DNA of 64,000 nucleotides, from the NCBI RefSeq assembly GCF_000724625.1, contig NZ_CP007139.1:2914001-2978000 (forward strand), in the 5' to 3' direction. How positions within the stretch are numbered: the stretch's first letter is position 1; each line of letters opens with the position of its first letter. The DNA comes from Fimbriimonas ginsengisoli Gsoil 348. Its GTDB lineage: Bacteria; Armatimonadota; Fimbriimonadia; Fimbriimonadales; Fimbriimonadaceae. This document shows positions 1-64,000 of this stretch, one piece after another. Under the pieces are notes generated by a model that worked only from the letters and a program-made list of their open reading frames with translations, was not told where the DNA came from and did not search any database. Made by a program: the position numbers and the translations under genes.

Positions 1-1393
1 CGTTCGGAAAGATCCGGCGCATCTGGACGGCCAGGTCACCATACTGCGTCCGGTGACTCTCGTCGACCAGCACGAAGATGTCCCGCGAGTCATTCTCGAA
101 TTCCCCGGCGGCAGCCGCCGCCCGGAACTTGTGAACTAGAGTCGTCACTACGTTTGACCGTGTTCCCTCGATTTGTCGGCGAAGGTCGGCGCCGGAGGTG
201 GCTCGATGAGTGTCCAGACCGCACCGCCTGAAGGTCGCTGAAAGCTGTTTGTCCAAGTCCACGCGATCCGTGACGAGAACGATGCGAGGATTCTCGATGT
301 CGAAGGACATGGCGATCGCACTCGCCAGCATCACCATTGTCAGCGACTTTCCCGAACCTTGGGTGTGCCAGATGACTCCGCCGGCGCGTGGCCCGAGACA
401 GGAGCCGTCTTCGATCCGAGCCATGGCGTTCTTCACGGCGTAAAACTGCTGGTACCGGGCAACCTTCTTGACCCCGCCATCGAAGACCACAAACCTCTGA
501 GCAACCTCCAGGAGGCGCGACGGTCGACACAGTTCGTAAAGGGCACGGTCTTGCTCACTAATTGTTCGACCAGAAGACTCCACGTTGTAAAACGCGCGCT
601 GTTCGCGGACGAAGTCGCGGCCGACCCTTTCCTTCTGAGATGCCACTAAGGATTCGGTGATGATTGACTGAAGCGTGGAATCAATGTCCTGACGGCTCTT
701 CCACACGGCCCAGAACTTTGCTTCGGTACCTACGGTTCCGTACTTCGCCTCATTCTTGTTCACCGCGAGGACGAGTTGGATGTACTTGTAGAACTCGGGA
801 ACGTAGGTCTGGCCTTGGTAAGCGAGAACGTCAGAGATGGCATGCTCCAGGCCGATCCCTGGGGCTTTGCATTCGATGTTGACAAACGGGATGCCGTTAA
901 CGAAAAGGACAAGGTCGAGATAACAGTGCTTGTCACTTCCAGCCCGCACGAGGTCGTATTCGCTGGTAACGTGGAACACGTTGTTGGCCGGATTGTCCCA
1001 GTCGACGTAGCGAAGGGTGAACGACTTGGCGTGGCCGTCGATCGTCTGATCGAAGCTCTTGCCGAGGCGGAGCAAGTCGTAGGTGAGCTCATTTGCCCGC
1101 ATCAGTCCCTCGACGAGCGGCACGTCCTCCAGCGCTGCAATGCCCCGCTTGACGTTTGCTGCAGAGAACTTGTGCTCACGGCCCTTGAAATGGATTGTGT
1201 TGATACGATTGAGTTGCGCCTGGACAATGTCGGTAAGAAGCACCTGGCTCGCCTTGCCGCCCCGCAAAGCCAAGGCTTCCTCCTGGGTCAGGTAGTAGAA
1301 CACGGCTCCTCCATCCTCGAGTTTGGAAAGCAGTGAGATAGCAGGAAGCTGCGATTGAACTACCTCATTTGGGTCAAAGTTCGGGCCGAGCAC
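1..1393 (-). CDS. hsdR: Type I restriction enzyme R subunit HsdR (N-terminal part, runs off the window)
   Basis: The restriction and translocation subunit of a type I system; it cleaves DNA after ATP-driven translocation. About 464 residues are visible. Reading the minus strand gives a PD-(D/E)XK nuclease domain with Asp160, the IECK motif near 173-176 and a following QGQTY, then a helicase Walker A (HTQGSGKS, about 343-350) and a DEAD-type VDESHRTQYG near the window edge. The start is a GTG with GAGGAG seven bases upstream and overlaps the end of the preceding gene by 20 bp, so it is translationally coupled. The family is usually about 1,000 residues, so the motor and C-terminal domains lie outside. 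No frameshift is seen in the visible part. It is the last gene of the operon visible here. Confidence 0.95.
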   Translation of the reverse strand, partial: MLGPNFDPNEVVQSQLPAISLLSKLEDGGAVFYYLTQEEALALRGGKASQVLLTDIVQAQLNRINTIHFKGREHKFSAANVKRGIAALEDVPLVEGLMRANELTYDLLRLGKSFDQTIDGHAKSFTLRYVDWDNPANNVFHVTSEYDLVRAGSDKHCYLDLVLFVNGIPFVNIECKAPGIGLEHAISDVLAYQGQTYVPEFYKYIQLVLAVNKNEAKYGTVGTEAKFWAVWKSRQDIDSTLQSIITESLVASQKERVGRDFVREQRAFYNVESSGRTISEQDRALYELCRPSRLLEVAQRFVVFDGGVKKVARYQQFYAVKNAMARIEDGSCLGPRAGGVIWHTQGSGKSLTMVMLASAIAMSFDIENPRIVLVTDRVDLDKQLSATFRRCGLDTHRATSGADLRRQIEGTRSNVVTTLVHKFRAAAAAGEFENDSRDIFVLVDESHRTQYGDLAVQMRRIFPN

Positions 1394-2153
1394 TTAGATC
1401 CTCCTCTGATCCACCAAGCACCAGGATGGCGTCGGCCCCGACTTTGACTTGATCGCGCAGAGGTTGGCCGTACCGAATTAAGTCGAGCGCGTTCCTCGGC
1501 GGGGTCCTCCTTACACTCGGAACTCGCCCAGCCACCGCCCGCGAAAAGGCAATGGCGCGGTCGACGACGTCTCCACTCGGTTCGCAGCAAAAGGCGCAAA
1601 CAAGTGGTTTGAGAATGGGCCGAACGTCTTTGCCACCCATAGTTTCGTATCGAACAAGTCGTTGCACCACGTTTGAATCTGCAATCGAAATAGCCCAGTA
1701 GTGGCACGGCGCAGGACAAATGCAGAGTGAACCGCACGTTTCCGCAGCCGACAGGCCAGCAAAAAATAGGTGCATTGCAACCAAACCTTTAGGGGTATTC
1801 GCGAGCAAATTCTCGACTTGCTGACCGGTCCCGCCCGGGTGATCTAGATGCCCATAGCTATCGGAGTTGCCTTGGTGCAGTTTTGCCTGAATTCGGAATC
1901 CGACCCAGCGGTCATTCGCCACAAACCACATTTCAAGGTCCGCGCCATTTCGTGATTCATTGAGCCCTCTCTGCCATGTCCTGACCCGGTCTGGGCATCG
2001 TTGCTGTAGCAAATCGAGGAAGTCAGAGACAGCACTTCTCTCGTCATAGAACTTGCCAGTGCCGCGCAGGCGATCGGCCTTTTCCGCAATCGTTTTGGAT
2101 GCTAGGGCAAAGGTCTCGCAGGGTTCCGTAGAAGGATTTTGGACCTTTATCAT
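1374..2153 (-). CDS. DUF6615-like protein, possible PD-(D/E)XK-fold nuclease, inside the type I RM operon
   Basis: Soluble 259-residue protein of unknown role. The middle contains GADLEMWF followed about 15 residues later by GFRIQAKL, an acidic strand then a QxK strand. This resembles the D...(E/Q)xK core of PD-(D/E)XK-fold proteins and the pattern I associate with DUF6615 (GAD-E-W followed by R-QAK). The C-terminal half has several Cys residues (TCGSLCICPAPC and CAFCC) that could bind metal. It overlaps hsdS by 4 bp upstream and hsdR by 20 bp downstream, so it is cotranscribed and coupled with both. The family assignment is from memory of the motif and is moderate; nuclease activity is inference. 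Confidence 0.6.
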   Translation of the reverse strand: MIKVQNPSTEPCETFALASKTIAEKADRLRGTGKFYDERSAVSDFLDLLQQRCPDRVRTWQRGLNESRNGADLEMWFVANDRWVGFRIQAKLHQGNSDSYGHLDHPGGTGQQVENLLANTPKGLVAMHLFFAGLSAAETCGSLCICPAPCHYWAISIADSNVVQRLVRYETMGGKDVRPILKPLVCAFCCEPSGDVVDRAIAFSRAVAGRVPSVRRTPPRNALDLIRYGQPLRDQVKVGADAILVLGGSEEDLSARPEL

Positions 2154-3343
2154 CGGAACTCCTCGAGGCGGACCTCGCCAGTCAGCAGCTTTTGCATCAG
2201 ACCCTTCTTCTGCTCGTTCAGCGCGTCCCGTTGCTTGCGCAGAATCAGAATCTCCTCGTCGAGAGCACTGAGGAGGTCGGCGATCCGGCGTTGCTCCTCG
2301 GCCTCCGGGATCTTCAGGCTGACTTTGAGGAAGTCGGTCACGGGAGCTTTCCGACGCCGGGCATTCGTGCCCTGGCTTATCGTCGTGTAGACGTAGCGCA
2401 TCGTGTCCGACTTGAACAGCGCCTTGAAGAAACGACGATCGCCATGCTCATCGCCAATCCAGCTCAGCGTCTCATAGGCGGGCGAGACGATGCCCTCGTA
2501 ATCGCTGAACGCGATGGACGCGTCCCAGAGGAGCATCGGATCGTAAACCAGGTCGCCCGGAACGATGTGCCTGTAATGGGCGTTGCTCACCGACGCCAAC
2601 TGCTTGGAGAACCGTTCGCTCTGGGGAAGGATGCCGTACACCTTAGAGCACGACAAGATGAGTGGCGTCTTGGTCGGCGCCCGATCGTCCTTGGGAGCGA
2701 AGAACCGGCCCAGCTTGGTCTCGCGCCAGGGTGTTGAAAACCCTGGGAAACGGCGGCGGCCGGTGAGGAGGTCTTCGGCGAGGGCTTTCTTGTAGGCAAC
2801 CTTCCGCTCGATCAGCGCATCCGCCGCCCGCACCGCCGCTTCCGAATCTTCGACGCGCTGGACGATTGCTCTCTGTTCTGGCAACTGAGGAAGATAAATG
2901 GGAAAGCGACAAATGTCGAGACGCGTGATATTTGGATCTTTCCGGCTGCTTGCCGCGATCCTTTTCCAAGCAGCCAGGTTGGCATTCAGCCACGAAAGGA
3001 CGAATTTCGGGTCGGCAATTGACGTGTCTACGGTGATGGCCGAGATCGCCTGGTTGAGAGCACAGGGAGCTGTAGTCAGGCCAGTTCTGCCAATCTGATT
3101 GAAGCCACCGTACATCGCAATCAGAACTGAGTTGGGCTCGACGACGATGCAGGAGGACTCGCGAAGCGCAAGCTCAGTTATCTTCTCTTCTGTCTTCCAG
3201 ATCGGACCGTTGGTTAAGTCCCCCGTCTTAATCCAAGGAATCGTCCCACCGTCAAAGTAGTCTGCCTGGCGGCGACGCGATGGTGTCGAACCTGAGCGGA
3301 TCGGTCCGAGATTCTCCAACGTGGCTCGTGTCCACCCTACCAT
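2150..3343 (-). CDS. hsdS: Type I restriction-modification specificity subunit HsdS (full length, two target-recognition domains)
   Basis: Recognises the bipartite DNA target for the HsdM/HsdR complex. The 397 residues show the classic duplicated layout: target-recognition domain 1 (about 1-150), a conserved helical spacer beginning LPQLPEQRAIVQRV (about 152-205), target-recognition domain 2 (about 205-340), and a second helical repeat with EEQRRIADLLSALDEEI near the C-terminus. Length is normal for the family. It overlaps the upstream unknown gene by 7 bp and the DUF6615-like gene by 4 bp. A second, half-length S gene sits at the other end of the operon. The recognised sequence cannot be deduced. 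Confidence 0.93.
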   Translation of the reverse strand: MVGWTRATLENLGPIRSGSTPSRRRQADYFDGGTIPWIKTGDLTNGPIWKTEEKITELALRESSCIVVEPNSVLIAMYGGFNQIGRTGLTTAPCALNQAISAITVDTSIADPKFVLSWLNANLAAWKRIAASSRKDPNITRLDICRFPIYLPQLPEQRAIVQRVEDSEAAVRAADALIERKVAYKKALAEDLLTGRRRFPGFSTPWRETKLGRFFAPKDDRAPTKTPLILSCSKVYGILPQSERFSKQLASVSNAHYRHIVPGDLVYDPMLLWDASIAFSDYEGIVSPAYETLSWIGDEHGDRRFFKALFKSDTMRYVYTTISQGTNARRRKAPVTDFLKVSLKIPEAEEQRRIADLLSALDEEILILRKQRDALNEQKKGLMQKLLTGEVRLEEFR

Positions 3344-4047
3344 TGGGGTTCCTCGCCCATGCTACGCATCAACATGCTTCCGAGCTGAGTGAGATTCAAT
3401 GAACCGTCCTCATCAGCATTCTCCAAACCAGTCAGGGCCAAATCGACTCCTCCGCCACTGAACTTAGCGGTTCGAACCAGCCCGAGGTCTAACAATCTTC
3501 TTCTCCAGCTCGCCTGAAGAGCGGCCGCGTCATGTTCTTGCTCCGGTGAGCCTGTGTGGGATACGCGCCCTTCCAAAACGTCGCTGTGCTTCTTCATCAT
3601 CGTTTGGTCATAGTCGCGGCCAATGAAAACTAGCCAGACCAGCTCGGGATCGGTTATCTGATCAAGGAGCCATAAGAGCTTCTTGGTGCCGTCGTGGTCA
3701 AACTCTTCAGCAGTCAGGCCATTCTTCAGCAACTCGGCGATTCGCGCTCGTCGATCATCCGTAAGTGAGCGAGCGGCCTGTGTCAGGGCATCTTCGACAA
3801 GGTCCGCCCCCTCTTCGGTTTTTGCGCGGGCCTCAAAGAGTTTCTTCTCAGTTTCCTGCAGCCGCGCTTCCAGTGCTTCCGCGAACTTGATCAGGCGATC
3901 CAGGCGCTGGCCTGGGATAAGATTGCCGGCAATCTCGGCAAGAAGATTCCCAGCGAAAGGGATTGCGCCAAGGGCACCCTTCACTGCGATTGCGGTGACG
4001 TCCGCGCCATTCGTGCCACCCACCTTCTCAGGCAAATTCTCAGACAT
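3337..4047 (-). CDS. Unknown protein: Gly-rich hydrophobic N-terminus, coiled coil, winged-helix-like tail
   Basis: I do not recognise the family. Residues about 15-50 are Ala/Gly/Ile-rich (GALGAIPFAGNLLAEIAGNL) and could be a membrane-active or amphipathic segment. Residues about 50-110 form a charged helical stretch likely to be a coiled coil (EALEARLQETEKKLFEARAK). The C-terminal third (LLDLGLVRTAKFSGGG then LTQLGSMLMRSMG) resembles a winged-helix unit. It overlaps the PD-(D/E)XK-like gene upstream by 8 bp and hsdS downstream by 7 bp, so it is firmly part of the RM operon. A membrane-acting accessory or a scaffold for the neighbouring nuclease are both possible; neither is shown. Confidence 0.75.
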   Translation of the reverse strand: MSENLPEKVGGTNGADVTAIAVKGALGAIPFAGNLLAEIAGNLIPGQRLDRLIKFAEALEARLQETEKKLFEARAKTEEGADLVEDALTQAARSLTDDRRARIAELLKNGLTAEEFDHDGTKKLLWLLDQITDPELVWLVFIGRDYDQTMMKKHSDVLEGRVSHTGSPEQEHDAAALQASWRRRLLDLGLVRTAKFSGGGVDLALTGLENADEDGSLNLTQLGSMLMRSMGEEPQW

Positions 4048-4597
4048 CTCCTTCCTCCAATAGTCGCTCCCGGGCTTTCAATTCGGTGACGGTCAGGCTC
4101 GTGTCGGTGCAGGCATCGATGATCAAGTCCCAGCGGTCGAGGTAGCTCTCGATGGAATGAACGGTGTACGGCGTCTTCGCGGGAGGCACCGCGACCGCTC
4201 GCACCTTGCTCTCGTTGTGCGCCTGCCCTTTCATGCCAGGCGTGTCCATCCAGAGTTGGTGGTTTGCCAAGACGATCTTCGAGAACTCGGAGGATGGAAC
4301 GACGTAGTACTCCCATCCCGCCAAAGACTCGATCTCTGGGATGCCCGCAAGCACCCAGAAGAAAGCGGGTCCGTAGTCGCGCTCGGCCTTGGTGCCGACC
4401 GAGACGGTTTTGTCCCGGCCGGGCCGATAAGTCTTAACCTGCACATGGGCGAACCGCGTCCCCGCCTTGTTGCTGACGAGCACGTCCGTGTTCGGACAGT
4501 TGCCCAGCGTCAAGACGGCCACCAGCCCCCGCCGGCAAAGTTCGCCCGCGACGAAGAACTGGCTCGACGCTCCTCGGTGGGATTTGTCTTCAGCCAT
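4040..4597 (-). CDS. PD-(D/E)XK nuclease-like accessory protein
   Basis: A 185-residue protein with the arrangement of a small PD-(D/E)XK-fold protein: an N-terminal helix (SSQFFVAGELCRRGL), then CPNTDVLV, a turn, and FAHVQVKTYR. In this layout D of TDVLV and the QVK motif would be the metal-binding core; similar proteins are filed as PDDEXK-like restriction or Holliday-junction-type nucleases. The substitution of Glu by Gln in QVK is common in this group. It lies 36 bp after the PIN-like gene and overlaps the next gene by 8 bp. The substrate is unknown; it may act as a second restriction effector. The fold call is fairly good, the function is inference. Confidence 0.65.
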   Translation of the reverse strand: MAEDKSHRGASSQFFVAGELCRRGLVAVLTLGNCPNTDVLVSNKAGTRFAHVQVKTYRPGRDKTVSVGTKAERDYGPAFFWVLAGIPEIESLAGWEYYVVPSSEFSKIVLANHQLWMDTPGMKGQAHNESKVRAVAVPPAKTPYTVHSIESYLDRWDLIIDACTDTSLTVTELKARERLLEEGDV

Positions 4598-4633
4598 TCG
4601 GCTCCCCCATCGGGGCCGATTCAGCCACGAACA

Positions 4634-5749
4634 TTACCATTCTTCGTCTTCTCCCGTGGCAATCACATCTTCGATTTCGGACACTTCGACCGAATCTTCG
4701 GTGAGCAGCTTTTCAAGTGATTCCGGTGACCCATCAAACTTATCGAGGTCAACGGTCACGGCAATGCGACCAGTGACTTCCACGTTCATGATCCTTTGCC
4801 CTTCGTAGTAGTGATCGTTGTCGTAGGAGGTCACGGAAATCGACTCCATCTCGTCAAGCCCCATCGTGTAGTAGTCCGATTTATAGATGTAGAAGTCGGC
4901 ATAAACCTCCATCTCAAATGAGAAGGGGATCGCTACAACACCACCTCCAAAATCCTCGACTTCTTCCCAGTCCAATCCTATATCCGCCGGGACGTCGTAC
5001 ATGCTGATGACGGCTTCGTTGTCATCGCTGGGTATCAGTCGCGAGGAGAAGCTGTACCCCTCGACCTCCGCCTCCATCTTGCTATGCACAAGGGCCAGGA
5101 TCTCGTTTTCGAGCTTCCGGAGGGACGGCATAAGTTCGGGTCCCACCAGAGCTTTGTGGAAATCAGGGAGCTTTACAAACGTCTCCAGTGAGGCATGTTG
5201 GGAGACCTCTGCCAGATTCCCCACAGCTTTCTTGAGCGCTTTGTCTGCAGTTACGATGTGGAGCGGCTTGTGGGTCGTCGCCAAATCCTTCACGACTTCA
5301 AAAATGAACCCGTCCGGGAATCCTTCCCGCTCCTTGATATGCTTGAAGGGTGAGTGCCCCGCAAAGTACCCGTCGACGACATTGGCTCCATGATGGTAGG
5401 CGACCGAATGAAGCACTACCTTGTGTGATTTAAGCCAAGCCGCATACTCATCGGTGATCCACCTGGCCGCGCCGTCTACTGCACTCTGGAGCGTGTCCAC
5501 GATCGGGGCGGGATCTGTCGGGAAATGCGACCCAGCCGATTTCATCGCGTTACGTGCGTTCGCGACCGCATTGCGCAGAGGCGCGCAATGATTCTCAACT
5601 AGGTGAGACTCGAACTCGCGGCTCGCGACGTCGGGCAGATGAATGGTGACTTCGTCCAGCTGAACGAGTTTTCCGAGCACCGAGAATGGCGCAGATTTCC
5701 TCTTGGGGTCAGAGCGCAGGACGTTTGTGTCTAGCACAACGTGAACCAA
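4634..5749 (-). CDS. PIN-like domain protein (DUF4935 type), putative RNase
   Basis: The N-terminus MVHVVLDTNVLRSDP carries the first PIN-fold acidic residue (LDTNVL). It is followed by helices with a conserved Glu (ASREFESHLVE) and later by a strand with Asp (IVTADKAL), as expected for the PIN metal site; this matches the DUF4935 PIN-like group. Residues about 200-371 form an extra acidic, aromatic-rich beta domain (DYYTMGLDEMESISV) ending in a highly acidic tail (EDVIATGEDEEW). Such proteins occur in defence islands and are presumed RNases. It starts 1 nt after the hsdM stop, so it is translated with the methylase. No adjacent antitoxin-like gene is obvious, unlike VapC pairs. Confidence 0.7.
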   Translation of the reverse strand: MVHVVLDTNVLRSDPKRKSAPFSVLGKLVQLDEVTIHLPDVASREFESHLVENHCAPLRNAVANARNAMKSAGSHFPTDPAPIVDTLQSAVDGAARWITDEYAAWLKSHKVVLHSVAYHHGANVVDGYFAGHSPFKHIKEREGFPDGFIFEVVKDLATTHKPLHIVTADKALKKAVGNLAEVSQHASLETFVKLPDFHKALVGPELMPSLRKLENEILALVHSKMEAEVEGYSFSSRLIPSDDNEAVISMYDVPADIGLDWEEVEDFGGGVVAIPFSFEMEVYADFYIYKSDYYTMGLDEMESISVTSYDNDHYYEGQRIMNVEVTGRIAVTVDLDKFDGSPESLEKLLTEDSVEVSEIEDVIATGEDEEW

Positions 5750-5750
5750 G

Positions 5751-7256
5751 CTAAATCACCTCCAGTTCGCGAAGATGATCGCGCAGCTTCGTCCTAACCT
5801 CGACCAACTCGCCTTCCAGCCGATCGATTTCCACCTGTAAGGCTTTCAGGTCCACGGGAGCCGCTTCCTCGAACGTGTCGATGTAGCGCGGGATATTCAG
5901 GTTGAAGTCGTTTTCGGAGATTTCGGCAACGGGTACGCGGCGGCTGTACTTTGGCCGTTCCTCCCGGCCGTGGTAAACAGCGGCGATCGCCTCGATGTCC
6001 GACTCGCGAAGATAGTTCTGGTTCTTGCCGGCTTGGAAGTCGCGGCTGGCGTCGATGAACACTACGTCGGTCCGCCCTGCGTTCTCTCCTCCAGGTTCTC
6101 GGGAGCGGTCGAAAATCAGAATGGCGGCCGGAATGCCGGTGCCGAAGAACAGGTTCTCAGGCAAACCGATCACAGCGTCAAGCACGTTCTCCTCGATGAG
6201 CTTCTGACGGATTCTTCCTTCGGCGCCGCCACGGAAAAGGACGCCATGTGGGACGATGACGCCCACCCGTCCCTCGCGTGGCTTCGCCGTCTCCACCATG
6301 TGCGTTATGAACGCGAAATCCGCCTTGCTCTTGGGTGGGAGCCCGCGCCAGTAGCGCTTGAAACGGTCCTGATCGGCGAGCTCGTGGCCCCACTTGTCGA
6401 GGGAGAAGGGCGGATTCGCCACGACGACGTCGAAGCGGATGAGCTGGTCGCCTTCGATAAGGAGCGGGTTGTTCAGGGTGTCGCCCCAGACGATTTTCGC
6501 GTCGTCCTCCTTATGCAGGAACATGTTCATCTTGCATAGCGCCCACGTGCTTCCGTTCACTTCCTGGCCATAGAGCGAATAATCATGATTGCCCTTGATT
6601 TCGTGAGCGACCTCGTTGAGCAAAGAGCCTGATCCGCACGCTGGATCGCATATTCGAGACCCTGGCTTCGGCTTGAGCAATTTGCCCAAGAGCTTCGAGA
6701 CCATTTCCGGCGTGTAGAACTCGCCACCCTTCTTGCCAGCACCGCTGGCGAAGTTCTTGATGAGATACATATAGGCGTTGCCGAGCAACTCCAAGTCAAC
6801 CCGGCTGGGCCTTACATCGAGGCCGCTGAAATCCTCAAGCAGGTTCTTGAGGCGACGATTCCTGTCTTTGGTTTCGCCAAGGTTGTCGCTATTGAAGCTG
6901 ATCTTCCGGAACACCCCCTCGAGCTTTTGCCGGTTGGCATCTTCAATGTGCTCCAAGGCGATGTCGATCAGCTCGCCGACATTATCGCGATCGCGGTTCT
7001 TGTAGAGGTAATCAAAGTCGCTTCGCTCGGGCAAGACGAACCGCTCACGGGCCAGCTGCCGCTCGATCATCTCCACGTTTCCACCATAGCGAGCTTCGAG
7101 CTCCGCCCGACGCTCCTTGGCGACGTCCGAGAGGTACTTCAAGAAGAGCATCACGAGGATGTAGTTCTTGTAGTCGCTCGGATCGATGACCCCGCGGAAG
7201 GTATCGCACGCCTTCCAGAGAGTCGAGTTCAGTTCTTCCTGGGTGATCGGTTTCAT
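5751..7256 (-). CDS. hsdM: Type I restriction-modification methyltransferase subunit HsdM
   Basis: N6-adenine DNA methyltransferase of the type I complex. At 501 residues it is of normal length. The N-terminal helical domain (about 1-165) is followed by GEFYTPEMVSKLLGKLL, the AdoMet-binding motif I DPACGSGSLLNE (about 205-215), and the catalytic motif IV NPPFSL (about 280), then a C-terminal helical coiled tail (VEIDRLEGELVEVRTKL) that contacts HsdS. The stop is 1 nt from the PIN-like gene and its ATG overlaps the half-size S gene by 4 bp. Catalytic residues are intact, so methylation should be active. Confidence 0.96.
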   Translation of the reverse strand: MKPITQEELNSTLWKACDTFRGVIDPSDYKNYILVMLFLKYLSDVAKERRAELEARYGGNVEMIERQLARERFVLPERSDFDYLYKNRDRDNVGELIDIALEHIEDANRQKLEGVFRKISFNSDNLGETKDRNRRLKNLLEDFSGLDVRPSRVDLELLGNAYMYLIKNFASGAGKKGGEFYTPEMVSKLLGKLLKPKPGSRICDPACGSGSLLNEVAHEIKGNHDYSLYGQEVNGSTWALCKMNMFLHKEDDAKIVWGDTLNNPLLIEGDQLIRFDVVVANPPFSLDKWGHELADQDRFKRYWRGLPPKSKADFAFITHMVETAKPREGRVGVIVPHGVLFRGGAEGRIRQKLIEENVLDAVIGLPENLFFGTGIPAAILIFDRSREPGGENAGRTDVVFIDASRDFQAGKNQNYLRESDIEAIAAVYHGREERPKYSRRVPVAEISENDFNLNIPRYIDTFEEAAPVDLKALQVEIDRLEGELVEVRTKLRDHLRELEVI

Positions 7257-7843
7257 TGCTTTGTGATTTGCCTCAGGGCGGCGGCCTCGAGAGCGGCTTC
7301 AATTTGCTGGTCGCGTAGAGATTCCAAATGACCCACGAGGTTCCGCTCTTGCCGGCGAAGGCTCTGCACGTCGGCAACGCGCTTCTGGGTCTCCATGGTG
7401 GCTAGGGGCAGTTCTAAGCGCGCCAACGTCTCCTTGGAGACGGTGGGGATGTATGAGCCGCGGGCCTCGTTGGCTAGCTTCTCCTGGACCTCGTCACGGT
7501 TGATCCACCACGCAAGGTAATCGGGCAGTGCGTCATCAGCTTGGAGCCTGAACACATAGAGTGGTGCCGTGGCGACGATGGGACCGTCAAGGCCTTGAAT
7601 CACCGCCGCTTTATAATTTGCACCTCTCGGGCGAAGAAGGATATCGCCTGGATTCAGGACATAGCGCCACAGTCGGTCGCCCAGATCCATTCGTGCGAGC
7701 TTGTCATAAGCGATCCCCTCATCGGTGACGTCGCCGAGAGTGATGAGACGATGGGGCGCTTCGGGCACATCCGTGATGGCAGACCTGACCTGAAAGCCAG
7801 TCCGCAGTTCACCGAGGGATCCAAGCGTAACAATGTGCGCCAC
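7253..7843 (-). CDS. Half-length HsdS-like specificity protein (single target-recognition domain)
   Basis: First gene of the RM operon. The 196-residue product reads as one target-recognition domain (VTLGSLGELRTGFQVRS, then LNPGDILLRPRG) followed by one conserved helical region (SYIPTVSKETLARLELPLAT and a C-terminal coiled helix). Half-size S subunits are known to dimerise into a symmetric specificity unit. Here it coexists with a full-length HsdS in the same operon, which is unusual. I chose the GTG at 7843 rather than the in-frame ATG at 7876, because a perfect TATAAT lies six bases before the GTG, inside what would otherwise be codons 8-9. The longer form (207 aa) is the alternative. Confidence 0.82.
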   Translation of the reverse strand: MAHIVTLGSLGELRTGFQVRSAITDVPEAPHRLITLGDVTDEGIAYDKLARMDLGDRLWRYVLNPGDILLRPRGANYKAAVIQGLDGPIVATAPLYVFRLQADDALPDYLAWWINRDEVQEKLANEARGSYIPTVSKETLARLELPLATMETQKRVADVQSLRRQERNLVGHLESLRDQQIEAALEAAALRQITKQ

Positions 7844-7849
7844 AAGGCC

Positions 7850-7881
7850 ATTATACGCACTGTCTGCTATAGTCATGTCAA
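7850..7881 (-). promoter_or_regulatory. Promoter of the RM/defence operon (leaderless type)
   Basis: On the minus strand TATAAT (7850-7855) lies six bases before the GTG start at 7843. A perfect TTGACA (7876-7881) is present 20 bp further upstream; that spacer is longer than the usual 17, so the -35 assignment is weak. No Shine-Dalgarno precedes the GTG, fitting a leaderless message. Confidence 0.5.
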
Positions 7882-7984
7882 ATGTGCATGGTAATTTTGA
7901 AGAAAATCATTTTCGCGATTGACAGGCCTTAACCCCTGGCGGTACAGTTCTAATCGTTGGAGTCGGCTGAGAAGCCACAAAGAC

Positions 7985-8100
7985 TGCGGTAGCAGCCGCA
8001 CAAATGAAAGCGGGGGCTCGAAAGAGCCCCCACGACAAATCGACATCCGCTGGTAGCAGCCAGCGACACGACTAGTTCCGCCCCGGAGGGGCAAACTAGG
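7985..8100. repeat. Cluster of four short intergenic hairpins with a recurring TAGCAG loop
   Basis: The gap between the RM operon and 8194 holds: stem TGCGG with loop TAGCAG (7985-8000); GGGGGCTC-GAAA-GAGCCCCC (8012-8031), a perfect 8-bp stem with a GAAA tetraloop; stem CGCTGG again with loop TAGCAG (8048-8065); and a larger imperfect hairpin with CTAGTT/AACTAG outer arms and GCCCC/GGGGC inner arms (8072-8099). No T-run follows, so these look like REP-type repeats more than intrinsic terminators. Nothing coding was seen in 7882-8193. Confidence 0.7.
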
Positions 8101-8193
8101 TACAGGGTGGCACAACTACATGGTCACCGTCAACCTGGTTCCCGCCGTGGCTCTCGTCTTATGCCGACCGATAGGGGCCGGCGGGAGAATTCA

Positions 8194-8430
8194 ATGGCAG
8201 TCTATAAATACAGCTCGTACGTGAAAACGTCGACGAGCGACGCGTTTGACACAATCTATGAACCCGGTTCGAAGCCCGCGCATTCGGGCATTTACCGTTG
8301 CGAGGGCTGCGGCAAGGAGATTTCGCACAATGCAGGTGTCTCGTTGCCGCCCCAGAACCACCATCAGCACACCGTAGCCCAAGGCAAGGTGCGTTGGCGG
8401 ATGAGCGTGTACGCTGAGACCAACGGCTAG
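8194..8430 (+). CDS. Small zinc-ribbon-like conserved protein (78 aa)
   Basis: A 78-residue soluble protein of a widespread unnamed family. A Cys pair in YRCEGCGKEI (CxxC) and the motif SLPPQNHHQHT supply likely Zn ligands. The N-terminus MAVYKYSSYVKTSTSDAFD and the phrase PGSKPAHSGIYRCEGCG are the family's signature as I remember it. Its function is not known; some genomes label it protein L. I chose the ATG at 8194 because GGGAG precedes it by six bases, although the frame stays open upstream. It stands alone, between hairpins and followed by a strong hairpin. Confidence 0.78.
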   Translation: MAVYKYSSYVKTSTSDAFDTIYEPGSKPAHSGIYRCEGCGKEISHNAGVSLPPQNHHQHTVAQGKVRWRMSVYAETNG

Positions 8431-8445
8431 CTCTTACAACACGGT

Positions 8446-8488
8446 CCAGAACGTCCCCGATCGTCTACGACGACTGGGGGCGTTCTGG
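8446..8488 (+). terminator. Strong hairpin after the small zinc-ribbon gene
   Basis: CCAGAACG-T-CCCC pairs with GGGG-G-CGTTCTGG across a 16-17 nt loop, starting 15 bp after the stop of the gene ending at 8430. No U-tract follows, so termination is likely but not certain. The rest of 8489-8634 shows nothing I can identify. Confidence 0.5.
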
Positions 8489-8634
8489 CATGTGGCGTAC
8501 TTGTGGGTCAATTCGTGGGTTAGTTCTAGCCGTTAAAAGCCGTGGACCTCAGCGGAAAAGCGCATGCAGTCTTGGCGGCATCTTCTGAGCTCTGTAGATT
8601 TGAATCAAATCGTTCTCCAAACCTACACAAATCA

Positions 8635-8710
8635 TGGCGGCCTCGGAGGGACTCGAACCCCCGACGCCCTCCTTAGGACGGAGGCGCTCTATCCTCTGAG
8701 CTACGAGGCC
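8635..8710 (-). tRNA. tRNA-Arg (anticodon CCT)
   Basis: The minus strand begins GGCCTCG at 8710 and ends with the pairing CGAGGCC, discriminator G and an encoded CCA at 8635. The D-arm (AGCTCAGAGGATAGAGC), the anticodon stem CCTCC/GGAGG with loop GTCCTAA (anticodon CCT), and the T-arm with GTTCGAGTC are all present. It reads AGG codons. Confidence 0.96.
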
Positions 8711-8764
8711 GCAGTTTCATGAGATTACCTGGGGAAGCAGGGCGAGGCGGGGCACAATTCCTGG

Positions 8765-9079
8765 GTGGAACGAATCCCTGAATCCGATTGGAAGGTGCTG
8801 CGTCAGCTCGCGCTGGTCGCTCTCGATCGGCTCTGCGCCCAAATCGTCGGCGAAATCACGGTGATCGCCTCGAACGAGGCGATCACGATGCACGAACGGT
8901 TTGGTGAGATATACGGGTTGATTGGAGATCGAAACAAGGACATCGCAAGGACCTTCGATGGGCCGAGCCGATCAAGTGCGCCGCTAAAGCTTCTCCAAAT
9001 GAGGTCGTTGGACCTCGTTTCGGACGAGGAACTCGGCGGTTCTCCGAGGATGTTCGGGCGTTTATCCAACGAGTCCTAG
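8765..9079 (+). CDS. Conserved hypothetical helical protein
   Basis: A 104-residue, mostly helical, probably cytoplasmic protein. The pattern SDWKVLRQLALVALDRLC, then MHERFGEIYGLIGDRNKDIARTFDGPSRSSA and LVSDEELG recalls a broadly distributed bacterial protein of unknown function with the core W-x-x-R...ALdRfC...hERy...RD...FD..RRS.A. The start is GTG. Its TAG stop shares the CTAG tetranucleotide with the TAG stop of the convergent PhyH gene. No operon partners. Confidence 0.7.
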   Translation: MERIPESDWKVLRQLALVALDRLCAQIVGEITVIASNEAITMHERFGEIYGLIGDRNKDIARTFDGPSRSSAPLKLLQMRSLDLVSDEELGGSPRMFGRLSNES

Positions 9080-9885
9080 CTTAGCGACTGCCCGTACGCG
9101 TCGCCGATACCGAGCAATTGCATGCGCACCGGGTCGCCGCTTGAGCGGGCGGCGTCCAGCAGCCGCGGCGAGGGCTCGTAGCCGGGCCACATCTTCATCC
9201 AGAAGTGGCCGTAGTTGTAGATCAGCACCCGCCGGGGGCGGTCGGAGTCGTTGTTCACCGCGCAGTGGTACACCCGTCCGTTGAACAGATATGCGGTTCC
9301 CGCGCGCCCGGTCATCTGGACCATCCCCGGCATCTCCCGGGGATCCGAAACCGACGGAAAACGAAAATCCAAGGGAAACCGGTGGGAGCCCGGCACCATG
9401 GCCGTCCCGCCCGAGTTCTCGTCCACGTCGGATAGAAGAAAAAACACCTTTACCATCATCACCGACAGCGGGTGGTACACCCCGCGCATCCCCACATCGT
9501 GGTGCCAGCCGGCGTGCGTTCGCGGCGTCCGCGGCGGGGTGATGAAGAAGTCGTTGTCGATCATCATCACGTCCTCGCCCAGGATTTCCCGAACGAGCGG
9601 AAACACCGAGGGATGCCAGAGCAGGCTCAATAATTCGTCGTCGTACTCGATGGGAGACTGGATCTGATCGAGAACTTCGCTCCTAACGCCGGGCAGTGAG
9701 AAGTCATCCTTCCATTTCTCGTACGCCCCACTGGCTGCCGATTGGATTCGCGCGAGATGCTCCGGGGACAACGCGTTTGCGATGGTTAGGAACCCGTTCG
9801 ACTCCAAAAAGATTCGCTGCTCGTCGGTCACCGATTTATCATAGTCGCCAATCGATCTGGTAAACCCGATCGAGGTGAGGCGCAC
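9076..9885 (-). CDS. Phytanoyl-CoA dioxygenase (PhyH) family protein
   Basis: Predicted Fe(II)/2-oxoglutarate-dependent oxygenase. The iron triad is visible as HHDVGM (H-x-D) and a distal His in VYHCAVNNDSDRPRR, where the trailing Arg would hold 2-oxoglutarate. The N-terminal LESNGFLTIANALSPEHLARI is the family's usual first helix. Full length (269 aa). The substrate cannot be deduced; in such genomes PhyH-like genes are numerous. It shares stop codons through CTAG with the upstream-strand gene, and its GTG start overlaps the divergent membrane protein gene by 11 bp, leaving no separate promoter gap. Confidence 0.88.
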   Translation of the reverse strand: MRLTSIGFTRSIGDYDKSVTDEQRIFLESNGFLTIANALSPEHLARIQSAASGAYEKWKDDFSLPGVRSEVLDQIQSPIEYDDELLSLLWHPSVFPLVREILGEDVMMIDNDFFITPPRTPRTHAGWHHDVGMRGVYHPLSVMMVKVFFLLSDVDENSGGTAMVPGSHRFPLDFRFPSVSDPREMPGMVQMTGRAGTAYLFNGRVYHCAVNNDSDRPRRVLIYNYGHFWMKMWPGYEPSPRLLDAARSSGDPVRMQLLGIGDAYGQSLS

Positions 9886-10801
9886 GTTCTGGCTCCAAGA
9901 TCGGGTCCTATTCCAAGGCGTGGCGCTCGGAGTTTGTGCGTTTCTCCTCGCTGGTCCATTCTCGAAATTTCTCCACGACAGTTCGACCCATCCTCCCGTC
10001 GATCAGGCGTTCCGGTTCCTTCTTAGCTTTATGGGCGTGTTCCTGGTCGCGTCGCACCTGGTTCCCCGCGTCGTCGTCGACGATGACGGAATCGCCGTGT
10101 ACGACATGTTGAACCGCCGGCAGCTCCAGCTTAGGTTCGACCAGATCGTGCGCTATCTGCCTGTAGCCGATACCTGGGCGCTGGTCTCCGCCAACGGCGT
10201 CCATGTCCTGCCCCGGATCGAACTCTCCGAGCTCCACCGGATCATGGTCGACCGAGCGCCGAAGAGCCTTGCCGCTAAGCGGTGGAAGTGCGGTCAAATT
10301 CCCCCCGCGGAGGAATTTCGACACACCCTCCTCGACCCGCGGGTCAGCCCCCAAGCTCTGGGAATGCTGTGTGGCGCTCTAATCATGGCTCTCTTCGATT
10401 TCTCGAGAGTCCTGCACCAAGGGGCATTCCTCATTCCGTCCTTTTGGTTCCCCACTATTTACGACCTAAAGGACGGTTGGGGGACGCTCGACCTTACTTC
10501 CACCGGAATCAAAACGAAGTGGCCGTGGGACACTCGCGAAATTGCCTGGACCGACGTGACCGCCATCTTCATGGAAGGTCCCCCCACCGATCGCCGCTAC
10601 GTACTGACTAGCCTCCAGACCTCTATCGTCGTTCCTCGCCGCATCGCCCGCAGCAAAGATGCCATGCGCAAGCTACTGTACAGCCTGCCCGACGGCACGC
10701 GGTGCGTCAACTTCAATGAGACCTTCCGCAAAGGGTTCCGTAAGCAGCGTTGGAAGTGGGCTCTACCCCGGCTTCGCCGAGCCGCCCCGGCAGGCGTCTA
10801 G
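9875..10801 (+). CDS. Hypothetical membrane protein with PH-like soluble segments
   Basis: 308 residues. Three hydrophobic segments are visible: about 11-30 (VLFQGVALGVCAFLLAG), about 45-62 (FRFLLSFMGVFLVASHLV) and about 163-185. The segments between them (VVDDDGIAVYDMLNRRQLQLRFDQIVRY and LDLTSTGIKTKWPWDTREIAWTDVTAIF) have the hydrophobic pattern often seen in PH-like or YcxB-like membrane proteins; this is only a resemblance. The GTG start lies inside the start of the divergent PhyH gene, and its stop shares CTAG with the convergent AAA+ gene. Function unknown. Confidence 0.72.
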   Translation: MRRTFWLQDRVLFQGVALGVCAFLLAGPFSKFLHDSSTHPPVDQAFRFLLSFMGVFLVASHLVPRVVVDDDGIAVYDMLNRRQLQLRFDQIVRYLPVADTWALVSANGVHVLPRIELSELHRIMVDRAPKSLAAKRWKCGQIPPAEEFRHTLLDPRVSPQALGMLCGALIMALFDFSRVLHQGAFLIPSFWFPTIYDLKDGWGTLDLTSTGIKTKWPWDTREIAWTDVTAIFMEGPPTDRRYVLTSLQTSIVVPRRIARSKDAMRKLLYSLPDGTRCVNFNETFRKGFRKQRWKWALPRLRRAAPAGV

Positions 10802-12081
10802 CCATCGTCGTCCTCCTCCTCCACGATGGGCTTTGGCTTCGTCGTTTTCATCTGCCTCCGAAGCGTGTCCACCTGACTGCGCAGTACCTGGCCCATGGTT
10901 CCGGGAACCGGATCGCGCACCCACGCCATCAGGCCGGAAAGTCCCAATTCCTTCAAATAGGCGAAAGAGAACCCCTCGGTAAGGCGGACGATCTCTTCGA
11001 TCTCGGTTTCGTCGATCCGCGCCGCTTCCTCCCGCTGCCCGCTCGTCACCGTTAAGAACCGCAGACGCTCGGGCGGAGCCGGGAGGTCGAAGGTGATCTT
11101 GCGGTCGAAGCGGCTGGGCCGATCCAACAGGGCGGGATCCAATTTCTTCGGGTGGTTCGTCGTGGCCACAGTCAGAATCCCTTCGTTCTCCGCAAAGCCG
11201 TCCATCTCATTCAAAAAGAACGATCGGGATGCCTCGTCCACGAGCGAATCCAGATCCTCCAAGATCAGCAGACATGGCGCCACCGCGCGTGCCTTGGTAA
11301 AGACCGCCTCGATGCTTTGGGCCACCGTCCCCTTCGCCGGGCGGAAGCTCCGCACATACAGGCAAGGCCGGCCCAGCCGTTGGATCATCGCCTTGATGCA
11401 GTGGGTTTTTCCGTTGCCCGGCGGGCCCAGCAGCAAAATGCCCCGCTTCCATGCCACCCCGTATCGGGCATACAGGTCGCGAGCGGAAAAGAACCCGTCA
11501 AAGTCGGCCAGCAGCTCGTCGCGGAGCGAGTCGGCTAGGATCAGGCTGTCGAACGATGCGCTTTCGATTTGCTTCATCAAGAGCTTGTCGCGGCTCCAGG
11601 CCCCGCCGCGCCACACGAGGATCTCTCCGCGTACCTCGGCGCCCCAAGTGCACACCGCGGAAAAGAGGTCGTGCGCATCCTGCTCCCGCTCGGCAATCAG
11701 GAAGTGGCGCTCGGTATCGCAAAGCCCGTAGGTCAGGCTTAGGCAGTGCAGCCGCTTGCCCCGCCATAAAACTTCGTAAAAGGCGTTCCGCGGCTCCGTC
11801 CGCGCTTGGCGCTCGCGCGTGTCCCAGGTCATGTCGAGCTGGGCATGGGTCGCGTCCATCAGGTGGAGCGAGCACTTACCTTCCGCGGCGTAGCGGATAA
11901 GGTCGAAATCGGAATCATCGGTTTCGAGAATGTGTCGGTCCGAAAAGAGGTCGGCCAAACGACGACTGACGTCGTAGACCATCGCATCTTCCGGCAGCAT
12001 CAAAGAATCGGAAATCAGTCTGGTTAAAGATCGCATCATACGGAGGCATGCCCATGCGGGGCAGTCGCTAAGAAAGCTCAC
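10798..12081 (-). CDS. AAA+ ATPase (BCS1/CDC48-like single module)
   Basis: A cytoplasmic ATPase. The N-terminal half (about 1-195) is a unique domain. The AAA module shows Walker A GPPGNGKT (about 219-226), Walker B LLILEDLD, sensor 1 VATTNHP and the arginine-finger segment DRPSRFDR, then a C-terminal helical lid (LTEGFSFAYLKELGLSGL). The acidic tail ends EEEDDDG. All ATPase motifs are intact. The substrate is unknown, and no peptidase is adjacent. The frame opens at a GTG (12081), while a tandem ATG-ATG 14-15 codons later is an alternative start. A LacI regulator lies upstream on the same strand. Confidence 0.88.
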   Translation of the reverse strand: MSFLSDCPAWACLRMMRSLTRLISDSLMLPEDAMVYDVSRRLADLFSDRHILETDDSDFDLIRYAAEGKCSLHLMDATHAQLDMTWDTRERQARTEPRNAFYEVLWRGKRLHCLSLTYGLCDTERHFLIAEREQDAHDLFSAVCTWGAEVRGEILVWRGGAWSRDKLLMKQIESASFDSLILADSLRDELLADFDGFFSARDLYARYGVAWKRGILLLGPPGNGKTHCIKAMIQRLGRPCLYVRSFRPAKGTVAQSIEAVFTKARAVAPCLLILEDLDSLVDEASRSFFLNEMDGFAENEGILTVATTNHPKKLDPALLDRPSRFDRKITFDLPAPPERLRFLTVTSGQREEAARIDETEIEEIVRLTEGFSFAYLKELGLSGLMAWVRDPVPGTMGQVLRSQVDTLRRQMKTTKPKPIVEEEDDDG

Positions 12082-12209
12082 GAACGGCCAGGGCCACGCG
12101 CGACCGCGAGATTCGCGGCAAGGGCGCGGGCAAAGAGGGCGCTACAGTTCGGAGAGGCGACGCATGACGGATCGATATGGTGGCAGATCGCCCGGTGCCG
12201 CTGTCAATA

Positions 12210-12219
12210 CAAGCGCTTG
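12210..12219. promoter_or_regulatory. LacI-type operator candidate CAAGCGCTTG
   Basis: A perfect 10-bp palindrome with the CG centre typical of LacI/GalR operators lies one base beyond the LacI stop codon and about 130 bp before the AAA+ gene on the same strand. On the minus strand it runs into ATTGACA. A 12-bp version with the same core occurs at 63399. Confidence 0.5.
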
Positions 12220-12220
12220 G

Positions 12221-13210
12221 CTAAACCGCCGTGGCGGCTTCGGTCAGCGTCGACTCGCGCACCATCAGCGTTCCCTGCAGAGATACCGACTGCAGCGGAA
12301 GCTTGTCGTCCTTGATCCGGTTTATTAGCATTTCCAGGGCAGCCTGGCACATCGCCGGCACCGGACTGGCGACGGTGGTCAGCGTGGGAATCGTAACCCC
12401 GCCGATATCGGTTCCGTCTCCACCCACCACGGCAAAATCGTCCGGGCAACGGAGTCCCAGGTCGGCCATCCCCCGGATCGCCGCGATCGCGATGCCGTCA
12501 TCCTGGCAGAAAAATCCGTCGGGCCGATTGGCCGATTCGCCGGCTCGCCTCGCCGCCAGCCGCGCCGCCTCGTAATCGCCGCCCGCCACCTCGATTCTCC
12601 ACGGCTCGGCTCCCAAGGCGCTCATCGCGCGGTCGTAGGCCGCGCCGAAGGAGCTCATCCGGTCGGGAGCGCCGGGAGTGCCGATGAAGGCGATCCGCCG
12701 CCGTCCGGTGGAGGTCAAGTGTCGCATCGCCTCGGCCGCGCCGGCGGCGATGTCGACCCACACATGGTCCAGGCTAGTGTTCACCTCGGTGCCCACGCTC
12801 ACAATCGGGATATGGCTGGGAATGTCGCCGCTGGCGATCACCTCGGGGGTGTCCATCACAAAGACGCCGTCGACGGGCCAGTCCATCGCTCGTCGAAACA
12901 TGCCGGGGCGCGAGGGAGAAACAAGCACCTGGTAGCCGATCGCCTGGCACGCCTCGACAAGGGTGTGGAACACGTAGGAGTAGTGCGGCGATCGGATCTG
13001 TGGCACGCACACCGACAAAATCTGGGTTCGGCCGCTCACCAGCGCCCGCGCCGCCATATTCGGCCGGTACCCAAGCTCGCGAGCCACCTTGAATACCCGC
13101 TGCCTGGTCGCCTCGGGGATCGCGACGTCCTTGCGTTCATTCAGCACGAATGACACCGTCGCATGCGACAGGTTAAGTTGCTTGGCAATATCGCGAAGTG
13201 TTACGGGCAT
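12221..13210 (-). CDS. LacI/GalR family transcriptional regulator
   Basis: DNA-binding repressor with an effector-binding periplasmic-binding-protein-like domain. The N-terminal helix-turn-helix is clear (VTLRDIAKQLNLSHATVSFVLNERKDVAIP) with the hinge helix LGYRPNMAARALVSGRT. The effector domain follows to residue 329. The normal length of this family is 330-340. It is divergent from the beta-helix gene at 13393 and lies upstream of the AAA+ gene. A partial inverted repeat CCTTGT-N16-ACAAGG (13249-13276) lies in the shared promoter gap. The ligand is probably a sugar, but the beta-helix protein next door does not identify it. Confidence 0.93.
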   Translation of the reverse strand: MPVTLRDIAKQLNLSHATVSFVLNERKDVAIPEATRQRVFKVARELGYRPNMAARALVSGRTQILSVCVPQIRSPHYSYVFHTLVEACQAIGYQVLVSPSRPGMFRRAMDWPVDGVFVMDTPEVIASGDIPSHIPIVSVGTEVNTSLDHVWVDIAAGAAEAMRHLTSTGRRRIAFIGTPGAPDRMSSFGAAYDRAMSALGAEPWRIEVAGGDYEAARLAARRAGESANRPDGFFCQDDGIAIAAIRGMADLGLRCPDDFAVVGGDGTDIGGVTIPTLTTVASPVPAMCQAALEMLINRIKDDKLPLQSVSLQGTLMVRESTLTEAATAV

Positions 13211-13392
13211 CTATCGAATCTCGAGTTCTTGCGGCACACAGGCTGGAACCTTGTCATTGTAACGACCTTAACAAGGCCGTAGGTCCCGGCAGAGCGAATT
13301 GGGTCTATTTACTGGGTAGGCAAATTTACCGACCGACGAATGCGGAACGATCTTCCGACCGAAGCGAACTCCTAAAGTGGAACAATCGTCTC

Positions 13393-15426
13393 GTGCCTTC
13401 CATGATCCCCGCAATCCTCATGCTCGTCGGGCAGACCGGAACTGGCCTCCCGCACGAGGTTACCAAGTCGACGCAGTTCAAAGCTGGAACCTACCGGCTT
13501 ACGCAACCAATCGTCGTCTCCGGCGTCAACGTCGTCCTCGATGGCGGCGGGGCCACATTGCTCGGTAACGGCGCCGGCGTTGGCATCCAAATTCAAAAAG
13601 GATCCAATGTAACCGTGAAGAACCTTAAGATCAAAGGTTTCCGGTGGGGGCTCGTAGCGGAAGGCTCGGCCGGACTCAAGCTGATCTCCGTCGACTCTTC
13701 CGGCAATCAAAACTATCCTGAAGCGGCGGCCGGAAAGGTCGTCATGGATATGGAAGGGGGGAAGGAGCCGGATTACGGGGGCGGAATCCTCCTTCGCGGC
13801 GTCTCCGGCGGCCTCCTGCAAGGGATCCACGCCCACGGCCAGTGGAACGGTCTCACCCTCTCCGGCTGCACTACCACCGTCGTCGAGCGTAGCGATTTCT
13901 CCAAGAATGACGATACCGGCATCCATCTCTGGGCTTCCAGCGATAACGAAATTCGGGATTGCCGCATCACATGGATCGGCATCGGCATGGCGAAGAACGG
14001 CTCGTTCGCCCACAAGGGAGGCGACCAGGCCGGAATCCTCCTCGAGCACGACTCGAGCCGGAACAAGGTTCTCCGCAACAACCTCGTCCATTGCGTTGGC
14101 GATGGAGTGTTCCTCCGCGCGAACGAGCTTGCGCCGGTTCCCGCGGCCGAGGCCAAGAAGCAGGGAGCGGCAAGCGTCGGCGACAATCCAGTGCTCCTGC
14201 CGACCCACCCGTCGAACGACAATCTCTTCCAAGAAAACGACGCGAGCTTCGCCGAGGACGCTAATTCGTTCGAGAGCGATTTCTGCTCCGGCAACCAATT
14301 CATCAAGAACGTGGCCGCGTACTCCAATTACGGCTTTTGGCTTGGCTTCAGCCGGAATGCCACGGTTCGAGGAAACTTGGTGGTCGGCAACAAGACCCGA
14401 GGATTGCAGCTCGATAACGGCTGGGCCAACGTGGTGGAAGGGAATACGTTCATTCGCGACTACGGCTCGCCCACCGCCATGTACTTCTCGGACGAGGAGG
14501 CGAACGCCACTCACCCGAACCACGGCGCGCAAAACCGAAGCGGAGACATCCGGATCTTCGACAACGTTTTCATCGGACACGCGCGCCCTTTCCACTTCAT
14601 AAATTCAAGCCCCGCGACGGTTCAGTCGAATACGTGGATCTACTCCGGCGCCCTGGAGCCCACGATCACGGAAGACGCAATCGCCGAGGTAACGGGAACT
14701 CGACCGCTATTCATCGGCAACGGCGCCGAAAAACACACCGGGCCAGACTTCATTCCCTCTCTGGGAAACGCAGCCTCGGTCCCCTCCATGTTCGATACGG
14801 TGGGCGGAGTTTCCATCCTCCGTCTCGAACCGAAGGCGAAGTCCGCCATCGTGGAAGCGTCGCTCACCGGAGTTTTCGATGGTGAAGAATTCGAACTGGG
14901 CCGTCTAGAAGGCCCTGGCCGACTTTGCTTTCCTAGCCGGCCGGCCCGGTTTATCCGGGTTCGTGGCGCGGCCGCGAGCCCCTCGGCTTTCCTCGCCCTT
15001 TTCGGCGACCAGTCGTTGGCCAAGGCGCATGCCACCACTTCCAGTTCCGGCAGGAAGCTGAGCGATTTCGCCGTGGATGGCGACTGGGACACCCCGGAGC
15101 TTTCTTGGCGGCCGGATGAGAAGATCGGAGAGAACCTGCAGGTCGACCTGCATCGCCCGTGCCTGGTCGATGGCTTCGCCATCGCCTCAAACGTCGTGAA
15201 CCCCCATGACTTCTGGTCGAAGTTTCACATCGAGGTCTCCGAGTCCGGCCTCTTCTCCGGCGAAGAGAAAACGGTGCTTACCGAAGCCGACTGGGATCAT
15301 CGTCCGGGTCCGGTCAGGGTTTACCGAATCCCACCGATTCGAGCTCGCTTCGTGAGGATCGTAGGCGACGTCGCTCAGAAGTGGGTTCAGCTCCAAGAAT
15401 TTGGTGTGTATGGGACGGAAGAGTAA
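13393..15426 (+). CDS. Secreted right-handed beta-helix protein with C-terminal discoidin-like domain
   Basis: About 677 residues. A short hydrophobic leader (MIPAILMLVGQTG) precedes a parallel beta-helix with NosD/pectate-lyase-like coils: VVLDGGGATLLGNG, SNVTVKNLKIKGF, TTTVVERSDFSKNDDTGIHLWASSDNEI and later NSFESDFCSGNQFIKNV. The last ~150 residues (KLSDFAVDGDWDTPELSW to VQLQEFGVYG) resemble an F5/8-type C, discoidin-like carbohydrate-binding domain. Likely an extracellular polysaccharide lyase or glycan-binding protein; catalytic residues were not identified. Start choice: a GTG at 13393 lies six bases after AACAAT, while ATG at 13402 is the alternative; the frame remains open to 13198 without support. 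Confidence 0.85.
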   Translation: MPSMIPAILMLVGQTGTGLPHEVTKSTQFKAGTYRLTQPIVVSGVNVVLDGGGATLLGNGAGVGIQIQKGSNVTVKNLKIKGFRWGLVAEGSAGLKLISVDSSGNQNYPEAAAGKVVMDMEGGKEPDYGGGILLRGVSGGLLQGIHAHGQWNGLTLSGCTTTVVERSDFSKNDDTGIHLWASSDNEIRDCRITWIGIGMAKNGSFAHKGGDQAGILLEHDSSRNKVLRNNLVHCVGDGVFLRANELAPVPAAEAKKQGAASVGDNPVLLPTHPSNDNLFQENDASFAEDANSFESDFCSGNQFIKNVAAYSNYGFWLGFSRNATVRGNLVVGNKTRGLQLDNGWANVVEGNTFIRDYGSPTAMYFSDEEANATHPNHGAQNRSGDIRIFDNVFIGHARPFHFINSSPATVQSNTWIYSGALEPTITEDAIAEVTGTRPLFIGNGAEKHTGPDFIPSLGNAASVPSMFDTVGGVSILRLEPKAKSAIVEASLTGVFDGEEFELGRLEGPGRLCFPSRPARFIRVRGAAASPSAFLALFGDQSLAKAHATTSSSGRKLSDFAVDGDWDTPELSWRPDEKIGENLQVDLHRPCLVDGFAIASNVVNPHDFWSKFHIEVSESGLFSGEEKTVLTEADWDHRPGPVRVYRIPPIRARFVRIVGDVAQKWVQLQEFGVYGTEE

Positions 15427-15437
15427 TCCAACCCTAT

Positions 15438-15466
15438 TTGCATCTAGATCCTAAGTGATCTATTAT
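15438..15466 (+). promoter_or_regulatory. Promoter TTGCAT-N17-TATTAT, leaderless start for the DUF1906 gene
   Basis: The -35 (15438-15443) and -10 (15461-15466) have exact 17-bp spacing, and the ATG at 15474 is seven bases after the -10, at the expected transcription start. No Shine-Dalgarno is present. Confidence 0.65.
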
Positions 15467-15473
15467 TTGTCGG

Positions 15474-16139
15474 ATGCCACATCCTGGATTCGACACTTCC
15501 GATTACCCGGGCGATGACCACATGAGGACTTGGAAAGCTCATTCGCCGTACGAATGGGTCGGGTATTACCTAGGCGGCCCTTGCCATAGCGACCACTCAT
15601 GGCGTGGCAAGCGTGCCTTTATCGAGGAGCTCGGATTCCACATCCTTCCCGTCTTCGTCGGAAACCAGGGTGGAACCGGCTGTGGCCACGGCAACCTCAC
15701 CCCCGCTCGCGGAGCTCAAGATGGAAAGGATGCGGTTGCCGCGATGGCGGCCGACGGTTTCCCGCACCTCCGGTACGTGTACCTTGATGTCGAGCCGGTC
15801 GACGTCGTCACCAGTGTCCAACAAGATTACATTCGAGCTTGGATCGAGTCGGTGCTTCAAGACGCCCGGTACCTCCCGGCTATGTATCTTCACCGAAAGA
15901 ACGCGGACGTCCTGCGGAACATCCTCACCCAGGAGCTGCACGCGCACGGCCACCATGCTCCCGCGCGGATGTGGGTCTGCGGCGGCCCCGCAAGTTTTTC
16001 CATCAACGATGTGCCGGGCAGAAGCACGGTTCCCGATGCATTCGCTTGGCAGGGCGAGCTCGACACGAACCACACCTTCGGCGGCGTCACCATCCACATC
16101 GATCAGAGCGTATCCCTCACGCCGACGCCGGGCGAATAA
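15474..16139 (+). CDS. DUF1906-like glycoside-hydrolase-fold protein (Rv2525c-like)
   Basis: A 221-residue single-domain protein of the TIM-barrel DUF1906 group. It begins directly with GFDTSDYPGDD, a typical strand-1 motif, followed by WVGYYLGGPC, FHILPVFVGNQ and YVYLDVEPVD; the Asp/Glu pairs at strand ends correspond to the putative active site. There is no signal peptide, so it appears cytoplasmic unless exported another way. Family members are linked to peptidoglycan or cell-wall glycan, but activity is unproven. It has its own leaderless-type promoter and is a monocistron. Confidence 0.78.
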   Translation: MPHPGFDTSDYPGDDHMRTWKAHSPYEWVGYYLGGPCHSDHSWRGKRAFIEELGFHILPVFVGNQGGTGCGHGNLTPARGAQDGKDAVAAMAADGFPHLRYVYLDVEPVDVVTSVQQDYIRAWIESVLQDARYLPAMYLHRKNADVLRNILTQELHAHGHHAPARMWVCGGPASFSINDVPGRSTVPDAFAWQGELDTNHTFGGVTIHIDQSVSLTPTPGE

Positions 16140-16194
16140 ATTTGCCTGGCCGCAGAGGAGCGAATGAGGCCAAAATGGACGTTGATAGTTCTGT

Positions 16195-16836
16195 ATGTCG
16201 GCGTCCGCAACCGTTCTCGATCCTCCCTCATCCAGCCTGCTCCGGCGCGCCGCGCTGCTGCAGTGGCTGACGGTGGCGCATGGACTGCTGGAAGGGGGCG
16301 CCTCGCTGATCGCCAGTCGCGGAGCGAACAGCGTCGCCCTTCTCGGCTTCGGTCTAGATAGTCTGGTGGAGGTTCTTTCCGCCGGCATCGTCCTCTGGCG
16401 TCTCGCGTCGGCGGGCGGGAAGGGGCGTTTTTACCTTTCCGAAGCGGTCGGCCTGCGCCTCGTGGGAGTTTGCTTCGTAGCGCTCGCTTTCGGAATCGGA
16501 AGCGACGCCGTGCAGGCCCTTATGCACCACGAGATTCCTCGTCAGACCCTGCTCGGAATCGTAGTGGCCGGCGCTTCGGTCGCCCTGATGCCGGTACTCG
16601 GATTCACCAAACGTCGCATCGGCGCGGAGATCGGCAGCAACGCGATGCAAGCGGATGCCAAGCAAACGCATTTCTGCGCCTTCCTTGCCGGCATCACCCT
16701 CGTGGGCCTCGCGTTGAATACCGCCTTCGGCTGGTGGTGGGCCGACCCGGGCGCTGCCCTCGCCATGACGCCGATCATTCTCTGGGAAGGATTCCAAGCG
16801 CTCCGCGGCCGCGCTTGCGGCTGCTGCGCATGCTAG
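16195..16836 (+). CDS. Cation diffusion facilitator-like transporter (compact form)
   Basis: A 213-residue integral membrane protein with five or six hydrophobic segments. The metal-site motifs of CDF/TMEM163-type proteins are present as FGLDSLVEVLSA in helix 2 and MQADAKQTHFC in helix 5. The usual C-terminal cytoplasmic domain of CDF exporters is absent; instead the protein ends in a Cys-rich tail (RACGCCAC) that could bind metal. It probably exports a divalent cation. The ATG is five bases after a GATAGT -10-like box with no Shine-Dalgarno. The TAG stop shares CTAG with the convergent MarR gene. Confidence 0.8.
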   Translation: MSASATVLDPPSSSLLRRAALLQWLTVAHGLLEGGASLIASRGANSVALLGFGLDSLVEVLSAGIVLWRLASAGGKGRFYLSEAVGLRLVGVCFVALAFGIGSDAVQALMHHEIPRQTLLGIVVAGASVALMPVLGFTKRRIGAEIGSNAMQADAKQTHFCAFLAGITLVGLALNTAFGWWWADPGAALAMTPIILWEGFQALRGRACGCCAC

Positions 16837-17306
16837 TCGCCCTGGCAGACGTCGGCGATATCTTGCCTGGCGATCGTCCGCAACATCCGCGCGAGCTCCT
16901 TCTGCTCTTCTCCTAACGGCGCGAAGAACGCCTTGCTGACGGGGACGACCAGCGCTTTCGCCTGGTCGAGCAGCTCTTCGCCGGCCGACGTAAGCGCCAG
17001 CTCGTGCGCGCGTCCGTCCGTCGGGTGGGGAAGTCGAGTGACCAACCCCTTCCGTTCGAGGTACCGAAACACCTCCGAAGCCATGTTCGGGTCGAGAGAC
17101 CCGAACCGGCAGACGTCTGCCTGCGAAACCACCTCTTCCGCCGCTCCCAGGCGTCGCACCGCGGCCAATATCGTGAACTGAACGTGGGTCAGCCCCAGCG
17201 GAAGAAGCGCCCGCCGCACCTGGCGCTGCCAAGCGTTCGTGGCCAGCCAGAGCTGGTACGCCGGATTTTCGTGGAGGTCGATCTGGTCCTTCATCGCGTC
17301 GCTCAA
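16833..17306 (-). CDS. MarR family transcriptional regulator of the efflux operon
   Basis: A 157-residue winged-helix regulator. Helices HVQFTILAAVRRLG and QADVCRFGSLDPNMASEVFRYLERKGLV form the DNA-binding unit, with the wing at RLPHPTDGRAHELALT. It is the last gene of the HlyD-TolC-EmrB-MarR operon and overlaps the transporter gene by 4 bp, implying autoregulation by binding near the operon promoter, where a palindrome lies at 22021. Inducer unknown; phenolic or lipophilic compounds are typical for EmrR-like members. Confidence 0.9.
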   Translation of the reverse strand: MSDAMKDQIDLHENPAYQLWLATNAWQRQVRRALLPLGLTHVQFTILAAVRRLGAAEEVVSQADVCRFGSLDPNMASEVFRYLERKGLVTRLPHPTDGRAHELALTSAGEELLDQAKALVVPVSKAFFAPLGEEQKELARMLRTIARQDIADVCQGD

Positions 17307-18880
17307 TGCACGTCCACTGGCGCGGCGCTTCGCTTGCCGCTTCCCATCAAGAAAAGGAGTCCCAGGCTGACCACGAACAAGAAGGCCACGATGTGGAACA
17401 TATCCCCGAACGAAAGCACAGCCGCCTGGACGTCGACCGATCGGTCCATCGCCTTCAGCGCCATCGTTCGGGCCGTTGCCGGTGCGGCGCCCCTGGCCAC
17501 GAAGCCGCCCGTAAGGGCCGATAGCCGCTCCGCGGCGGTAGAAGAGTACGCGGAAACATATTCCACAAGGTTCGAACGGTGGAACGCCTCCCGTTGCGCG
17601 AGGATCGTCGTCAAGACCGCAATTCCCACGCTCCCCCCAAGCTGCCGGGTGAGGTTGTAGAAGCCGCTCGCCGCAGACACCTCCTCCTTGGGCACTCCGC
17701 TAAACGTGGCGAGGCTAAGGGGAAGAAAGATCATCACCGTCCCGATACCTCGGAAAACGAGTGGCCAAAAGAGGTCCTCGGGTCCGGTCAGAATCGAGAT
17801 ACGGGAAACGACGACGAGCGAACCGATCAACACCAGCGAGCCGAGCGCGATCAACACGCGGGCATCGACCTTCGAAAGGCGCCCCATCACCGGCATCATC
17901 AATGCCGATGCGATCGCTCCCGGCAGCAGCAGCATGCCGGTTTGATACGCGGTATATCCAAGCACCTGCTGAGCGAAAATTGGAATCGCGAAGAGGGCTC
18001 CGTATAAGCCCACCCCGACTACGAACGCGTAGACGCTGCCCGCGGTCAGCGATCGATGCCGCAAGACGCGAAGGTCCACCGCCGGCGCTTTTGTCCTGAG
18101 CTCGCGCCAAATCCAGAGGACGAGGCCGACCGAAGAGATCACCGCCAGGACCGAAATGAAGCGGGAATCGAACCAGTCGTTCTCGTATCCTTGCTCGAGC
18201 AAAATCTGCAAGCTGCCCACCCACAAGATCAGCAATACGATTCCGAGGTAGTCGACCGCCTTTCTCCCAAAACGCTTCACATCTTCGGGGAGATAGGCAA
18301 TGCACATGAGCGTGGCTGCGATCCCCACCGGGAGGTTGATGTAGAAGATCCACGGCCACGAAAAGTTGGTCACGAGCCAGCCCCCCAGCGTCGGCCCGAT
18401 CGCCGGACCCGCGATCACGCACGCCCCGAACAGTGCCTGCGCCATCCCCTGCTCTTCCTTCGGAAACGACTCGAACAGGAAGGCTTGGGCCTTTGCCAGA
18501 AGCCCACCTCCCATGAGCCCCTGAAAGATCCGGGCGCCGATCAGCACTGGCAAAGTCGTCGCCATCCCGCACATGATCGATGCGACCGTAAAGCCGATCA
18601 TCGAAAAGACGAAATACCGTTTCTTACCGAAGGCGTCGCCAAGCCACGCGCTCAGCGGGATCATCACGACGTTCGCGATTCCGTATCCGGTGACCACCCA
18701 TCCAATCTCGCTAAGCGTCGCCCCCAGCGTCGCCTGCATGTCGGTGAGGGCGACGTTGACGATGCTGGTGTCGATCACCTCCAGCAGCGCTGCCAGCGAC
18801 ACTGAGACGGCGATCATCCACCGCAGGCTCTTGGCTGGAAGTGCAGGTGCGGCGGAAATGGGGGCGGCGACGGCGCTCAT
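17303..18880 (-). CDS. MFS drug-efflux permease, DHA2 (EmrB-like) family
   Basis: Proton-driven inner-membrane exporter. 525 residues with about 14 hydrophobic helices, as in DHA2 members. The family motif in the first loops is visible: LEVIDTSIVNVALTDMQATLG (motif D1 region), then AWLGDAFGKKRYFVFSM (motif A), and GPAIGPTLGGWLV (motif C of drug:H+ antiporters). It overlaps TolC upstream and MarR downstream by 4 bp each. Together with HlyD and TolC proteins of the operon it should form a tripartite pump spanning both membranes. Confidence 0.94.
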   Translation of the reverse strand: MSAVAAPISAAPALPAKSLRWMIAVSVSLAALLEVIDTSIVNVALTDMQATLGATLSEIGWVVTGYGIANVVMIPLSAWLGDAFGKKRYFVFSMIGFTVASIMCGMATTLPVLIGARIFQGLMGGGLLAKAQAFLFESFPKEEQGMAQALFGACVIAGPAIGPTLGGWLVTNFSWPWIFYINLPVGIAATLMCIAYLPEDVKRFGRKAVDYLGIVLLILWVGSLQILLEQGYENDWFDSRFISVLAVISSVGLVLWIWRELRTKAPAVDLRVLRHRSLTAGSVYAFVVGVGLYGALFAIPIFAQQVLGYTAYQTGMLLLPGAIASALMMPVMGRLSKVDARVLIALGSLVLIGSLVVVSRISILTGPEDLFWPLVFRGIGTVMIFLPLSLATFSGVPKEEVSAASGFYNLTRQLGGSVGIAVLTTILAQREAFHRSNLVEYVSAYSSTAAERLSALTGGFVARGAAPATARTMALKAMDRSVDVQAAVLSFGDMFHIVAFLFVVSLGLLFLMGSGKRSAAPVDVH

Positions 18881-20436
18881 TGCTTGCCGGTCTGTCCCGT
18901 ATCCTTCGAGGTCGGAGGCTGGGCGTATCCGCTTCCCGGACCATACGAGTAGCGTCCCACCGCCCGGTCGAGATCCGACCGCGCCTGATTGTAGTCGTAC
19001 AGCGCGTTCACCCGGTTCGTCTCCGCCTGCGTCAGGCTCGCCTGTGCATTGCTGAGCTCAAGCTGAGGAGAGGTGAGCGGTCCCGCCGAAACCCCCACGC
19101 GGGCTCGGAGTCGGGCCAGGCGAAACGCCTCTCGAGCCTGCGCCAGGCCGACGTTGGCGACCTGTACGCGCTCGCGAGCCTGCGCCAAATTTACGTATGC
19201 CTGCTGCACCTCGAAGGTGACCTGATCGATCGCGCTCCGCCGATCGGTCTTGGCCCCCGCCACCGTCGCTTCCGCCTCTCGAACCCGCGCTCGGTCGAGA
19301 CCGCCTCGAAAGATCGGGATGTTGAAGTTCAGGCCGATCGACCCTTGCTGCTCCGGCGTAAACCCGGCCGCGGTGGGTTGCACCACGTATTGAGCGGAAA
19401 GCGAGAAGGTTGGCAAGGCTCGTCGCCGCTCATACATGACCCCCCTCTGGGCCGCCGTCAGCGCCGCCTCCGATTCCAGGACCTCCGGGCGAGTCGCGAG
19501 CGCCTCGCGTACTGCTGCCTGGTAATCCGGGCCGAGCTCGACCTCGTTCTGCGCCGTGTGCAGACGGCTCGAGTTATCGGCGGGAGGCGGGATCTTTAAC
19601 TCCGAAAGCGGCGGCGTACTCACTGGCGGGACGACCGGAGCCACCCCCTCAGGTTCTTGAACCGCTCCCGTGTCCGTGATTCGGATCGGCGCCGAAACGT
19701 CGACTCCCATCACATTCTTGAGCCGCGCCAAGGCAAGGGTTACCGCCCCCCGCGCGTTCACCACCGCCTGCTGAGCGTCGGCGACGTCCCTTTGGGCAGT
19801 CAGCACGTCGAACTGCGTCCCCGTGCCGGCGCGAAGCGTGGCTTGGGCATCCTCCAGCCGAGTCTGCGCGTTCGTCAGCGTATCTTGCGAAACCACGAAC
19901 TGCCCCTGCGCTCGTAGGGCCTGATAGAACGCCGCCTTAACGTCGGAGACCAGTTGGTTCCGGACCCGGTTAACGTCGATCCGGGCGGCGACCTCGCTAA
20001 ACTGCGCTTGGCTTGCGGCCGCGTGGATCGCCCCCGAGAGATCGATCGGCAACGAAATCGACGCTGTGTAGATGGAGTTGAACTGATTTTGAAGCGTAAC
20101 GCTCGTGGGTCCAAAGTTGGCCACGTTCGGCTTATCGTAGATCGTAAGCGACCCGCCCACCCCGGCCTGCGGCTGCAACGCCGCCCTCGCCTCCCCGGTC
20201 CGTCCCTTCGCCCGCTCCAAGTTCGCGATCGACGTCGCGTACCCCCGGCTGGTCGCCAGCGCGATCCCGACCGCGTCTTCGATCGTCATATCGCGACCCC
20301 CGAGTATCTTCGCCAACTCGTCCGCGTTCGGTGACTCCAGCAATGGGCGGGTCGGCGACGGCAAGGGAAGCTTCGGCTCTTGAGCCAGTACCGATCCGCC
20401 GAGTGCCGTTATGGCGAGAACTGCGTAAGGCTTCAT
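18877..20436 (-). CDS. TolC family outer-membrane efflux channel
   Basis: 519 residues with an N-terminal signal peptide (MKPYAVLAITALGGSVLAQ). Two repeated outer-membrane-efflux units follow, each with long helices rich in Ala/Gln (YATSIANLERAKGRTGEARAALQP; VTFEVQQAYVNLAQARERVQVANV) and short beta segments (AGVGGSLTIYDKP; GSIGLNFNIPIFRGG). The tail has the usual TolC ending with RSDLDRAVG. It begins one base from the HlyD gene's stop and overlaps EmrB by 4 bp. It presence implies a two-membrane cell envelope. Confidence 0.93.
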   Translation of the reverse strand: MKPYAVLAITALGGSVLAQEPKLPLPSPTRPLLESPNADELAKILGGRDMTIEDAVGIALATSRGYATSIANLERAKGRTGEARAALQPQAGVGGSLTIYDKPNVANFGPTSVTLQNQFNSIYTASISLPIDLSGAIHAAASQAQFSEVAARIDVNRVRNQLVSDVKAAFYQALRAQGQFVVSQDTLTNAQTRLEDAQATLRAGTGTQFDVLTAQRDVADAQQAVVNARGAVTLALARLKNVMGVDVSAPIRITDTGAVQEPEGVAPVVPPVSTPPLSELKIPPPADNSSRLHTAQNEVELGPDYQAAVREALATRPEVLESEAALTAAQRGVMYERRRALPTFSLSAQYVVQPTAAGFTPEQQGSIGLNFNIPIFRGGLDRARVREAEATVAGAKTDRRSAIDQVTFEVQQAYVNLAQARERVQVANVGLAQAREAFRLARLRARVGVSAGPLTSPQLELSNAQASLTQAETNRVNALYDYNQARSDLDRAVGRYSYGPGSGYAQPPTSKDTGQTGKQ

Positions 20437-22007
20437 TACACGCTCCCTTTCGTCACGATGCTGGCGACTACCGACATCCCCGCTCTCAGGTCGCTTAGCC
20501 GTTCCTGCCCCGGCTCAAAGACGATCTTCACACCCACCCGCTGAACGACCTTCGTGAAGTTGCCGGTCGCGTTATCTGGGGGCAGAAGGGCGAACGTGGC
20601 GCCGGTGCCCGCGGAAATGCTATCGACATGCCCCTTGAACGTACGTCCCGGAAGCGCGTCGACCTCGATCTCGGCCGGTTGTCCCACGCGGACGTCCGCG
20701 AGCTGGGTCTCCTTATAGTTCGCCACGACCCACGCCGACCCGTTCGGAACGATGGCCAGCAGCGGAGTGCCCACCGCGACCTGCATTCCTTCCGTAACCG
20801 TCTTCCGGCTGATTCGCCCGTCGACCGGCGCGTAAATCTTCGTTCGTTTGAGGTGCAGCTCCGCGTCCGCCAGAGTTGCCCTCGCCTGCGCGATCTTCGC
20901 CATCGCCTGCTCGCTTCCCACCCGGCTGATCTGCAGTTGGACCGGAGCGACGTTCGCCTGCGCCAAAGTCCCCGACGCTTGGTGACGCCTCGCCTGCGCC
21001 TGCTTGACGTTGGTCAATGCGGAAGTCACCTGAGCCCGCGCCTGGTTGACGGCGTGATCCGCCGCCGCCGCCTGATCTTGGTTCGCCTGGATCTGAGCCC
21101 TCGCCTGCGACACTCCGGCGGCTGCCGCGTCGACCTGACTGCGCGCGGTGGCGACTTCCGCCTCGCGTTGTGAAATGAGCGCGGTTGCCGAGCGGGCCTG
21201 CTCCTGGGCCGCTTCAAGCTGCGACCGGGCCACCGTGAGCTGCGTGGCGGCTTGATCCGCCGCTTGCGCGGAAATCACTCCTTCTTTGAAGAGCGCCTGA
21301 GCCCGTTCCGCGTCTCGCTCGGCTTTGCCCGCCGCCGCTCGTGCCGACTCGGTATTGGCGTTCGCCCCTTTCGCGGCGGCTCGTGCGTTCTCCAGAAGCG
21401 CCCGCGCCTGTCGCACTCCGTCGTTCGCGCGGTTTAAATTCGCCTCGGCGGTCCTCAGTCCGGCGACCGCCCCTTTCACCGCGGATCGCGCTCCGGAGGC
21501 CTGTGCCCGCGCGGTGGCGACGCCCGCCTCCGCTTTGCTAACGTCCGCCACCGATCCCGAGATGGCCCCTTGCGTTTGCTCCACCTGTCCTTGCGCCTGT
21601 TGGATCTGGGCGTTGCCGATCTGGCCGGTTAGCTGCACATTCGCATCGGCCTGCTTCGCCTGCGCCTCCGCAAGCTGCACGTTCGCCTTCGCCTGCGCCA
21701 CCTCGTCGCGATAGCTGGCGGAATCGATTTCGGCGATCAGATCGCCGCGCTTGACGACTTGGTTATCGGTGACATGCACCCGCATCACCGTCCCCGCCAC
21801 CTGAGGCGCGACCTGAACGATCGTAGAGGTCACCTGGGCATCGTCCGTGGTGGCATGAGTCGAGTTGTATGACCAGGACCGGAACCCAAAAAAGAGCCCC
21901 GCAAGCACCAGGACTCCAAGAACGACGAACATGATCGGCCGCCGCTTCTTCGGGGCGGGACTCTCAGGGGGCGCTCCTTCTGGCGCCTGACGGCCTTCAT
22001 TGCTCAT
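20436..22007 (-). CDS. HlyD/EmrA-type membrane fusion protein with an extra-long helical hairpin
   Basis: Periplasmic adaptor of the pump. A cytoplasmic tail and one transmembrane helix (PIMFVVLGVLVLAGLFFGF) are followed by a lipoyl half (ATTDDAQVTSTIVQVAPQVAGTV), a very long Ala/Gln-rich coiled coil (about 90-375), the second lipoyl half (KIYAPVDGRISRKTV) and a beta-barrel (ADVRVGQPAEIEVDALPGRTFKGHVDSI). At 523 residues it is over 100 longer than E. coli EmrA, the surplus being in the hairpin. That would suit a wider periplasm or direct contact with a short TolC. First gene of the operon. Confidence 0.93.
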   Translation of the reverse strand: MSNEGRQAPEGAPPESPAPKKRRPIMFVVLGVLVLAGLFFGFRSWSYNSTHATTDDAQVTSTIVQVAPQVAGTVMRVHVTDNQVVKRGDLIAEIDSASYRDEVAQAKANVQLAEAQAKQADANVQLTGQIGNAQIQQAQGQVEQTQGAISGSVADVSKAEAGVATARAQASGARSAVKGAVAGLRTAEANLNRANDGVRQARALLENARAAAKGANANTESARAAAGKAERDAERAQALFKEGVISAQAADQAATQLTVARSQLEAAQEQARSATALISQREAEVATARSQVDAAAAGVSQARAQIQANQDQAAAADHAVNQARAQVTSALTNVKQAQARRHQASGTLAQANVAPVQLQISRVGSEQAMAKIAQARATLADAELHLKRTKIYAPVDGRISRKTVTEGMQVAVGTPLLAIVPNGSAWVVANYKETQLADVRVGQPAEIEVDALPGRTFKGHVDSISAGTGATFALLPPDNATGNFTKVVQRVGVKIVFEPGQERLSDLRAGMSVVASIVTKGSV

Positions 22008-22016
22008 GCCTCGATT

Positions 22017-22044
22017 ATGATACGTGCACGTACTAGTTTCGCAA
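22017..22044 (-). promoter_or_regulatory. Efflux-operon promoter with MarR-operator candidate palindrome
   Basis: Minus strand TTGCGA (22039-22044), 16-bp spacer, TATCAT (22017-22022), then GAGG before the ATG at 22007. A perfect 12-bp palindrome TACGTGCACGTA (22021-22032) overlaps the -10 and spacer, the right place for repression by the operon's own MarR protein. Confidence 0.6.
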
Positions 22045-22111
22045 GATACGTCCGCAATTTCGCCGGTAGGTTCAGGAATTGATGGCTAGAAACAAAATAA
22101 TGTTCCCCACC

Positions 22112-22377
22112 TTACGCCGCAGGCGTGTAGCCGTTGCCCACGCGCAACGCGTTTGGCTCTGGTAAAGATGCGTAATGGAGGGACGACCTGGAAACGTCAC
22201 GCTTTCTACATCCTACAAAACCCGATCCGAGCCGGATTGGTAGCCGACCCGTATGAATATCCTTTCACCGGGTCTATTGGGTACGAACTCGCCCAAATGC
22301 TGCTCGACATTTGTTGGTGACCCCCACTGAGGTACCGGGCGTCGCACGTGGGCGACGGCTACACGCCTGCGGCGTAA
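22112..22377. mobile_element. RAYT/REP-type element remnant flanked by 37-bp inverted repeats
   Basis: The arms 22112-22148 and 22341-22377 are inverted copies matching at 34 of 37 positions, each starting TTACGCCGCAGGCGTGTAGC on its outer side. Between them lies the C-terminal coding remnant of a REP-associated tyrosine (Y1) transposase. The rest of 22033-22437 holds only the efflux promoter and a terminator. Confidence 0.7.
22141..22320 (+). pseudogene. C-terminal fragment of a REP-associated tyrosine transposase (RAYT, Y1_Tnp)
   Basis: The frame ending in TGA at 22320 reads WKRHAFYILQNPIRAGLV then ADPYEYPFTGSIGYEL. This is the hallmark C-terminal segment of RAYT proteins (YI-x-NP-x-RAGLV followed by YPF/YPY-S/TGS). 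The N-terminal catalytic part with HUH and Tyr is absent, and a TAG lies in frame at 22087 upstream, so only a relic remains. Family members mobilise or maintain REP palindromes. Confidence 0.78.
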
Positions 22378-22384
22378 CGAAACC

Positions 22385-22418
22385 AAAAACGGCCCGCGGA
22401 CCTTGGTCCGCGGGCCGT
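22385..22418 (-). terminator. Intrinsic terminator of the TIG/heparinase-like gene
   Basis: A perfect 14-bp stem ACGGCCCGCGGACC with its complement and a 2-nt loop, followed on the minus strand by TTTTT. It lies 20 bp after the stop of the gene ending at 22438. Confidence 0.88.
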
Positions 22419-22437
22419 TCGACGGTGCGGTCGATCC

Positions 22438-25431
22438 CTAGAAGGAAATGACCCCCGCCGCGTCGGCAACTAAGTTGCCGCCCGCCGTGATCACGATCTG
22501 TAGGCCGCTGGCCGTGTTCGTGATGGTTGCCGTGTAGCCGGCGTTCGGCACGAGCCCCGTAACGAGCCGCATGGTTGCGGTCGCCGGAACCGTGAAGGTC
22601 GTTCCGGTGAACGCGGCGTACATGTCTCGCTTGAACATGACCGCGAACGTTCCAACCACCGCTCCATCGAATCCCGTGCCCGAAGCGCTCTGGATCGTCT
22701 GGGTCGGCAGCTTCGCGACGCCCGCATTCGTCCCCTGCAGAACGTGCAGGAACCGCACGTCGAGCGGATTGGAGGTGTCCTCCGCCATGAACCGGTGGGT
22801 CATCGGGTCGAGCTGGGCCGGCTGGCCGTTCAGAGCCTCGGCGGCCGAAGCCGTCACCGTTGCGTTGACCGGAAGCAGGGTGTCGATGAACAGGTTCTGT
22901 CCAGAGGCGGTGGTTACCTTGGCCGACTTGCCGTTGATAGTCGCCATCGCCGGGGTATTCAGCCAGAACCGCTTGAACTTGCCGACCGTCTTGGAGGTTG
23001 CTCGATCGTAAGTGATCACTACGTCAGGCTTCAGGTAGACCGAGGAACGGCTGGCGTGGGCCACGTCCTTGTTTCCCAGATAGACGTTGTTGTAAAGGTT
23101 GGTCGAATCCCCCTGGCTGTAGGCGTAGCCGTTGCCGGAGCTCGCCAGAACGCTCGAAGGGTCCCCGTCCGGATCGTAAACCCACTGGGAGCCTCTCTGC
23201 TCGTTATCGATCCAGAACGAGAGGTCGGTCACCGCCGGGTTCTTGATGGCGAGCGTGTTCTGGTAGTCGGAGCAGGCGATGGCGGAGCCGTAGCCGAGGT
23301 GCGGCTTGGTGAGCCACTCGCCGCCCCGCCAGAAAGCGATTGCGTTGCCGTCGCCGAACTGGTGGTCGATCCGGTTCCAACTGCACTTGGTGACGAACCA
23401 ACTGGCGTTCGAGCTCCAGTCCGAACGAGAAGAGAAGAGGCCGAGACCCGGCGCGAAATACTCGGTCGGCATCGTCGGGCGAGGATCGCTGTATCCGGCG
23501 AAGTTCGGGTCGCAAGCGAGGAAGTACATGACCCCCGTGGAAACGCTGGAAGCGGTGAGCGCGCTGTAGATCGCCGCGTCGCGGGCAGCGACGCCGCCGG
23601 GAGCGAGGTTGTCGATCATCCATCGAAGCTTGGAGTACTTCGCCATGTCGCCGGCATCGCGGGCCATGATGGCAAGTGGGCCGAACACTCGGATGTAGTC
23701 GAAGTTCTTATACGTGTCGCAGTCGGAGAAGAGGTACGGAAGGTACGTCGGGCCGATCCAGTTCTGGAGAACCTGCTTCGACGGCGACATCAGGTTGAGG
23801 TGCGCGTCGATCGCCTCGTGATCCCAGTACGGAGTGCTCGCCATGCTCGAAAGCGGCCCGTAGACGGCGGCTCCTTCGATTCCGGTCGTGTGCATCCCCA
23901 GCAGGGTCCAAGAGATGCCCCGCATCGTCAACTCGCCGTAGCCAAGTCCTTCGGGGGAGACGCCGCCGGCGCCCGCCGTGGTCTCGAACTTGTTGACTTG
24001 GTAGAGCCAAGCTTGAATCGTATTCCCGATGTACTTTCGCAGTGAGCCAGCGGCCGGGTCGGTCGCGACCGCCGGAACGTCGTCGCCGAGGTCGAGCGCC
24101 ATCGAAAGGAGGGCGACCGTCCGTACGTGGTTGCTGTAGTAGTTATTCGCCGCCCAGCGGACCTTGTCGTTCGTGTCGACAAGCGACGGGTCGTTGTAGG
24201 TGTTGAGCGGCATCGGGTGTTCCTGCGCCGTCGTGTTGGCGTGCAGGTTCTCCTGAATCCACCGCAAGAAGACGGTGCGGATCTTCGCCTTATCGGCCGC
24301 CGTGAACTTCTGGTAGATCCAGTCGACCGTCAGCGGGAACCCTTCTCCGTACCAGCTCGCCCGGTTGTGGGTGGCGAAGGTGTGCCACCGGAACTTCTGC
24401 GTGTCGTCCATCCCCTTCGCCGCCTCGGTGATGATCGGCATAAGCAGGGCGTAGGCCCGGTTCGCGTAGTCGTCGCGAGTTGCCTGATCCGGATGGACGA
24501 GCGACATAAAGGCGAAGATCTCCGCGTAGCTCTCGGAAGGGGCCGGGCAGTTGCTGGAGCCGTCGTCGCCCGCGTCCACGATCTGCCCGTTGTCCATCGT
24601 CGTCTTGGCGATGGTGGCAAGGTGCTTCAGCGAGACCCAAACCGGGTTGTTGTCGTTCGCCCAGTTGCGCAACGTCGGGATATCCGACTGCCGAACGAAG
24701 ATGCGAGGGTGCCCGGTCATCGCGGTCGCTGGAGGATCGATATTGGGTGGGTAAGCGTAGGTGCTTCCGCCTCCCCCGCTGGTCCCGCCGGTCGAACCTC
24801 CTCCGGTAGAGCCGCCGCCCCCACCCGTCCCGTCGACCACGAAATCGACCGACGGTGTATAGGAGCCGCTAGCGTTGGTGACCACGAGCTTGCCGGTGGT
24901 CGCGCCGACCGGCACGGTGGCATTGACCTGGCTGGCGTTTACAACGGTGAACTGAGTCGCCGCGACGCCGTTGAACTTGACCGATTGAAGTCCGGTGAAG
25001 CCGCTGCCCGAGATCGAGACCACCGCTCCGACCGCCGCATGGCCTGGGTTCCAAGAGGCAATGTTGGGAAGCGTCCCACCGCCTCCGCCTCCTCCCCCGC
25101 CGTTGCCGCCGTCGACCTGGAAGTCGCTTCCGCAGGTGTAGGACCCTTTGGGAGTTACAACCTTGATCTTGCCGGTCGTCGCCCCCACGGGCACGGTCGC
25201 TTTAATTGACCAGGCGCTTAAATTAGTAATCGAGCTGCTGGCAACCCCGTTGAAGTAGACCGCCGTGGTCCCGTTCAGGTTGTTTCCGCTGATGCTGATG
25301 GATGTTCCCACCGGTGCGTGGTACGGATTGAAGCTGGCAATGCTGGGAGCCTGTGCACGAGCCGCCGTGGCTCCGAGGCACAACGCGGTCAGCGCCATTA
25401 AGTTTCGACTCATCGTCGAGCGAGCAATCAT
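22438..25431 (-). CDS. Secreted protein with two IPT/TIG domains and a heparinase II/III-like region
   Basis: 997 residues. Signal peptide (NLMALTALCLGATAARAQA), TIG domain 1 (about 30-105, SIASFNPYHAPVGTSISISGNNL), a poly-Gly linker of nine Gly, TIG domain 2 (about 120-200, with the same ATVPVGATTGK phrase), a Gly/Ser/Thr linker, then about 760 residues starting HPRIFVRQSDIPTLRNWAN. That opening, the alpha/alpha-barrel-like region (SYAEIFAFMSLVHPD, GYGELTMRG) and the beta-rich tail fit the heparinase II/III or alginate-lyase-like superfamily, so an extracellular uronic-acid polysaccharide lyase is likely. GGAGG precedes the ATG by 10 bases. Monocistronic with a good terminator. Confidence 0.75.
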   Translation of the reverse strand: MIARSTMSRNLMALTALCLGATAARAQAPSIASFNPYHAPVGTSISISGNNLNGTTAVYFNGVASSSITNLSAWSIKATVPVGATTGKIKVVTPKGSYTCGSDFQVDGGNGGGGGGGGGTLPNIASWNPGHAAVGAVVSISGSGFTGLQSVKFNGVAATQFTVVNASQVNATVPVGATTGKLVVTNASGSYTPSVDFVVDGTGGGGGSTGGGSTGGTSGGGGSTYAYPPNIDPPATAMTGHPRIFVRQSDIPTLRNWANDNNPVWVSLKHLATIAKTTMDNGQIVDAGDDGSSNCPAPSESYAEIFAFMSLVHPDQATRDDYANRAYALLMPIITEAAKGMDDTQKFRWHTFATHNRASWYGEGFPLTVDWIYQKFTAADKAKIRTVFLRWIQENLHANTTAQEHPMPLNTYNDPSLVDTNDKVRWAANNYYSNHVRTVALLSMALDLGDDVPAVATDPAAGSLRKYIGNTIQAWLYQVNKFETTAGAGGVSPEGLGYGELTMRGISWTLLGMHTTGIEGAAVYGPLSSMASTPYWDHEAIDAHLNLMSPSKQVLQNWIGPTYLPYLFSDCDTYKNFDYIRVFGPLAIMARDAGDMAKYSKLRWMIDNLAPGGVAARDAAIYSALTASSVSTGVMYFLACDPNFAGYSDPRPTMPTEYFAPGLGLFSSRSDWSSNASWFVTKCSWNRIDHQFGDGNAIAFWRGGEWLTKPHLGYGSAIACSDYQNTLAIKNPAVTDLSFWIDNEQRGSQWVYDPDGDPSSVLASSGNGYAYSQGDSTNLYNNVYLGNKDVAHASRSSVYLKPDVVITYDRATSKTVGKFKRFWLNTPAMATINGKSAKVTTASGQNLFIDTLLPVNATVTASAAEALNGQPAQLDPMTHRFMAEDTSNPLDVRFLHVLQGTNAGVAKLPTQTIQSASGTGFDGAVVGTFAVMFKRDMYAAFTGTTFTVPATATMRLVTGLVPNAGYTATITNTASGLQIVITAGGNLVADAAGVISF

Positions 25432-25573
25432 GTGGTCATTTCCTCCGTTTCAATAGCCACGCGTAACCGCGCGGCCTACGAAAAGGAGTGTTGACAACCT
25501 GCCGTTACATCGGCGTTGACGAAAAGGCCACCCTTTTGCGAATAGGTCCAATGGCAAAGTAACGTGGCATGTG

Positions 25574-25687
25574 TATCACGACCATCCTGGTCGTGTTTGC
25601 CTCCCCTACGTCCGTAGGACGTAGGGGAGGCCGGTCTGGAGACCGGCGGTCCGTAGGGGACTACAACCCTTCGCGTTAGTCTCCCCG
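25574..25687. repeat. Hairpin cluster overlapping the AraC gene's stop
   Basis: Contains stem CACGACC/GGTCGTG with loop ATCCT (25577-25595), a perfect stem CCCCTACGTCC with loop GTA, stem CCGGTC with loop TGGA, and a final stem GGGGACTA/TAGTC-CCCC. The first is the reverse complement of a unit in the array at 60778. The 18-mer CTACAACCCTTCGCGTTA (25661-25678) recurs at 27808-27825, and here supplies the AraC TAA stop. Confidence 0.7.
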
Positions 25688-26551
25688 GAAGTCCGATGGG
25701 GGGATGCCCACTTGTTGGCGGAAGAACCGAGTGAAGTAGGCGGGATCGGGAAAGCCGGTTCTGGCGGCGATACTTGAAATCGTGAGATCCGTCTCTCGCA
25801 ACAACTTCTTTGCCGCTGCGATTCGCACCTGTCCAAGGTACTCGCGGGGCGAGCAGCCAACTTCCGCGCGAAACACTTCCGTGAAGCGCCCGATGGAAAG
25901 GAAAGCCGAGGCGGCGAGGTCACCGATCTTCAACGGCTCGGCGTAGCGCAACTCGATCAGCGCTCGAGCTCTCGAGCCGACGCGTGAGCCGGACCGGTGC
26001 GTGTTGCGGTGACACCGCGCTAAGAACACCAGGAAACGCAAGAAGGTCGCCTGCACCATCAGTGCTCGGTCCGGGGCGTCGATCCGCCATTCCTCGCGCA
26101 TCTCGTGCAACATCTCCGCTGCCTGAATGTGCGCCGCCTTACTTAGGCGCAGCCATCGGCTGGAACCCGCGCCTTCGAACCCCAGGAATAACGGGGCCAA
26201 TCCTTCGGTGGCCGAGAGCGCCTCTTGCGTTCCGGGCGAGAACATCGTGGGCACGAAATGGACGGTGTCGAGCACCAGCCCGTCGGAATTTTCGAAACGG
26301 TGCGACATGCCGTAACCCATCGCGTAGACGTCGCCCGCCTGAACCTTGAACGGCTCCTCGTCCACGAAATGCACGCCGCTCCCCTGGCGCGCCACGTACA
26401 CCGACATGAAGTCGACGTGTAGATAGCCGCGGACGACATCCGGGTTCTCGGCTGGGTCCTCGAAGCACAAAATCGGAAGCCGGTCGCTTACGCATCCGGC
26501 GTTGAGGTCTCGCAACTCCTCGAAATAAATTGGGACGGGCGCGATCCTCAT
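25676..26551 (-). CDS. AraC family transcriptional regulator
   Basis: 291 residues. The N-terminal half is a cupin-like sensor domain (VARQGSGVHFVDEEPFKVQAGDVYAMGYGMSHRF). The C-terminal ~100 residues hold two helix-turn-helix units: KIGDLAASAFLSIGRFTEVFRAEVGCSPREYLGQVRI and ISSIAARTGFPDPAYFTRFFRQQVGIPPSDFR, the standard AraC signature. It is divergent from the prepilin-like gene at 26650 and convergent-distal to the TIG/heparinase gene; either could be its target. The stop codon lies within a dispersed 18-bp repeat. Confidence 0.93.
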   Translation of the reverse strand: MRIAPVPIYFEELRDLNAGCVSDRLPILCFEDPAENPDVVRGYLHVDFMSVYVARQGSGVHFVDEEPFKVQAGDVYAMGYGMSHRFENSDGLVLDTVHFVPTMFSPGTQEALSATEGLAPLFLGFEGAGSSRWLRLSKAAHIQAAEMLHEMREEWRIDAPDRALMVQATFLRFLVFLARCHRNTHRSGSRVGSRARALIELRYAEPLKIGDLAASAFLSIGRFTEVFRAEVGCSPREYLGQVRIAAAKKLLRETDLTISSIAARTGFPDPAYFTRFFRQQVGIPPSDFRGD

Positions 26552-26649
26552 TTTGTCCTAGGGTTCCCCTTCTTTGTCCATGTCCCCCGAGTCGTAGCCG
26601 AAGTTAAGCTACCTAAAACGGGATTTGGAACCAAAGAAGGTCCTTGATT

Positions 26650-27537
26650 ATGAGAATCATCCATCGTGCATTTACGCTTATCGAGCTACTCGTCGTCATC
26701 GCCATCATCGCGATACTCGCTGCTATTCTCTTCCCCGTTTTCGCTCAAGCCAAGCAAGCCGCTAAGAAGACGAGCGACCTCAGCAATATGAGGAATATCG
26801 GAATGGGCTTTATGCTCTACAACGGAGACAACGACGACCTCGCCCCATTCATTCGGGACGTCCACATCTTCGCTACCGACTTTACGGGGCCGAGCGAGAT
26901 CTCTTGGAAGGACTTGGTCTATCCCTACATTAAGAATGGTGGCGGCCGGGTGAATAGCGTGGGGCAAATCTTCAACACCCCCGGAGACGGCGGAATCTTC
27001 CAGTCGCCCCTTTCTTCTCACGCATGGTCCAAGGCTGGCCCCGCGTCCGGGCGGGATCCGGCCGGAGTCGGGGACGAGACGACGCGGTTCCCACGTTCTT
27101 ATGCCGTGAACAACGAAGCCGGCGCGAACGAGCTTGGCGACCTCCATCGGTGGTGGCCGGCGAACTATACCGACAATCCTCAATTCAACCAGGGGTCGGG
27201 CAACATGAGCGAGCTAACCAAGCCGGCGAGCACGATCATGGTCGCTCCCACCAAGACTTTCCTTCTCGATGTGGACCACGCCACCGCCCTCGAGCGCCCC
27301 TACAGCGCCGATGGGGTTCAGCTTGGATGGGACGGCGGGGCGGGTCTCGGCGGCCTGATGACCGATGGTGGCGGCGGCGCCAACTTCATCTACTTCGACG
27401 GCCACGCCAAGAATTCGAAGATTTCCCAGACCCTCGCCTCCGACGGTTGGGACTGCCTACCTCACTACCCGAATATCTGGGCTCCGTGGCAGGACTACGA
27501 AGCCAACCAGATCCGGCTCAAAACCGACTACAAGTAA
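26650..27537 (+). CDS. Prepilin-type N-terminal cleavage/methylation protein (Armatimonadota-type pseudopilin-like)
   Basis: 295 residues. The N-terminus [20 protein letters not shown] is a type IV pilin-like leader and helix with the cleavage/methylation site at A-F and the conserved Glu5, followed by [15 protein letters not shown]. The rest is an extracellular domain with DUF1559-like features and the C-terminal phrase [15 protein letters not shown], the H-X9-DG-like ending seen in planctomycetal and armatimonad relatives. These are abundant secreted surface proteins of uncertain role. ATG at 26650 chosen (AAGG upstream); TTG at 26644 is possible. A palindromic TTTGG-AA-CCAAA (26624-26635) lies just upstream. 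Confidence 0.88.
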
Positions 27538-27550
27538 TCCGTCCGATGCG

Positions 27551-27590
27551 GGGCAGGCGCATGGACTCGTGCGCCTGCCCTGTTTGTTAC
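27551..27590 (+). terminator. Terminator/attenuator between the prepilin-like and lipoprotein genes
   Basis: An 11-bp perfect stem GGGCAGGCGCA/TGCGCCTGCCC with an 8-nt loop, followed by the T-rich TGTTTGTT. It probably separates or dampens transcription of the small lipoprotein gene that begins 8 bp later. Confidence 0.7.
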
Positions 27591-27597
27591 GTGCCCT

Positions 27598-27804
27598 ATG
27601 AAACTCACCCACCTCCTACCGCTTTGCGCGTTGGCCGGGCTGGCCGGCTGCTCGTCACGAGACAGCGCGTCCGGTATGCATCCCACCGAAAATGTGACCT
27701 CGCGGCAGAAGATCGACCAAATCAAAGCCGATCCCAACGTTCCCGACGGTCTCAAGCAAATTCAGGTCGACACCCTTTCAAAGGATCCGATGGCAAGGAA
27801 GTAA
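27598..27804 (+). CDS. Small lipoprotein (68 aa)
   Basis: A signal peptide with a lipobox (ALAGLAGC, Cys at about 19) is followed by a short, polar mature region with ENVTSRQKIDQIKADPNVPDGLKQIQVDTL. The phrase KI-xx-I-x-ADPN-P--LK resembles small lipoproteins found next to prepilin-like genes in armatimonads, from memory. Function unknown; likely anchored to a membrane face. It follows the prepilin-like gene after a hairpin. Confidence 0.75.
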   Translation: MKLTHLLPLCALAGLAGCSSRDSASGMHPTENVTSRQKIDQIKADPNVPDGLKQIQVDTLSKDPMARK

Positions 27805-27807
27805 CGG

Positions 27808-27961
27808 CTACAACCCTTCGCGTTAAATCTCCTGTGAATTCAGGGGAGGCCAACGACGTGGTGATTACAAGACCGTCGCTGCCTGGGAACCCCTACCGGC
27901 TGAGACCGGTTCATTAGGGCAAATGCGGCCTCCAGTAGCCGCAGGTTGGCTCGTACCTGCG
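27808..27961. repeat. Dispersed repeats: CTACAACCC 18-mer and a 27-bp hairpin unit
   Basis: 27808-27825 repeats the 18-mer found at 25661. 27935-27961 is a hairpin unit (arms CGCAGGT/ACCTGCG, loop TGGCTCGT) that recurs inverted at 51495-51521 with a single mismatch over 27 bp. Also CCGG-CTGAGA-CCGG near 27897. The rest of the 239-bp gap to 28043 shows no gene. Confidence 0.65.
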
Positions 27962-28043
27962 CGACAACGCCCAAACGATTCCCAAGATTCTGATCCGCTC
28001 TCTCACCGTAGAGGCGGCTGGGCAACCGAAAACGCGGTTATCT

Positions 28044-28406
28044 TCAAATCCCAGTGGCGATTTCCTCGACCTGGTACTGGTCGATAGCTCCTTTGTCGTC
28101 GAAGTGAACGTCGATTCCGACGTAGGAAGTCGACCATAGGACCTTAGCCCACTTCCTATCGGCGCCCTCCGTTCGGTGATCCTCGACCGCTGCCCATCGC
28201 CCCGACATTAGCTCGGAGCCCAGTGTGCTTAACTCCTTAAATCCAGCTTTCTCTTTTTTGAGGCGAGAAAGCTGGGCGGTCCAGAACTGCTTTCGTTCTT
28301 CGATCAAGCGGCGTCCGGCACGATCTGCACTGTTGAGCCAGAGCGCTCCACACCCAATGAGGAGGGAAACCGCCAGCACGGCAACGAGTGCGATTCTCGA
28401 CTTCAT
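28044..28406 (-). CDS. Small membrane-anchored protein overlapping the RHS gene; candidate immunity protein
   Basis: 120 residues. The N-terminus is a signal/anchor (RIALVAVLAVSLLIGCGALWL) with a lipobox-like LLIGC, then a charged helix (RRLIEERKQFWTAQLSRLKKEKAGF) and a small alpha/beta part (VGIDVHFDDKGAIDQYQVEEI). It overlaps the RHS gene's end by 4 bp, so translation is coupled. Gene position directly after a polymorphic RHS C-terminus is where immunity genes lie; this is positional inference only, since no immunity family is recognised. Confidence 0.65.
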   Translation of the reverse strand: MKSRIALVAVLAVSLLIGCGALWLNSADRAGRRLIEERKQFWTAQLSRLKKEKAGFKELSTLGSELMSGRWAAVEDHRTEGADRKWAKVLWSTSYVGIDVHFDDKGAIDQYQVEEIATGI

Positions 28407-31400
28407 GGAGCGTCGTTATAGGGCACCTTGACAAACCAGCCCGGAGCCCAGGGAAGGTCTTCACCTGGTAGCTTCTTTATAGCGTGATTGTATTGATCCA
28501 AGAGGTTGGCCTCCTGTAATAGGTAGTGGCACCAAGTATTGCTGTTGGCCGTTTTCCCGCCCCATAGATGAAACTCGGAAGGTAACGGCGCGTAATCCTG
28601 CGGTTTCTGTCCTTTGATCTTTGCCTCAATAGCCTGGAACTTATCAATCCAAGGTTTCCACGCATCCTTGTTGTGAACGAGCGTGATGCACCGGCGTTCG
28701 TCTTCGGGGATTTGAGAGTAGGTACCCAGACCCATCGGCTTGTACCAGAGAGCGTCCTCCTGGTAATGCCACTTGCCGTAATCCTGCGTCTTCGCTCCGG
28801 CTTTCCATGGCCCCGATCTACTGACAAGGTTTCCGACGTGGGCCATCCCACCCTTCTCCGGTCCTCCGGCGAAGCTCCACGCTTGATTGTGGCCCACGTT
28901 ATCGATTACGACGATTCCACGGTGCCATCCGCCGTTGAAGACGCGATAGGAAATAACCCTAATGATCACCTGTCCCGTAGGGTCGATGTTCATAACCGGA
29001 TTGGCGTTACAGTACTGGTAAACATTCTCGCCGCCTGCTAGGCCGAGCGTGTCGCGTGATGTCCAGCGACCACACAGTGGGTCGTAATAGCGGCTTAGAC
29101 AGTAGTTGAGTTTGGAGTAAGCATCCGTGTAATAGCCGGCCTCCCCTTTGTACTGGAACGGCTGTTGCAGCGAGCGCATATCGTTCGTATAGCTGAAGAT
29201 CGGTTGGCCGTATGCGTCGAAGAGCATTGGCTTGTCCGTTCGCCCGGCTGAGGTCGCCACACAGTTCCCCTGAGGATCGAAAGTGAAGGACTTGGAGATT
29301 CCCGAAGGGTTGAACTCCATCGCGGCTCCTGTTGGTCCCCAAACGTATAGAACCGTCGGATCGGTAGAAAGATCGGAGGGGTTATTCAACGAATCCGACG
29401 CGGCATTTGCGCGCATCACCAAGCGAGATCCGTCGTAGGCATATGTTTCAGTTCGGATATTCTGAATTCCCTGCCAGTAGGTTCCAACCTGCATCCAGCG
29501 CCGTTGTCCAGCTTCGTCATACTTCGGCACGTACCAGAAGGTTTCCCCGGATTTGAAGGGAGACGATCCGCCTACCGACCGCACGGCGCCCGCCGGATCA
29601 TATGCGCATACCACTCTGGCCGAGGTCATTTCGCCGCTGGCATTGAACTGCGGCGCGGCATATCCCGTAGTGCCCGAGGAACCCGTAAGTTGGTCTGAGA
29701 GTGAATCAGCAGACCAGGAAATTCCCCGAAGGGTAGTCAAATTGCCGGCTGCGTCATACGAATGCGTATATGAGGGTCCACCGCTCCAGGTTTCTGCGGT
29801 CAAGCGACCACCCGAGTCGTAGGTCCAAGCGACGGACCCGGAAATGAACGTCGGAGTTCCGCTTCCGTAGGTAGCCATTGCGTAGTAGTCCATTCCCAGC
29901 CGATTTCCGAGAAGGTCGTAGGTCATCCCGCTGAACCCGGACAGCACGGTATGCATGCTGCCGTCGGCCGGATCTATAAATTGGGCTGCCGCCGGTGCAT
30001 TGGGATCGGGTGCCCCGTCCGGGGTGACGTTGTATAGACTCGTCAACTGACCAATAGCATTGAAGGTGTAGAAGGTATCGGACTTCGGAGTCCGCATCTC
30101 CTTTACGTTGCCGCTTGCGTCATACGCGTATCGCACGACGGCAATGGGTGCCCCAAAGATCTGTTTGCTGATGTTTGCATAATTCACCGTAATGCTGGCC
30201 ACGCGGCGACTGTCATCATATCCGTACTGGTAAGCGGCGTAATATCCACCGTTGGAAGTGCCGGAGTTAAAGCCTACAAACATGGTTTGTCGGCTTCCAT
30301 CCGCGTTATATACGTAGCTCGTCTCCGCGGTGGTCCTGCCCGGTATGGTCTTGTCCAAGAGGCGGTCTTCATCGTCATAAGAGAACTGATGAGTGAATCC
30401 GCTCGACGAACTCGGATCTTCCCCGTAGGCGTACGACGTCGCTTGGCTTACGCGGCCAAACTCGTCGTGCCCAAAGTCCATTTCGACGGCGCTATTGAAT
30501 TCATCGGTCCAGCGAATGGAGGAGACGAGGTCGGGCGCAATTTGTGACCGGGTAACGGTCGCACTCCGGTTGTCGGAGCCCGTAGTTGAGGTCACGTTTC
30601 CGTTTGCGTTGTATGTGACTGATCGGGTGAGACTCTTGGATCCGGAGCCGAAGATTGTTGAAGCGCTCCTCGCGGCCGCATTCAACGAAAAGCTGTGCAT
30701 CGGCTTCGCGGCCGCGTTCGTGAGCGTGCCGATGCCGTGCTCCGGTGTGTAGGTGGCCGAGCTTGCCAAATTGTTTCCATCTGTGAGGGTTGCTAAGCCC
30801 GATTCCTTATTGTACGTTTGGGCTCCTACCGAGAGCTGACCCAACGTCGGAGAGGAGACCGTTTGTGACGTGGGACCCTTGCCCGGGATGGTGTAGCCGA
30901 TCGTTAGCTGCTGCTGCAGCGGTGAGGTCGCCGAAGTCAACTGATCGTACTTGTTGTAAACGAAGCTTGACTGGTTACCCGCGGCATCGGCACTCGTAGT
31001 AACGCGGCCTGAGGTGTCGTACGCATAGTCGGCGAAGCGGCCTCCGCTATCCTCGATCGAATAAGGCTTTTCGTAGCGCTCCGTGCCCACGACCGTCCCG
31101 TTGTGGTCGTGCGCGTAATCGTATGACAAGGAAATGCTTGGAGTGTTAATCGACTGAACGCTGCCGAGGCTAGTATATGAGTAGGTGTAAAGTCCGCCGG
31201 TAGGAGTAAGCATCGACTTTAACAGCCCAGATTTTCCACCGCTCTCGGTGGCGCCGTAGTAGCTGAACGTCGTTGCTGCGAGTTGTGTACCGTTGTAGCC
31301 GACCCGGGAGATGGAGTTGAGCTGTCCGAGAGGAGCATTCGAAGGATACGACCACCCGTACTGGACATAGTTGCCGAGCGGATAAGTCACTTTGGTTGGA

Positions 31401-33217
31401 TTGCCGTGCGTGTCGATGTCGACGCTGATCGCTGCACCGACCTGCCGATACACGTGCGCGATCATTGATGGGTTACTCGCGGAGTAATCGTAGGTGACGA
31501 CATCACCTGCCGCGCTCTGCTCACCGACCAACCGTCCGTCCGATCCAAAGGTTACGCCATAGCTGGTAAAGGCGCTTCCGCTTTGAGGACTTGCAGATGC
31601 ACTCGCGCCACCATGGTCGTCGTAGGTGAAGCTGCGAGCATTGGACAGGGCGTCCGTCACCGAGGTGGCCCTTCCGGTTTGGCTGTCGTAATACACATTC
31701 GCGTATGCCATCGCCCCCTGCGGGTCGCTTGTACCCACCACGTTGAGGAAGGAGCTGCCGTTCGCCATCGTCGTGTATGCATAGGTCCACTCCGCCGACG
31801 ACGAATCGATTTTCGACATTTTGGTGAGGAGGCCGTTGGTGTGCGTGTAATTTCGCTTCGACGTCGTCACCGAGTTAGTGATTCGGCTCAGCATCCCACC
31901 CGTTGCCGCATAGGTGAGGGTGAGCTTCATGAGGCTCGGGCCGGCGGGCATGCCGTTGTTAATTTGAGTCAGCTTTGCCTGCGGGTCCGTCGAGTAAACG
32001 AAGACGAGCTTGCCCCCGTTGGCGGAGAACGAAGTCGATAGGCGATACGTCGAGTCGTTCGCAAGTTTTGCGAAAACTTCCTTGGCCAAGCCGTTGTGCT
32101 GCAGCGTAATTGACGTCCAAGTGTGCGAACCGTCACTTGCGGGAGCCCCGGTGGCCACATATGGAACTCCGACCGGCCCAGAAAATGCGCCGGTGGGAAC
32201 GCCGTTATTGAGGACGGGCGTGAGATTCTCCGAGCCTCCGTTCGGATAAACGACGGTGAGCGGACTCCACGAGTTTAGATCGCTTTGAAGGATGCGGTAG
32301 TCCCAATTGTGCGTCCAACCCGCCGGTAAACCCGGTGAGGAAAGCCGTGCGACCGCGAGCGGCGTTCGGTAGCGCCGTTCAAATGTTAGGACCGGCCCGG
32401 TCGGATTGTCGAGGGTGAAGTCGGGGCCGCTATCGATGTCGACGGCGCCGTATGCCAGATTAACCGCGATGGACGATGCTGGGCCTCCTTCAGGCGCCGA
32501 GCTCTGATCGATGGGCGCGACCCCTTCCATCCAATTCGGAAAGGTCATGGGAGTCGGAAGAATCCCGTTCGCGAATGGTGGATGAATATCAAACGGAACC
32601 GGCGTAGCCCGATCAATAGATAGAATGGTGGAGTACCAGCCCTCGGGGACGCTTAGGAGTCGGTAGTAAATGGGTCCGCTAGGTGCGCTCGAGTCGGTGT
32701 AGCCCGTTGAGGTGTAAGGAGGCACCGCGCCCAGAGTCGCGATCGCCGACCACGGCCCCAGGGGCGTTGCCGATCGCAAAACCGTGAGAAGGCTGTGGCT
32801 TGGCCAGGCCAATACGACGGAGGTGCCTACCCGCTGGCCGGTTAGCACGACCGTCGTTGCTGTGGTCGTAACCTGCACTGCGGCAGATAAAGGGCTCGTT
32901 CCTGATGAATTCGACGCACTAATCTGATAGTAGTACGTACTCGTATACTCCACCCCATTGTCAGACCACGTTGTGCCCGAGCCATCTCGCACAAGTGTAA
33001 ACGGGCCCGAAACGTCCGAGCTCCGATAAATCTGGTACGACGTTGCTCCTGTGCTCGAGCTCCAGCTGAGCGACACCATTGCGGCCTTTCCGGTAGCCGT
33101 CAGACTCGCAGGAGTAGGGGGCGGAGAACCTTGTTTATTCGTTCTTGCAAAAGAAGCAGCAAATACAAATAGAATGAAGAACGCAATGGCAAGCCGCGTA
33201 CGAACTAACGAGTCCAT
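28403..33217 (-). CDS. RHS/YD-repeat protein with fibronectin-like N-terminus and papain-like-fold C-terminal domain
   Basis: 1,604 residues from the ATG at 33217. Signal/TM segment (LAIAFFILFVFAASFA), a fibronectin type III domain (PASLTATGKAAMVSLSWSSS), a second such region, a DUF6531-like entry (AYGAVDIDSGPDFTLDNPTGP), then dozens of YD repeats (YDYSASNP, YAYDTSGRV, YDASGNV) and the core-ending motif GGENVYQYCNANPVMNIDPTG. The 189-residue tail has WHRGIVVID and NSNTWCHYLL, the His and Cys arrangement of permuted papain-like (NlpC/P60-type) enzymes. Such tails act as toxins in RHS systems. The start is set by a promoter whose -10 ends 5 bp before the ATG; the frame is open upstream to 33403 without support. 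Confidence 0.87.
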   Translation of the reverse strand: MDSLVRTRLAIAFFILFVFAASFARTNKQGSPPPTPASLTATGKAAMVSLSWSSSTGATSYQIYRSSDVSGPFTLVRDGSGTTWSDNGVEYTSTYYYQISASNSSGTSPLSAAVQVTTTATTVVLTGQRVGTSVVLAWPSHSLLTVLRSATPLGPWSAIATLGAVPPYTSTGYTDSSAPSGPIYYRLLSVPEGWYSTILSIDRATPVPFDIHPPFANGILPTPMTFPNWMEGVAPIDQSSAPEGGPASSIAVNLAYGAVDIDSGPDFTLDNPTGPVLTFERRYRTPLAVARLSSPGLPAGWTHNWDYRILQSDLNSWSPLTVVYPNGGSENLTPVLNNGVPTGAFSGPVGVPYVATGAPASDGSHTWTSITLQHNGLAKEVFAKLANDSTYRLSTSFSANGGKLVFVYSTDPQAKLTQINNGMPAGPSLMKLTLTYAATGGMLSRITNSVTTSKRNYTHTNGLLTKMSKIDSSSAEWTYAYTTMANGSSFLNVVGTSDPQGAMAYANVYYDSQTGRATSVTDALSNARSFTYDDHGGASASASPQSGSAFTSYGVTFGSDGRLVGEQSAAGDVVTYDYSASNPSMIAHVYRQVGAAISVDIDTHGNPTKVTYPLGNYVQYGWSYPSNAPLGQLNSISRVGYNGTQLAATTFSYYGATESGGKSGLLKSMLTPTGGLYTYSYTSLGSVQSINTPSISLSYDYAHDHNGTVVGTERYEKPYSIEDSGGRFADYAYDTSGRVTTSADAAGNQSSFVYNKYDQLTSATSPLQQQLTIGYTIPGKGPTSQTVSSPTLGQLSVGAQTYNKESGLATLTDGNNLASSATYTPEHGIGTLTNAAAKPMHSFSLNAAARSASTIFGSGSKSLTRSVTYNANGNVTSTTGSDNRSATVTRSQIAPDLVSSIRWTDEFNSAVEMDFGHDEFGRVSQATSYAYGEDPSSSSGFTHQFSYDDEDRLLDKTIPGRTTAETSYVYNADGSRQTMFVGFNSGTSNGGYYAAYQYGYDDSRRVASITVNYANISKQIFGAPIAVVRYAYDASGNVKEMRTPKSDTFYTFNAIGQLTSLYNVTPDGAPDPNAPAAAQFIDPADGSMHTVLSGFSGMTYDLLGNRLGMDYYAMATYGSGTPTFISGSVAWTYDSGGRLTAETWSGGPSYTHSYDAAGNLTTLRGISWSADSLSDQLTGSSGTTGYAAPQFNASGEMTSARVVCAYDPAGAVRSVGGSSPFKSGETFWYVPKYDEAGQRRWMQVGTYWQGIQNIRTETYAYDGSRLVMRANAASDSLNNPSDLSTDPTVLYVWGPTGAAMEFNPSGISKSFTFDPQGNCVATSAGRTDKPMLFDAYGQPIFSYTNDMRSLQQPFQYKGEAGYYTDAYSKLNYCLSRYYDPLCGRWTSRDTLGLAGGENVYQYCNANPVMNIDPTGQVIIRVISYRVFNGGWHRGIVVIDNVGHNQAWSFAGGPEKGGMAHVGNLVSRSGPWKAGAKTQDYGKWHYQEDALWYKPMGLGTYSQIPEDERRCITLVHNKDAWKPWIDKFQAIEAKIKGQKPQDYAPLPSEFHLWGGKTANSNTWCHYLLQEANLLDQYNHAIKKLPGEDLPWAPGWFVKVPYNDAP

Positions 33218-33222
33218 GCCGT

Positions 33223-33251
33223 TGTATATGCTACTAACCGATTGTGTCCAA
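33223..33251 (-). promoter_or_regulatory. RHS gene promoter TTGGAC-N17-TATACA, leaderless
   Basis: -35 at 33246-33251, exact 17-bp spacer, -10 at 33223-33228, and the ATG only five bases downstream, where transcription should begin. No Shine-Dalgarno. Confidence 0.7.
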
Positions 33252-33644
33252 ATACCGGGTAAACGTGACTTGACGTTGAACGAAATATGTGTTATCAGGA
33301 ATGAGCTGGAAGCCATGCGCTCCACCACGTGGCTCATGCCGGTGAGTGCCCACCCTTCAAAGGGCGGGTACCCCATAACGATTTCCATCGCGCCCTTCGT
33401 CACAAAATGCCTTGCGATGGCTTCTCAGTGAGGGAGTCGTTGAGAGTGATGAGCTTTGTGAGGGGAGCCAATTCGGTGGGGAGGGATAAATCGAGCCTGT
33501 CTCCAGGGGGCCCGATTCTATGTGGGCGAATCGAACCCTACCGCCACCTCGGGAACCCGCCCCACGCAAAGGCGGTTCACTAGGTGAATTACGGTCCTAG
33601 CGGTTAACCGTTGGGTACAACCCCCTGCATAGGAGTCGCCGACG
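33252..33644. other. Intergenic region between the RHS gene and rfbB
   Basis: About 390 bp with no supported gene. Weak open frames on both strands lack start signals. An isolated hairpin-like CGGTTAACCG (33600-33609) and GGAG ten bases before rfbB are the only signals seen. Confidence 0.5.
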
Positions 33645-34736
33645 ATGCCCGCTTCAATTCTTTCTTCTGACCTCACCGGTCCGGTCCTCGTGACCGGGGG
33701 CGGCGGCTTTATTGGGTCGAACCTGCTCCTAACCTTGGCGGCGCGGCACCCTGAGCTTACATTCGTGAACCTCGACGCATTGACCTACGCTGTGGTCCCG
33801 GCAACCGTAGACGAGCTGGCGCGGTCGATCCCGAATTATGTTTTCGAGCGAGCCGACATCGTCGACGAGGCGGCGGTCCGGGCCGTCGTCGAGCGGCATC
33901 GACCGCAGCTCGTATTGCACCTTGCGGCGGAATCGCACGTCGACCGCAGCATCCTCGAACCGCGAAGGTTCCTAGAGACGAACGTGATGGGGACGTTCAA
34001 CTTGCTCACCGCTTGCCGCGACCTGTGGGCCGGCGACCCGGGCGTTCGGTTCCACCACGTCAGCACGGACGAAGTTTATGGATCGCTTGGCGACGAGGGG
34101 TATTTCACCGAGACGACCCCCTATTCCCCCCGAAGCCCATATTCCGCCAGTAAAGCCTCTAGCGATCACTTGGTCCGGGCATTCCATGAAACGTACGCCC
34201 TTCCGGTGACGATCACCAACTGCTCAAACAACTACGGCCCGCGCCAGCATCCCGAGAAGCTGCTTCCGCTAATGATCCACAACGCGATGGCACGCAAGCC
34301 TCTCCCGGTTTACGGCGACGGGCTGAACGTACGCGACTGGCTCTACGTAACCGACCACGTCGAAGCGATCTGGCAGGTGGCCCTGCGGGGCCGAGTTGGC
34401 GAGACCTACAACGTCGGCGGGGACGCCGAGCGGACCAACCTAGATGTCCTGAAGGCACTGCTCGACGCGGTTTCGGAACGAACCGGCGACGATCGGGAGG
34501 AGCTGGAGCGCCTCGTCGCCTTCGTCAAGGACCGGCCCGGCCACGACCGGCGGTACGCCATCGACGCCACCAAGCTTAAGACGGAGCTCGGCTGGAGACC
34601 CACACGCTCACTCGAAGACGGTCTTCGCGAGACCGTCGATTGGTACGTATCGAACCCCGGGTGGGTGGCGTCGGCGCGCGAGAACGGCTACGATGCTTGG
34701 GTGCAGAAGCAATACGTTACCGAGGGCCGGAGTTGA
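33645..34736 (+). CDS. rfbB: dTDP-glucose 4,6-dehydratase
   Basis: Second step of dTDP-L-rhamnose synthesis: dTDP-glucose to dTDP-4-dehydro-6-deoxyglucose, cytoplasmic, NAD-bound. Short-chain dehydrogenase features are clear: [10 protein letters not shown] (nucleotide loop), [12 protein letters not shown], the catalytic STDEVYG with Asp-Glu, YSASK (Tyr/Lys pair), and [20 protein letters not shown]. 363 residues, normal length. GGAG lies ten bases upstream. Its TGA overlaps the TTG start of rfbA. Confidence 0.95.
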
Positions 34737-35617
34737 TCCGGAAAGGAATCGTCCTTGCCGGAGGGTCCGGAACCCGGCTTTATCCCATCACCCTCGGGGT
34801 CAGCAAGCAGCTCATACCGGTCTACAGCAAGCCGATGCTCTACTATCCGTTGAGCGTCCTGATGCTGGCCGGTTTGCGCGAGATCCTGGTCATCACCACC
34901 CCCCACGAACAGGATGCGTTCCGCCGTTTGCTCGGGAACGGCAGCCAATGGGGCATCGACATCTCGTTCGCTGCCCAGCCCCGCCCGGAAGGGCTCGCCC
35001 AGGCGTTCCATGTGGGCGCAGGGTTCCTCGGCGGGGAAGGAGCGGCGCTGGTGTTGGGAGACAACATCTTTTACGGCCACGGCCTCACCGAGCAACTTCA
35101 GACCGCCGCCGAATTGGAGGAGGGGGCCGTAGTCTTCGCCTACCCGGTCGAGAGCCCACAGGCATACGGAGTGGTCGAGCTGGATAACCGAGGGAGGGCG
35201 ATCTCGCTGGAAGAGAAGCCGAAAGAACCGAAGTCGAAACTGGCAGTGACCGGGCTTTATTTCTACGATCACCAAGTCACCGAGCTGGCGCGCGACCTCA
35301 AGCCTTCTGGCCGCGGGGAATTCGAGATTACCGATCTAAATCGCTTGTACATGGAAGCCGACCAATTGCAGGTCGTGCAGCTTGGCCGCGGCGTCGCGTG
35401 GCTCGACACCGGCTCGCCCGCATCTATGCTTCAGGCCGCCAACTTTGTGGAAGCCGTCGAGTCGCGTCAAGGGTTGATGATCGCCTGCCCAGAGGAGATC
35501 GCGTTCCGCCAAGGGTGGATTGACGCCGAGGCGCTGAGTCGATTGGCCGCACCCCTGAAGAATTCGGTTTACGGCCGGTACCTCGCCAACCTTGCGGAAG
35601 GAAGCGTGCCGCTTTGA
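34733..35617 (+). CDS. rfbA: Glucose-1-phosphate thymidylyltransferase
   Basis: First step of dTDP-rhamnose synthesis: glucose-1-phosphate + dTTP to dTDP-glucose. The signature [18 protein letters not shown] is followed by [31 protein letters not shown] and [16 protein letters not shown]. 294 residues, the usual length. The start is a TTG that overlaps the rfbB stop as TTGA; the family's N-terminus begins a few residues before GIVLAGG, which supports this over the longer frame opening at 34640. GAGGG lies seven bases upstream. Confidence 0.94.
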
Positions 35618-36168
35618 ACGTGCTCCCCACGCGGCTTCCCGGCCTCGTCCTGATCGAACCTCGGGTTCTGGAGGATTCGCGCGGATATTTCTTTGAAGCG
35701 TATCAAGAGGAGCGCTATCGGCAGGCCGGCTTGTCGGACGCGTTCGTGCAGGATAATGTTTCGATCTCGAAGGCCGGAGTCTTGAGGGGAATCCATCTAC
35801 AGAATCCCCAGCCCCAGGGAAAGCTTGTCCAGGTGCTGCAAGGCGCGGTTTGGGACGTGGCGGTGGATCTCCGATACGGCTCGGCGACGTTCGGCCAGTG
35901 GGAGGGGTTCGAGCTTTCGGTTGCGAACCACCATCAGCTCTACATCCCGCCCGGATTCGGGCATGGCTTCGTGGTTCTGCAGGGACCGGCGATGCTGGGT
36001 TACAAGTGTACGGCTGCTTATCATGCCGCGGGCGACATGACGGTTCGATACGACGACCCGGACCTCGCTATCGAATGGCCGGTGACCGAGGGCCTGATCG
36101 TCTCCGACAAAGATCGCGCCGGAATGTCGCTTCGCGAGGTGCCTCGCGAGCGTTTAACGCTCAGTTAA
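35614..36168 (+). CDS. rfbC: dTDP-4-dehydrorhamnose 3,5-epimerase
   Basis: Third step of the pathway, a cupin-fold double epimerase. Catalytic elements: [27 protein letters not shown] (His base), [13 protein letters not shown], and [14 protein letters not shown] followed by GYKCTAAYH (Tyr acid). 184 residues, normal. It starts at a TTG overlapping the rfbA stop by TTGA, just as rfbA does. No rfbD (reductase) follows; instead 650 bp of repeats. The product dTDP-4-dehydrorhamnose must be reduced by an enzyme coded elsewhere, or used differently. Confidence 0.94.
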
Positions 36169-36820
36169 GCGACCAAGGGCAGTGTCGCAGTAAGTTGGTC
36201 GAGCCATTTTCGACTTTCAAGGGTTGTCGTTATGCGGATGCCGAAGCTCGACCCCGCAGGGGTCTTTAGAAATTAGCCCCGGGTCGCAGATCCGGGGGAA
36301 ACAGTCAGGACATCCCGACCCCGATAGACGGTCGCAGAACCTATTTCTTAGCGGCAGGGACGGCGACAGTTTAGGTGATGTCGCCACTTTCAGGGCTCGG
36401 AAGATTGGGCGGCTTGTTACCAGGGTTCCGCTTCGCTGCACCCCTCGCTTTGGTATGTCGCCACCTTCGGGGCTGGCTTTGAATATGGGTTTGGACGCAC
36501 CTTTGCAGTTCGGATTATCTCGGGAACTCCGTTTATGGCTGTCTGTGAGGTGGGCGGGACGCCCAGGGTCCTGGGGGCGGACCGGATGTCCGCGCTCCGG
36601 CGGGTTGATTTTTTAACAGGGCTCTGCTTCGGTGCCGCCTTCGGGGTTGGGCTCTGCTGTTTGTTGGGTTGCGCCTTCGATCAGTGGTTGGGTGAGCTTG
36701 GTAGAGAAATGCAATGGGTCGTAAGAATGGCGCTTCGAGCCGTAGCCGTAGAGATGTGGCTGAGACAAGGATCAGGGGCTTCGGGTCCAATGAAAAGACC
36801 TGGGTTGCGCGGCCGCGTAG
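36169..36820. repeat. 650-bp non-coding region packed with degenerate hairpin repeats
   Basis: No supported gene. Hairpins: GACCCC-GCA-GGGGTC (36250-36264); CCCCGG...CCGGGG around GTCGCAGAT (36277-36297); GGGCG-GGA-CGCCC (36552-36564); GCGGAC-CGGAT-GTCCGC (36577-36593). A unit ATGTCGCCACYTTCRGGGCT occurs at 36378-36397 and 36455-36474, and GGGCTCTGCT flanks a third CCTTCGGGG copy at 36619-36657. These are the loop-conserved intergenic palindromes seen elsewhere in the window, here in decayed form. Confidence 0.65.
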
Positions 36821-39103
36821 TTACGCCTTTACCGACAGAACCGAGCCCGACTCTTCCAGCAGCGCGGCGACGGCGCCGGCGGGGAGGGGGCGGGCGAAGA
36901 GATATCCTTGGCCGCGGTCGCAACCCATGGATCGGAGCACTTCCAGTTGTTGGGGGGTCTCGATCCCTTCACTGGTCACTTGGAGGCCTAGACTCGCAGC
37001 CATCGCGATCATCGCCTTCACCACTCCGTCGGTTCGCTTGTCTTCTCCGAGCGGGATGATAAACGAGCGGTCGATCTTGAGCGTATCGACTGGGAGGCGG
37101 CTCAGGTATGAGATCGAGGAGTAGCCGGTCCCGAAGTCGTCGATGGCGATCCGCAGGCCGAGCGAGCGAAGTTGCTCCAGCACCGACCGGATCGTGTCCA
37201 GGTCGTGGAGCATCGCCGTCTCGGTGATTTCCAGCTTGATCCGGCACGGTTCCACTCTTAATTCCGAGAGGGTGCGCTTGACCTGCTGAACGAAGTCGGG
37301 CTGGTGGAACTGACGGGCCGAGACGTTGACGCCGATGATAAGATCCTTGTACTGTTCGCCCCAGCGGTGGAGTTGATAGCAGGCTTCTCGGAATACCCAC
37401 AGTCCGATCGAGCAGATGAGCCCGGTTTCTTCCGCGATCGGGATAAAGAGGGTAGGCGAGATCATCCCCCGGGTGGGATGCTCCCACCGGAGGAGGGCTT
37501 CGACTTCCAGCATCTTGCCGGTTCGGATGTCCACGATCGGCTGGAAAACGAGCGAAAGCTGTTTGTGGTCGAGGGCGTTTCGGAGGTCCCACTCGAGCTC
37601 TAGCCGCTCGACGGCCAGCTCGTTCATTCGGTTGTCGTAGATGGCGAAGCTGTTTTTCCCTTGCGCTTTTGCCTCGTACATCGCGGTGTCGGCGTCGCGC
37701 AGAAGGCGGTGGGCATCGGCTTGTCCGTCGGCGCTTGTAGCGATTCCGATGCTGGTGGTGACGAACATCTCGGAGTTTCCGACGACGAAAGCTCGCTCCA
37801 TCGCCTTGATGATCCGACTGGCCACGACGTTGACTTCGTCGGGAGTCTCGACTCGATCAAGCAATACGGTGAATTCGTCCCCGCCCAGTCGAGCGATCGT
37901 ATCGCTTTGCCGAAGTACGGTTTGGAAACGCTCGGCGACGGCGACGAGGAGGGAGTCGCCGGTGGCGTGGCCCAGCGAATCGTTGATCACCTTAAAGTTG
38001 TCCAGATCGATGAATAGGACCGCGCACAGCGAAGGCTCGCGACCCTCGAGGCGTAGTCGCTGAGCGAGGCGGTCCATGAATAGCGCCCGGTTCGGCAGGC
38101 CGGTCAGCCGGTCGTGGAACGCGTTGTAGGTGAGCTCGCTCTCCAATCGCTTGCGCTCGGTGAGGTCGTGGAACGTCATGAGAATGCCGTCCACGTCCGG
38201 GTCGTCGCTCAGGTTGTTCAGGTGGACCTGGAAGGGTCGATATTCGGTCGACCCGTTCTGTACTCGAACCTCGAGCTCCGTGCTGGACTGGCTGCTTCGA
38301 GAAACTTCGTTCAGGGCGTCCACCAGATAAACGACGTCTTCCGCAAAGGTGTATCGGTAGATCGACTCTCCGACAAGCTCGTCGGGTGGCCGGCCCCAAA
38401 GACGCTCGCTTGCTTCGCTAACGAGCTTGAGCTTCCCTTCCGCATTGGCCACCGCGATGACATCCGCGTTGTTTCGAACTAGGGATCGGAACCGGCGCTC
38501 GCTCGTGTCGGCCGAACGGCGTTGCGCCTCGGCGTTGATCAGGTGCATCGCCAGCTTTTGCCGCCGCCCCAGGAGGAGCGCGACAGTAAAAGCGCTCGAG
38601 AGGAGTAGCACCGTTCCGGCCGCCTTGAGGGCCAGGGGGTAGGGAAGCGATTTAGGGGCTTGTCGGTCGAGCTCGTCCATTGCCCGCTCGGCTCGGGCGA
38701 AGGCGGGAACGGTGAGGGAGTTGGCGACCTTTCGCGATTTCACGAGGTCACCCTTCTCCAACGCGGCAACCTGGGTCGCGGAGGCGCTTAAGAACGAGCG
38801 GAAAGCAGTGGCCACGGACTTTGCTTCGGAATTCGAAGCCTGAAGGGAGGAAAGCGATCCGTCGATCTTCTTACGTAGCTCTGGGTAAGGCTTGATTGAG
38901 CGCCCTAGAGCGCCGCCGTCCAAGACCGTGAGCATCCGGTAACCGTCCGTTCGCAACGCCGCGATTCGCAACCCGTCAGTGGAGGCTGTGTGCGACCGTG
39001 CATCGAGCACGAGGAGGCCTACGCCCAAAATGGCGGCCACCAGCAGGACGGAGAGCAGTAGCCAGAGCTTCCGCGTTTGGGGTGGCCCGGCTCGTTCGCT
39101 CAA
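36821..39103 (-). CDS. Membrane-bound PAS-GGDEF-EAL cyclic-di-GMP enzyme
   Basis: 760 residues. Two transmembrane helices (LWLLLSVLLVAAILGVGLLV and LALKAAGTVLLLSSAFTVALLLG) flank a ~120-residue periplasmic helical sensor. Then a PAS domain (about 200-320, FRSLVRNNADVIAVANAEGKL), a GGDEF cyclase domain with intact RLGGDEF, and an EAL phosphodiesterase domain with EALLRW and IDDFGTGYSS. Both catalytic signatures look intact, so either activity is possible. Start TTG at 39103. No neighbours suggest its output; motility or exopolysaccharide are usual. Confidence 0.94.
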   Translation of the reverse strand: MSERAGPPQTRKLWLLLSVLLVAAILGVGLLVLDARSHTASTDGLRIAALRTDGYRMLTVLDGGALGRSIKPYPELRKKIDGSLSSLQASNSEAKSVATAFRSFLSASATQVAALEKGDLVKSRKVANSLTVPAFARAERAMDELDRQAPKSLPYPLALKAAGTVLLLSSAFTVALLLGRRQKLAMHLINAEAQRRSADTSERRFRSLVRNNADVIAVANAEGKLKLVSEASERLWGRPPDELVGESIYRYTFAEDVVYLVDALNEVSRSSQSSTELEVRVQNGSTEYRPFQVHLNNLSDDPDVDGILMTFHDLTERKRLESELTYNAFHDRLTGLPNRALFMDRLAQRLRLEGREPSLCAVLFIDLDNFKVINDSLGHATGDSLLVAVAERFQTVLRQSDTIARLGGDEFTVLLDRVETPDEVNVVASRIIKAMERAFVVGNSEMFVTTSIGIATSADGQADAHRLLRDADTAMYEAKAQGKNSFAIYDNRMNELAVERLELEWDLRNALDHKQLSLVFQPIVDIRTGKMLEVEALLRWEHPTRGMISPTLFIPIAEETGLICSIGLWVFREACYQLHRWGEQYKDLIIGVNVSARQFHQPDFVQQVKRTLSELRVEPCRIKLEITETAMLHDLDTIRSVLEQLRSLGLRIAIDDFGTGYSSISYLSRLPVDTLKIDRSFIIPLGEDKRTDGVVKAMIAMAASLGLQVTSEGIETPQQLEVLRSMGCDRGQGYLFARPLPAGAVAALLEESGSVLSVKA

Positions 39104-39277
39104 CTCGGCGTCCCCGCGGCCCGAGAGTCATTTCTTCCGTAGAGTCGCATCGATTTTCTAGAAGACTTCGGGACGTTCGCCTTTCGCGATCGGATTTGAA
39201 CCCCCCTTCCTATGCAGTATCGGCGGCTCGCGGGCGTTCACTAGGCGCAAAGATGCGCCGCGCCCTTCTTCAACCCT

Positions 39278-41158
39278 TTATCGTCCCGGAATAGAGACGA
39301 CAAGAGTTTGCTTTTCGATCGGGCGGCTCTCAATTTCGAAGGCGTCTACTTCGACGAGGGGAATGTAGTTGCTTAAACCGAGAGGAATCCCTGGATTCCG
39401 GTCAAAGTCGTAGCTCGGTCTTAGTTCGGGATCGGCGGCGGTTCGCCGGTACGAGGTGACCTTCAGGAGCTTCCGCTCGCCGGATTTCAGACGGGCGAAG
39501 ACGCGGGTTTGGCGTCCCGCCAGGCTGGATGGGTCTAATTCCCGGTCGACCGGGACGCCGTTCGGAAGCCAGAAGTGGGCGTGAACGGTTTTTCCTACCT
39601 CCAAAGTGTAGTCGCTAGTCTGAGAACGGTCGGTGCGAACTTCGGCGACATTCGGCTTCACTTCCATCGACTTTGAAAATGCGCCTTTCGCGGCTTCGAT
39701 TTCGATCTGGAAGAACCTCGCCTCCGGAGTCGGAGCGACTGGAAGAAAGACCCTAGGCGGCGCACCGACCAATCCTCCATACGGATCTTTAAGCCAATAC
39801 TGGGTCCACTTATTCCACTCCGGATGCAGGCCCTCTCCGGGTTTAGAGGAATCCGAGGGGATAATTCGAAGCTTAATCTGCGGCTTCTCTTCCCCTTCCT
39901 TGCCAATGTTGAGAATTACCGACATCGGAGGCGGTAGGAGCCGGGCCTCGGAGTTGGGGGTTGGGAACTCTCGTTTGGGAAACCCGCCTTGCGTCATCCA
40001 ATCCGGAGCGTCTCGCCAGAGCTTTCCCTCGACCGTGTACAACTTGTCGACTACATACTGTTCCTTGTTCCACTCCCGGTCACCCGAGCGGGTATGGGCG
40101 ATGGCCAAGACCTTCACCGGGACCTGGCCAACTTCGGCGGAGAGTTCAGGTTGGGTTTCTCCCCAAGCGATATCAGCCCACTGTTTGGGGTCGGGATCGT
40201 AGTGGACACCCTCAAACTCGGCGTAGACGTAAGGTCTCGACTCAACCTCGAATCGTGCGATCTTGGCCAAGCTGCTCTCGGAAATGGTGGCGACATTTCT
40301 TAGGCACGAAGTTGGAACCTCCATTCCCGATGCATCGAAGGCTCGAAGCCGCAGCTCGTCACCCTCAAGTGCGGGGGTTGCCTGGATCGTCGCGAAGACG
40401 ACGGGGTAGCCACCCAGGATGCTCTTTGTGCTCGCCGTGATGGTCGGTATCTGAGTGATCGTAACCGAACCCCACGGACCCTTAATGAGGTCCCGATGGA
40501 GAAATGGTGGAGCGGTTACCGTGTTGACGCCGGATCCGATGGTCTTCCATGGTCCGTTTGGAACACCGAACAAAAGGTGGTCTGCCGTCGGATCGTCGAT
40601 GTAAAGGCGAAGTCGGATCTGACCACCTTGCGACCCAAGGTACGCCCCCGGCTGGGCGTCCCAGCCGTGGAATTCCTTCTCCTGCCACGTTAGCCCGGAG
40701 CGGGCGCTGTCCGGAACATAGGCGTTGTAGGGGATAGAGGGGAACGCAGGCGGATTCTTTAGTTCCAGCACTACCTGCCGGATCCGGCCGTCGGTGGGAG
40801 GCGGCGCGTCTTTCTCGTAAGTCGGAACCGGCGACAGGTCCTCTTCGACAAGCCCGCCGGCAAGCGTCCAAAAATGGTCCGGATCGCGCGCGTTGTCTTT
40901 TCCGATCGCGGCGAGGCGGACGGTCATTCCATTGGGAAAGGCGGCGATCCCGTCCTTCGCGTGAACGATATCTCTCGGGAGCGGAAGAATCGGGCCGGTG
41001 CTCGTGAGCGGATGAGTGTTTGGAGGGTCCGTGTAATCCCAAGCGGCCACAGGGGCATGGTGGCCGGCCTGCCTCTGCAGCATCAGACCACCGGCCGCGG
41101 CGCTAACCGCGAACAAGCAAGCCACCTTGACCGCCAATCTCCCCCGTCTGAGTTTCAT
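39278..41158 (-). CDS. Unknown exported protein with N-terminal anchor
   Basis: About 626 residues from the chosen ATG. A basic N-terminus (MKLRRGRLAVKVACLFAVSAAAGGLML) forms a membrane anchor; the rest is mostly beta and extracytoplasmic, with recurring segments on area/unit-like phrases such as VVLELKNPPAFPSIPYNAY and KVTSYRRTAADPELRPSYDF. I recognise no family and no catalytic motif. Upstream ATGs at 41167 and 41197 are alternatives; the longest frame (41248) would overlap the divergent SGNH gene and is unlikely. Confidence 0.72.
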   Translation of the reverse strand: MKLRRGRLAVKVACLFAVSAAAGGLMLQRQAGHHAPVAAWDYTDPPNTHPLTSTGPILPLPRDIVHAKDGIAAFPNGMTVRLAAIGKDNARDPDHFWTLAGGLVEEDLSPVPTYEKDAPPPTDGRIRQVVLELKNPPAFPSIPYNAYVPDSARSGLTWQEKEFHGWDAQPGAYLGSQGGQIRLRLYIDDPTADHLLFGVPNGPWKTIGSGVNTVTAPPFLHRDLIKGPWGSVTITQIPTITASTKSILGGYPVVFATIQATPALEGDELRLRAFDASGMEVPTSCLRNVATISESSLAKIARFEVESRPYVYAEFEGVHYDPDPKQWADIAWGETQPELSAEVGQVPVKVLAIAHTRSGDREWNKEQYVVDKLYTVEGKLWRDAPDWMTQGGFPKREFPTPNSEARLLPPPMSVILNIGKEGEEKPQIKLRIIPSDSSKPGEGLHPEWNKWTQYWLKDPYGGLVGAPPRVFLPVAPTPEARFFQIEIEAAKGAFSKSMEVKPNVAEVRTDRSQTSDYTLEVGKTVHAHFWLPNGVPVDRELDPSSLAGRQTRVFARLKSGERKLLKVTSYRRTAADPELRPSYDFDRNPGIPLGLSNYIPLVEVDAFEIESRPIEKQTLVVSIPGR

Positions 41159-41226
41159 CGCCACCATATGTGACGCGACAGCCCTGAATAGTTTCATCCG
41201 AGTTAGGTATCGCGTATTCTTTTTCA

Positions 41227-42246
41227 ATGCTCGCCGCCGCGCTGCCACTCCTTCTTGCCCTCATTTCCCCTGCCGACAGGCGGATCGCTTACGTTGGTCG
41301 TTTCGATATGCGCGATCCGGCGGCGCCGGCGTGCCAATGGTCGGCGAGCGAAGTGCGGCTGCGGGTGAAAGGAAAGGAGGTTCGGGCGACCGTCGAAGAA
41401 AAGGGGCATGACGGTTGGCAGGTGGTAATCGACGGCAAGCCGGCATCGGTCCTAACGCCGAAGGAAGGGACCGACACCTACACGATCGACTTAGGGGTCG
41501 ACGCGGTTCATGAGGTTCGGCTGGTGAAGCGGACGGAGGCATTCATTGGGACGACGACGTTTCACGGGTTCGAGGTCCCGGACGGGCGTCTGCTTCCGGC
41601 GTCGAAAAGTAAGCGGCGGATCGAGTTCGTGGGGGACTCCATCACCTGCGGCTTCGGCAACGAAGGTCCGAACCAGAACGAGCACTTCAAGCCGGAGACG
41701 GAAAACGCATTCATGAGTTACGCAAGCATCGCCGCCCGCGCGGTGGACGCCGACGTAACGATCCTCGCATGGTCGGGACGCAAGATGTGGCCCAACAACA
41801 CGGTGCCAGAAATCTACGACCGGATTCTCCCGACCCAAGAGGAGCCCGTCTTCGACTTCAAGGCTCCCGCGCCTCAGGCGGTCGTTATCAACCTGGCCAC
41901 CAACGATTTCGGAGGTGAGAACCCGGAGGAGACCGGTTGGACCTCCGCCTACGAGGCGTTCATTCGCCGGGTCTGGGATCACTATCCGAAGGCGCTCATC
42001 TATGTGGCGATCGGGAGCATGATGAGCGACAATTACCCTCCCGGCCACATGGCGTTGAGCACTTTGCGCGGCTACTTGTCTAGGATGGTCGAGCGGATAA
42101 ACGACCCGCGCCTTCACCTTATCGAGTTCGACGTTCAGAAGATCGAGGAGGACGGCGTCGGGGCCGACTGGCATCCGAACATCCGCACGCACGAGAAGAT
42201 GGCCGCGCGCTTGACTGAGGCGCTGAAGAAAGACTTGAAGTGGTAG
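41227..42246 (+). CDS. Secreted SGNH-type carbohydrate esterase (CE2-like)
   Basis: 339 residues. A short signal peptide (LAAALPLLLALISPAD) is followed by a ~110-residue beta-sandwich domain (RIAYVGRFDMRDPAAP to TFHGFEVPDG) and an SGNH hydrolase domain: block I EFVGDSITCGFGNEG (Ser), NLATNDFGG (block III Asn) and ADWHPNIRTHEK (Asp-x-x-His). This two-domain order matches carbohydrate esterase family 2, which deacetylates xylan or other glycans. The ATG is six bases after a TATTCT box with no Shine-Dalgarno, a leaderless-type start. Confidence 0.88.
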   Translation: MLAAALPLLLALISPADRRIAYVGRFDMRDPAAPACQWSASEVRLRVKGKEVRATVEEKGHDGWQVVIDGKPASVLTPKEGTDTYTIDLGVDAVHEVRLVKRTEAFIGTTTFHGFEVPDGRLLPASKSKRRIEFVGDSITCGFGNEGPNQNEHFKPETENAFMSYASIAARAVDADVTILAWSGRKMWPNNTVPEIYDRILPTQEEPVFDFKAPAPQAVVINLATNDFGGENPEETGWTSAYEAFIRRVWDHYPKALIYVAIGSMMSDNYPPGHMALSTLRGYLSRMVERINDPRLHLIEFDVQKIEEDGVGADWHPNIRTHEKMAARLTEALKKDLKW

Positions 42247-42407
42247 CGCTCGCCGGGCCCGTTTTCCTTTAGGTAAGGGGCTGGAATCGGATTTCTCGCC
42301 TAGGGCATAAAGGCAGAGTCGCTCCCGCGGGGGGAGGGGCGAGACCACGTTACTTTTTGTGCCCGCCGCCGGGAGGCGCGGGGGCGGGGGAGAGAGGGGG
42401 CTCCCGA

Positions 42408-42911
42408 CTAAGAAGCGGTACGCAACACGAGGGGCTCTTCGGTTCCCGTGGCGACACAAAGCGGCTCGGCGATCGTGGTGTGGAGTTGGCTGAGCAGAGA
42501 TGTCAGATCGCCACACCCCTCTTCGTCCAACCCTTTCATCGCCAGACGGATCCGCTCCAGGTGTGGCGGGTAGACCAAGTCGAAGAGGCGCTCACCTTCC
42601 GGCGTGAGAGAAACCGTCACGATTCGTCGGTCTGCAGTATCGCGAGTCCGCTTGACCAATTCCCGGCTTTCCAGGTTATCGACCACCATCGTTACGTTCG
42701 CGCCGGTCTTCAATAGGTAGTTGGCGATGTCGCGCTGGGGAAGCGGGCCACGCATGCGCAGCACCTTAAGCGTGCTGAATTGACTCGCCGTCAAACCTTC
42801 GGCGGTAAGGCCGCGGGTCACCTCGGCGTGGAGCGCCTCGGCGGTGCGAATGAGCTTCACGTATGCCGCCACCGCGGGGTCGTTAGCAGCGGTGGGGATG
42901 GAGTATTTCAT
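42408..42911 (-). CDS. MarR family transcriptional regulator
   Basis: 167 residues from the second ATG (42911); 42920 is also possible. Winged helix: LTASQFSTLKVLRMRGPLPQRDIANYLLKTGANVTMVVDNLESRELV, wing KRTRDTADRRIVTVSLTPEGERLFD. It follows the GH92 gene on the same strand, with a perfect TATAAT at 42946-42951 in the short gap, so it may be transcribed separately. 42247-42407 is GC-rich and shows no gene. Regulated genes unknown. Confidence 0.88.
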   Translation of the reverse strand: MKYSIPTAANDPAVAAYVKLIRTAEALHAEVTRGLTAEGLTASQFSTLKVLRMRGPLPQRDIANYLLKTGANVTMVVDNLESRELVKRTRDTADRRIVTVSLTPEGERLFDLVYPPHLERIRLAMKGLDEEGCGDLTSLLSQLHTTIAEPLCVATGTEEPLVLRTAS

Positions 42912-42955
42912 ATGCGGCATTCGGCGCTAAGAGCGGAATGAACCCATTATAGCGG

Positions 42956-45127
42956 TCAAGTGGACAATGAGGTGGGGCGATTGTCTACCGAAACGACTTC
43001 CTTCTTCGGTTCGGGTCCCATTTCGAACCGCAAGGTGCCGCCGTTCGAGAGCATTTCATGAGTGACGGCCGTTTGGTAAACGGGCGTTCCGTCAAGCGAG
43101 ACCGCTTGAACGTAGACGTTGTCCGCCGAATTCTCGGGAGCCTCGACCACGAACTCCTTTCCGTTTTCCAAACGAATGGTAGCCCGGCGGAAAAGAGGTG
43201 AGCCGAGAACCCACTCGGGCCGGCCGGGGCAGAGGGGGAAGAGACCGAGGGAGCTTAGGACGTACCAGGCCGCCATTTCGCCGTTGTCCTCATCCCCCGC
43301 GAACCGATCCGGTGTATAAAGCTCGTCCATCACCCGGCGCACCTCGGACTGGGTCCGCCAAGGGTGGCCGGCGGCGGCATACAGATACAGGACGTGGTGG
43401 ACCGGCTGATTCGAGTGGGCGTATTGCCCAAAATTGGCGCAAGCCATCTCGGTCATTTCGTGAATCTCGATGCCATAAGCGCCGATCTCGAAGCGAGGCG
43501 GGGTCGCCAGCATTCGGTCGAGCTTCGCCACGAACGCTTCCTCTCCTCCCATTAGCTCGATGAGACCGGTGGGGTCGTGCTGCACCGCCCAGCTCGATTG
43601 CCAGGGGCCACCTTCGACATAAGGGTTGCCCCATAGGAATTCGCTCCACGGCTGCTGCCATGCGCCATCCGGCGTTTTGGCGCGCATGAAGCCGACGGCG
43701 GGGTCGTAGAGGTGCCGGTAATTCTGGGAGCGGGCGCGCAACTTCTCGGCTTCGTCTTTACGGCCGACGAAATCGGCTACTTGGGCGATGCAGAAGTCGT
43801 CGTACGCGTAATCGAGGGAGCGGGCAACCGACTCGTGATGCGCGTTCGTTACGTAACCGAGGCGGAGATAGTCTTCGATACCGATCCGTCCAAACGCGCC
43901 GGCGGGGTCGCCGACCTCGTAGGCGTGCTTTAGTAATCCGTCCAGGGCGGTTTCCACGTCGAAGCCGACGACCCCGCGAACGACCGCATCGGCCATCACG
44001 GCGTCGATGTGTGTGCCGACCATGCAGGCGCGGTAGCCGGGAGTCGCCCACTGCGGGAACCAGCCCCCCTCTTTGTAGGCGTTCACCCACCCTTGCAGGA
44101 TCTGGTTGAGCCGGCCGGGAGAGAGCAGAGCTAGGAGCGGGTACTCGGTTCGGTAGGTGTCCCAGAACCCGTTATCGGTGTAGAGGACTCCTGGGTGAAC
44201 TTGGCCGTCGTACGGACTGAAGTGATGGAGTTGGCCCACGGCGTCCGGCTCGTGCCAGATTCGAGGGAAAAGTTGGGTGCGATATAGGCAGGAGTAGAAG
44301 GTCCGCAGCCGCCGATCGTCCTCGTCTTCGATAATGATTCGGCCGAGATTCTCCTCCCATACTTTCGCGCCTTGGGCGAGGATCTCTTCGAAACCGGCGT
44401 CACCGATCTCGTTGCGCAGGTTCAGCTCGGCCTGTTCCTCGGAGATAAAGGAGGTTGCGAGCCGCATCGTCACCTGACCGCCACCAACCTCCACCGCGAT
44501 CCCGACCCGGTTGCCGGTTCGGGGCGCCTCCTCTTCCCAAACTTCTTCGCCGGAGAAGCTGCACCAACCGCTAATGTCGCAGTCGAAACGAGCGATGAAC
44601 CAATGAGCAAACCCGGCGGGGGCGCCACCGGTGTTGTGGCGGGTGAATCCGACAACGGTCCGGCGGTCTTCCCGGACCGAAACGAAACTTTCCCCGCCCG
44701 CCGGATCGAAGATGACGCGGCCATCTTTCGGAAAATCGAATCGGAAGATCGCGCCTCGCTCGGTCGGAGTCATTTCCAGGGTCGTCCCGCTCTGGATTAG
44801 CTCCGCTCGAAAATGGTTCGGAGCGATGACAGACCGATCAAGCCGATAGGAAGAGGCGCGCCGTCCGGCGGGTAACAGCCGCCGACCGACCTGCGGCATG
44901 ATCGTGAACGCGCCGTAGTCTCCCATCCAAGGGCTAGGCTGGTGGGTGCAGCGGATCCCTTGCAGCTTGAATTGCCTTGGGCTGAAGAACCAACCCCCTT
45001 CGGCCGTCTGCGGGCTCCAGTGGTTCATGCCGAACGGCATGGCGATCAACGGTAGCGTGTTGCCAGTGGAGAAGCCGTGGTGTGAGTCGGCGCCTTGGAG
45101 CGGGTTGACGTGGCGAAGCAGGGACAT
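42956..45127 (-). CDS. GH92 family alpha-mannosidase
   Basis: 723 residues, normal for family 92 (calcium-dependent exo-alpha-mannosidases). The family N-terminus is clear: VNPLQGADSHHGFSTGNTLPLIAMPFGMNHW, then GIRCTHQPSPWMGDYGAF, and in the barrel domain YRTEYPLLALLSPGRLNQILQG, PGYRACMVGTHIDAVMADAV and HVLYLYAAAGHPWRTQ with GDEDNGEMAAWYVLSSLGLFPLCPG, which carries the catalytic acidic residues. No signal peptide is visible, so it seems cytoplasmic, unlike many GH92 enzymes, and would trim imported mannosides. Confidence 0.93.
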   Translation of the reverse strand: MSLLRHVNPLQGADSHHGFSTGNTLPLIAMPFGMNHWSPQTAEGGWFFSPRQFKLQGIRCTHQPSPWMGDYGAFTIMPQVGRRLLPAGRRASSYRLDRSVIAPNHFRAELIQSGTTLEMTPTERGAIFRFDFPKDGRVIFDPAGGESFVSVREDRRTVVGFTRHNTGGAPAGFAHWFIARFDCDISGWCSFSGEEVWEEEAPRTGNRVGIAVEVGGGQVTMRLATSFISEEQAELNLRNEIGDAGFEEILAQGAKVWEENLGRIIIEDEDDRRLRTFYSCLYRTQLFPRIWHEPDAVGQLHHFSPYDGQVHPGVLYTDNGFWDTYRTEYPLLALLSPGRLNQILQGWVNAYKEGGWFPQWATPGYRACMVGTHIDAVMADAVVRGVVGFDVETALDGLLKHAYEVGDPAGAFGRIGIEDYLRLGYVTNAHHESVARSLDYAYDDFCIAQVADFVGRKDEAEKLRARSQNYRHLYDPAVGFMRAKTPDGAWQQPWSEFLWGNPYVEGGPWQSSWAVQHDPTGLIELMGGEEAFVAKLDRMLATPPRFEIGAYGIEIHEMTEMACANFGQYAHSNQPVHHVLYLYAAAGHPWRTQSEVRRVMDELYTPDRFAGDEDNGEMAAWYVLSSLGLFPLCPGRPEWVLGSPLFRRATIRLENGKEFVVEAPENSADNVYVQAVSLDGTPVYQTAVTHEMLSNGGTLRFEMGPEPKKEVVSVDNRPTSLST

Positions 45128-45156
45128 GCGTGCGTTAAGTTTGGACGGATAGACGG

Positions 45157-46338
45157 CTATATCGCTTGGTCGGGCAATTTAGCGAGGGCGGGCCGGATCG
45201 TAATTCCCTGAACAACGGTTGAAAATGCGACGACGGCGAAAACGACGGCGAGGACCTCGCCCCGCATCGGAAGGTTGGCAGGAAGCCCGAGAGCGAGCGC
45301 CATCCCGAGCGCCCCCCGTAAGCCGCCCCATACGAGCAGATGTTGAGAAAGCCAATCGAGCCGATGGCGAGAACGGCCAAAGAACGCCATGACACCGTAA
45401 ACGGCCGCGGCGCGACCGAGCAGGATCAGCAGGACCGCGATCCCCATCGCGGACAAGAACGGCATGTAGCTCATCTTGGCGAGTTGGCTGCCCATAAGGA
45501 GGAACAGAACGGAGTTGGCGGCGAACGCGCCGAATTCCCAGAAGGTTTCGGCGTCGTCTCGCCCTTTGGCGCTCAGCACCCGCAACGGCCCGATGTTGCC
45601 AAGCATCAGACCGGCAACGACGGTCGCCAAAACCCCGGAGAACCCGAAGTGTTCGGCGAAGAGGAACGAGCCGAACGCGGCGACGACGGTGCAGGCGATC
45701 TCGACCAGATGGTCTTCCGTCCGGCCCATTAGGAAGAGCACGAGTCCGCCGACGAGCCCTCCACAGGCGAGGCCGCCGCCGGCAACTTTTAGAAAGGTCG
45801 CCGTTGCGGCGAGCGGCGAAGAATCTTGCCCGCCGACCACCGAGAGAGCGACGACGAACAAGGCGGCGGCGGTGCCGTCGTTGAAGAGGCTTTCCGCTTC
45901 GATGATGAGCCGGAACCGGCCGGTCGCCTTGGCTTCCTTGAGCATGGCGACGACGGCCACCGGATCGGTGGCGGAAATGAGCGTGCTGAACATCAAGGCG
46001 GCCCGCCAATCCCAACCGAGCAAACGGGTCATTCCGAAATAGATGACGACGGCCGAGGCGATGACTCCGACGGTTGCCATCAGCACGAGCGGCGCCATGT
46101 CTCGCCGCAACTCGTCCCACCGGAGCAGAAAGGCCGACTCAAAGATCAGGGGCGGAAGAAAGAGCGTGAAGATCAGCTCCTTGGTCGGCACGACGTTCGG
46201 AGTCAATGGGCTCAGGGCAATCAACACACCCGCGCCGAGAAGCCCTACGGAGTAGGGAAGTCGAAACCGTCGAGCGCCAATGGCGACGATCGTGGCCAGA
46301 AGCAGGAGCCAGGCCATGTTTTCGACGGTTATTCCCAT
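45157..46338 (-). CDS. Na+/H+ antiporter, CPA1 (NhaP-like) family
   Basis: 393 residues with about 12 hydrophobic helices. The ion-binding core is seen as MFSTLISATDPVAVVAMLKE (the ATDP motif) and ESLFNDGTAAALFVVAL (the ND motif) of CPA1 antiporters, which are electroneutral Na+/H+ exchangers; LVWGGLRGALGMALAL near the C-terminus is also typical. No long cytoplasmic tail. It lies between the GH92 and serine hydrolase genes, all on the minus strand, with small gaps; a functional link is not evident. Confidence 0.93.
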   Translation of the reverse strand: MGITVENMAWLLLLATIVAIGARRFRLPYSVGLLGAGVLIALSPLTPNVVPTKELIFTLFLPPLIFESAFLLRWDELRRDMAPLVLMATVGVIASAVVIYFGMTRLLGWDWRAALMFSTLISATDPVAVVAMLKEAKATGRFRLIIEAESLFNDGTAAALFVVALSVVGGQDSSPLAATATFLKVAGGGLACGGLVGGLVLFLMGRTEDHLVEIACTVVAAFGSFLFAEHFGFSGVLATVVAGLMLGNIGPLRVLSAKGRDDAETFWEFGAFAANSVLFLLMGSQLAKMSYMPFLSAMGIAVLLILLGRAAAVYGVMAFFGRSRHRLDWLSQHLLVWGGLRGALGMALALGLPANLPMRGEVLAVVFAVVAFSTVVQGITIRPALAKLPDQAI

Positions 46339-46383
46339 GTTCTTCTCATTACCTGGGCCGCATCTTTTTGTTGGGCAACTGCC

Positions 46384-47586
46384 TTAATTCTTGGTGGCTG
46401 GCGTCTTTACGAGGGCTCTAACCAGCCGGTATAGCTCGCCCATTTCGTACTTGGATGGGTCCTTGGTGTCGAAAAACCCATCGCCGCAAGTGCGGACGGC
46501 AACGATGTCGAGATCAGGAAGGACAAGAATCCACTGGCCGCCCCAGCCGTTAGCATAGAAGCCGACGTTCCGCTCGGCATCAGTGGAGCTCGACGGAAGT
46601 GAATCCCAGTTAAAGAAAGTTAGCTTCGCAACGGCAGGCGAGCCACCGGCGGCACGAATGATGTCGAAGCCCATCTCCCGGCTGCCGGGCCACTTCTCGT
46701 CGATGAGTTTACGAACCTTGTCCGCCGCCTTCGGCTCGAGCCCGGCGTTCAGGAGCTTCTGAACGCCGTCCTCGTCGAGAGTGAACCAAGGGTCACAGAT
46801 CCACCAGAGGAGCCCACAGGAGTTCCCTTCGTTTTCGGTGATCTTTGACGCGGTTGTGGCCATTGAGACGTACCGTTCGGAGACAATCCGTTTTCCGTTC
46901 CACATCCCTTTGTTAAGCATGAGCTGACCGATTTTCGCCATGTCCCGAGGATAGAGAGCCAGCTCCGCGGAGCCGTGGGAATTGCCGTCCGGGTCCCGGC
47001 CCCACAAGTAGGTGGCCACACCGAGAGGGCGGAATAGCCGCTGCCAAACGAAGTCGTCCAGCGGCATTCCAGACGCCTTTCTCACGACACCCGCGAGCAA
47101 ATCCACCGCGCGGTTTTTGTATAGAAATAGAGTTCCAGGTTCCGTCACGACTGGTGCCGCAAGTGCCGCCGCGACGCGATTCTTAGGGAAATCCTTTCCG
47201 GCCCCTGGGTCTTGCTGGTAAAGCCGGATGCCGGACGTATGCTCGAGCATCCGCCGGATGGTGACTTTCTCCTTCCATTTTCCGCGGTAGCTGGGGAAGA
47301 AATATTGGAGAGGGGTGTCGAGGGACGGGATCTTGCCGTCGTCGAGCAGCATTCCCACGGCCAGAGATGTAATCGATTTGGTCGCGGACATCAGATTGCA
47401 TGCCGGGATCTCGACTCCAAAGTTTTCGTCGATCGCCACCTTGCCGTGGTGCATGACCACGAGACTCCAAGATTCCGACTCGCGACAAGCGCGAAGCAGG
47501 TTCTGAACCGCAACCGGGTCAAATCCGGAATAGGCGATTCTCGGTTTTTGGAACGCAATTACGGCGGCCGCAAGCACGGAAAGCAT
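46384..47586 (-). CDS. Beta-lactamase-like serine hydrolase (class C/penicillin-binding fold), secreted
   Basis: 400 residues. A short leader (MLSVLAAAVIAFQ) precedes an S12-type fold: nucleophile motif SATKS (S-x-x-K), LYKNRA giving Y-x-N, and a C-terminal GWGGQWILVLPDLDIVAV in place of the KTG/HxG triad. Such proteins are usually esterases, peptidases or carboxypeptidases rather than true beta-lactamases. On the minus strand a TATTCT box ends seven bases before the ATG, without Shine-Dalgarno. Confidence 0.88.
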   Translation of the reverse strand: MLSVLAAAVIAFQKPRIAYSGFDPVAVQNLLRACRESESWSLVVMHHGKVAIDENFGVEIPACNLMSATKSITSLAVGMLLDDGKIPSLDTPLQYFFPSYRGKWKEKVTIRRMLEHTSGIRLYQQDPGAGKDFPKNRVAAALAAPVVTEPGTLFLYKNRAVDLLAGVVRKASGMPLDDFVWQRLFRPLGVATYLWGRDPDGNSHGSAELALYPRDMAKIGQLMLNKGMWNGKRIVSERYVSMATTASKITENEGNSCGLLWWICDPWFTLDEDGVQKLLNAGLEPKAADKVRKLIDEKWPGSREMGFDIIRAAGGSPAVAKLTFFNWDSLPSSSTDAERNVGFYANGWGGQWILVLPDLDIVAVRTCGDGFFDTKDPSKYEMGELYRLVRALVKTPATKN

Positions 47587-47607
47587 CCCGTTTAGAATAG
47601 TGCCTTT

Positions 47608-50490
47608 CTATTCCATTGCGCATTGGGCGAGCCACTTGCGTAGCTCTGGAATCGGATCTCCGTCTTCCTTTCCGCTTCGATAGTGCTTGGCGCCGGGCCA
47701 CCCAAGCGCCCGGACGGCTTTTCGCACCCAAGGGCGACGGACCGCTCGCATCTGGAGTGTCGCTCTCGCATGGATCGAGCAGCGGAGGCGGACCAGCGCG
47801 CCGTAGTACCGTAGCGTCCGCTCGTGGTCGCCGATCTTTCCCGCAAGCCTGACGACCCCTTCTAATACGAAAGTGTTTCCTCGGCGGTCGCCGGTTTCCG
47901 CGAACAGGTCGAGCGCGTTCAGGAAGGAGGTCGAAGCTTGCTTGAGCTCGCCTCGATCCAAGTGGTAGTAGCCCAAGAACGTCATCGCGCCTGGCAGCAT
48001 CATCTGATTTCCTTCGCGACGATAGTGCTCGAGCGCCTGCCGCAGGCACTCGTGCGCGAGATCGAACTCGCCCATGAGACTGAGCAGCCGTCCGAGATTG
48101 AGCCTAACCGCGTTCAAGGTGGCGGCCATGCCGGCGGCCTCGCTGTGACGGAGCACTTCCAGTAGCTGGGCTCGTGCCGAGTCGTACTCCATTCGATCGA
48201 CCTGCTCCAGGGCAAACAGCATCCGGGCACGCAGACCGAGCGGGGTCGGCGCCTCGGACGACTCATGAGAGATCGCTTCCTCCACCAGTGCGCGCGACTC
48301 GTCCGTGCGTCCGACATGCCCCATCACGATGGAGAGGTGGAGCAACGCGCGCACTATACCGTCCGGGTTCTCCGCGCGGCGGAATAGGGCGAGCGATTCC
48401 CGGAGGTAGCTCTCGGCGGCATCGTAGTCGTTAAGCGCCCAGGCGGCGACCCCGAGTTGATGGAGGCAGTTCGCCCGCGCGCCCATCCACTCGTCGGCCC
48501 GTTCCTTGGTGCGGTTCAAAACGTCCGTGAGCATCCGGCGGGATTGGCCATTTCGGCCGCGGTACCACAAATAATTGCCGAGCGGAGCCGCAATCCGCAG
48601 TTCGCGCCGGCCGAGCGCGGGATTCGAGAGGCAGCGTTCCAGGGCCGCGGAAACGTCCTCGAGCCGCCGGTCGAATTCACTTAGCCGCTCTTGGTGGCGA
48701 GCGGTGCTGAACTCCAGGCTCGCCCTCTGGGCGAACGCTTCGATGGCGTCGTCCAGCCGATCCCACACCCCGGCTGCCTCTTCGGTTTCTTCGAGCTGAC
48801 GTATCCCAAAAGCACGCAAGCTCTCTAACATTCGGAACTCGGGTGGGTTTTCCGACGATGTGGTCAGGAGCGATCGGTCGACAAGCTCCTCGATGGTCGC
48901 GGCGGCGGCGAGGAGGTCGCAGCCGATTGCAGCGGCCGCTAACTCGGCATCGAAAGCGCCGCGGAACGCGCTCATCGCCCGGAAGGCCCTTCTCGCCTCG
49001 GGGTCTAGAAGTTCGTAGCTCCAGGAGATTGCGGCCTCGATGGCGGCGTGACGGGGATCCCGATTCCGTCCGACGAGGAGCCGAAACCGGTCGCCCAGCA
49101 GTTGCTCGATTTGAGGAACGGTCAGGGTCGAAGTTCGGCTGGCGGCAAGCTCGATCGCAAGCGGAAGGCCGTCGAGCCGCCGACAGATGGCGGCGATCGC
49201 TTCGAGTTGGACGTCGGAAAGCTCGCTCAAGCCGCGGGCACGGGTTCGGAAGAGATGCACCGCCTCCGAGGAGACGTCGTTCGCGACTTCGAGCAAGGGC
49301 ACTGGGACGACAAGCTCCGATTCCAGTCCGAGCGCGACCTGACTGGTCGTGAGGACTCGGCAGTCCGGTGCGTGCGCGACGATCCCTTCCACGAACGGGA
49401 CGACGCCGGCGGTGACATGCTCGCAATTGTCAAGCACGATCAGGGCTCGCCGCGGCGCAAGACGTTCGGCGAGCGGCGTATCGTCGTCCGATTTACTTGG
49501 ATCGATGGCGCGGAGGGCATTGGCGATCGCGGCCGGAACTCCGTCGAGGGCTCGAACTTCGGCCAAGTGAACAAACCAGACCCCGTCGGGAAACTCGCGA
49601 GCCAAGCGCTCGGCGGAATGGGAAGCGAGTCGGGTCTTGCCGACCCCTCCCGGACCGGTAAGGGTAACGACGGAGTGGTGACGGAGAGCCCGGACGATGG
49701 CTTCGGTCTCGACGACTCGTCCTACGAATTCGCCGGAAAACTTGGGAGCGTTGTTCGGGCTGGAAGCATCCTGGGCGACAGACCCGAGAATGGCCTCGAT
49801 GCGGGCCGCCACCTTTGGTGTCGGCTCCAGTTGCAGCTCATGTTGCATGCGACGCACGTACTCGCGATACGTCCGGCGCGCCTCGTCTTTGGCGCCGGCG
49901 GCGGCGAGAGCGGAGACGAGGCCGAGGACCGCCTTCGAGTCAAACGGGTCTGTCGAGAGAAGCCGGGCGTAGAGGGTGAGCCGATCGCCCGGAGACAGCT
50001 CGGCGAGAGCGTGGAACGCGTCGCGAAGCCCGGCTGCTCTCGTCTCCCGTTCGGCGAAGATCCATTCGTCGGAACATTCGGGGATAAGAGCTTGAGTGTG
50101 GATCGCGATGGCGCTCCGATACCCCTCTTCGCTATGCTTTCTCAACCCGGCGTCGAAGTCGGAGACGTCGCAGTCGATGCCGCCGGCGACGATCTGCAGG
50201 GTCGAGGGGGTGGGAGAGACGATAACCTTCGCTGCGGGACCGAGGGCGTCGCGCAGATCGGTGAGGCACCTTCGGAGGCTGTAGAGCGCCGCGCTCGGAT
50301 CGTTGTCGGGCCACAGGGTGGCGGCGATCCACCCTCGCTCGATGGGACGTCCTTCGCGCAGGGCGAGCAAAGCGAGCAACCACCGCCCCTTCTGCGTCCG
50401 AAGCTTTCGGATCGGCACCCCGTCGACGGTCGCGGAGAACGGGCCGAACAACCTTAAGTTCAGCCGTCCACCTTCCTCGTTCTCGGTCAT
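47608..50490 (-). CDS. SARP/BTAD-type transcriptional regulator with STAND ATPase and TPR repeats
   Basis: About 960 residues. N-terminal winged-helix DNA-binding domain (LNLRLFGPFSATVDGVPIRKL, then TLWPDNDPSAALYSLRRCLTDLR), bacterial transcriptional activation domain (about 95-235, with EARRTYREYVRRMQHEL), NB-ARC-like ATPase with Walker A GPGGVGKT and Walker B ALIVLDNCEHV, then a C-terminal TPR superhelix. This is the AfsR/SARP-like architecture, a signal-gated activator. ATG at 50490 chosen for its AGGAG; the frame opens 18 codons earlier. Its stop lies 21 bp before the hydrolase gene, which may be a target. Confidence 0.92.
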   Translation of the reverse strand: MTENEEGGRLNLRLFGPFSATVDGVPIRKLRTQKGRWLLALLALREGRPIERGWIAATLWPDNDPSAALYSLRRCLTDLRDALGPAAKVIVSPTPSTLQIVAGGIDCDVSDFDAGLRKHSEEGYRSAIAIHTQALIPECSDEWIFAERETRAAGLRDAFHALAELSPGDRLTLYARLLSTDPFDSKAVLGLVSALAAAGAKDEARRTYREYVRRMQHELQLEPTPKVAARIEAILGSVAQDASSPNNAPKFSGEFVGRVVETEAIVRALRHHSVVTLTGPGGVGKTRLASHSAERLAREFPDGVWFVHLAEVRALDGVPAAIANALRAIDPSKSDDDTPLAERLAPRRALIVLDNCEHVTAGVVPFVEGIVAHAPDCRVLTTSQVALGLESELVVPVPLLEVANDVSSEAVHLFRTRARGLSELSDVQLEAIAAICRRLDGLPLAIELAASRTSTLTVPQIEQLLGDRFRLLVGRNRDPRHAAIEAAISWSYELLDPEARRAFRAMSAFRGAFDAELAAAAIGCDLLAAAATIEELVDRSLLTTSSENPPEFRMLESLRAFGIRQLEETEEAAGVWDRLDDAIEAFAQRASLEFSTARHQERLSEFDRRLEDVSAALERCLSNPALGRRELRIAAPLGNYLWYRGRNGQSRRMLTDVLNRTKERADEWMGARANCLHQLGVAAWALNDYDAAESYLRESLALFRRAENPDGIVRALLHLSIVMGHVGRTDESRALVEEAISHESSEAPTPLGLRARMLFALEQVDRMEYDSARAQLLEVLRHSEAAGMAATLNAVRLNLGRLLSLMGEFDLAHECLRQALEHYRREGNQMMLPGAMTFLGYYHLDRGELKQASTSFLNALDLFAETGDRRGNTFVLEGVVRLAGKIGDHERTLRYYGALVRLRCSIHARATLQMRAVRRPWVRKAVRALGWPGAKHYRSGKEDGDPIPELRKWLAQCAME

Positions 50491-50585
50491 GGGGCTCCTG
50501 TCCAAACGTGGCGCCAGCTTCCAGTCGGCAGCCCAATGTATCAAACACGGCCACGTTTAGGAGGTGTGGAAGGGCGAAGTTGGGG

Positions 50586-50606
50586 CTACCGGCCGGAAGC
50601 CGGCGC
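50586..50606. repeat. Single hairpin with CGGAA loop
   Basis: CCGGC-CGGAA-GCCGG after CTA and before GCGCCACT, just downstream of the last permease of the galactan operon. It is one more unit of the hairpin family with a GGAA-type loop. Confidence 0.55.
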
Positions 50607-50608
50607 CA

Positions 50609-51469
50609 CTATTTTAGGCCGCTGGTGGCGATTCCTTGGATGAATACTTTTTGCGCGAAGAAGAAGACGATAAGGACCGGCAGGATGACGACCACCGATG
50701 CCGCCATGAGAAGGTTCCAGAGGGTGCCGCCGTGCTGGGTCTGGTATGCCTGCAGGCCGAGCGAAAGGGTGAACGTATTCTGGTCGACGAGGTAGATGAG
50801 CGGGCCGAGAAAGTCGTTCCACGCTCCCATGAAGGAGAAGAGGGCGACTACCACCAGCGCGGGACGGGATAGTGGGACGATGACGTCCATGAAAATCTTC
50901 CACTCGTTCGCGCCGTCGATCTTGGCGGCTTCGCTCAGCTCCATCGGGATCGTCTTATAGAACTGGCGAAGAAGGAAGATGCTGAACGCGCTGGCGAAGA
51001 AGGCCGGGACCCAGAGGGGACGGAAAGTCCCGACCCAGCCGAGCCACCGGAAGAGAGCGAAAGTGGGGACCATGGTGACGGGGAACGGCACCATCATGGT
51101 GGCGAGCGTCACCCCGAAGAAGAAATCTCTCCCTTTCCAGTTCAGCCGGGCGAACGAGTAGGCGACGATGGAGTTGGAGACAACTGCCCCGGTGACGGCG
51201 AGGATGGTCACCAGGAGCGTGTTTCGGGCATAGACGAGGAACGGGATGTATCCGAGCTCCTCGCTCCCATAGGCGATCGCCTTGGGGAAGTTTCCCCACA
51301 TGAGGTGGCTCGGAATCCACTTCGGCGGGGTGGTCATCGTCTCTTCGATCGGCTTGAGCGCGGTGAGGACCATCCACAGAAGCGGCATCACGAACGTCAC
51401 GCCAAGCGTGATCAGCGCAATGTGCGCGATCGCGGTCTTCAGGGTTCGGTTGGCGGCTCTTGCACTCAT
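50609..51469 (-). CDS. Carbohydrate ABC transporter permease, MalG-like
   Basis: 286 residues with six hydrophobic helices and the ATPase-contact EAA loop as ELSEAAKIDGANEWKIFMDVIVPLSRPAL. One of two permeases of the galactan operon's importer. The ATPase subunit is not encoded in the operon, as is usual for CUT1 systems that share MsiK-like ATPases. It is the last gene, separated from the first permease gene by 126 bp of repeat-containing sequence. Confidence 0.94.
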   Translation of the reverse strand: MSARAANRTLKTAIAHIALITLGVTFVMPLLWMVLTALKPIEETMTTPPKWIPSHLMWGNFPKAIAYGSEELGYIPFLVYARNTLLVTILAVTGAVVSNSIVAYSFARLNWKGRDFFFGVTLATMMVPFPVTMVPTFALFRWLGWVGTFRPLWVPAFFASAFSIFLLRQFYKTIPMELSEAAKIDGANEWKIFMDVIVPLSRPALVVVALFSFMGAWNDFLGPLIYLVDQNTFTLSLGLQAYQTQHGGTLWNLLMAASVVVILPVLIVFFFAQKVFIQGIATSGLK

Positions 51470-51478
51470 TGCACTTGC

Positions 51479-51595
51479 CCCTGGAATGAGAGAACGCAGG
51501 TACGAACCAACCTGCGGCTACACGGCTTCGCCGTCGGTTGAGGGGAGGCCACCGCGGCAATCAAGCAATCAAGCAATCGAAAATCTAGCAATGAC
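51479..51595. repeat. Intra-operon hairpin repeats and CAATCAAG direct repeats
   Basis: 51495-51521 is the inverted copy, one mismatch in 27, of the unit at 27935. A second hairpin ACGGC-TTC-GCCGT lies at 51523-51535. Direct repeats AATCAAGC/AATCAAGC/AATCG occupy about 51558-51580. Such hairpins between operon genes can adjust mRNA stability or differential expression. Confidence 0.65.
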
Positions 51596-52471
51596 TTAGC
51601 CCGCTTCATAGTGCACGTGGCGCTCGGAGGCCTTGATCGACACCAAGGTCAGCGCGAGGGTGAAGAGGAACATGACCCAGCCCATCGCGCTGGCGTATCC
51701 CATTCGCTGGTAGGTGAAGGCGTTGTCGAAGAGATAGCTGGTGAAGAAGTAGGTCGAGCGCGCGGGTTGGCCGCCGGGGAACATGACGTAGGGAAGCGCG
51801 AACACCTGGAGGGAGCCGATGATCCCCATGATGACGTTGAAGAGGATTACGGGCGAGATCATCGGGATGGTGACGAAGCGGGTTTTCGCCCAGAGCTTGG
51901 CGCCGTCCAGCTCGGCCGCCTCGTAGAGCGAGACCGGAACGTCTTGCAGGCCGGCCAGGTAGATCACCATCGCCTGTCCGCATCCCCAGGTGGAGATCAG
52001 GATGAGTGTCCACTTCGTCCAAGCCGGCGCGCCGAGCCAGTTGGGCGGGGGGATGTGTACCAGTTTGAACGCCTCGTTTAGCAGACCGTAGTCGCTGTTG
52101 AAGATCCAAAGGAACAACGTCGCTTGCGCCACCATCGGCACGAGCGAGGGGAGGAAGAAGAGGGTGCGATAGAGCGACATCCCCTTCACCTTGGTGTTCA
52201 GCAGCATCGCCAAGCCGATCGCTACCACGGTGGTCAACGGCACCGCGCCGACGGCGTACATCAGCGTGTTCTTGAGGGTAGTTAAGAACACGTCGTCGTG
52301 GGCTAGCTCGACGTAGTTCGAGAGGCCGACCCACTTCGGCGGGCGGAGGATCGAGAAGCTTGTGAAACTGTAGAGGAACGAGGCGATGACCGGGTAGGCG
52401 AGGAAAACCGAGAAACCGAAGATCCACGGCAAGGCGAACAGCACGCCGACCCGGGCGTCGCGACGTTTCAT
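51596..52471 (-). CDS. Carbohydrate ABC transporter permease, MalF-like
   Basis: 291 residues from the ATG that overlaps the binding-protein stop by 4 bp. Six hydrophobic helices and the EAA loop (SLYEAAELDGAKLWAKTRFVTIPMISPVI) are visible. It pairs with the MalG-like permease to form the membrane channel. The longer frame to 52504 is less likely given the ATGA coupling. Confidence 0.93.
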   Translation of the reverse strand: MKRRDARVGVLFALPWIFGFSVFLAYPVIASFLYSFTSFSILRPPKWVGLSNYVELAHDDVFLTTLKNTLMYAVGAVPLTTVVAIGLAMLLNTKVKGMSLYRTLFFLPSLVPMVAQATLFLWIFNSDYGLLNEAFKLVHIPPPNWLGAPAWTKWTLILISTWGCGQAMVIYLAGLQDVPVSLYEAAELDGAKLWAKTRFVTIPMISPVILFNVIMGIIGSLQVFALPYVMFPGGQPARSTYFFTSYLFDNAFTYQRMGYASAMGWVMFLFTLALTLVSIKASERHVHYEAG

Positions 52472-53787
52472 CGGTCGAGCACCTGCGTGCGGTAGGTGGC
52501 CCATAAGCCGTCGAGGCGTGCCTGCGCTTCGGCGAGCGCCTCCTTGGGTTCTTTTTGTCCGGTGTTTACCGACTGGAAAGCCACGCCGAGCTCGGCGTTG
52601 ATCTGCGGGTAGAGACCGATCTGAGGAGGATTGATCGCCTTTGGAGACCGGGCGAGCTGGTCGAATAACCGGATGAACTTGTTGGGATGGTTCTTGAAGA
52701 ACGCCTCGCTGACTTTGTTCAGCGGCGAGTTCTTACCGTGCCTGGTGCAAAGCCCCTCCATCACGTCTTGCCGCTGCACATACCGGATGAATTCGAACGC
52801 CTCTTTCGCGTGCTTCGCGCCGCGTGGGATGGCGAGGACGTCTTGCGAAAGGTTGGTATGCCCTTGGAGCTCGGGATGGTCGGCCGGGTAGGGGAATGGG
52901 ACCGCGAACCACTTGACCCCTTTCTTGTAAACGTCGATGTAGTTCGCTTTCCACACGCCGTTCATCTCGGTGGCGGTCTTGCCGGTCATGAACGGGTCTT
53001 GAGGGGAGGCGAAGCCGCCGAAGCCGCTCTGGAAGCTCTGAACCTCTTTGGAGCCGAACTTCTTGGCGTAGCTGGCGATCCAGGTGAATGCGCGTTCCGC
53101 TTCGGGGGAGTCGACGGTGATCTTATCTCCCACCACGAGCTTGCCACCGAAATAGGGGGACCAGGCCCAGTTCCACCACCCGGGGCTCGAGGGTAGAAAC
53201 CCCGCCATTTCGAGGCTTCCGTCCGGCCGCTTTTTGGAGATCCGAAAGACGAGCTTGTCGAAATCCTCGATCGTCTTGGGGAAAGTTTCGGGGGAGGCGA
53301 CCTCCTTCGGCACGAGGTCGGTGCGGACGTGGAGGGCGATGGAAGCGGGCGTGCTGGGGAGCGCCCAAAGGCCGCCTCGGTAGGTGAGGGCGTCCCAGTA
53401 ATTCTTGATGTAGTAATCCGGGCCGAGGCCGTTCGCCAGCGCCATCGGCATCAGGTCGGTCAGCGCCTTTGCATCGGAGAATTGGCAAAGCTGGTCGGCC
53501 CAGATGCCGGCGACGTCGGGCGGGTTGCCTCCCGCGGTTGCGAGCATTGTCTTGCTGTCGACCCCCGAAACGGTGAGGTAGCGCACGAAGATCTTGTTTT
53601 GGCTTCGGTTGAAGGCGTCGACGACCTTCCGCATCTCCTCGCCTTCGGATCCCGTCCACTTTTCCCAGTAGACGACGGTGACCTTGCTGGCGTCGGCTTG
53701 GCGCGAGGTCGCCTTCTCGCTTAACGCGAAGGTGATCGCGAGTCCGATCGCCGCTAATCCGAAGCCCGCCGCCGCTCGTCCTGTCAT
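52468..53787 (-). CDS. Extracellular sugar-binding protein of an ABC importer (family 1)
   Basis: 439 residues. An N-terminal export segment (FGLAAIGLAITFALSEKAT) without a clear lipobox Cys is followed by the family's opening VTVVYWEKWTGSEGEEMRKVVDAFN and ligand-lobe motifs (GNPPDVAGIWADQLCQF, YYIKNYWDALTYRGGLWALPSTP). It likely binds beta-1,4-galacto-oligosaccharides, given the GH53 and GH42 genes of the operon. Its start overlaps the GH42 stop by 4 bp. Confidence 0.92.
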   Translation of the reverse strand: MTGRAAAGFGLAAIGLAITFALSEKATSRQADASKVTVVYWEKWTGSEGEEMRKVVDAFNRSQNKIFVRYLTVSGVDSKTMLATAGGNPPDVAGIWADQLCQFSDAKALTDLMPMALANGLGPDYYIKNYWDALTYRGGLWALPSTPASIALHVRTDLVPKEVASPETFPKTIEDFDKLVFRISKKRPDGSLEMAGFLPSSPGWWNWAWSPYFGGKLVVGDKITVDSPEAERAFTWIASYAKKFGSKEVQSFQSGFGGFASPQDPFMTGKTATEMNGVWKANYIDVYKKGVKWFAVPFPYPADHPELQGHTNLSQDVLAIPRGAKHAKEAFEFIRYVQRQDVMEGLCTRHGKNSPLNKVSEAFFKNHPNKFIRLFDQLARSPKAINPPQIGLYPQINAELGVAFQSVNTGQKEPKEALAEAQARLDGLWATYRTQVLDR

Positions 53788-55784
53788 CTCACTTCAGCCC
53801 CCCAAGGCGGAAGTTCGACCTTACCGGATCGTTCGGTGGAGAAAGAGACTGAGTTCGGGGTTGCGTTTAGAAAAAAGTGGAATTCGCGTCCGCCGCCGAC
53901 TCGGCGTTGAACGGTGACTCCGGTCGGCAGCAGGAAAGTTTCAACCCCTGCTTTCTGGGCAATGGCGGTAAGGAACGCATCGTTGAACGTGGGCTCGGTT
54001 CTCGATGCGACGTAGTAGGCGAGCCCGTCGCCTACTCGGTTCACCGTGACCGACGGGCGTCCCTCATAGAAGTCCTCGGCGTAAGTGGCGGCGGCTTTAG
54101 CGGTCGTGAGGTGGATCAGCTCGCAGAAATCGGAGGCGGTGAATTGGCCGGCGAGCCCGAGGTCGTTGTCGTCGACGAACTCGCTGGCTTTGGAATGGCC
54201 GGGATAGAGGACGTCCAGTTCCTCGCTCCAAATGCCGAGGAGCTCTCGTAGCGGGGAAAGGAAACCTCCTTCATAGACGAGGGAGTTTTCGTCGACCCAT
54301 CCGGTGAGGTAGGTCGTCACGAACGTTCCGCCGGCTTCGACGAACGCCTTCACTCGCTCGGCGAAGCCGGGTCGAAGGGAGTAGGCCATGGGCGCGACGA
54401 CGACCTTGTATCGATCGAGCGGATCGTCGAGGCCGATGACGTCCACGGGGACTCCGGCTTGCCAGAACGCCCGGTAGTGCTCGATGCACGTCTCCTCGTA
54501 CTTCTTGCTCTCCCGCACCGGGCCGGAGGCGGCGTCGATCGCCCAACGAACCTCCCAGTCATACACGATCGCGACTTCGGCATCGACCTGGGTGCCTACC
54601 AGGTGTGCCAGAGACTCTAGCTCTTCGCCCACGGCTTTGACTTCTTGGAAGACTCGGGTTCCCTCATCGCCGGCGTGGCCGACGACTGCACCGTGAAGCT
54701 GCTCCTGGCTGCCGCGCGATTGACGCCACTGGAAATACTGGACGCCGTCCGCGCCATGGGCGACCGCTTGCACGGCTTCGAGGCGGTGCATTCCGGGGCG
54801 TTTTAGCGCCATGTAGGGGTACCAGTTTCCGGAGCTTGGGGTCGACTCCATCAACAACCAAGGCATTTTTGGCTTGATCGAGCGGGTGAGGTCGTGTTTG
54901 AACGCCGCCGCGACCCAGATCTTGGTTTCCTCTAAGCCGCCTTGAAAGGCTGGATAGCTATCCCAGCTTGTGAAGTCGATGTGGGAGGCGAACTTGCGGT
55001 AGTCGAGCCCCGGATAGGTTCCCATCATGTTGGTGGTGATGGGGACCTCGGGGGAGAGCTCGCGGAGCGGGGCCGCTTCGTTCAGCATGAAGTCAATCGT
55101 CTGATCGGTGACGAACCGCTGCCAGTCGACGGTCAGGCCTTGGATCGACTCCTCGCCGTGCGGTGCTCCCGGCGGGTGGATCTCCTCCCAGTCGGTGTAG
55201 GTGTGGCTCCAAAACGTGGTCCAGTAGGCGGCGTTCAGGGCATCGAGGGTCCCGAACTTCCGTTGCAGCCAAAGTCGGAACGCGGACGCGCTTTCTTCTC
55301 CATAGTCGGCGCCGCCGTACTCGTTCGACATGTGCCAGGCGAGCAGGCGGGGGTGGGCGCCGTAACGTTCGGAGAGTCGGCGGGCGATTTCTCGCGTTTT
55401 CTCTCGATAAACCTTCGAAGCGAGGTTGTAATTCACTCGGTTGCCGTGCCGGCGGCGGACTCCGTCGGCGCCGGTCCGCAACGTTTCCGGATAACGTCGC
55501 GAAAGCCAGGCGGGAGGGGCCGCGCTGGGCGTCGCCAGGATGAACCAGCGATCCCCTCTCGACAGCCGGTCGATGACGTCGTCCATCCATGCGAAGTCGA
55601 ACCGCCCTTCCGAGGGTTCCAATTTCGACCAAGAGAAAATGCCGATGGTGGCGACGTTGCAACGGGCGGTTTGCATGAGCCGGACGTCGTCGTCCCACAC
55701 CTGCGAGGGCCACTGCTCCGGGTTGTAATCCCCTCCATGCCAGAGCCGCGGGAGTCGAGAGTTCAGCAAGTGTTCGTTGCTCAT
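53784..55784 (-). CDS. Beta-galactosidase, GH42
   Basis: 666 residues, cytoplasmic, normal length for family 42. Barrel start: LWHGGDYNPEQWPSQVWDDDVRLM; acid/base Glu in AWHMSNEYGG; nucleophile Glu in WLLMESTPSSGNWYPY; then the A4-like flavodoxin/trimerisation domain (VDVIGLDDPLDRYKVVVAPMAY) and a small C-terminal beta domain. It should split galacto-oligosaccharides entering through the adjacent ABC importer. It sits between GH53 (40 bp gap) and the binding protein (4 bp overlap). Confidence 0.95.
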   Translation of the reverse strand: MSNEHLLNSRLPRLWHGGDYNPEQWPSQVWDDDVRLMQTARCNVATIGIFSWSKLEPSEGRFDFAWMDDVIDRLSRGDRWFILATPSAAPPAWLSRRYPETLRTGADGVRRRHGNRVNYNLASKVYREKTREIARRLSERYGAHPRLLAWHMSNEYGGADYGEESASAFRLWLQRKFGTLDALNAAYWTTFWSHTYTDWEEIHPPGAPHGEESIQGLTVDWQRFVTDQTIDFMLNEAAPLRELSPEVPITTNMMGTYPGLDYRKFASHIDFTSWDSYPAFQGGLEETKIWVAAAFKHDLTRSIKPKMPWLLMESTPSSGNWYPYMALKRPGMHRLEAVQAVAHGADGVQYFQWRQSRGSQEQLHGAVVGHAGDEGTRVFQEVKAVGEELESLAHLVGTQVDAEVAIVYDWEVRWAIDAASGPVRESKKYEETCIEHYRAFWQAGVPVDVIGLDDPLDRYKVVVAPMAYSLRPGFAERVKAFVEAGGTFVTTYLTGWVDENSLVYEGGFLSPLRELLGIWSEELDVLYPGHSKASEFVDDNDLGLAGQFTASDFCELIHLTTAKAAATYAEDFYEGRPSVTVNRVGDGLAYYVASRTEPTFNDAFLTAIAQKAGVETFLLPTGVTVQRRVGGGREFHFFLNATPNSVSFSTERSGKVELPPWGAEVR

Positions 55785-55824
55785 CGGTTTGCCGTACGAT
55801 TATCGACCAAAGCGGCCAGACGAA

Positions 55825-56913
55825 TTAGTCTTTCTTCCCTCCGAGAGCCCGCACTCCGGGTAACGCTTCGCCTTGGTCGTTAAAGGTCGCCATGTTGGAC
55901 CAGGGGATGTGCGTTTTAGTGGAGATCCAGGTGGGAGCCCAGTAGAGGAGCCCTTTGCCTCGGCCGCCGGGGATCGCTTGGACGATCTCGAGCATTTTAC
56001 GGAGGAACTTCGCCTGGCCTTCGGGAGTGGGCGGGTATTCCGGGTCGAGCTTTTCGGTCATGGCAAAGCCTTGGCCCCGAGCCCGGTCGATCGTCCACGG
56101 ATAGGCGGTTTCCACGACGTAGATGTCTTTCCCGTACCGGACGGCGAGATCATTGACGTTGGCTTGCAGGTCGGTGAGGGTGCCGTGCCAGAACGGATAG
56201 AACGACAGGCCGATCGTATCGAAGTCGACCCCCTCCGCTTTGAGATGGTCGAACCACCAGCGGGCGCCCTTGTTATCGCCGCCGCGGTCGAGGTGAATCA
56301 TCGTAAGGATTCGGTGGCGATTGCCGTCCGCGTCGTGGACGGCGCGAATCCCCGCGTCGATCAAAGCGGCAAGGTTTTTCCACTGCGCCGGATCGTTACT
56401 CGCGAGCTTGCCTTGGGGCCAGATCATGCCGGCAGTGATCTCGTTTCCGATCTGCACCATATTCGGCCGCGTCCCTTGTCGGTTCATGGCGTCGACGACG
56501 TCTTTCGTGTAGTCGTACACCGCCTCGGTCAACTTATCCATCGGCAGCTCTTTCCAGGCCGCGGGGGCGTACTGCTTGCCCGGATCGGCCCACCAGTCGG
56601 AGTAGTGGAAGTCGAGACTGATCGCCAATCCGGCCGCTTTCGCCCGTTTCGCTGCGGCTAGGGTGTGCTCCTTGTCGCAGAAGCCGTCTTTGGGGTGATT
56701 CCAGATGCGAAACCGCACCCAGTTCCAGCCCGCTTTCTTAAGAATTCGGAAAGGGTCCTCGGTTTTCCCTTGGTATGAATAGTGCCCTCCAGTCGCTTCG
56801 ACTTCTGGAATCTCTGAGACATCGCCCCCACGAAGGAAGCCGCGGGGGAGCTGGGCAGAAACGGCGATGCTGGCGGCGCTGAGCAAAAGGATCGTGAGAG
56901 CGCGGGAAAACAT
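55825..56913 (-). CDS. Secreted arabinogalactan endo-beta-1,4-galactanase, GH53
   Basis: 362 residues. Signal peptide MFSRALTILLLSAASIAVSAQ, then the GH53 barrel: RGGDVSEIPEVEATGGHY, WVRFRIWNHPKDG, catalytic acid/base Glu in MVQIGNEITAGMIWPQG and nucleophile Glu in IYVVETAYPW. It cuts type I (arabino)galactan outside the cell. ATG at 56913 chosen for the signal peptide and because it lies four bases after the LacI stop, with GGAGGG within the end of lacI as ribosome site; the frame is open further upstream. Confidence 0.95.
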   Translation of the reverse strand: MFSRALTILLLSAASIAVSAQLPRGFLRGGDVSEIPEVEATGGHYSYQGKTEDPFRILKKAGWNWVRFRIWNHPKDGFCDKEHTLAAAKRAKAAGLAISLDFHYSDWWADPGKQYAPAAWKELPMDKLTEAVYDYTKDVVDAMNRQGTRPNMVQIGNEITAGMIWPQGKLASNDPAQWKNLAALIDAGIRAVHDADGNRHRILTMIHLDRGGDNKGARWWFDHLKAEGVDFDTIGLSFYPFWHGTLTDLQANVNDLAVRYGKDIYVVETAYPWTIDRARGQGFAMTEKLDPEYPPTPEGQAKFLRKMLEIVQAIPGGRGKGLLYWAPTWISTKTHIPWSNMATFNDQGEALPGVRALGGKKD

Positions 56914-56917
56914 GCGG

Positions 56918-57955
56918 TTAACTACCCTCCATCGGGCCGGACATTTGGGCGCCGCTCGACTCACGAACGGTAAGGCGGACGGGAAGGACGACTTGACCGG
57001 CGTCCGTAAACTGTCCCTCGATGGCATCCAGTACGAGGTCGGCGGCGCGGTCTCCGAGCCCGAGCACGTCCATGTCGACGCTCGTCAGCGCGGGTTGGAC
57101 GACGGTGGCGAACCAGGTGTCGTCGTAGCCGACCACGGCCACATCCTCGGGAATCCGGAGCCCGGCTTCGGCGATCGCCTCCATGGCGCCGTGGGCGGCG
57201 AGGTCGTTGCAGGCGAAGATGGCGGTCGGACGCCGGGAACCCGGCAGCGCCATGAGCGCCTTCGTCGACATAAAGCCGGTCAGGCGGTTGAAGTCGCCGG
57301 GCTGGATTAGGGTTTCATCGACCCCGATCCCGGCCTCGTGCAACGCGTCCTCGTATCCCTGCTGCCGCGGGTGCGTGGTGCGGATCTCCTCTCGCCCCCT
57401 TAGATGAGCGATCCTTCGATGGCCTTGTTGGAGGAGGTGGCGGGTCGCCATCAGGCCACCCTCGCGGTCGCTAGAGCCGACGGTAAGCCGTGCCTCGGCC
57501 GGATCGCCAAACACGGAGACATACGGGATTCGCTGCCGATCGCACTCGGCGTACATCGCCGCCTCGGTCGGCGGGCTCACGAACACCAGGCCGGCGACAA
57601 ACCGGTCGATCTGAGCCGGCCCGTTCTCCGAATTCGCGGAGTAGAGCATGAGGTTGTAGCCTCGACGGGCGGCGGCGGCGGCGACGCCGGTAGTGAAGAG
57701 CCAGAAAAATGGGTCGTGGTCCGCGTAGGAGGAAGCGGAGGGAAGCATCAGCCCGACCACCTTAGAGCGCCCGGTCGCGAGCGCCCCGGCGTGGGGATTG
57801 CGGCGATAGCCAAGCTCGTTGGCCGCGCGTAGGATCCGCTCCCGAGTGTCTTCGCTCAGCTTTACGGTCTTGGACCGAGCTCCATTAAGCGCCACCGAGA
57901 CGGCGGCCACCGAAGTGCCGGCCCTCGCCGCAATGTCGCTCATTGTCGTGCTCAT
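56918..57955 (-). CDS. LacI/GalR family repressor of the galactan operon
   Basis: 345 residues. Helix-turn-helix MSDIAARAGTSVAAVSVALNGARSKTVKLSEDTRERILRAANELGYRRNPHAGALATGRS and a periplasmic-binding-type effector domain. First gene of the operon with GH53, GH42 and the importer, and therefore autoregulated. The operator candidate is the AT-rich inverted repeat immediately upstream of its start. Galactose or galactobiose would be the expected inducer. A second in-frame ATG lies five codons in. Confidence 0.94.
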   Translation of the reverse strand: MSTTMSDIAARAGTSVAAVSVALNGARSKTVKLSEDTRERILRAANELGYRRNPHAGALATGRSKVVGLMLPSASSYADHDPFFWLFTTGVAAAAARRGYNLMLYSANSENGPAQIDRFVAGLVFVSPPTEAAMYAECDRQRIPYVSVFGDPAEARLTVGSSDREGGLMATRHLLQQGHRRIAHLRGREEIRTTHPRQQGYEDALHEAGIGVDETLIQPGDFNRLTGFMSTKALMALPGSRRPTAIFACNDLAAHGAMEAIAEAGLRIPEDVAVVGYDDTWFATVVQPALTSVDMDVLGLGDRAADLVLDAIEGQFTDAGQVVLPVRLTVRESSGAQMSGPMEGS

Positions 57956-57957
57956 CG

Positions 57958-57975
57958 CTTAATTAAGGGCTTAAT
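57958..57975. promoter_or_regulatory. Operator candidate for the galactan-operon LacI
   Basis: CTTAATTAAG (57958-57967) is a perfect 10-bp palindrome overlapping ATTAA-GGGC-TTAAT (57962-57975), an inverted repeat. It lies 3-20 bp before the lacI start in an otherwise GC-rich gap. This AT-rich form lacks the usual CG centre of LacI operators, so the assignment is tentative. Confidence 0.42.
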
Positions 57976-58089
57976 CCTCCCCACTGCATTGTAAATGAAG
58001 TCAGACGATTCGGCAAGAGAAAACAAAAGGGCCTGTCATACCAGAGCGCGAAAGAGAACCTTTCGGAGTCTTCGGCGTAAGTTATTTCG

Positions 58090-58779
58090 GTGGCGAGTAT
58101 CGGACGAGGCGTGTGGGCAGGTTTCGTCGTCGCCACCCTGGTCGCCGGATGTTCGCGGCCGCCGCGAGTTTCGGAAGTCACCGGCTGCATCGCGAATGGC
58201 GAGACTGCGTCGTTTCCCATCGAAGGGCCGGCGACCGGCGAATCGCGCTCTGCGTTCGACGGTTTCGGTTGTAACTCGGTTGCCACACGGGGGGAGCTTC
58301 GATGCGTTCACCTCCGTCCCAAAGCAGCGACCAACCCAAAGGAAACCCACGCCGGACTCTTCCTGGGCCCGTACGTGCACGGCGATATGACCGTATCTTG
58401 CGGGATTCTAACCGCCGCGCAGCTACGCTTGGGGTCACCGTCAAATCCGCACGAGGTTGGCTGGCTGATCTGGAACTACCGCGACAACGACCACTTTTAC
58501 TATGCGATGGCGAAGCCGAACGGTTGGGAGCTCGGCAAACGCGATCCTGCTTTTCCGGGTGGTCAACGGTTTTTGGCAACGGACGATCGAACGACTTATC
58601 CGGTCGGCAGACGATACGAACTGCGGGTGGAGCAACGCGGCAACCGAATCGAATTGTTCATCGACGGCCAGTCCATAACGGTGTTTGAAGACACCGACCA
58701 TCCGTACACCGGCGGAATAGTCGGGTTCTACACCGAAGACGCGGACGTCTACTTCGACTCGCTGAAGATTGGAAAGTGA
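58090..58779 (+). CDS. Lipoprotein with a concanavalin-like (3-keto-disaccharide hydrolase/LamG-type) domain
   Basis: 229 residues from a GTG. Lipobox VATLVAGC (Cys21). The mature part is beta-rich and ends with YELRVEQRGNRIELFIDGQSITVFEDTDHPYTGGIVGFYTEDADVYFDSLKI, the closing strands characteristic of the DUF1080/3-keto-glycoside hydrolase or LamG-like jelly-roll. Glycan binding or hydrolysis at the cell surface is likely; no catalytic residue was identified. It is divergent from the galactan-operon LacI gene, so it may share control with it. Confidence 0.8.
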   Translation: MASIGRGVWAGFVVATLVAGCSRPPRVSEVTGCIANGETASFPIEGPATGESRSAFDGFGCNSVATRGELRCVHLRPKAATNPKETHAGLFLGPYVHGDMTVSCGILTAAQLRLGSPSNPHEVGWLIWNYRDNDHFYYAMAKPNGWELGKRDPAFPGGQRFLATDDRTTYPVGRRYELRVEQRGNRIELFIDGQSITVFEDTDHPYTGGIVGFYTEDADVYFDSLKIGK

Positions 58780-58784
58780 TCCAG

Positions 58785-59246
58785 CTAGCCGCTCGAATCT
58801 TTCTCGAGGATAAAGGATCCCAAGCCGCCGGGCACTGCGATAGTGAGCGTTTTTCCGTCGCCAGAAAGTATTCCAAGCACCGGCTTGTACCACACTTCGG
58901 CCAGCATCGAGGCCTCTGGAGCACCCTTCGCCTTTTGTTTTATCTGGTCGAGAGTCAGACCCAAAACGGTTTTTATGTTTATCTCGACCCCTTTGGAGGT
59001 TAACGCCCAATCTCCTTCCATCGCCGCCTTGGCCATCGAGATCGAGACTTTCTTGTCGTCCTTGAACTGATAGGTGGTGGACATGAGCAGCCCTTTCATC
59101 GATTCGGCCTGAGCTCCGGCAACGCCGGTGAGGGTCACTTCCTTCACTTTCCAACGCCCTTGGACCTGAGCCTCCTTGCTTTTACATCCGCAGGCAGCCA
59201 AGGCCAGCGTTCCCACGAGGACCGACATTAGGAACGAGCTCTTCAT
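58785..59246 (-). CDS. Small lipoprotein, paralog A
   Basis: 153 residues. Lipobox LALAAC (Cys19, with another Cys following), then VQGRWKVKEVTLTGVAGAQAESMKGLLMSTTYQFKDDKKVSISMAKAAMEGDWALTSKGVEINI, a lipocalin-like beta pattern also seen in the neighbouring protein at 59343: G-WK-KE...LTG-AGAQAE-K...F--DKK-S-S....MEGDW.L....V.....T. The two are tandem paralogs. Function unknown. Confidence 0.8.
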   Translation of the reverse strand: MKSSFLMSVLVGTLALAACGCKSKEAQVQGRWKVKEVTLTGVAGAQAESMKGLLMSTTYQFKDDKKVSISMAKAAMEGDWALTSKGVEINIKTVLGLTLDQIKQKAKGAPEASMLAEVWYKPVLGILSGDGKTLTIAVPGGLGSFILEKDSSG

Positions 59247-59342
59247 GTGCCACAGGGTACGCGGTTAAGCATCGGCTTCGTTCGAAACGTGAGCCGTTTA
59301 GCAAAGAACCGAGGGTTGACCTCACCGAGCGGCCGAACCGGC

Positions 59343-59804
59343 CTACTCACCGTCTCTTTCGAAAACCACGCTCCCTTTCCCGGTCGTATCGTTGAGCGTG
59401 AGCGTCTTGCCGTCCTCGCTCAGAGTGGCGATGGTGGGCTTATCCTGCTGCGATTTCAGAAGCTTTGCTTGGGCGGGGCTCGCCTTCATGGCCATCTGCA
59501 TCGCTTGGTCCTTGGACATTCCGGCGATGGTCGTTACCTTCATCGTCACCGTGTGATCGTCGAGAGTCCAATCGCCTTCCATCGGAACCATCCCGGACAT
59601 GGAGTACTTCTTATCCTTCTTGAATTCCAAGGCCATCGATTTTATGAACGACTTTGCCATTTCCGCTTGCGCTCCGGTCAACTTGCTGAGGCTTGCCGAT
59701 TCCTTGAACTTCCACTTTCCCTCGACGGTGGGCGCCTTTTTACAACCGGATGCGGCGAGAACCAAAGCAACGCTGAGGACCGAAAACGCTAACGACTTCT
59801 TCAC
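59343..59804 (-). CDS. Small lipoprotein, paralog B
   Basis: 153 residues from a GTG at 59804. Lipobox LVLAASGC. The mature part VEGKWKFKESASLSKLTGAQAEMAKSFIKSMALEFKKDKKYSMSGMVPMEGDW aligns with paralog A. It ends in LSEDGKTLTLNDTTGKGSVVFERDG, as paralog A ends in LSGDGKTLTIA...GSFILEKD. Probably arose by duplication; each has its own gap of about 100 bp. Membrane-anchored, function unknown. Confidence 0.8.
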   Translation of the reverse strand: MKKSLAFSVLSVALVLAASGCKKAPTVEGKWKFKESASLSKLTGAQAEMAKSFIKSMALEFKKDKKYSMSGMVPMEGDWTLDDHTVTMKVTTIAGMSKDQAMQMAMKASPAQAKLLKSQQDKPTIATLSEDGKTLTLNDTTGKGSVVFERDGE

Positions 59805-59949
59805 GATCGTCAGAGTACGCGCTGAGACGCCGCTGAGATTCAAAACCGCGGATGTTTTTGCGAATCGGCGCGAAGTTCAGCACTGCCACATGAGGTAAAG
59901 CTTTGATTTACGGGTGGCTAGATGCCCTCTTCGCTAAAGGAAGGTCTCC

Positions 59950-60777
59950 ATGAAACAGATCCTCACGCTCATCCTTCTCGTCACCGTAGCGCTTGCCTCC
60001 GCTCAGGACTGGGCGAAGAAGAAGCTGGATGCCTCCCCCCGGCACCAAGAGTGGGTCGAGCTTAAGAACGGCGGCCGCACCGTGAAGGCGTTCGTCGTCT
60101 ATCCCGAGCGGAAGGACAAGGCGCCGGTCGTGATCCTCATCCACGAGATCATGGGGATGACCGATTGGGTCCAGTCCACCGCCGACCAGTGGGCGGAGAA
60201 GGGATACATTGCCATCGCTCCCGACTTTCTCACCGGGATGGGACCGAACGGGGGTCGGACCGACTCGTTCGGCGACCTGAGCAAAGTGCGCGAGGCGATC
60301 AGCGGACTTCCGGCGGACCAGATCACCGGCGACCTGAACGCGGCGTTCGACTATGCGAAGAAGATTCCGAGCGCAAACGGAAAGGTCGCGGTAGCCGGAT
60401 TCTGCTGGGGCGGGGGACAGGCGTTCCGGTATACGACGAACCAGCCCGGTCTCGCGGCGGCATTCGTGTTTTACGGCGTTCCGCCCACCACGGACGCCGA
60501 AGTGGCTCGAATCAAGGCGCCGGTGTACGGCTTTTACGGCGGGAACGATAACCGGATCGACGCCACGATCCCCGACACCGAGAAGCTGATGAAAGCCGGT
60601 GGCAAAGTGTACGAACCGGTGATCTACGAAGGGGCCGGCCACGGCTTCATGCGGGCCGGCGAGCAGCCGGACGCCCAAGAGGCGAACAAGAAAGCCCGCG
60701 ATGCCGCGTGGAAACGAATGCTTGAGATTCTTGGCAAGGGCGACCTGATGGCCGCCCTCACCTGCTGCGACGGCTAG
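59950..60777 (+). CDS. Secreted dienelactone hydrolase family protein
   Basis: 275 residues. A signal peptide (MKQILTLILLVTVALASAQ) leads into an alpha/beta-hydrolase of the dienelactone type: VVILIHEIMGMTDWVQ, nucleophile Cys in AGFCWGGGQ, Asp in YGGNDNRIDATI and His in EGAGHGFMR. Cys as nucleophile is typical of this family. The usual family member is cytoplasmic; the exported form probably acts as a general esterase. AAGGAAGG lies five bases upstream of the ATG. Confidence 0.9.
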   Translation: MKQILTLILLVTVALASAQDWAKKKLDASPRHQEWVELKNGGRTVKAFVVYPERKDKAPVVILIHEIMGMTDWVQSTADQWAEKGYIAIAPDFLTGMGPNGGRTDSFGDLSKVREAISGLPADQITGDLNAAFDYAKKIPSANGKVAVAGFCWGGGQAFRYTTNQPGLAAAFVFYGVPPTTDAEVARIKAPVYGFYGGNDNRIDATIPDTEKLMKAGGKVYEPVIYEGAGHGFMRAGEQPDAQEANKKARDAAWKRMLEILGKGDLMAALTCCDG

Positions 60778-60931
60778 TGGCACTGGCATCTTGCCAGTGG
60801 GTCCCAAGGGCATCTTGCCCTTGGCCCTTCACACGACCGGTACGGTCGTGGGGGTTCATCGGCTGGGAACCGATGCTCCGGTTACACGACCAGGATGGTC
60901 GTGATACACGCGGGCTGGAAGCCCGTGCCAC
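60778..60931. repeat. Tandem array of six hairpins with variable stems and recurring loops
   Basis: Directly after the hydrolase stop: stem CACTGGC with loop ATCTT, stem CCAAGGGC with loop ATCTT, stem CACGACC with loop GGTAC, stem CATCGG with loop CTGGGAA, stem CACGACC with loop AGGAT, and stem CGGGC with loop TGGAA. Identical loops on different stems, and identical stems with different loops, are both present. It fills the whole gap to the convergent DoxX gene. Confidence 0.82.
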
Positions 60932-61338
60932 TACTTGGATCGCCGTATCAGGCGGTCCAAGCTCCATGGGCCGCCGCCGGCGGCGGCGAGGAAGAGGAAG
61001 ACAAAGCAATACGCGACCGCCAGCTCACCCTTATTGACGATCGGATAGAGGCTGCCGGGAGCGTGCACTTTCCAGTAGGCGTAGGCCATCTCCCCGGCCA
61101 TGATGAACGCGGCCGGGCGGGTGAAGAGGCCAAGAAGGAGGAGAATGCCGCCGACCAGCTCGATGGCCCCGCCAATGCCCATCTCCGACGTGAGATTGAA
61201 CGGCATCGGCTTCTCGGCGGGCGGGAAGTTGAAGATCTTCTGCGTCCCGTGCTCTAGGAAAAGAAGCGCAATCACGATCCGGAGAACGCTCTGCAGCTTC
61301 GGCGCCCAGGGGTGCTCATATACTTCGAGTTTGTCCAT
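60931..61338 (-). CDS. DoxX family membrane protein
   Basis: 135 residues with four hydrophobic helices: VLRIVIALLFLEHGTQKIF (the family's first helix with its H-G-x-x-K motif), GIGGAIELVGGILLLLGLF, AAFIMAGEMAYAYW and ELAVAYCFVFLFLAAAGGGPWSLD, which ends in the typical GPG/GPWSLD. DoxX-like proteins are linked to redox and thiol stress; the exact role is unknown. ATG at 61338 chosen; the open frame upstream enters a hairpin array. Confidence 0.9.
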   Translation of the reverse strand: MDKLEVYEHPWAPKLQSVLRIVIALLFLEHGTQKIFNFPPAEKPMPFNLTSEMGIGGAIELVGGILLLLGLFTRPAAFIMAGEMAYAYWKVHAPGSLYPIVNKGELAVAYCFVFLFLAAAGGGPWSLDRLIRRSK

Positions 61339-61383
61339 CTCGCATGGTTGACGACGCAACCGCTTAGAAGGGTCCCTTGGAGT

Positions 61384-61508
61384 ACGTGGCACGGGCGGCT
61401 CGCCCGTGTGTATCCCGCGCAGCTTGCGCGGGCGCTTGGCGGACGTGCGTTCGCCAATTCAGGGGGGAGCCGCCCCTGAGACCCACGGGCGAGCCGCCCG
61501 TGCCACGT
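61384..61508. repeat. Hairpin array bounded by 25-bp perfect inverted repeats
   Basis: Arms 61384-61408 and 61484-61508 are exact inverted copies, and each is itself a palindrome (CACGGGCGGCTCGCCCGTG). Between them lie stem CCCGCGCA with loop GCTTGCGCGGG pairing, TTGGCG/CGCCAA around GACGTGCGTT, and CAGGGGGG/CCCCTG around AGCCG. The array ends 17 bp before the RbsA-like start codon. Confidence 0.82.
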
Positions 61509-61525
61509 CGGACTACAATGTCGCC

Positions 61526-63010
61526 ATGCAGCCGATCCTCGAAGTTCGAGGTCTGACGAAGACGTTTCCCGCCGTGAAGGCGCTGGATGGCGTCGATCTC
61601 AGCGTTTTGCCGGGGGAAGTGCACGGGATCGTCGGCGAGAACGGGGCGGGCAAGAGCACGCTGATGAAGATCCTGAGCGGGATCTACCCGCCGTCGAGCG
61701 GAGAGCTCTTCTTCGAAGGAGCGCCAACCGCGATTCGCAATCCGGCCGCCGCGATTCGGATGGGGATTGCCATGATCCACCAGGAGCTGAACCTCGTCGA
61801 CGAGCTGTCGGTGGCCGACAACCTCTTTCTCGGCCAAGAGCGAACGAAGGCGGGCAGAATCGATCGGGGGCGCACCCGCCTTGAAGCCGACGATCTGCTC
61901 GCTCAGGTCAAAGCCGGCTTTCCGTCCGAGGCGCGGGTGGGGGACCTCTCCATCGCCGGCAAACAGCTCGTGGAGATCGCGAAGGCGCTCTCCTATAAGG
62001 CGAAGGTGATCATCATGGACGAGCCGACGGCGGTGCTGTCCGAGGCTGAATCGAGCGCTCTCTTCAGCCTGATGAGCCGGCTTAAGCAGGATGGCGTCGC
62101 CATCCTCTTCATCTCCCACCATTTGCGCGAAGTGCGGGAGCATTGCGACCGCATCACGGTGCTGCGTGACGGCCGGCTCGTTGCTACGTTCCACGCCGAC
62201 GCCGCAACGGAAGGAGCGATTGCCCGGATGATGGTGGGCCGGGAGCTCGCAGACCTCTTCCCACCCAAGTCGGTGCCGAGCGCGGGGACAGTCTTAAAGG
62301 TAACCGGCCTGCGGTTGGTCCGGTCCGCCCCACCTTTCGACCTTGAGATTAGGGCAGGAGAAATTGTCGGGCTTGCCGGACTGGTCGGCTCCGGCAGGAC
62401 CGAAGTCGCCGAAGCCATCGTGGGCCTCCGGCCAAAGGTGGGCGGCGAGATCGAAGTCGGCGGACAGGCCGTCTCGATCCGCCGCCCGATCGACGCGATG
62501 CGATGCGGGCTCGCCTACGTCTCGGAGGATCGCAAAGAACGGGGATTGGTGTTAGGGATGGACACCGTTCAAAACGTCACCCTCGCCAACCTGCGCCGGT
62601 ACGCCCACCCGGTGGTGCGGAAAAAGGAAGAGTCGGCGGCGGTCGCCGCGTGGGTCGAGAAGCTCGACATCCGCGCCGGCGACCTGCACTCTCCCACGCT
62701 GTACCTGAGCGGCGGAAACCAGCAAAAGGTCGCCGTGGCAAAATGGCTCGACACTCGGCCGAAGGTGCTGCTGCTGGACGAGCCGACCCGCGGCATCGAC
62801 ATCGGCGCGAAGCGCGAAATGTACGAGCTCATTCAAAACCTGGCCGCCGACGGCATGGCCTGCCTCGTCATCTCCTCCGAGATGCCGGAGCTCCTCGGCC
62901 TCTGCCACCGAATCCTCGTCATGCGATCGGGCCAGATCGTAGGAACCGCCACCACTGAGGAAGAAATCATGCGGCTGGCCGCGGGTTTGGAACCATTGCT
63001 AGTCGACTAG
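61526..63010 (+). CDS. Sugar ABC transporter ATP-binding protein, RbsA-like (two nucleotide-binding domains)
   Basis: 494 residues, standard for CUT2 ATPases. The first domain has Walker A GENGAGKST, signature LSIAGKQLVEIAKAL and Walker B VIIMDEPTAVL. The second domain has a degenerate Walker A (GLAGLVGSGRTE) as in RbsA, signature LYLSGGNQQKVAVAKWL and Walker B VLLLDEPTRGIDIGA. It drives import of a monosaccharide with the RbsC-like permease downstream. The ATG at 61526 is six bases after TACAAT, with no Shine-Dalgarno; upstream open frame runs through hairpins and is not coding. Confidence 0.94.
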   Translation: MQPILEVRGLTKTFPAVKALDGVDLSVLPGEVHGIVGENGAGKSTLMKILSGIYPPSSGELFFEGAPTAIRNPAAAIRMGIAMIHQELNLVDELSVADNLFLGQERTKAGRIDRGRTRLEADDLLAQVKAGFPSEARVGDLSIAGKQLVEIAKALSYKAKVIIMDEPTAVLSEAESSALFSLMSRLKQDGVAILFISHHLREVREHCDRITVLRDGRLVATFHADAATEGAIARMMVGRELADLFPPKSVPSAGTVLKVTGLRLVRSAPPFDLEIRAGEIVGLAGLVGSGRTEVAEAIVGLRPKVGGEIEVGGQAVSIRRPIDAMRCGLAYVSEDRKERGLVLGMDTVQNVTLANLRRYAHPVVRKKEESAAVAAWVEKLDIRAGDLHSPTLYLSGGNQQKVAVAKWLDTRPKVLLLDEPTRGIDIGAKREMYELIQNLAADGMACLVISSEMPELLGLCHRILVMRSGQIVGTATTEEEIMRLAAGLEPLLVD

Positions 63011-63126
63011 GTCGAGGCGTCGCTCTAAACCTGGTCCGACTAGATCCCTCCCGACGCGCCGTCGGGCAGGGTCCGGCCACCGGCCGGGCGACAGGAAGCA
63101 GTCGAGCTCAGCGACTTCTGATGCCA

Positions 63127-63298
63127 GGAGCGCGAGCTTATGGTCATCAACAAAATAGATTGACAATGCAGATTCACCCGTAGCCCGGGGATTTATCCCC
63201 GGTAGAACCTTGAACCGCGGCTAAAGCCACGGGCTACGGGTGAAATTAGATAAGGGAAATGTGAACCTAATTTGTCCATGACCATATGCTCGCGCTCC
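63127..63298. mobile_element. MITE-like long inverted repeat with a hairpin core
   Basis: The outer arms start GGAGCGCGAGC and continue TATGGTCAT on both sides (63127-63158 and about 63267-63298), diverging inward. The core (63174-63243) has stem CCCGGGGAT/ATCCCCGG, CGCGGCTAAAGCCACGGG and outer CACCCGTAGCCCG/CGGGCTACGGGTG. No reading frame. It splits the rbsA-rbsC gap (63011-63449), which also has hairpin CCCGACG-CGC-CGTCGGG (63050-63066). Confidence 0.65.
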
Positions 63299-63398
63299 AT
63301 TTCTGGCGGTGCGATCAACGGCAATTACTCCCACGTGAGTTGGCCGTGCCCTTCGCAAGCTGTACCGAGACTCCGAAGGACGCCATCAGAGATACAAT

Positions 63399-63410
63399 GC
63401 AAGCGCTTGC
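63399..63410. promoter_or_regulatory. LacI-type operator GCAAGCGCTTGC upstream of the RbsC-like gene
   Basis: A perfect 12-bp CG-centred palindrome beginning just after a TACAAT -10-like box (63393-63398), 40 bp before the permease start. Its position would block transcription when bound. The same core AAGCGCTTG is found at 12210. No clear -35 was found. Confidence 0.6.
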
Positions 63411-63449
63411 TCGAGAGGCAAGTCGATGCCCAGGTAAACGATTAGACTC

Positions 63450-64000
63450 ATGAAGGTTGACCGGTTGAAAGGGTCGAGATTCTTGGAGACGTACGGCGTC
63501 TTAATCGCCTTCGCGCTGCTCGTTCTGGTCAACGTGATCTGGCAGCCCGGAATGTTCTTACGTCCGGAGAATCTTCGCAACCTGATCAATCAGAACGCGG
63601 CGACCGGCATCCTCGCTGTGGGAATGACGCTCGTGATCGTGGGCGGCGGAATCGACTTAAGCGTCGGCAGCATGATGGCGTTCGTCGCCTCGATCATGGT
63701 GCTCGCGATGGACAAGCTCTTGGCGCTCGGACGGCCGGAGGGGCTTTCGGTATCGCTCGCGGTGCTCGCATGTTTGGCTTTGGGAGCGGCCGCGGGGTTG
63801 CTGAATGGCTTGGTGATCACCCTGGGCCGGGTGGCTCCATTCATCGCAACCCTGGCCGGTTTGGTCGCCTTTCGCTCGGTCGCCCTCGCCTTGGCGGACG
63901 GGGGCGAGGTTCGGGCTAACAGCGCCGTTTTGTTTCCCGCTTTAGGAGAGGGGGGAATCCCGATACCGTTCCTTCGCACCCCGGCGGGGCCGCTGGTGAT
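63450..64000 (+). CDS. Sugar ABC transporter permease, RbsC-like (partial, runs off the window)
   Basis: The first 183 residues are visible: MKVDRLKGSRFLETYGVLIAF then helices LLVLVNVIW, and the CUT2 permease signature NAATGILAVGMTLVIVGGGIDLSVGSMMAF, followed by GLLNGLVITLGRVAPFIATLAGL. It partners the RbsA-like ATPase upstream, although 439 bp of repeats and an operator lie between, so it may have its own promoter. No binding protein is seen in the window; it may follow. Confidence 0.93.
   Translation, partial: MKVDRLKGSRFLETYGVLIAFALLVLVNVIWQPGMFLRPENLRNLINQNAATGILAVGMTLVIVGGGIDLSVGSMMAFVASIMVLAMDKLLALGRPEGLSVSLAVLACLALGAAAGLLNGLVITLGRVAPFIATLAGLVAFRSVALALADGGEVRANSAVLFPALGEGGIPIPFLRTPAGPLV

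What the first reader, a model, noticed from the sequence alone, without database searches (positions are those of the whole stretch)
7985..8100. Hairpins with constant TAGCAG loops and different stems
TGCGG-TAGCAG-CCGCA and CGCTGG-TAGCAG-CCAGCG lie 50 bp apart: the stems are unrelated but fully paired, while the loop is identical. A simple repeat copy would keep the stem. This implies compensatory change with loop conservation, suggesting selection on structure plus loop or a copying process that rewrites stems.
Basis: seen in the sequence. Interest (0 to 1): 0.55.

Follow-up and report, generated by a model that had tools for sequence, protein, structure and literature searches.

The report
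Hairpin-rich leader with repeated loops
Two small hairpins with the same loop sit in a strongly folded stretch just in front of a small zinc-ribbon gene on a genomic island; this looks like one structured RNA leader seen only here, not a family of hairpins spread through the genome.

Summary
The hairpins are real: TGCGG-TAGCAG-CCGCA (7985-8000) and CGCTGG-TAGCAG-CCAGCG (8048-8065). Their stems share the two inner G-C pairs, so the constant unit is the decamer GGTAGCAGCC. Shuffles of 7940-8200 gave a same-loop, different-stem pair (loop of 6 or more) in 0 of 20000 cases. They are hairpins 2 and 4 of five in a stretch that folds well (7955-8193, z -4.9). A promoter-like site (7919-7948) lies upstream and a zinc-ribbon ORF (8194-8430) downstream. 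Two other loops are GNRA, which favours + strand RNA. The stretch lies near one end of a 30-kb island bounded by a 49-bp copy of a tRNA-Arg 3' end in Fimbriimonas ginsengisoli Gsoil 348. No homologue turned up in Rfam, in two viral pattern scans, or in 290 other phylum genomes, where one short match fell inside another ORF. In the own genome only these two TAGCAG hairpins reach five Watson-Crick pairs among the 200 of 357 candidate sites that were listed. Best reading: a structured leader with twin loops for one partner. Its function is inferred. Low interest.

The parts
7919..7948 (+). sigma-70-like promoter, TTGACA-18-TACAGT
   Evidence: 10 of 12 consensus matches, the only one in 7700-8700 (0.3 expected by chance)
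7965..7976 (+). hairpin 1, GGCT-GAGA-AGCC (GNRA loop)
   Evidence: sequence; pairs in the fold
7985..8000 (+). hairpin 2, TGCGG-TAGCAG-CCGCA; may close further by a U-G pair to an AGCA tetraloop
8012..8031 (+). hairpin 3, GGGGGCTC-GAAA-GAGCCCCC (GNRA loop)
   Evidence: read on the - strand it scores as terminator-like
8048..8065 (+). hairpin 4, CGCTGG-TAGCAG-CCAGCG, same loop and inner two pairs as hairpin 2
8072..8099 (+). hairpin 5, CTAGTT-(GCCCC-GGA-GGGGC)-AACTAG
   Evidence: competes with other pairings in longer folds
8139..8187 (+). helix TTCCCGCCG/CGGCGGGAG that would cover the likely ribosome-binding site GGGAG
   Evidence: inferred role
8194..8430 (+). ORF for a 78-residue zinc-ribbon protein; homologues in 61 genome loci, 57 viral loci and 142 plasmid records
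   Evidence: no Pfam or NCBIfam family above its cut-off
8635..8683 (.). 49-bp direct repeat (3' part of tRNA-Arg CCT); other copy at G000:C1:2892528-2892576, about 30.1 kb away: island end

Best explanation
The two hairpins are domains 2 and 4 of one structured RNA, about 240 bases long, transcribed on the + strand from a promoter at 7919-7948 and forming the 5' leader of the zinc-ribbon gene at 8194 on a tRNA-Arg-borne island. Shown: the hairpins, the promoter-like site, the unusual folding stability, the ORF, the island repeat. Inferred: that it is transcribed, that it controls the downstream gene (for example by folding the ribosome-binding site), and that the two GGUAGCAGCC units are twin docking sites for one protein or RNA, so that loop and inner pairs are kept while the outer stems need only pair.
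For: Fold z -4.9 for 7955-8193, -4.4 for 7955-8110, -5.8 for 7985-8065, each 0 of 200 shuffles as stable; five successive hairpins; two GNRA loops on the + strand only; one promoter-like site, on the + strand, ending about 15 bases before hairpin 1; ORF with many homologues 94 bases after hairpin 5; same-loop pair in 0 of 20000 shuffles.
Against: No homologue of the leader, so no covariation test. Among 116 leaders of zinc-ribbon relatives the typical z is near 0 (median of 117 with the window's own -0.2), only four reach about -4.4 or lower, and none shares the TAGCAG hairpins. The - strand folds well too (z -3.4). The promoter scan expects 0.3 hits by chance. The part next to the gene, 8100-8193, is not unusually stable (z -1.1). 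No expression data.
Confidence: 0.45

Rival explanations
1. A separate small RNA (about 7955-8110) that soaks up a regulator through its repeated loops, working like CsrB/RsmZ.
For: Constant loop on different stems in a string of hairpins with A-rich linkers is the layout of such RNAs (CsrB/RsmZ layout recalled).
Against: Only two copies of the loop; the CsrA motif GGA is in the loop of hairpin 5 only, not in the TAGCAG loops; no + strand terminator-like site was found in 7700-8700.
Confidence: 0.15
2. The hairpins act on the - strand as terminators that stop leftward transcription from the tRNA-Arg side before it enters the restriction-modification genes (first ORF starts at 7876 on the - strand).
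For: Hairpins 3 and 2 are the two terminator-like sites found, both on the - strand; - strand z -3.4.
Against: 1.1 such sites are expected by chance; T tails are poor; does not explain the identical loops or the GNRA loops on the + strand.
Confidence: 0.12
3. Coincidence inside a GC-rich, hairpin-prone stretch: hairpins under structural selection, loop identity without meaning.
For: A pattern picked by eye from 64 kb; no second instance seen in genome or relatives; a second same-loop pair, with a 5-base loop, exists elsewhere in the window.
Against: 0 of 20000 shuffles and 0 of 200 window-sized Markov copies for loops of 6 or more.
Confidence: 0.2
4. DNA-level sites: hairpins or inverted repeats bound by a recombinase or transfer protein of the island, since they lie about 0.6 kb from its end.
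For: Position near the 49-bp end repeat.
Against: No recombinase among the 14 of 22 greedy ORFs (70 aa or more) of the island that were scanned; GNRA loops point to RNA; the other island end was not scanned for such hairpins beyond the genome-wide decamer search (no site there).
Confidence: 0.08

Closest known systems
Structured 5' leaders (cis-regulatory RNAs) of small bacterial genes
   Same: promoter-like site, string of stable hairpins, possible folding of the ribosome-binding site, ORF directly downstream
   Different: no match to any of 4227 Rfam families over 7955-8193 even at E 10; no homologue, hence no consensus; no evidence of a ligand
CsrB/RsmZ-type protein-sequestering RNAs (recalled; listing and abstract starts only)
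   Same: same loop repeated on different stems
   Different: two copies only, loop UAGCAG and not GGA
Integrative genomic islands in tRNA genes
   Same: 49-bp repeat of the tRNA-Arg 3' part, 30.1 kb, carries type I restriction-modification genes
   Different: no integrase seen among the ORFs scanned

Membership tests
Rfam families | covariance-model score at or above the curated threshold | tested here: not met
   in 7800-8800 only the tRNA reaches its threshold; none of 8 matches up to E 10 overlaps 7955-8193
Dispersed palindromic repeats (REP-like) | many copies across the genome | tested here: not met
   9 decamer sites, 2 with 5 Watson-Crick pairs; 2 of 200 listed TAGCAG sites pair fully
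CsrB/RsmZ-type RNA | several GGA motifs in hairpin loops | tested here: not met
   GGA in the loop of hairpin 5 only, of five hairpins
CsrB/RsmZ-type RNA | csrA in the genome and binding of CsrA | not tested
   genome not searched for csrA
Structured leader RNA | folds more stably than shuffled sequence | tested here: met
Structured leader RNA | covariation across homologues | tested here: inconclusive
   no homologue found: 60 relatives, 290 other genomes of the phylum (at most two candidates per genome were scored there)
Structured leader RNA | transcribed with, and controlling, the downstream gene | not testable with these tools
   needs RNA-seq and reporters
Integrative island in a tRNA gene | direct repeat of the tRNA 3' end at both ends | tested here: met
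   49 identical bases
Integrative island in a tRNA gene | own integrase | tested here: inconclusive
   none among 14 of 22 greedy island ORFs scanned with Pfam; 8 not scanned

The most novel reading that the evidence does not exclude
An undescribed island-borne leader RNA in which two identical GGUAGCAGCC hairpin heads form a two-site platform for the zinc-ribbon protein encoded just downstream, which would control its own synthesis. Zinc-ribbon relatives in other phyla carry other, unrelated structured leaders, so leader control could be a habit of this protein family.
Probability: 0.1. Interest if true: 0.5.

Novelty: new member of a known kind. Interest (0 to 1): 0.2.

Why it matters
If the leader is real it adds one undescribed structured RNA, with a twin-loop layout, to a widespread but unstudied family of small zinc-ribbon genes found on phages, plasmids and islands. 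The claim that stems were rewritten around a kept loop would matter more, but nothing here supports it.

Tried and rejected
Genome-wide hairpin family: rejected as far as seen; the two TAGCAG pattern lists were capped at 100 rows each (of 243 and 114).

Homologues of the decamer pair: 11 viral contigs matched the spaced decamer. Read, they are mostly tandem repeats; none has two fully Watson-Crick 5-pair hairpins with different stems. In L133 the unit does pair (six pairs, one G-U), but as a tandem repeat with the same stem. Of 200 other genomes of the phylum one matched the pattern (G240, unpaired), against three genomes for the reversed control pattern. A stricter pattern with both stems found nothing in viral contigs.

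Homologues by DNA similarity: the window's 7930-8200 in 60 relatives, none; 7950-8110 in 290 other genomes of the phylum, one 36-base match in G067 that lies inside an ORF and does not share the hairpins; 7900-8640 in plasmids and phages, matches almost only over the zinc-ribbon ORF.

A covariance model of the two hairpins found nothing in the genome, not even the two hairpins, so it says nothing.

Duplication of one hairpin: flanks of the two hairpins show no similarity beyond the decamer (one search lists a 10-base repeat only).

Leaders of zinc-ribbon relatives: 118 loci, no repeated TAGCAG loop; repeated 4-base loops in L020, L031 and L121. GNRA hairpins of 5 pairs are not a trait of these leaders (3 on the + strand, 9 on the - strand in 118). 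A resemblance to the leaders of L026 and L081 (GC hairpin, then CATCCGCT) was considered and not accepted: the pseudoknot of those leaders does not form in the window (and by eye).

An automatic pseudoknot scan was positive for 20 of 124 leaders but also for 10 of 124 shuffled ones, so it proves little by itself.

Full report
What is there. TAGCAG as such is not enriched in the window (9 against 11.4 expected).

Is it more than chance? For base composition, yes: two hairpins of at least five Watson-Crick pairs with the same loop of six or more and different stems occurred in 0 of 200 Markov copies of the window and 0 of 20000 dinucleotide shuffles of 7940-8200 (4 of 20000 if loops of four or five count). 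These figures overstate the surprise, because the pattern was picked by eye from 64 kb. The window holds one more same-loop pair, with a five-base loop, near 60787 and 60811.

Where it lies. The genome has 5,231,762 bases in one contig, the exact length given for Fimbriimonas ginsengisoli Gsoil 348 (passages of PMC4072686). The window's tRNA-Arg (CCT) at 8635-8710 on the - strand and a second place 30.1 kb to the left share 49 identical bases, the 3' part of the tRNA gene: the ends of a genomic island. The island holds type I restriction-modification genes: HsdM and HsdS by Pfam, and an HsdR-like ORF that I named by reading and did not scan. It also holds a PIN-domain gene, a YgjP-like peptidase, two AAA/WD40 proteins and a Crp-like regulator. 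The hairpins lie near the tRNA end, between the - strand restriction genes (first ORF from 7876) and a + strand ORF for a 78-residue zinc-ribbon protein (8194-8430). No recombinase was seen among the 14 of 22 greedy island ORFs that were scanned.

The local anatomy. Five hairpins follow one another between 7965 and 8099. Hairpins 1 and 3 have GNRA loops (GAGA, GAAA) on the + strand, which favours the + strand RNA as the working form. Their linkers are A-rich. The stretch folds far better than its shuffles: z -4.9 for 7955-8193, -4.4 for 7955-8110, -5.8 for 7985-8065. The - strand also folds well (z -3.4) and the part next to the ORF does not stand out (8100-8193, z -1.1). The only promoter-like site in 7700-8700 is TTGACA-18-TACAGT at 7919-7948 on the + strand (0.3 expected by chance), which would start a transcript just before hairpin 1. 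A helix over the likely ribosome-binding site (8139-8187) is possible. Hairpins 3 and 2 also score as terminator-like on the - strand (2 found, 1.1 expected). By eye, CGGCTG at 7964-7969 could pair with CAGCCG of hairpin 2 or CAGCC of hairpin 4, an alternative fold not tested.

Is it a family? Not as far as seen. All nine GGTAGCAGCC sites of the genome were read; only these two reach five Watson-Crick pairs, and one other (L004) reaches five only with two G-U pairs. Patterns for TAGCAG with the same base class at the fifth pair gave 243 and 114 sites, of which 100 each were listed; again only these two pair fully. The spaced decamer pair was found in one of 200 other genomes of the phylum, unpaired, and in 11 viral contigs that are mostly tandem repeats. 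The leader has no DNA relative in 60 relatives or in 290 other genomes of the phylum apart from a 36-base match inside another ORF, and no Rfam match.

The downstream gene. The zinc-ribbon protein is absent from 290 other genomes of the phylum except for two weak matches. It is widespread elsewhere: 61 loci in named genomes, 57 in viral contigs, 142 plasmid records and 4 phage records. It was probably acquired with the island. The leaders of 116 relatives are mostly not unusually stable; with the window's own the median z is -0.2, and four others reach about -4.4 or lower (L081, L074, L032, L026). None shares the TAGCAG hairpins.

Reading. The best-supported account is one structured leader RNA of the zinc-ribbon gene, with hairpins 2 and 4 as twin sites for one partner. 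Structure, promoter-like site and ORF are shown; transcription, control and binding are inferred. A separate sponge-like RNA, - strand terminators, DNA-level sites and coincidence remain possible. The finding is a single instance in one genome, so interest is low.

Noticed in passing
L021, L026, L027 (same as L076), L081, L086, L156: 150 bases before the zinc-ribbon ORF: Leaders of zinc-ribbon genes in several loci (L021 Acetobacter, L026 Sphingomonas and L027 Novosphingobium among them) share a layout read by eye: GC-rich hairpin, then a hairpin whose loop pairs downstream right after GTCAAG (pseudoknot), with different pairs in different loci. No Rfam match in L021, L026, L027, L081, L086. 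The automatic scan did not separate real from shuffled leaders well (20 against 10 of 124).
   Followed up: partly
37 distinct loci among L058-L129, just before the zinc-ribbon ORF: A conserved leader with CATCCAGCGTGGATGGAATGCCAGTAAC, a variable stretch, then CGTAGTAGC(G/T)TTGTGCC and a ribosome-binding site. Loci were picked by the second motif, so only the first part is independent. RNAalifold found almost no common structure (-1.4 kcal/mol).
   Followed up: partly
G000:C1:2892528-2922683 (window 1-8683 is its right part): A 30.1-kb island with a 49-bp direct repeat of tRNA-Arg, type I restriction-modification genes and three large proteins (719, 774 and 579 residues) without a Pfam match; no integrase seen in the part scanned.
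   Followed up: partly
window 60787 and 60811: Second same-loop pair of hairpins with different stems in the window, loop ATCTT.
   Followed up: no
Small plasmids of enterobacteria, for example NC_002119.1 4564-4654: The zinc-ribbon relatives on small mobilizable plasmids are annotated 'protein L' or 'hypothetical protein'; no function is given.
   Followed up: no

Follow-up and report, generated by a model that had tools for sequence, protein, structure and literature searches.

The window analysed here (a 64-kb stretch of DNA, taken whole, from Fimbriimonas ginsengisoli Gsoil 348) contains an array of six perfect or near-perfect hairpins (positions 60777-60931) between two convergent genes, and raises the question of whether such a structure serves the transcripts that meet there, was put together from exchangeable stems and loops, or is a copy of something that moves. 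We consider it highly probable (roughly 0.86) that the array is one copy of a REPIN/BIME-like, non-autonomous mobile element that belongs to the GT[AG]G-tagged REP superfamily and has a pair of hairpins at each end; the case for its mobility is wholly comparative. The window has a G+C content of 60.5% (published value for the strain: 60.8%, PMC4072686) and belongs to a single chromosome of 5,231,762 bp.

Composition of the array and its surroundings

The array had been placed at 60778-60931 in a preliminary description; all six hairpins are real, and the boundaries of the element proved to be one base wider (60777-60931). Its parts, its flanking genes, and a remnant end and a second composite found elsewhere in the window are as follows:

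59950..60777, + strand: upstream gene, dienelactone hydrolase family (Pfam PF01738, E 2.9e-45); its stop TAG abuts the element
60777..60931, + strand: six-hairpin composite REPIN-like element of the form A-B-C-D-B'-A' (alignment and whole-genome model match)
60777..60780, + strand: left terminal tag GTGG, conserved across copies; a G of the tag is the final base of the upstream stop TAG
60781..60799, + strand: hairpin A, CACTGGC-ATCTT-GCCAGTG (8-bp stem, triloop TCT)
60800..60804, + strand: linker GGTCC (5 nt) of the left double-hairpin end
60805..60823, + strand: hairpin B, CAAGGGC-ATCTT-GCCCTTG
60832..60850, + strand: hairpin C, CACGACC-GGTAC-GGTCGTG, of the middle block
60857..60875, + strand: hairpin D, CATCGGC-TGGGA-(A)CCGATG, with a degenerate 3' tag CTCC
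60885..60903, + strand: hairpin B', CACGACC-AGGAT-GGTCGTG
60904..60908, + strand: linker ATACA (TGTAT on the - strand; 5 nt) of the right double-hairpin end
60909..60927, + strand: hairpin A', CGCGGGC-TGGAA-GCCCGTG
60928..60931, - strand: right terminal tag CCAC (GTGG on the - strand), with one base in common with the stop of the - strand gene
60931..61392, - strand: downstream convergent gene, DoxX family (Pfam PF07681, E 5.7e-16); its stop abuts the element
25564..25595, + strand: remnant double-hairpin end (GTGG, a collapsed first hairpin reduced to CATG, TGTAT, CACGACC-ATCCT-GGTCGTG)
61386..61506, + strand: second four-hairpin composite, GC-looped, GTGG...CCAC, of equal architecture

The array fills the convergent gap, as had been proposed, since each of the flanking stops, TAG (60775-60777) and CTA (60931-60933, TAG on the - strand), overlaps a terminal tag by one base. 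The reported composition also stands: the loop ATCTT occurs on two stems (CACTGGC and CAAGGGC), the stem CACGACC carries two loops (GGTAC and AGGAT), and the unit at 25577-25595 joins CACGACC to ATCCT, the inverse of AGGAT. This last unit forms part of the remnant end, which is recovered as a weak match of the covariance model described below (C1:2939564-2939651). Hairpin C is restricted to six-hairpin forms and to mosaics of types 1 and 3, while hairpin D is followed by the tag CTAC in most copies (CTCC in the window copy) and, with the tag GTAG, also stands alone in the genome as a separate REP. The start of the DoxX-family gene is uncertain (61338 or 61392), and the second composite lies 455 bp downstream of the array, between this gene and an ABC transporter gene.

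Folded as single-stranded DNA, the array reaches -51.5 kcal/mol (z = -7.8), and none of 200 shuffled sequences folds as well; as RNA, it gives z-scores of -6.3 and -7.5 on the two strands. No intrinsic terminator (a GC hairpin followed by a T-run) was found within 60600-61100, and a search of the window against Rfam at the gathering score returned no match for the array, the sole match being a tRNA at 8638-8710.

The element across the genome and among relatives

A covariance model built from 16 four-hairpin copies and searched over the whole genome recovered about 114 distinct loci with four- and six-hairpin forms (33 of them spanning at least 140 bp and 66 spanning 95-112 bp), the window copy among them (C1:2974777-2974931, 102 bits). 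The hairpin inventory and the gene calls cover 2.4 of the 5.2 Mb, and the remainder is covered by the model. The element is non-coding, roughly 100-155 bases long, and reads GTGG, hairpins A and B, an optional C-D block, hairpins B' and A', and CCAC, so that two REPs in inverted orientation form the repeated unit. In its four-hairpin form, the order is GTGG, the CACTGGC hairpin, GGTCC, the CAAGGGC hairpin, 8-10 nt, the CACGACC hairpin, ATACA, the CAYGGGC hairpin and CCAC, whereas the six-hairpin copies hold an additional central CACGACC-CATCGGC block. Order and spacing recur at dozens of unlinked sites in both orientations (as seen over 2.0 Mb and then over the extended 2.4 Mb of the inventory), with no strand bias by chromosome half, and full-length copies align at about 90% identity (mean column identity is 90% in 11 aligned six-hairpin copies).

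Among 110 composite ends, 89 carry the tag GTGG (82) or GTAG (7), and most tagged ends consist of two hairpins joined by a 5-nt linker of fixed sequence (GGTCC, seen at 33 of the tagged ends tallied, or TGTAT). Considering that a REPIN has one hairpin per REP, we file the element as a variant that would work like a REPIN. Double-hairpin ends of unlike types are also combined into mosaics, in which type 1 joins, for example, type 2 or a third type (GTAG-CATCGGC-AACCC-CACGACC), and a GC-looped family is present as well, so that the label 'BIME-like mosaic' seems fair.

Read with the tag at the 5' side, the triloop TCC or TCT, closed by a covarying A-T or T-A pair, is present in 63 of 72 first and 52 of 56 second hairpins. 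The loops ATCTT, ATCCT, AGGAT and TGGAA are all such a closing pair around TCT or TCC (AGA or GGA on the opposite strand) and thus are not independent loop modules. The stems vary by compensation: a single slot hosts several stems that differ through paired changes, nine pairs being changed on both sides (3.3 after shuffling, with none of 500 shuffles as high), and sliding the pairing partners as a control yields at most four pairs. Decay across the six-hairpin copies is greatest in hairpin C, which is 86.8% paired (94.8-100% for the other five hairpins).

The location between convergent genes had been pointed out in the preliminary description, and it is typical: of 55 composites placed against genes called with a simple in-house codon score, 23 lie between convergent genes, 25 between tandem and three between divergent ones, with four inside genes (51 of 55 are intergenic). 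Most copies, however, lie right at stop codons: 54 of 71 element ends facing a gene's 3' end lie within 8 nt of the stop, while 3.6 would be expected under random intergenic insertion and 17.1 if gaps were chosen irrespective of their length. Ends exactly 1 nt from the stop form the largest group (18 cases; 0.4 and 2.7 under the same two nulls), and at several stand-alone CATCGGC repeats the TAG of the GTAG tag itself serves as the stop. No flanking direct repeat above the shuffled level, as a target-site duplication would leave, was detected around 35 tagged copies.

The covariance model found no match in 19 congeneric species but gave 24 matches in one genus within the family, and further matches outside the family; such a patchy taxonomic distribution is typical of mobile DNA. 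Among the congeners lacking matches are ones that encode related RAYTs, a point against the mobile-element reading, so that either the stems are RAYT-specific or the families differ. One junction allows a direct comparison: the convergent stops of the CsaA and ErpA genes are separated by -4 to 4 nt in four congeners and have a 102-bp element between them in the genome studied here (in some congeners the pair is missing or the gap is longer, 156 nt in L232). Gap-filling at this site thus amounts to an insertion between stops that were close together beforehand, and for the window pair we infer the same course of events. A DNA search of the window locus in congeners retrieved no orthologous junction, as the neighbouring genes lack conservation within the genus.

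RAYTs with matching ends and RAYTs inside host enzymes

Among the 13 Y1_Tnp matches in the genome, L023 (C1:2235644-2236219) is a RAYT (NCBIfam REP_Tyr_transpos, 87.6 bits against a cut-off of 80) whose closest solved relative is the E. coli TnpArep 4er8, with the HUH and Tyr motifs aligned. It lies between inverted double hairpins identical in kind to the ends of the window element (GTGG-CACGGGC-TTCCA-GCCCGTG-TGTAT-CACGACC... on one side and the inverted counterpart on the other), and it is the sole RAYT found with ends matching that element. The L023 RAYT sits in frame within an alcohol dehydrogenase that is continuous in congeners, and the open frame runs through (559 aa); considering this fusion, its activity is uncertain.

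The genome encodes additional relatives of the L023 RAYT, with 40-45% protein identity to it, at C1:2041540, 1982596, 2556718 and 31820. The last of these, in locus L025 (C1:30551-33787), has inverted double hairpins with different stems (GCGGACG and CCGGGCG) at positions 1164-1220 and 1836-1890 of the locus. At L018 (C1:2309416-2312754), the gene of an IS200-type transposase is located between two CATCGGC hairpins; considered as a partner of the CATCGGC middle block, it falls short of the REP_Tyr_transpos cut-off (18 against 80 bits), and it may or may not mobilise that block.

The end plan extends beyond this genome. In the flanks of 45 related RAYT loci (from Planctomycetota, Verrucomicrobiota, Acidobacteriota, Chloroflexota and others) there are 55 double hairpins as against 2.7 in shuffled sequences, 16 loci have them on both flanks (none in shuffles), and tagged hairpins number 54 as against 8 with a scrambled tag. 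The tag and the TCY loops (mostly TCC/TCT) are held in common, and the stems are the relatives' own. Similarly, a related genus (G023) has four-hairpin composites of equal plan with other stems, together with a RAYT with similar ends.

Architecture, copy number, covariation, identity of the RAYT ends, the lack of target duplication, species-specific presence and an element-free orthologous junction are shown by the comparisons above. The mechanism that we propose starts from two inverted ends, each made of a tag and two hairpins, around a short spacer or a third double-hairpin block. In single-stranded DNA these ends would fold into TCY-triloop hairpins, which a RAYT (a Y1/HUH transposase) would recognise and cleave, moving the composite as a unit and leaving no target duplication; the L023 RAYT is the candidate for this role. 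Insertions would persist chiefly at sites immediately after stop codons, which may be why the elements abut them and are often found in tight convergent junctions.

At least 15 of the 45 relatives share one reading frame with a host protein, which in the embedded cases was recognised by host domains on both sides (Pfam, NCBIfam, or a reading of the continuing host sequence). These cases, together with those from Armatimonadota, include:

ValS with in-frame RAYT: L149, L150
LeuS with in-frame RAYT: L154
AlaS with in-frame RAYT: L158
FabZ with in-frame RAYT: L155, L159, L160, L161
MetH with in-frame RAYT: L168 (isolate genome), L169
HsdR with in-frame RAYT: L178, L179
TPR protein with in-frame RAYT: L167
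Terminal RAYT fusions: UDG4, L184; SpeD, L163
Armatimonadota CarB with in-frame RAYT: L264; L278 (decayed)
Armatimonadota PrmC, terminal RAYT fusion: L265

The genomes concerned are mostly metagenome assemblies. In the five that were checked, no second copy of the interrupted gene was found (ValS in two, LeuS in one and the amino half of CarB in two). All 15 of the frames examined have the HUH motif, and all except L178 have the Tyr motif. In the tree, RAYTs that share a host gene tend to be sisters (ValS, MetH, HsdR and three of the four FabZ cases), which suggests long residence or homing at one site. An AlphaFold model of the FabZ-RAYT fusion, from four sequences, has a mean pLDDT of 44.6, too low for any structural reading. 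On balance, we favour the view that the RAYTs of this clade are double-hairpin-end transposons that reside in frame within host enzymes or as fusions to them, in many cases at one shared site across genera, in an intein-like manner and with no sign of splicing. If so, the host protein would include what seems to be a full transposase domain, the transposon would be expressed from the host gene and could not be removed by crude deletion, and the hairpin arrays would spread as by-products.

Searches of open-access literature turned up no account of RAYTs lying inside host enzymes, and we regard these embedded RAYTs as a more surprising lead than the array itself. RAYTs are usually single-copy and are regarded as domesticated; their in-frame presence in single-copy tRNA synthetases, FabZ, MetH and CarB bears on how they persist for so long, and annotators should be aware that such enzymes can carry a transposase domain.

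Competing explanations and known systems

The array could also be a host-selected, bidirectional RNA element that ends or protects both transcripts at convergent 3' ends, with mobility being past or incidental. The 23 convergent placements, the stable folding of both RNA strands and the stems kept by compensatory changes would all suit such a role, and an effect on transcripts (termination or protection) is possible, although it is unnecessary for explaining the element. We judge this explanation unlikely: the array has no U-tract or terminator-like site, the element is missing from 19 congeneric species, some of which have the convergent CsaA/ErpA pair without it, and its ends are of the very kind that flanks a transposase gene. 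Moreover, hairpin C in the middle has decayed whereas the hairpins of the ends have kept their pairing, a pattern to be expected if it is the ends that count in transposition.

The decay of hairpin C leans likewise against template-switch correction of quasi-palindromes, in which one arm is copied from the other, as the source of the stem covariation in place of transposase-linked selection. Template switching perfects inverted repeats and yields matched changes in both arms, so this known process would also give the paired changes seen here; it leaves the tags, the fixed order, the TCY loops and the RAYT association unexplained, and is compatible with the mobile-element reading, not exclusive of it. 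As a full account we hold it to be very improbable. Just as little credence goes to a modular repertoire, as first proposed, with stems and loops assembled independently at each site. Stems do vary within a slot, one slot takes several loops, and end types are combined (chimeric ends of types 1 and 3 and mosaics), but the order A-B-(C-D)-B'-A' is fixed at about 114 loci, as are spacing, linkers and tags; this order largely refutes the idea, and the reduction of most loops to one triloop and the alignment of full-length copies at about 90% identity tell against it as well. The inventory suggested as a check of the mix-and-match pattern, made over 2.4 Mb with the model covering the rest, returned one element of constant order and spacing.

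The mobile-element reading also finds its closest parallels among known systems. The possibility that the units belong to a known REP family held in part: they are members of the GTAG/GTGG-tagged superfamily, though the family itself has not been described before in the literature compared, as far as the available part of the superfamily's description goes. The available part of that text (PMC3733652) describes GTAG or GTGG terminal tags (the GTGG variant in Opitutus terrae), 6-9 bp stems, short loops, heterodimers, double palindromic TIRs at some RAYT-like genes, and, in the account of Di Nocera et al., repeats beside stop codons with the tag supplying TAG stops. The Fimbriimonas elements agree with this description in all these features; the same part of the text holds no Armatimonadota family and no fixed-order four- or six-hairpin composite. 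The REPINs of Pseudomonas fluorescens are REP doublets that form hairpins, intergenic and RAYT-associated, with compensatory changes common (PMC3116915), and their repeated unit is likewise two inverted tagged palindromes around a short spacer, whereas the Fimbriimonas element has two separate hairpins per end, joined by a 5-nt linker, and also exists in a six-hairpin form that includes a third double-hairpin block. It resembles BIMEs and the E. coli REPtron (TnpAREP) in being a mosaic of several REP types and in its 4er8-related RAYT with HUH and Tyr motifs (PMC8266576, PMC6006769), but the E. coli REPs are single bulged hairpins, where here perfect 8-bp hairpins come in pairs. With IS200/IS605 (TnpA Y1) it has in common a Y1 transposase, hairpin ends and the absence of target duplication, while differing in having the RAYT family in place of TnpA IS200 and inverted double-hairpin ends on both sides. 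The embedded RAYTs recall the ShiLan element of a phage methylase, a selfish nuclease gene inside a host reading frame with no detectable splicing domains, except that the nuclease there is out of frame and the RAYT here is in the frame of the host enzyme (PMC11855218). What the comparison adds is a REPIN layout from Armatimonadota in which each end has two hairpins, with an end plan common to Planctomycetota, Verrucomicrobiota and others, whose double-hairpin ends offer testable substrates for end recognition by RAYTs.
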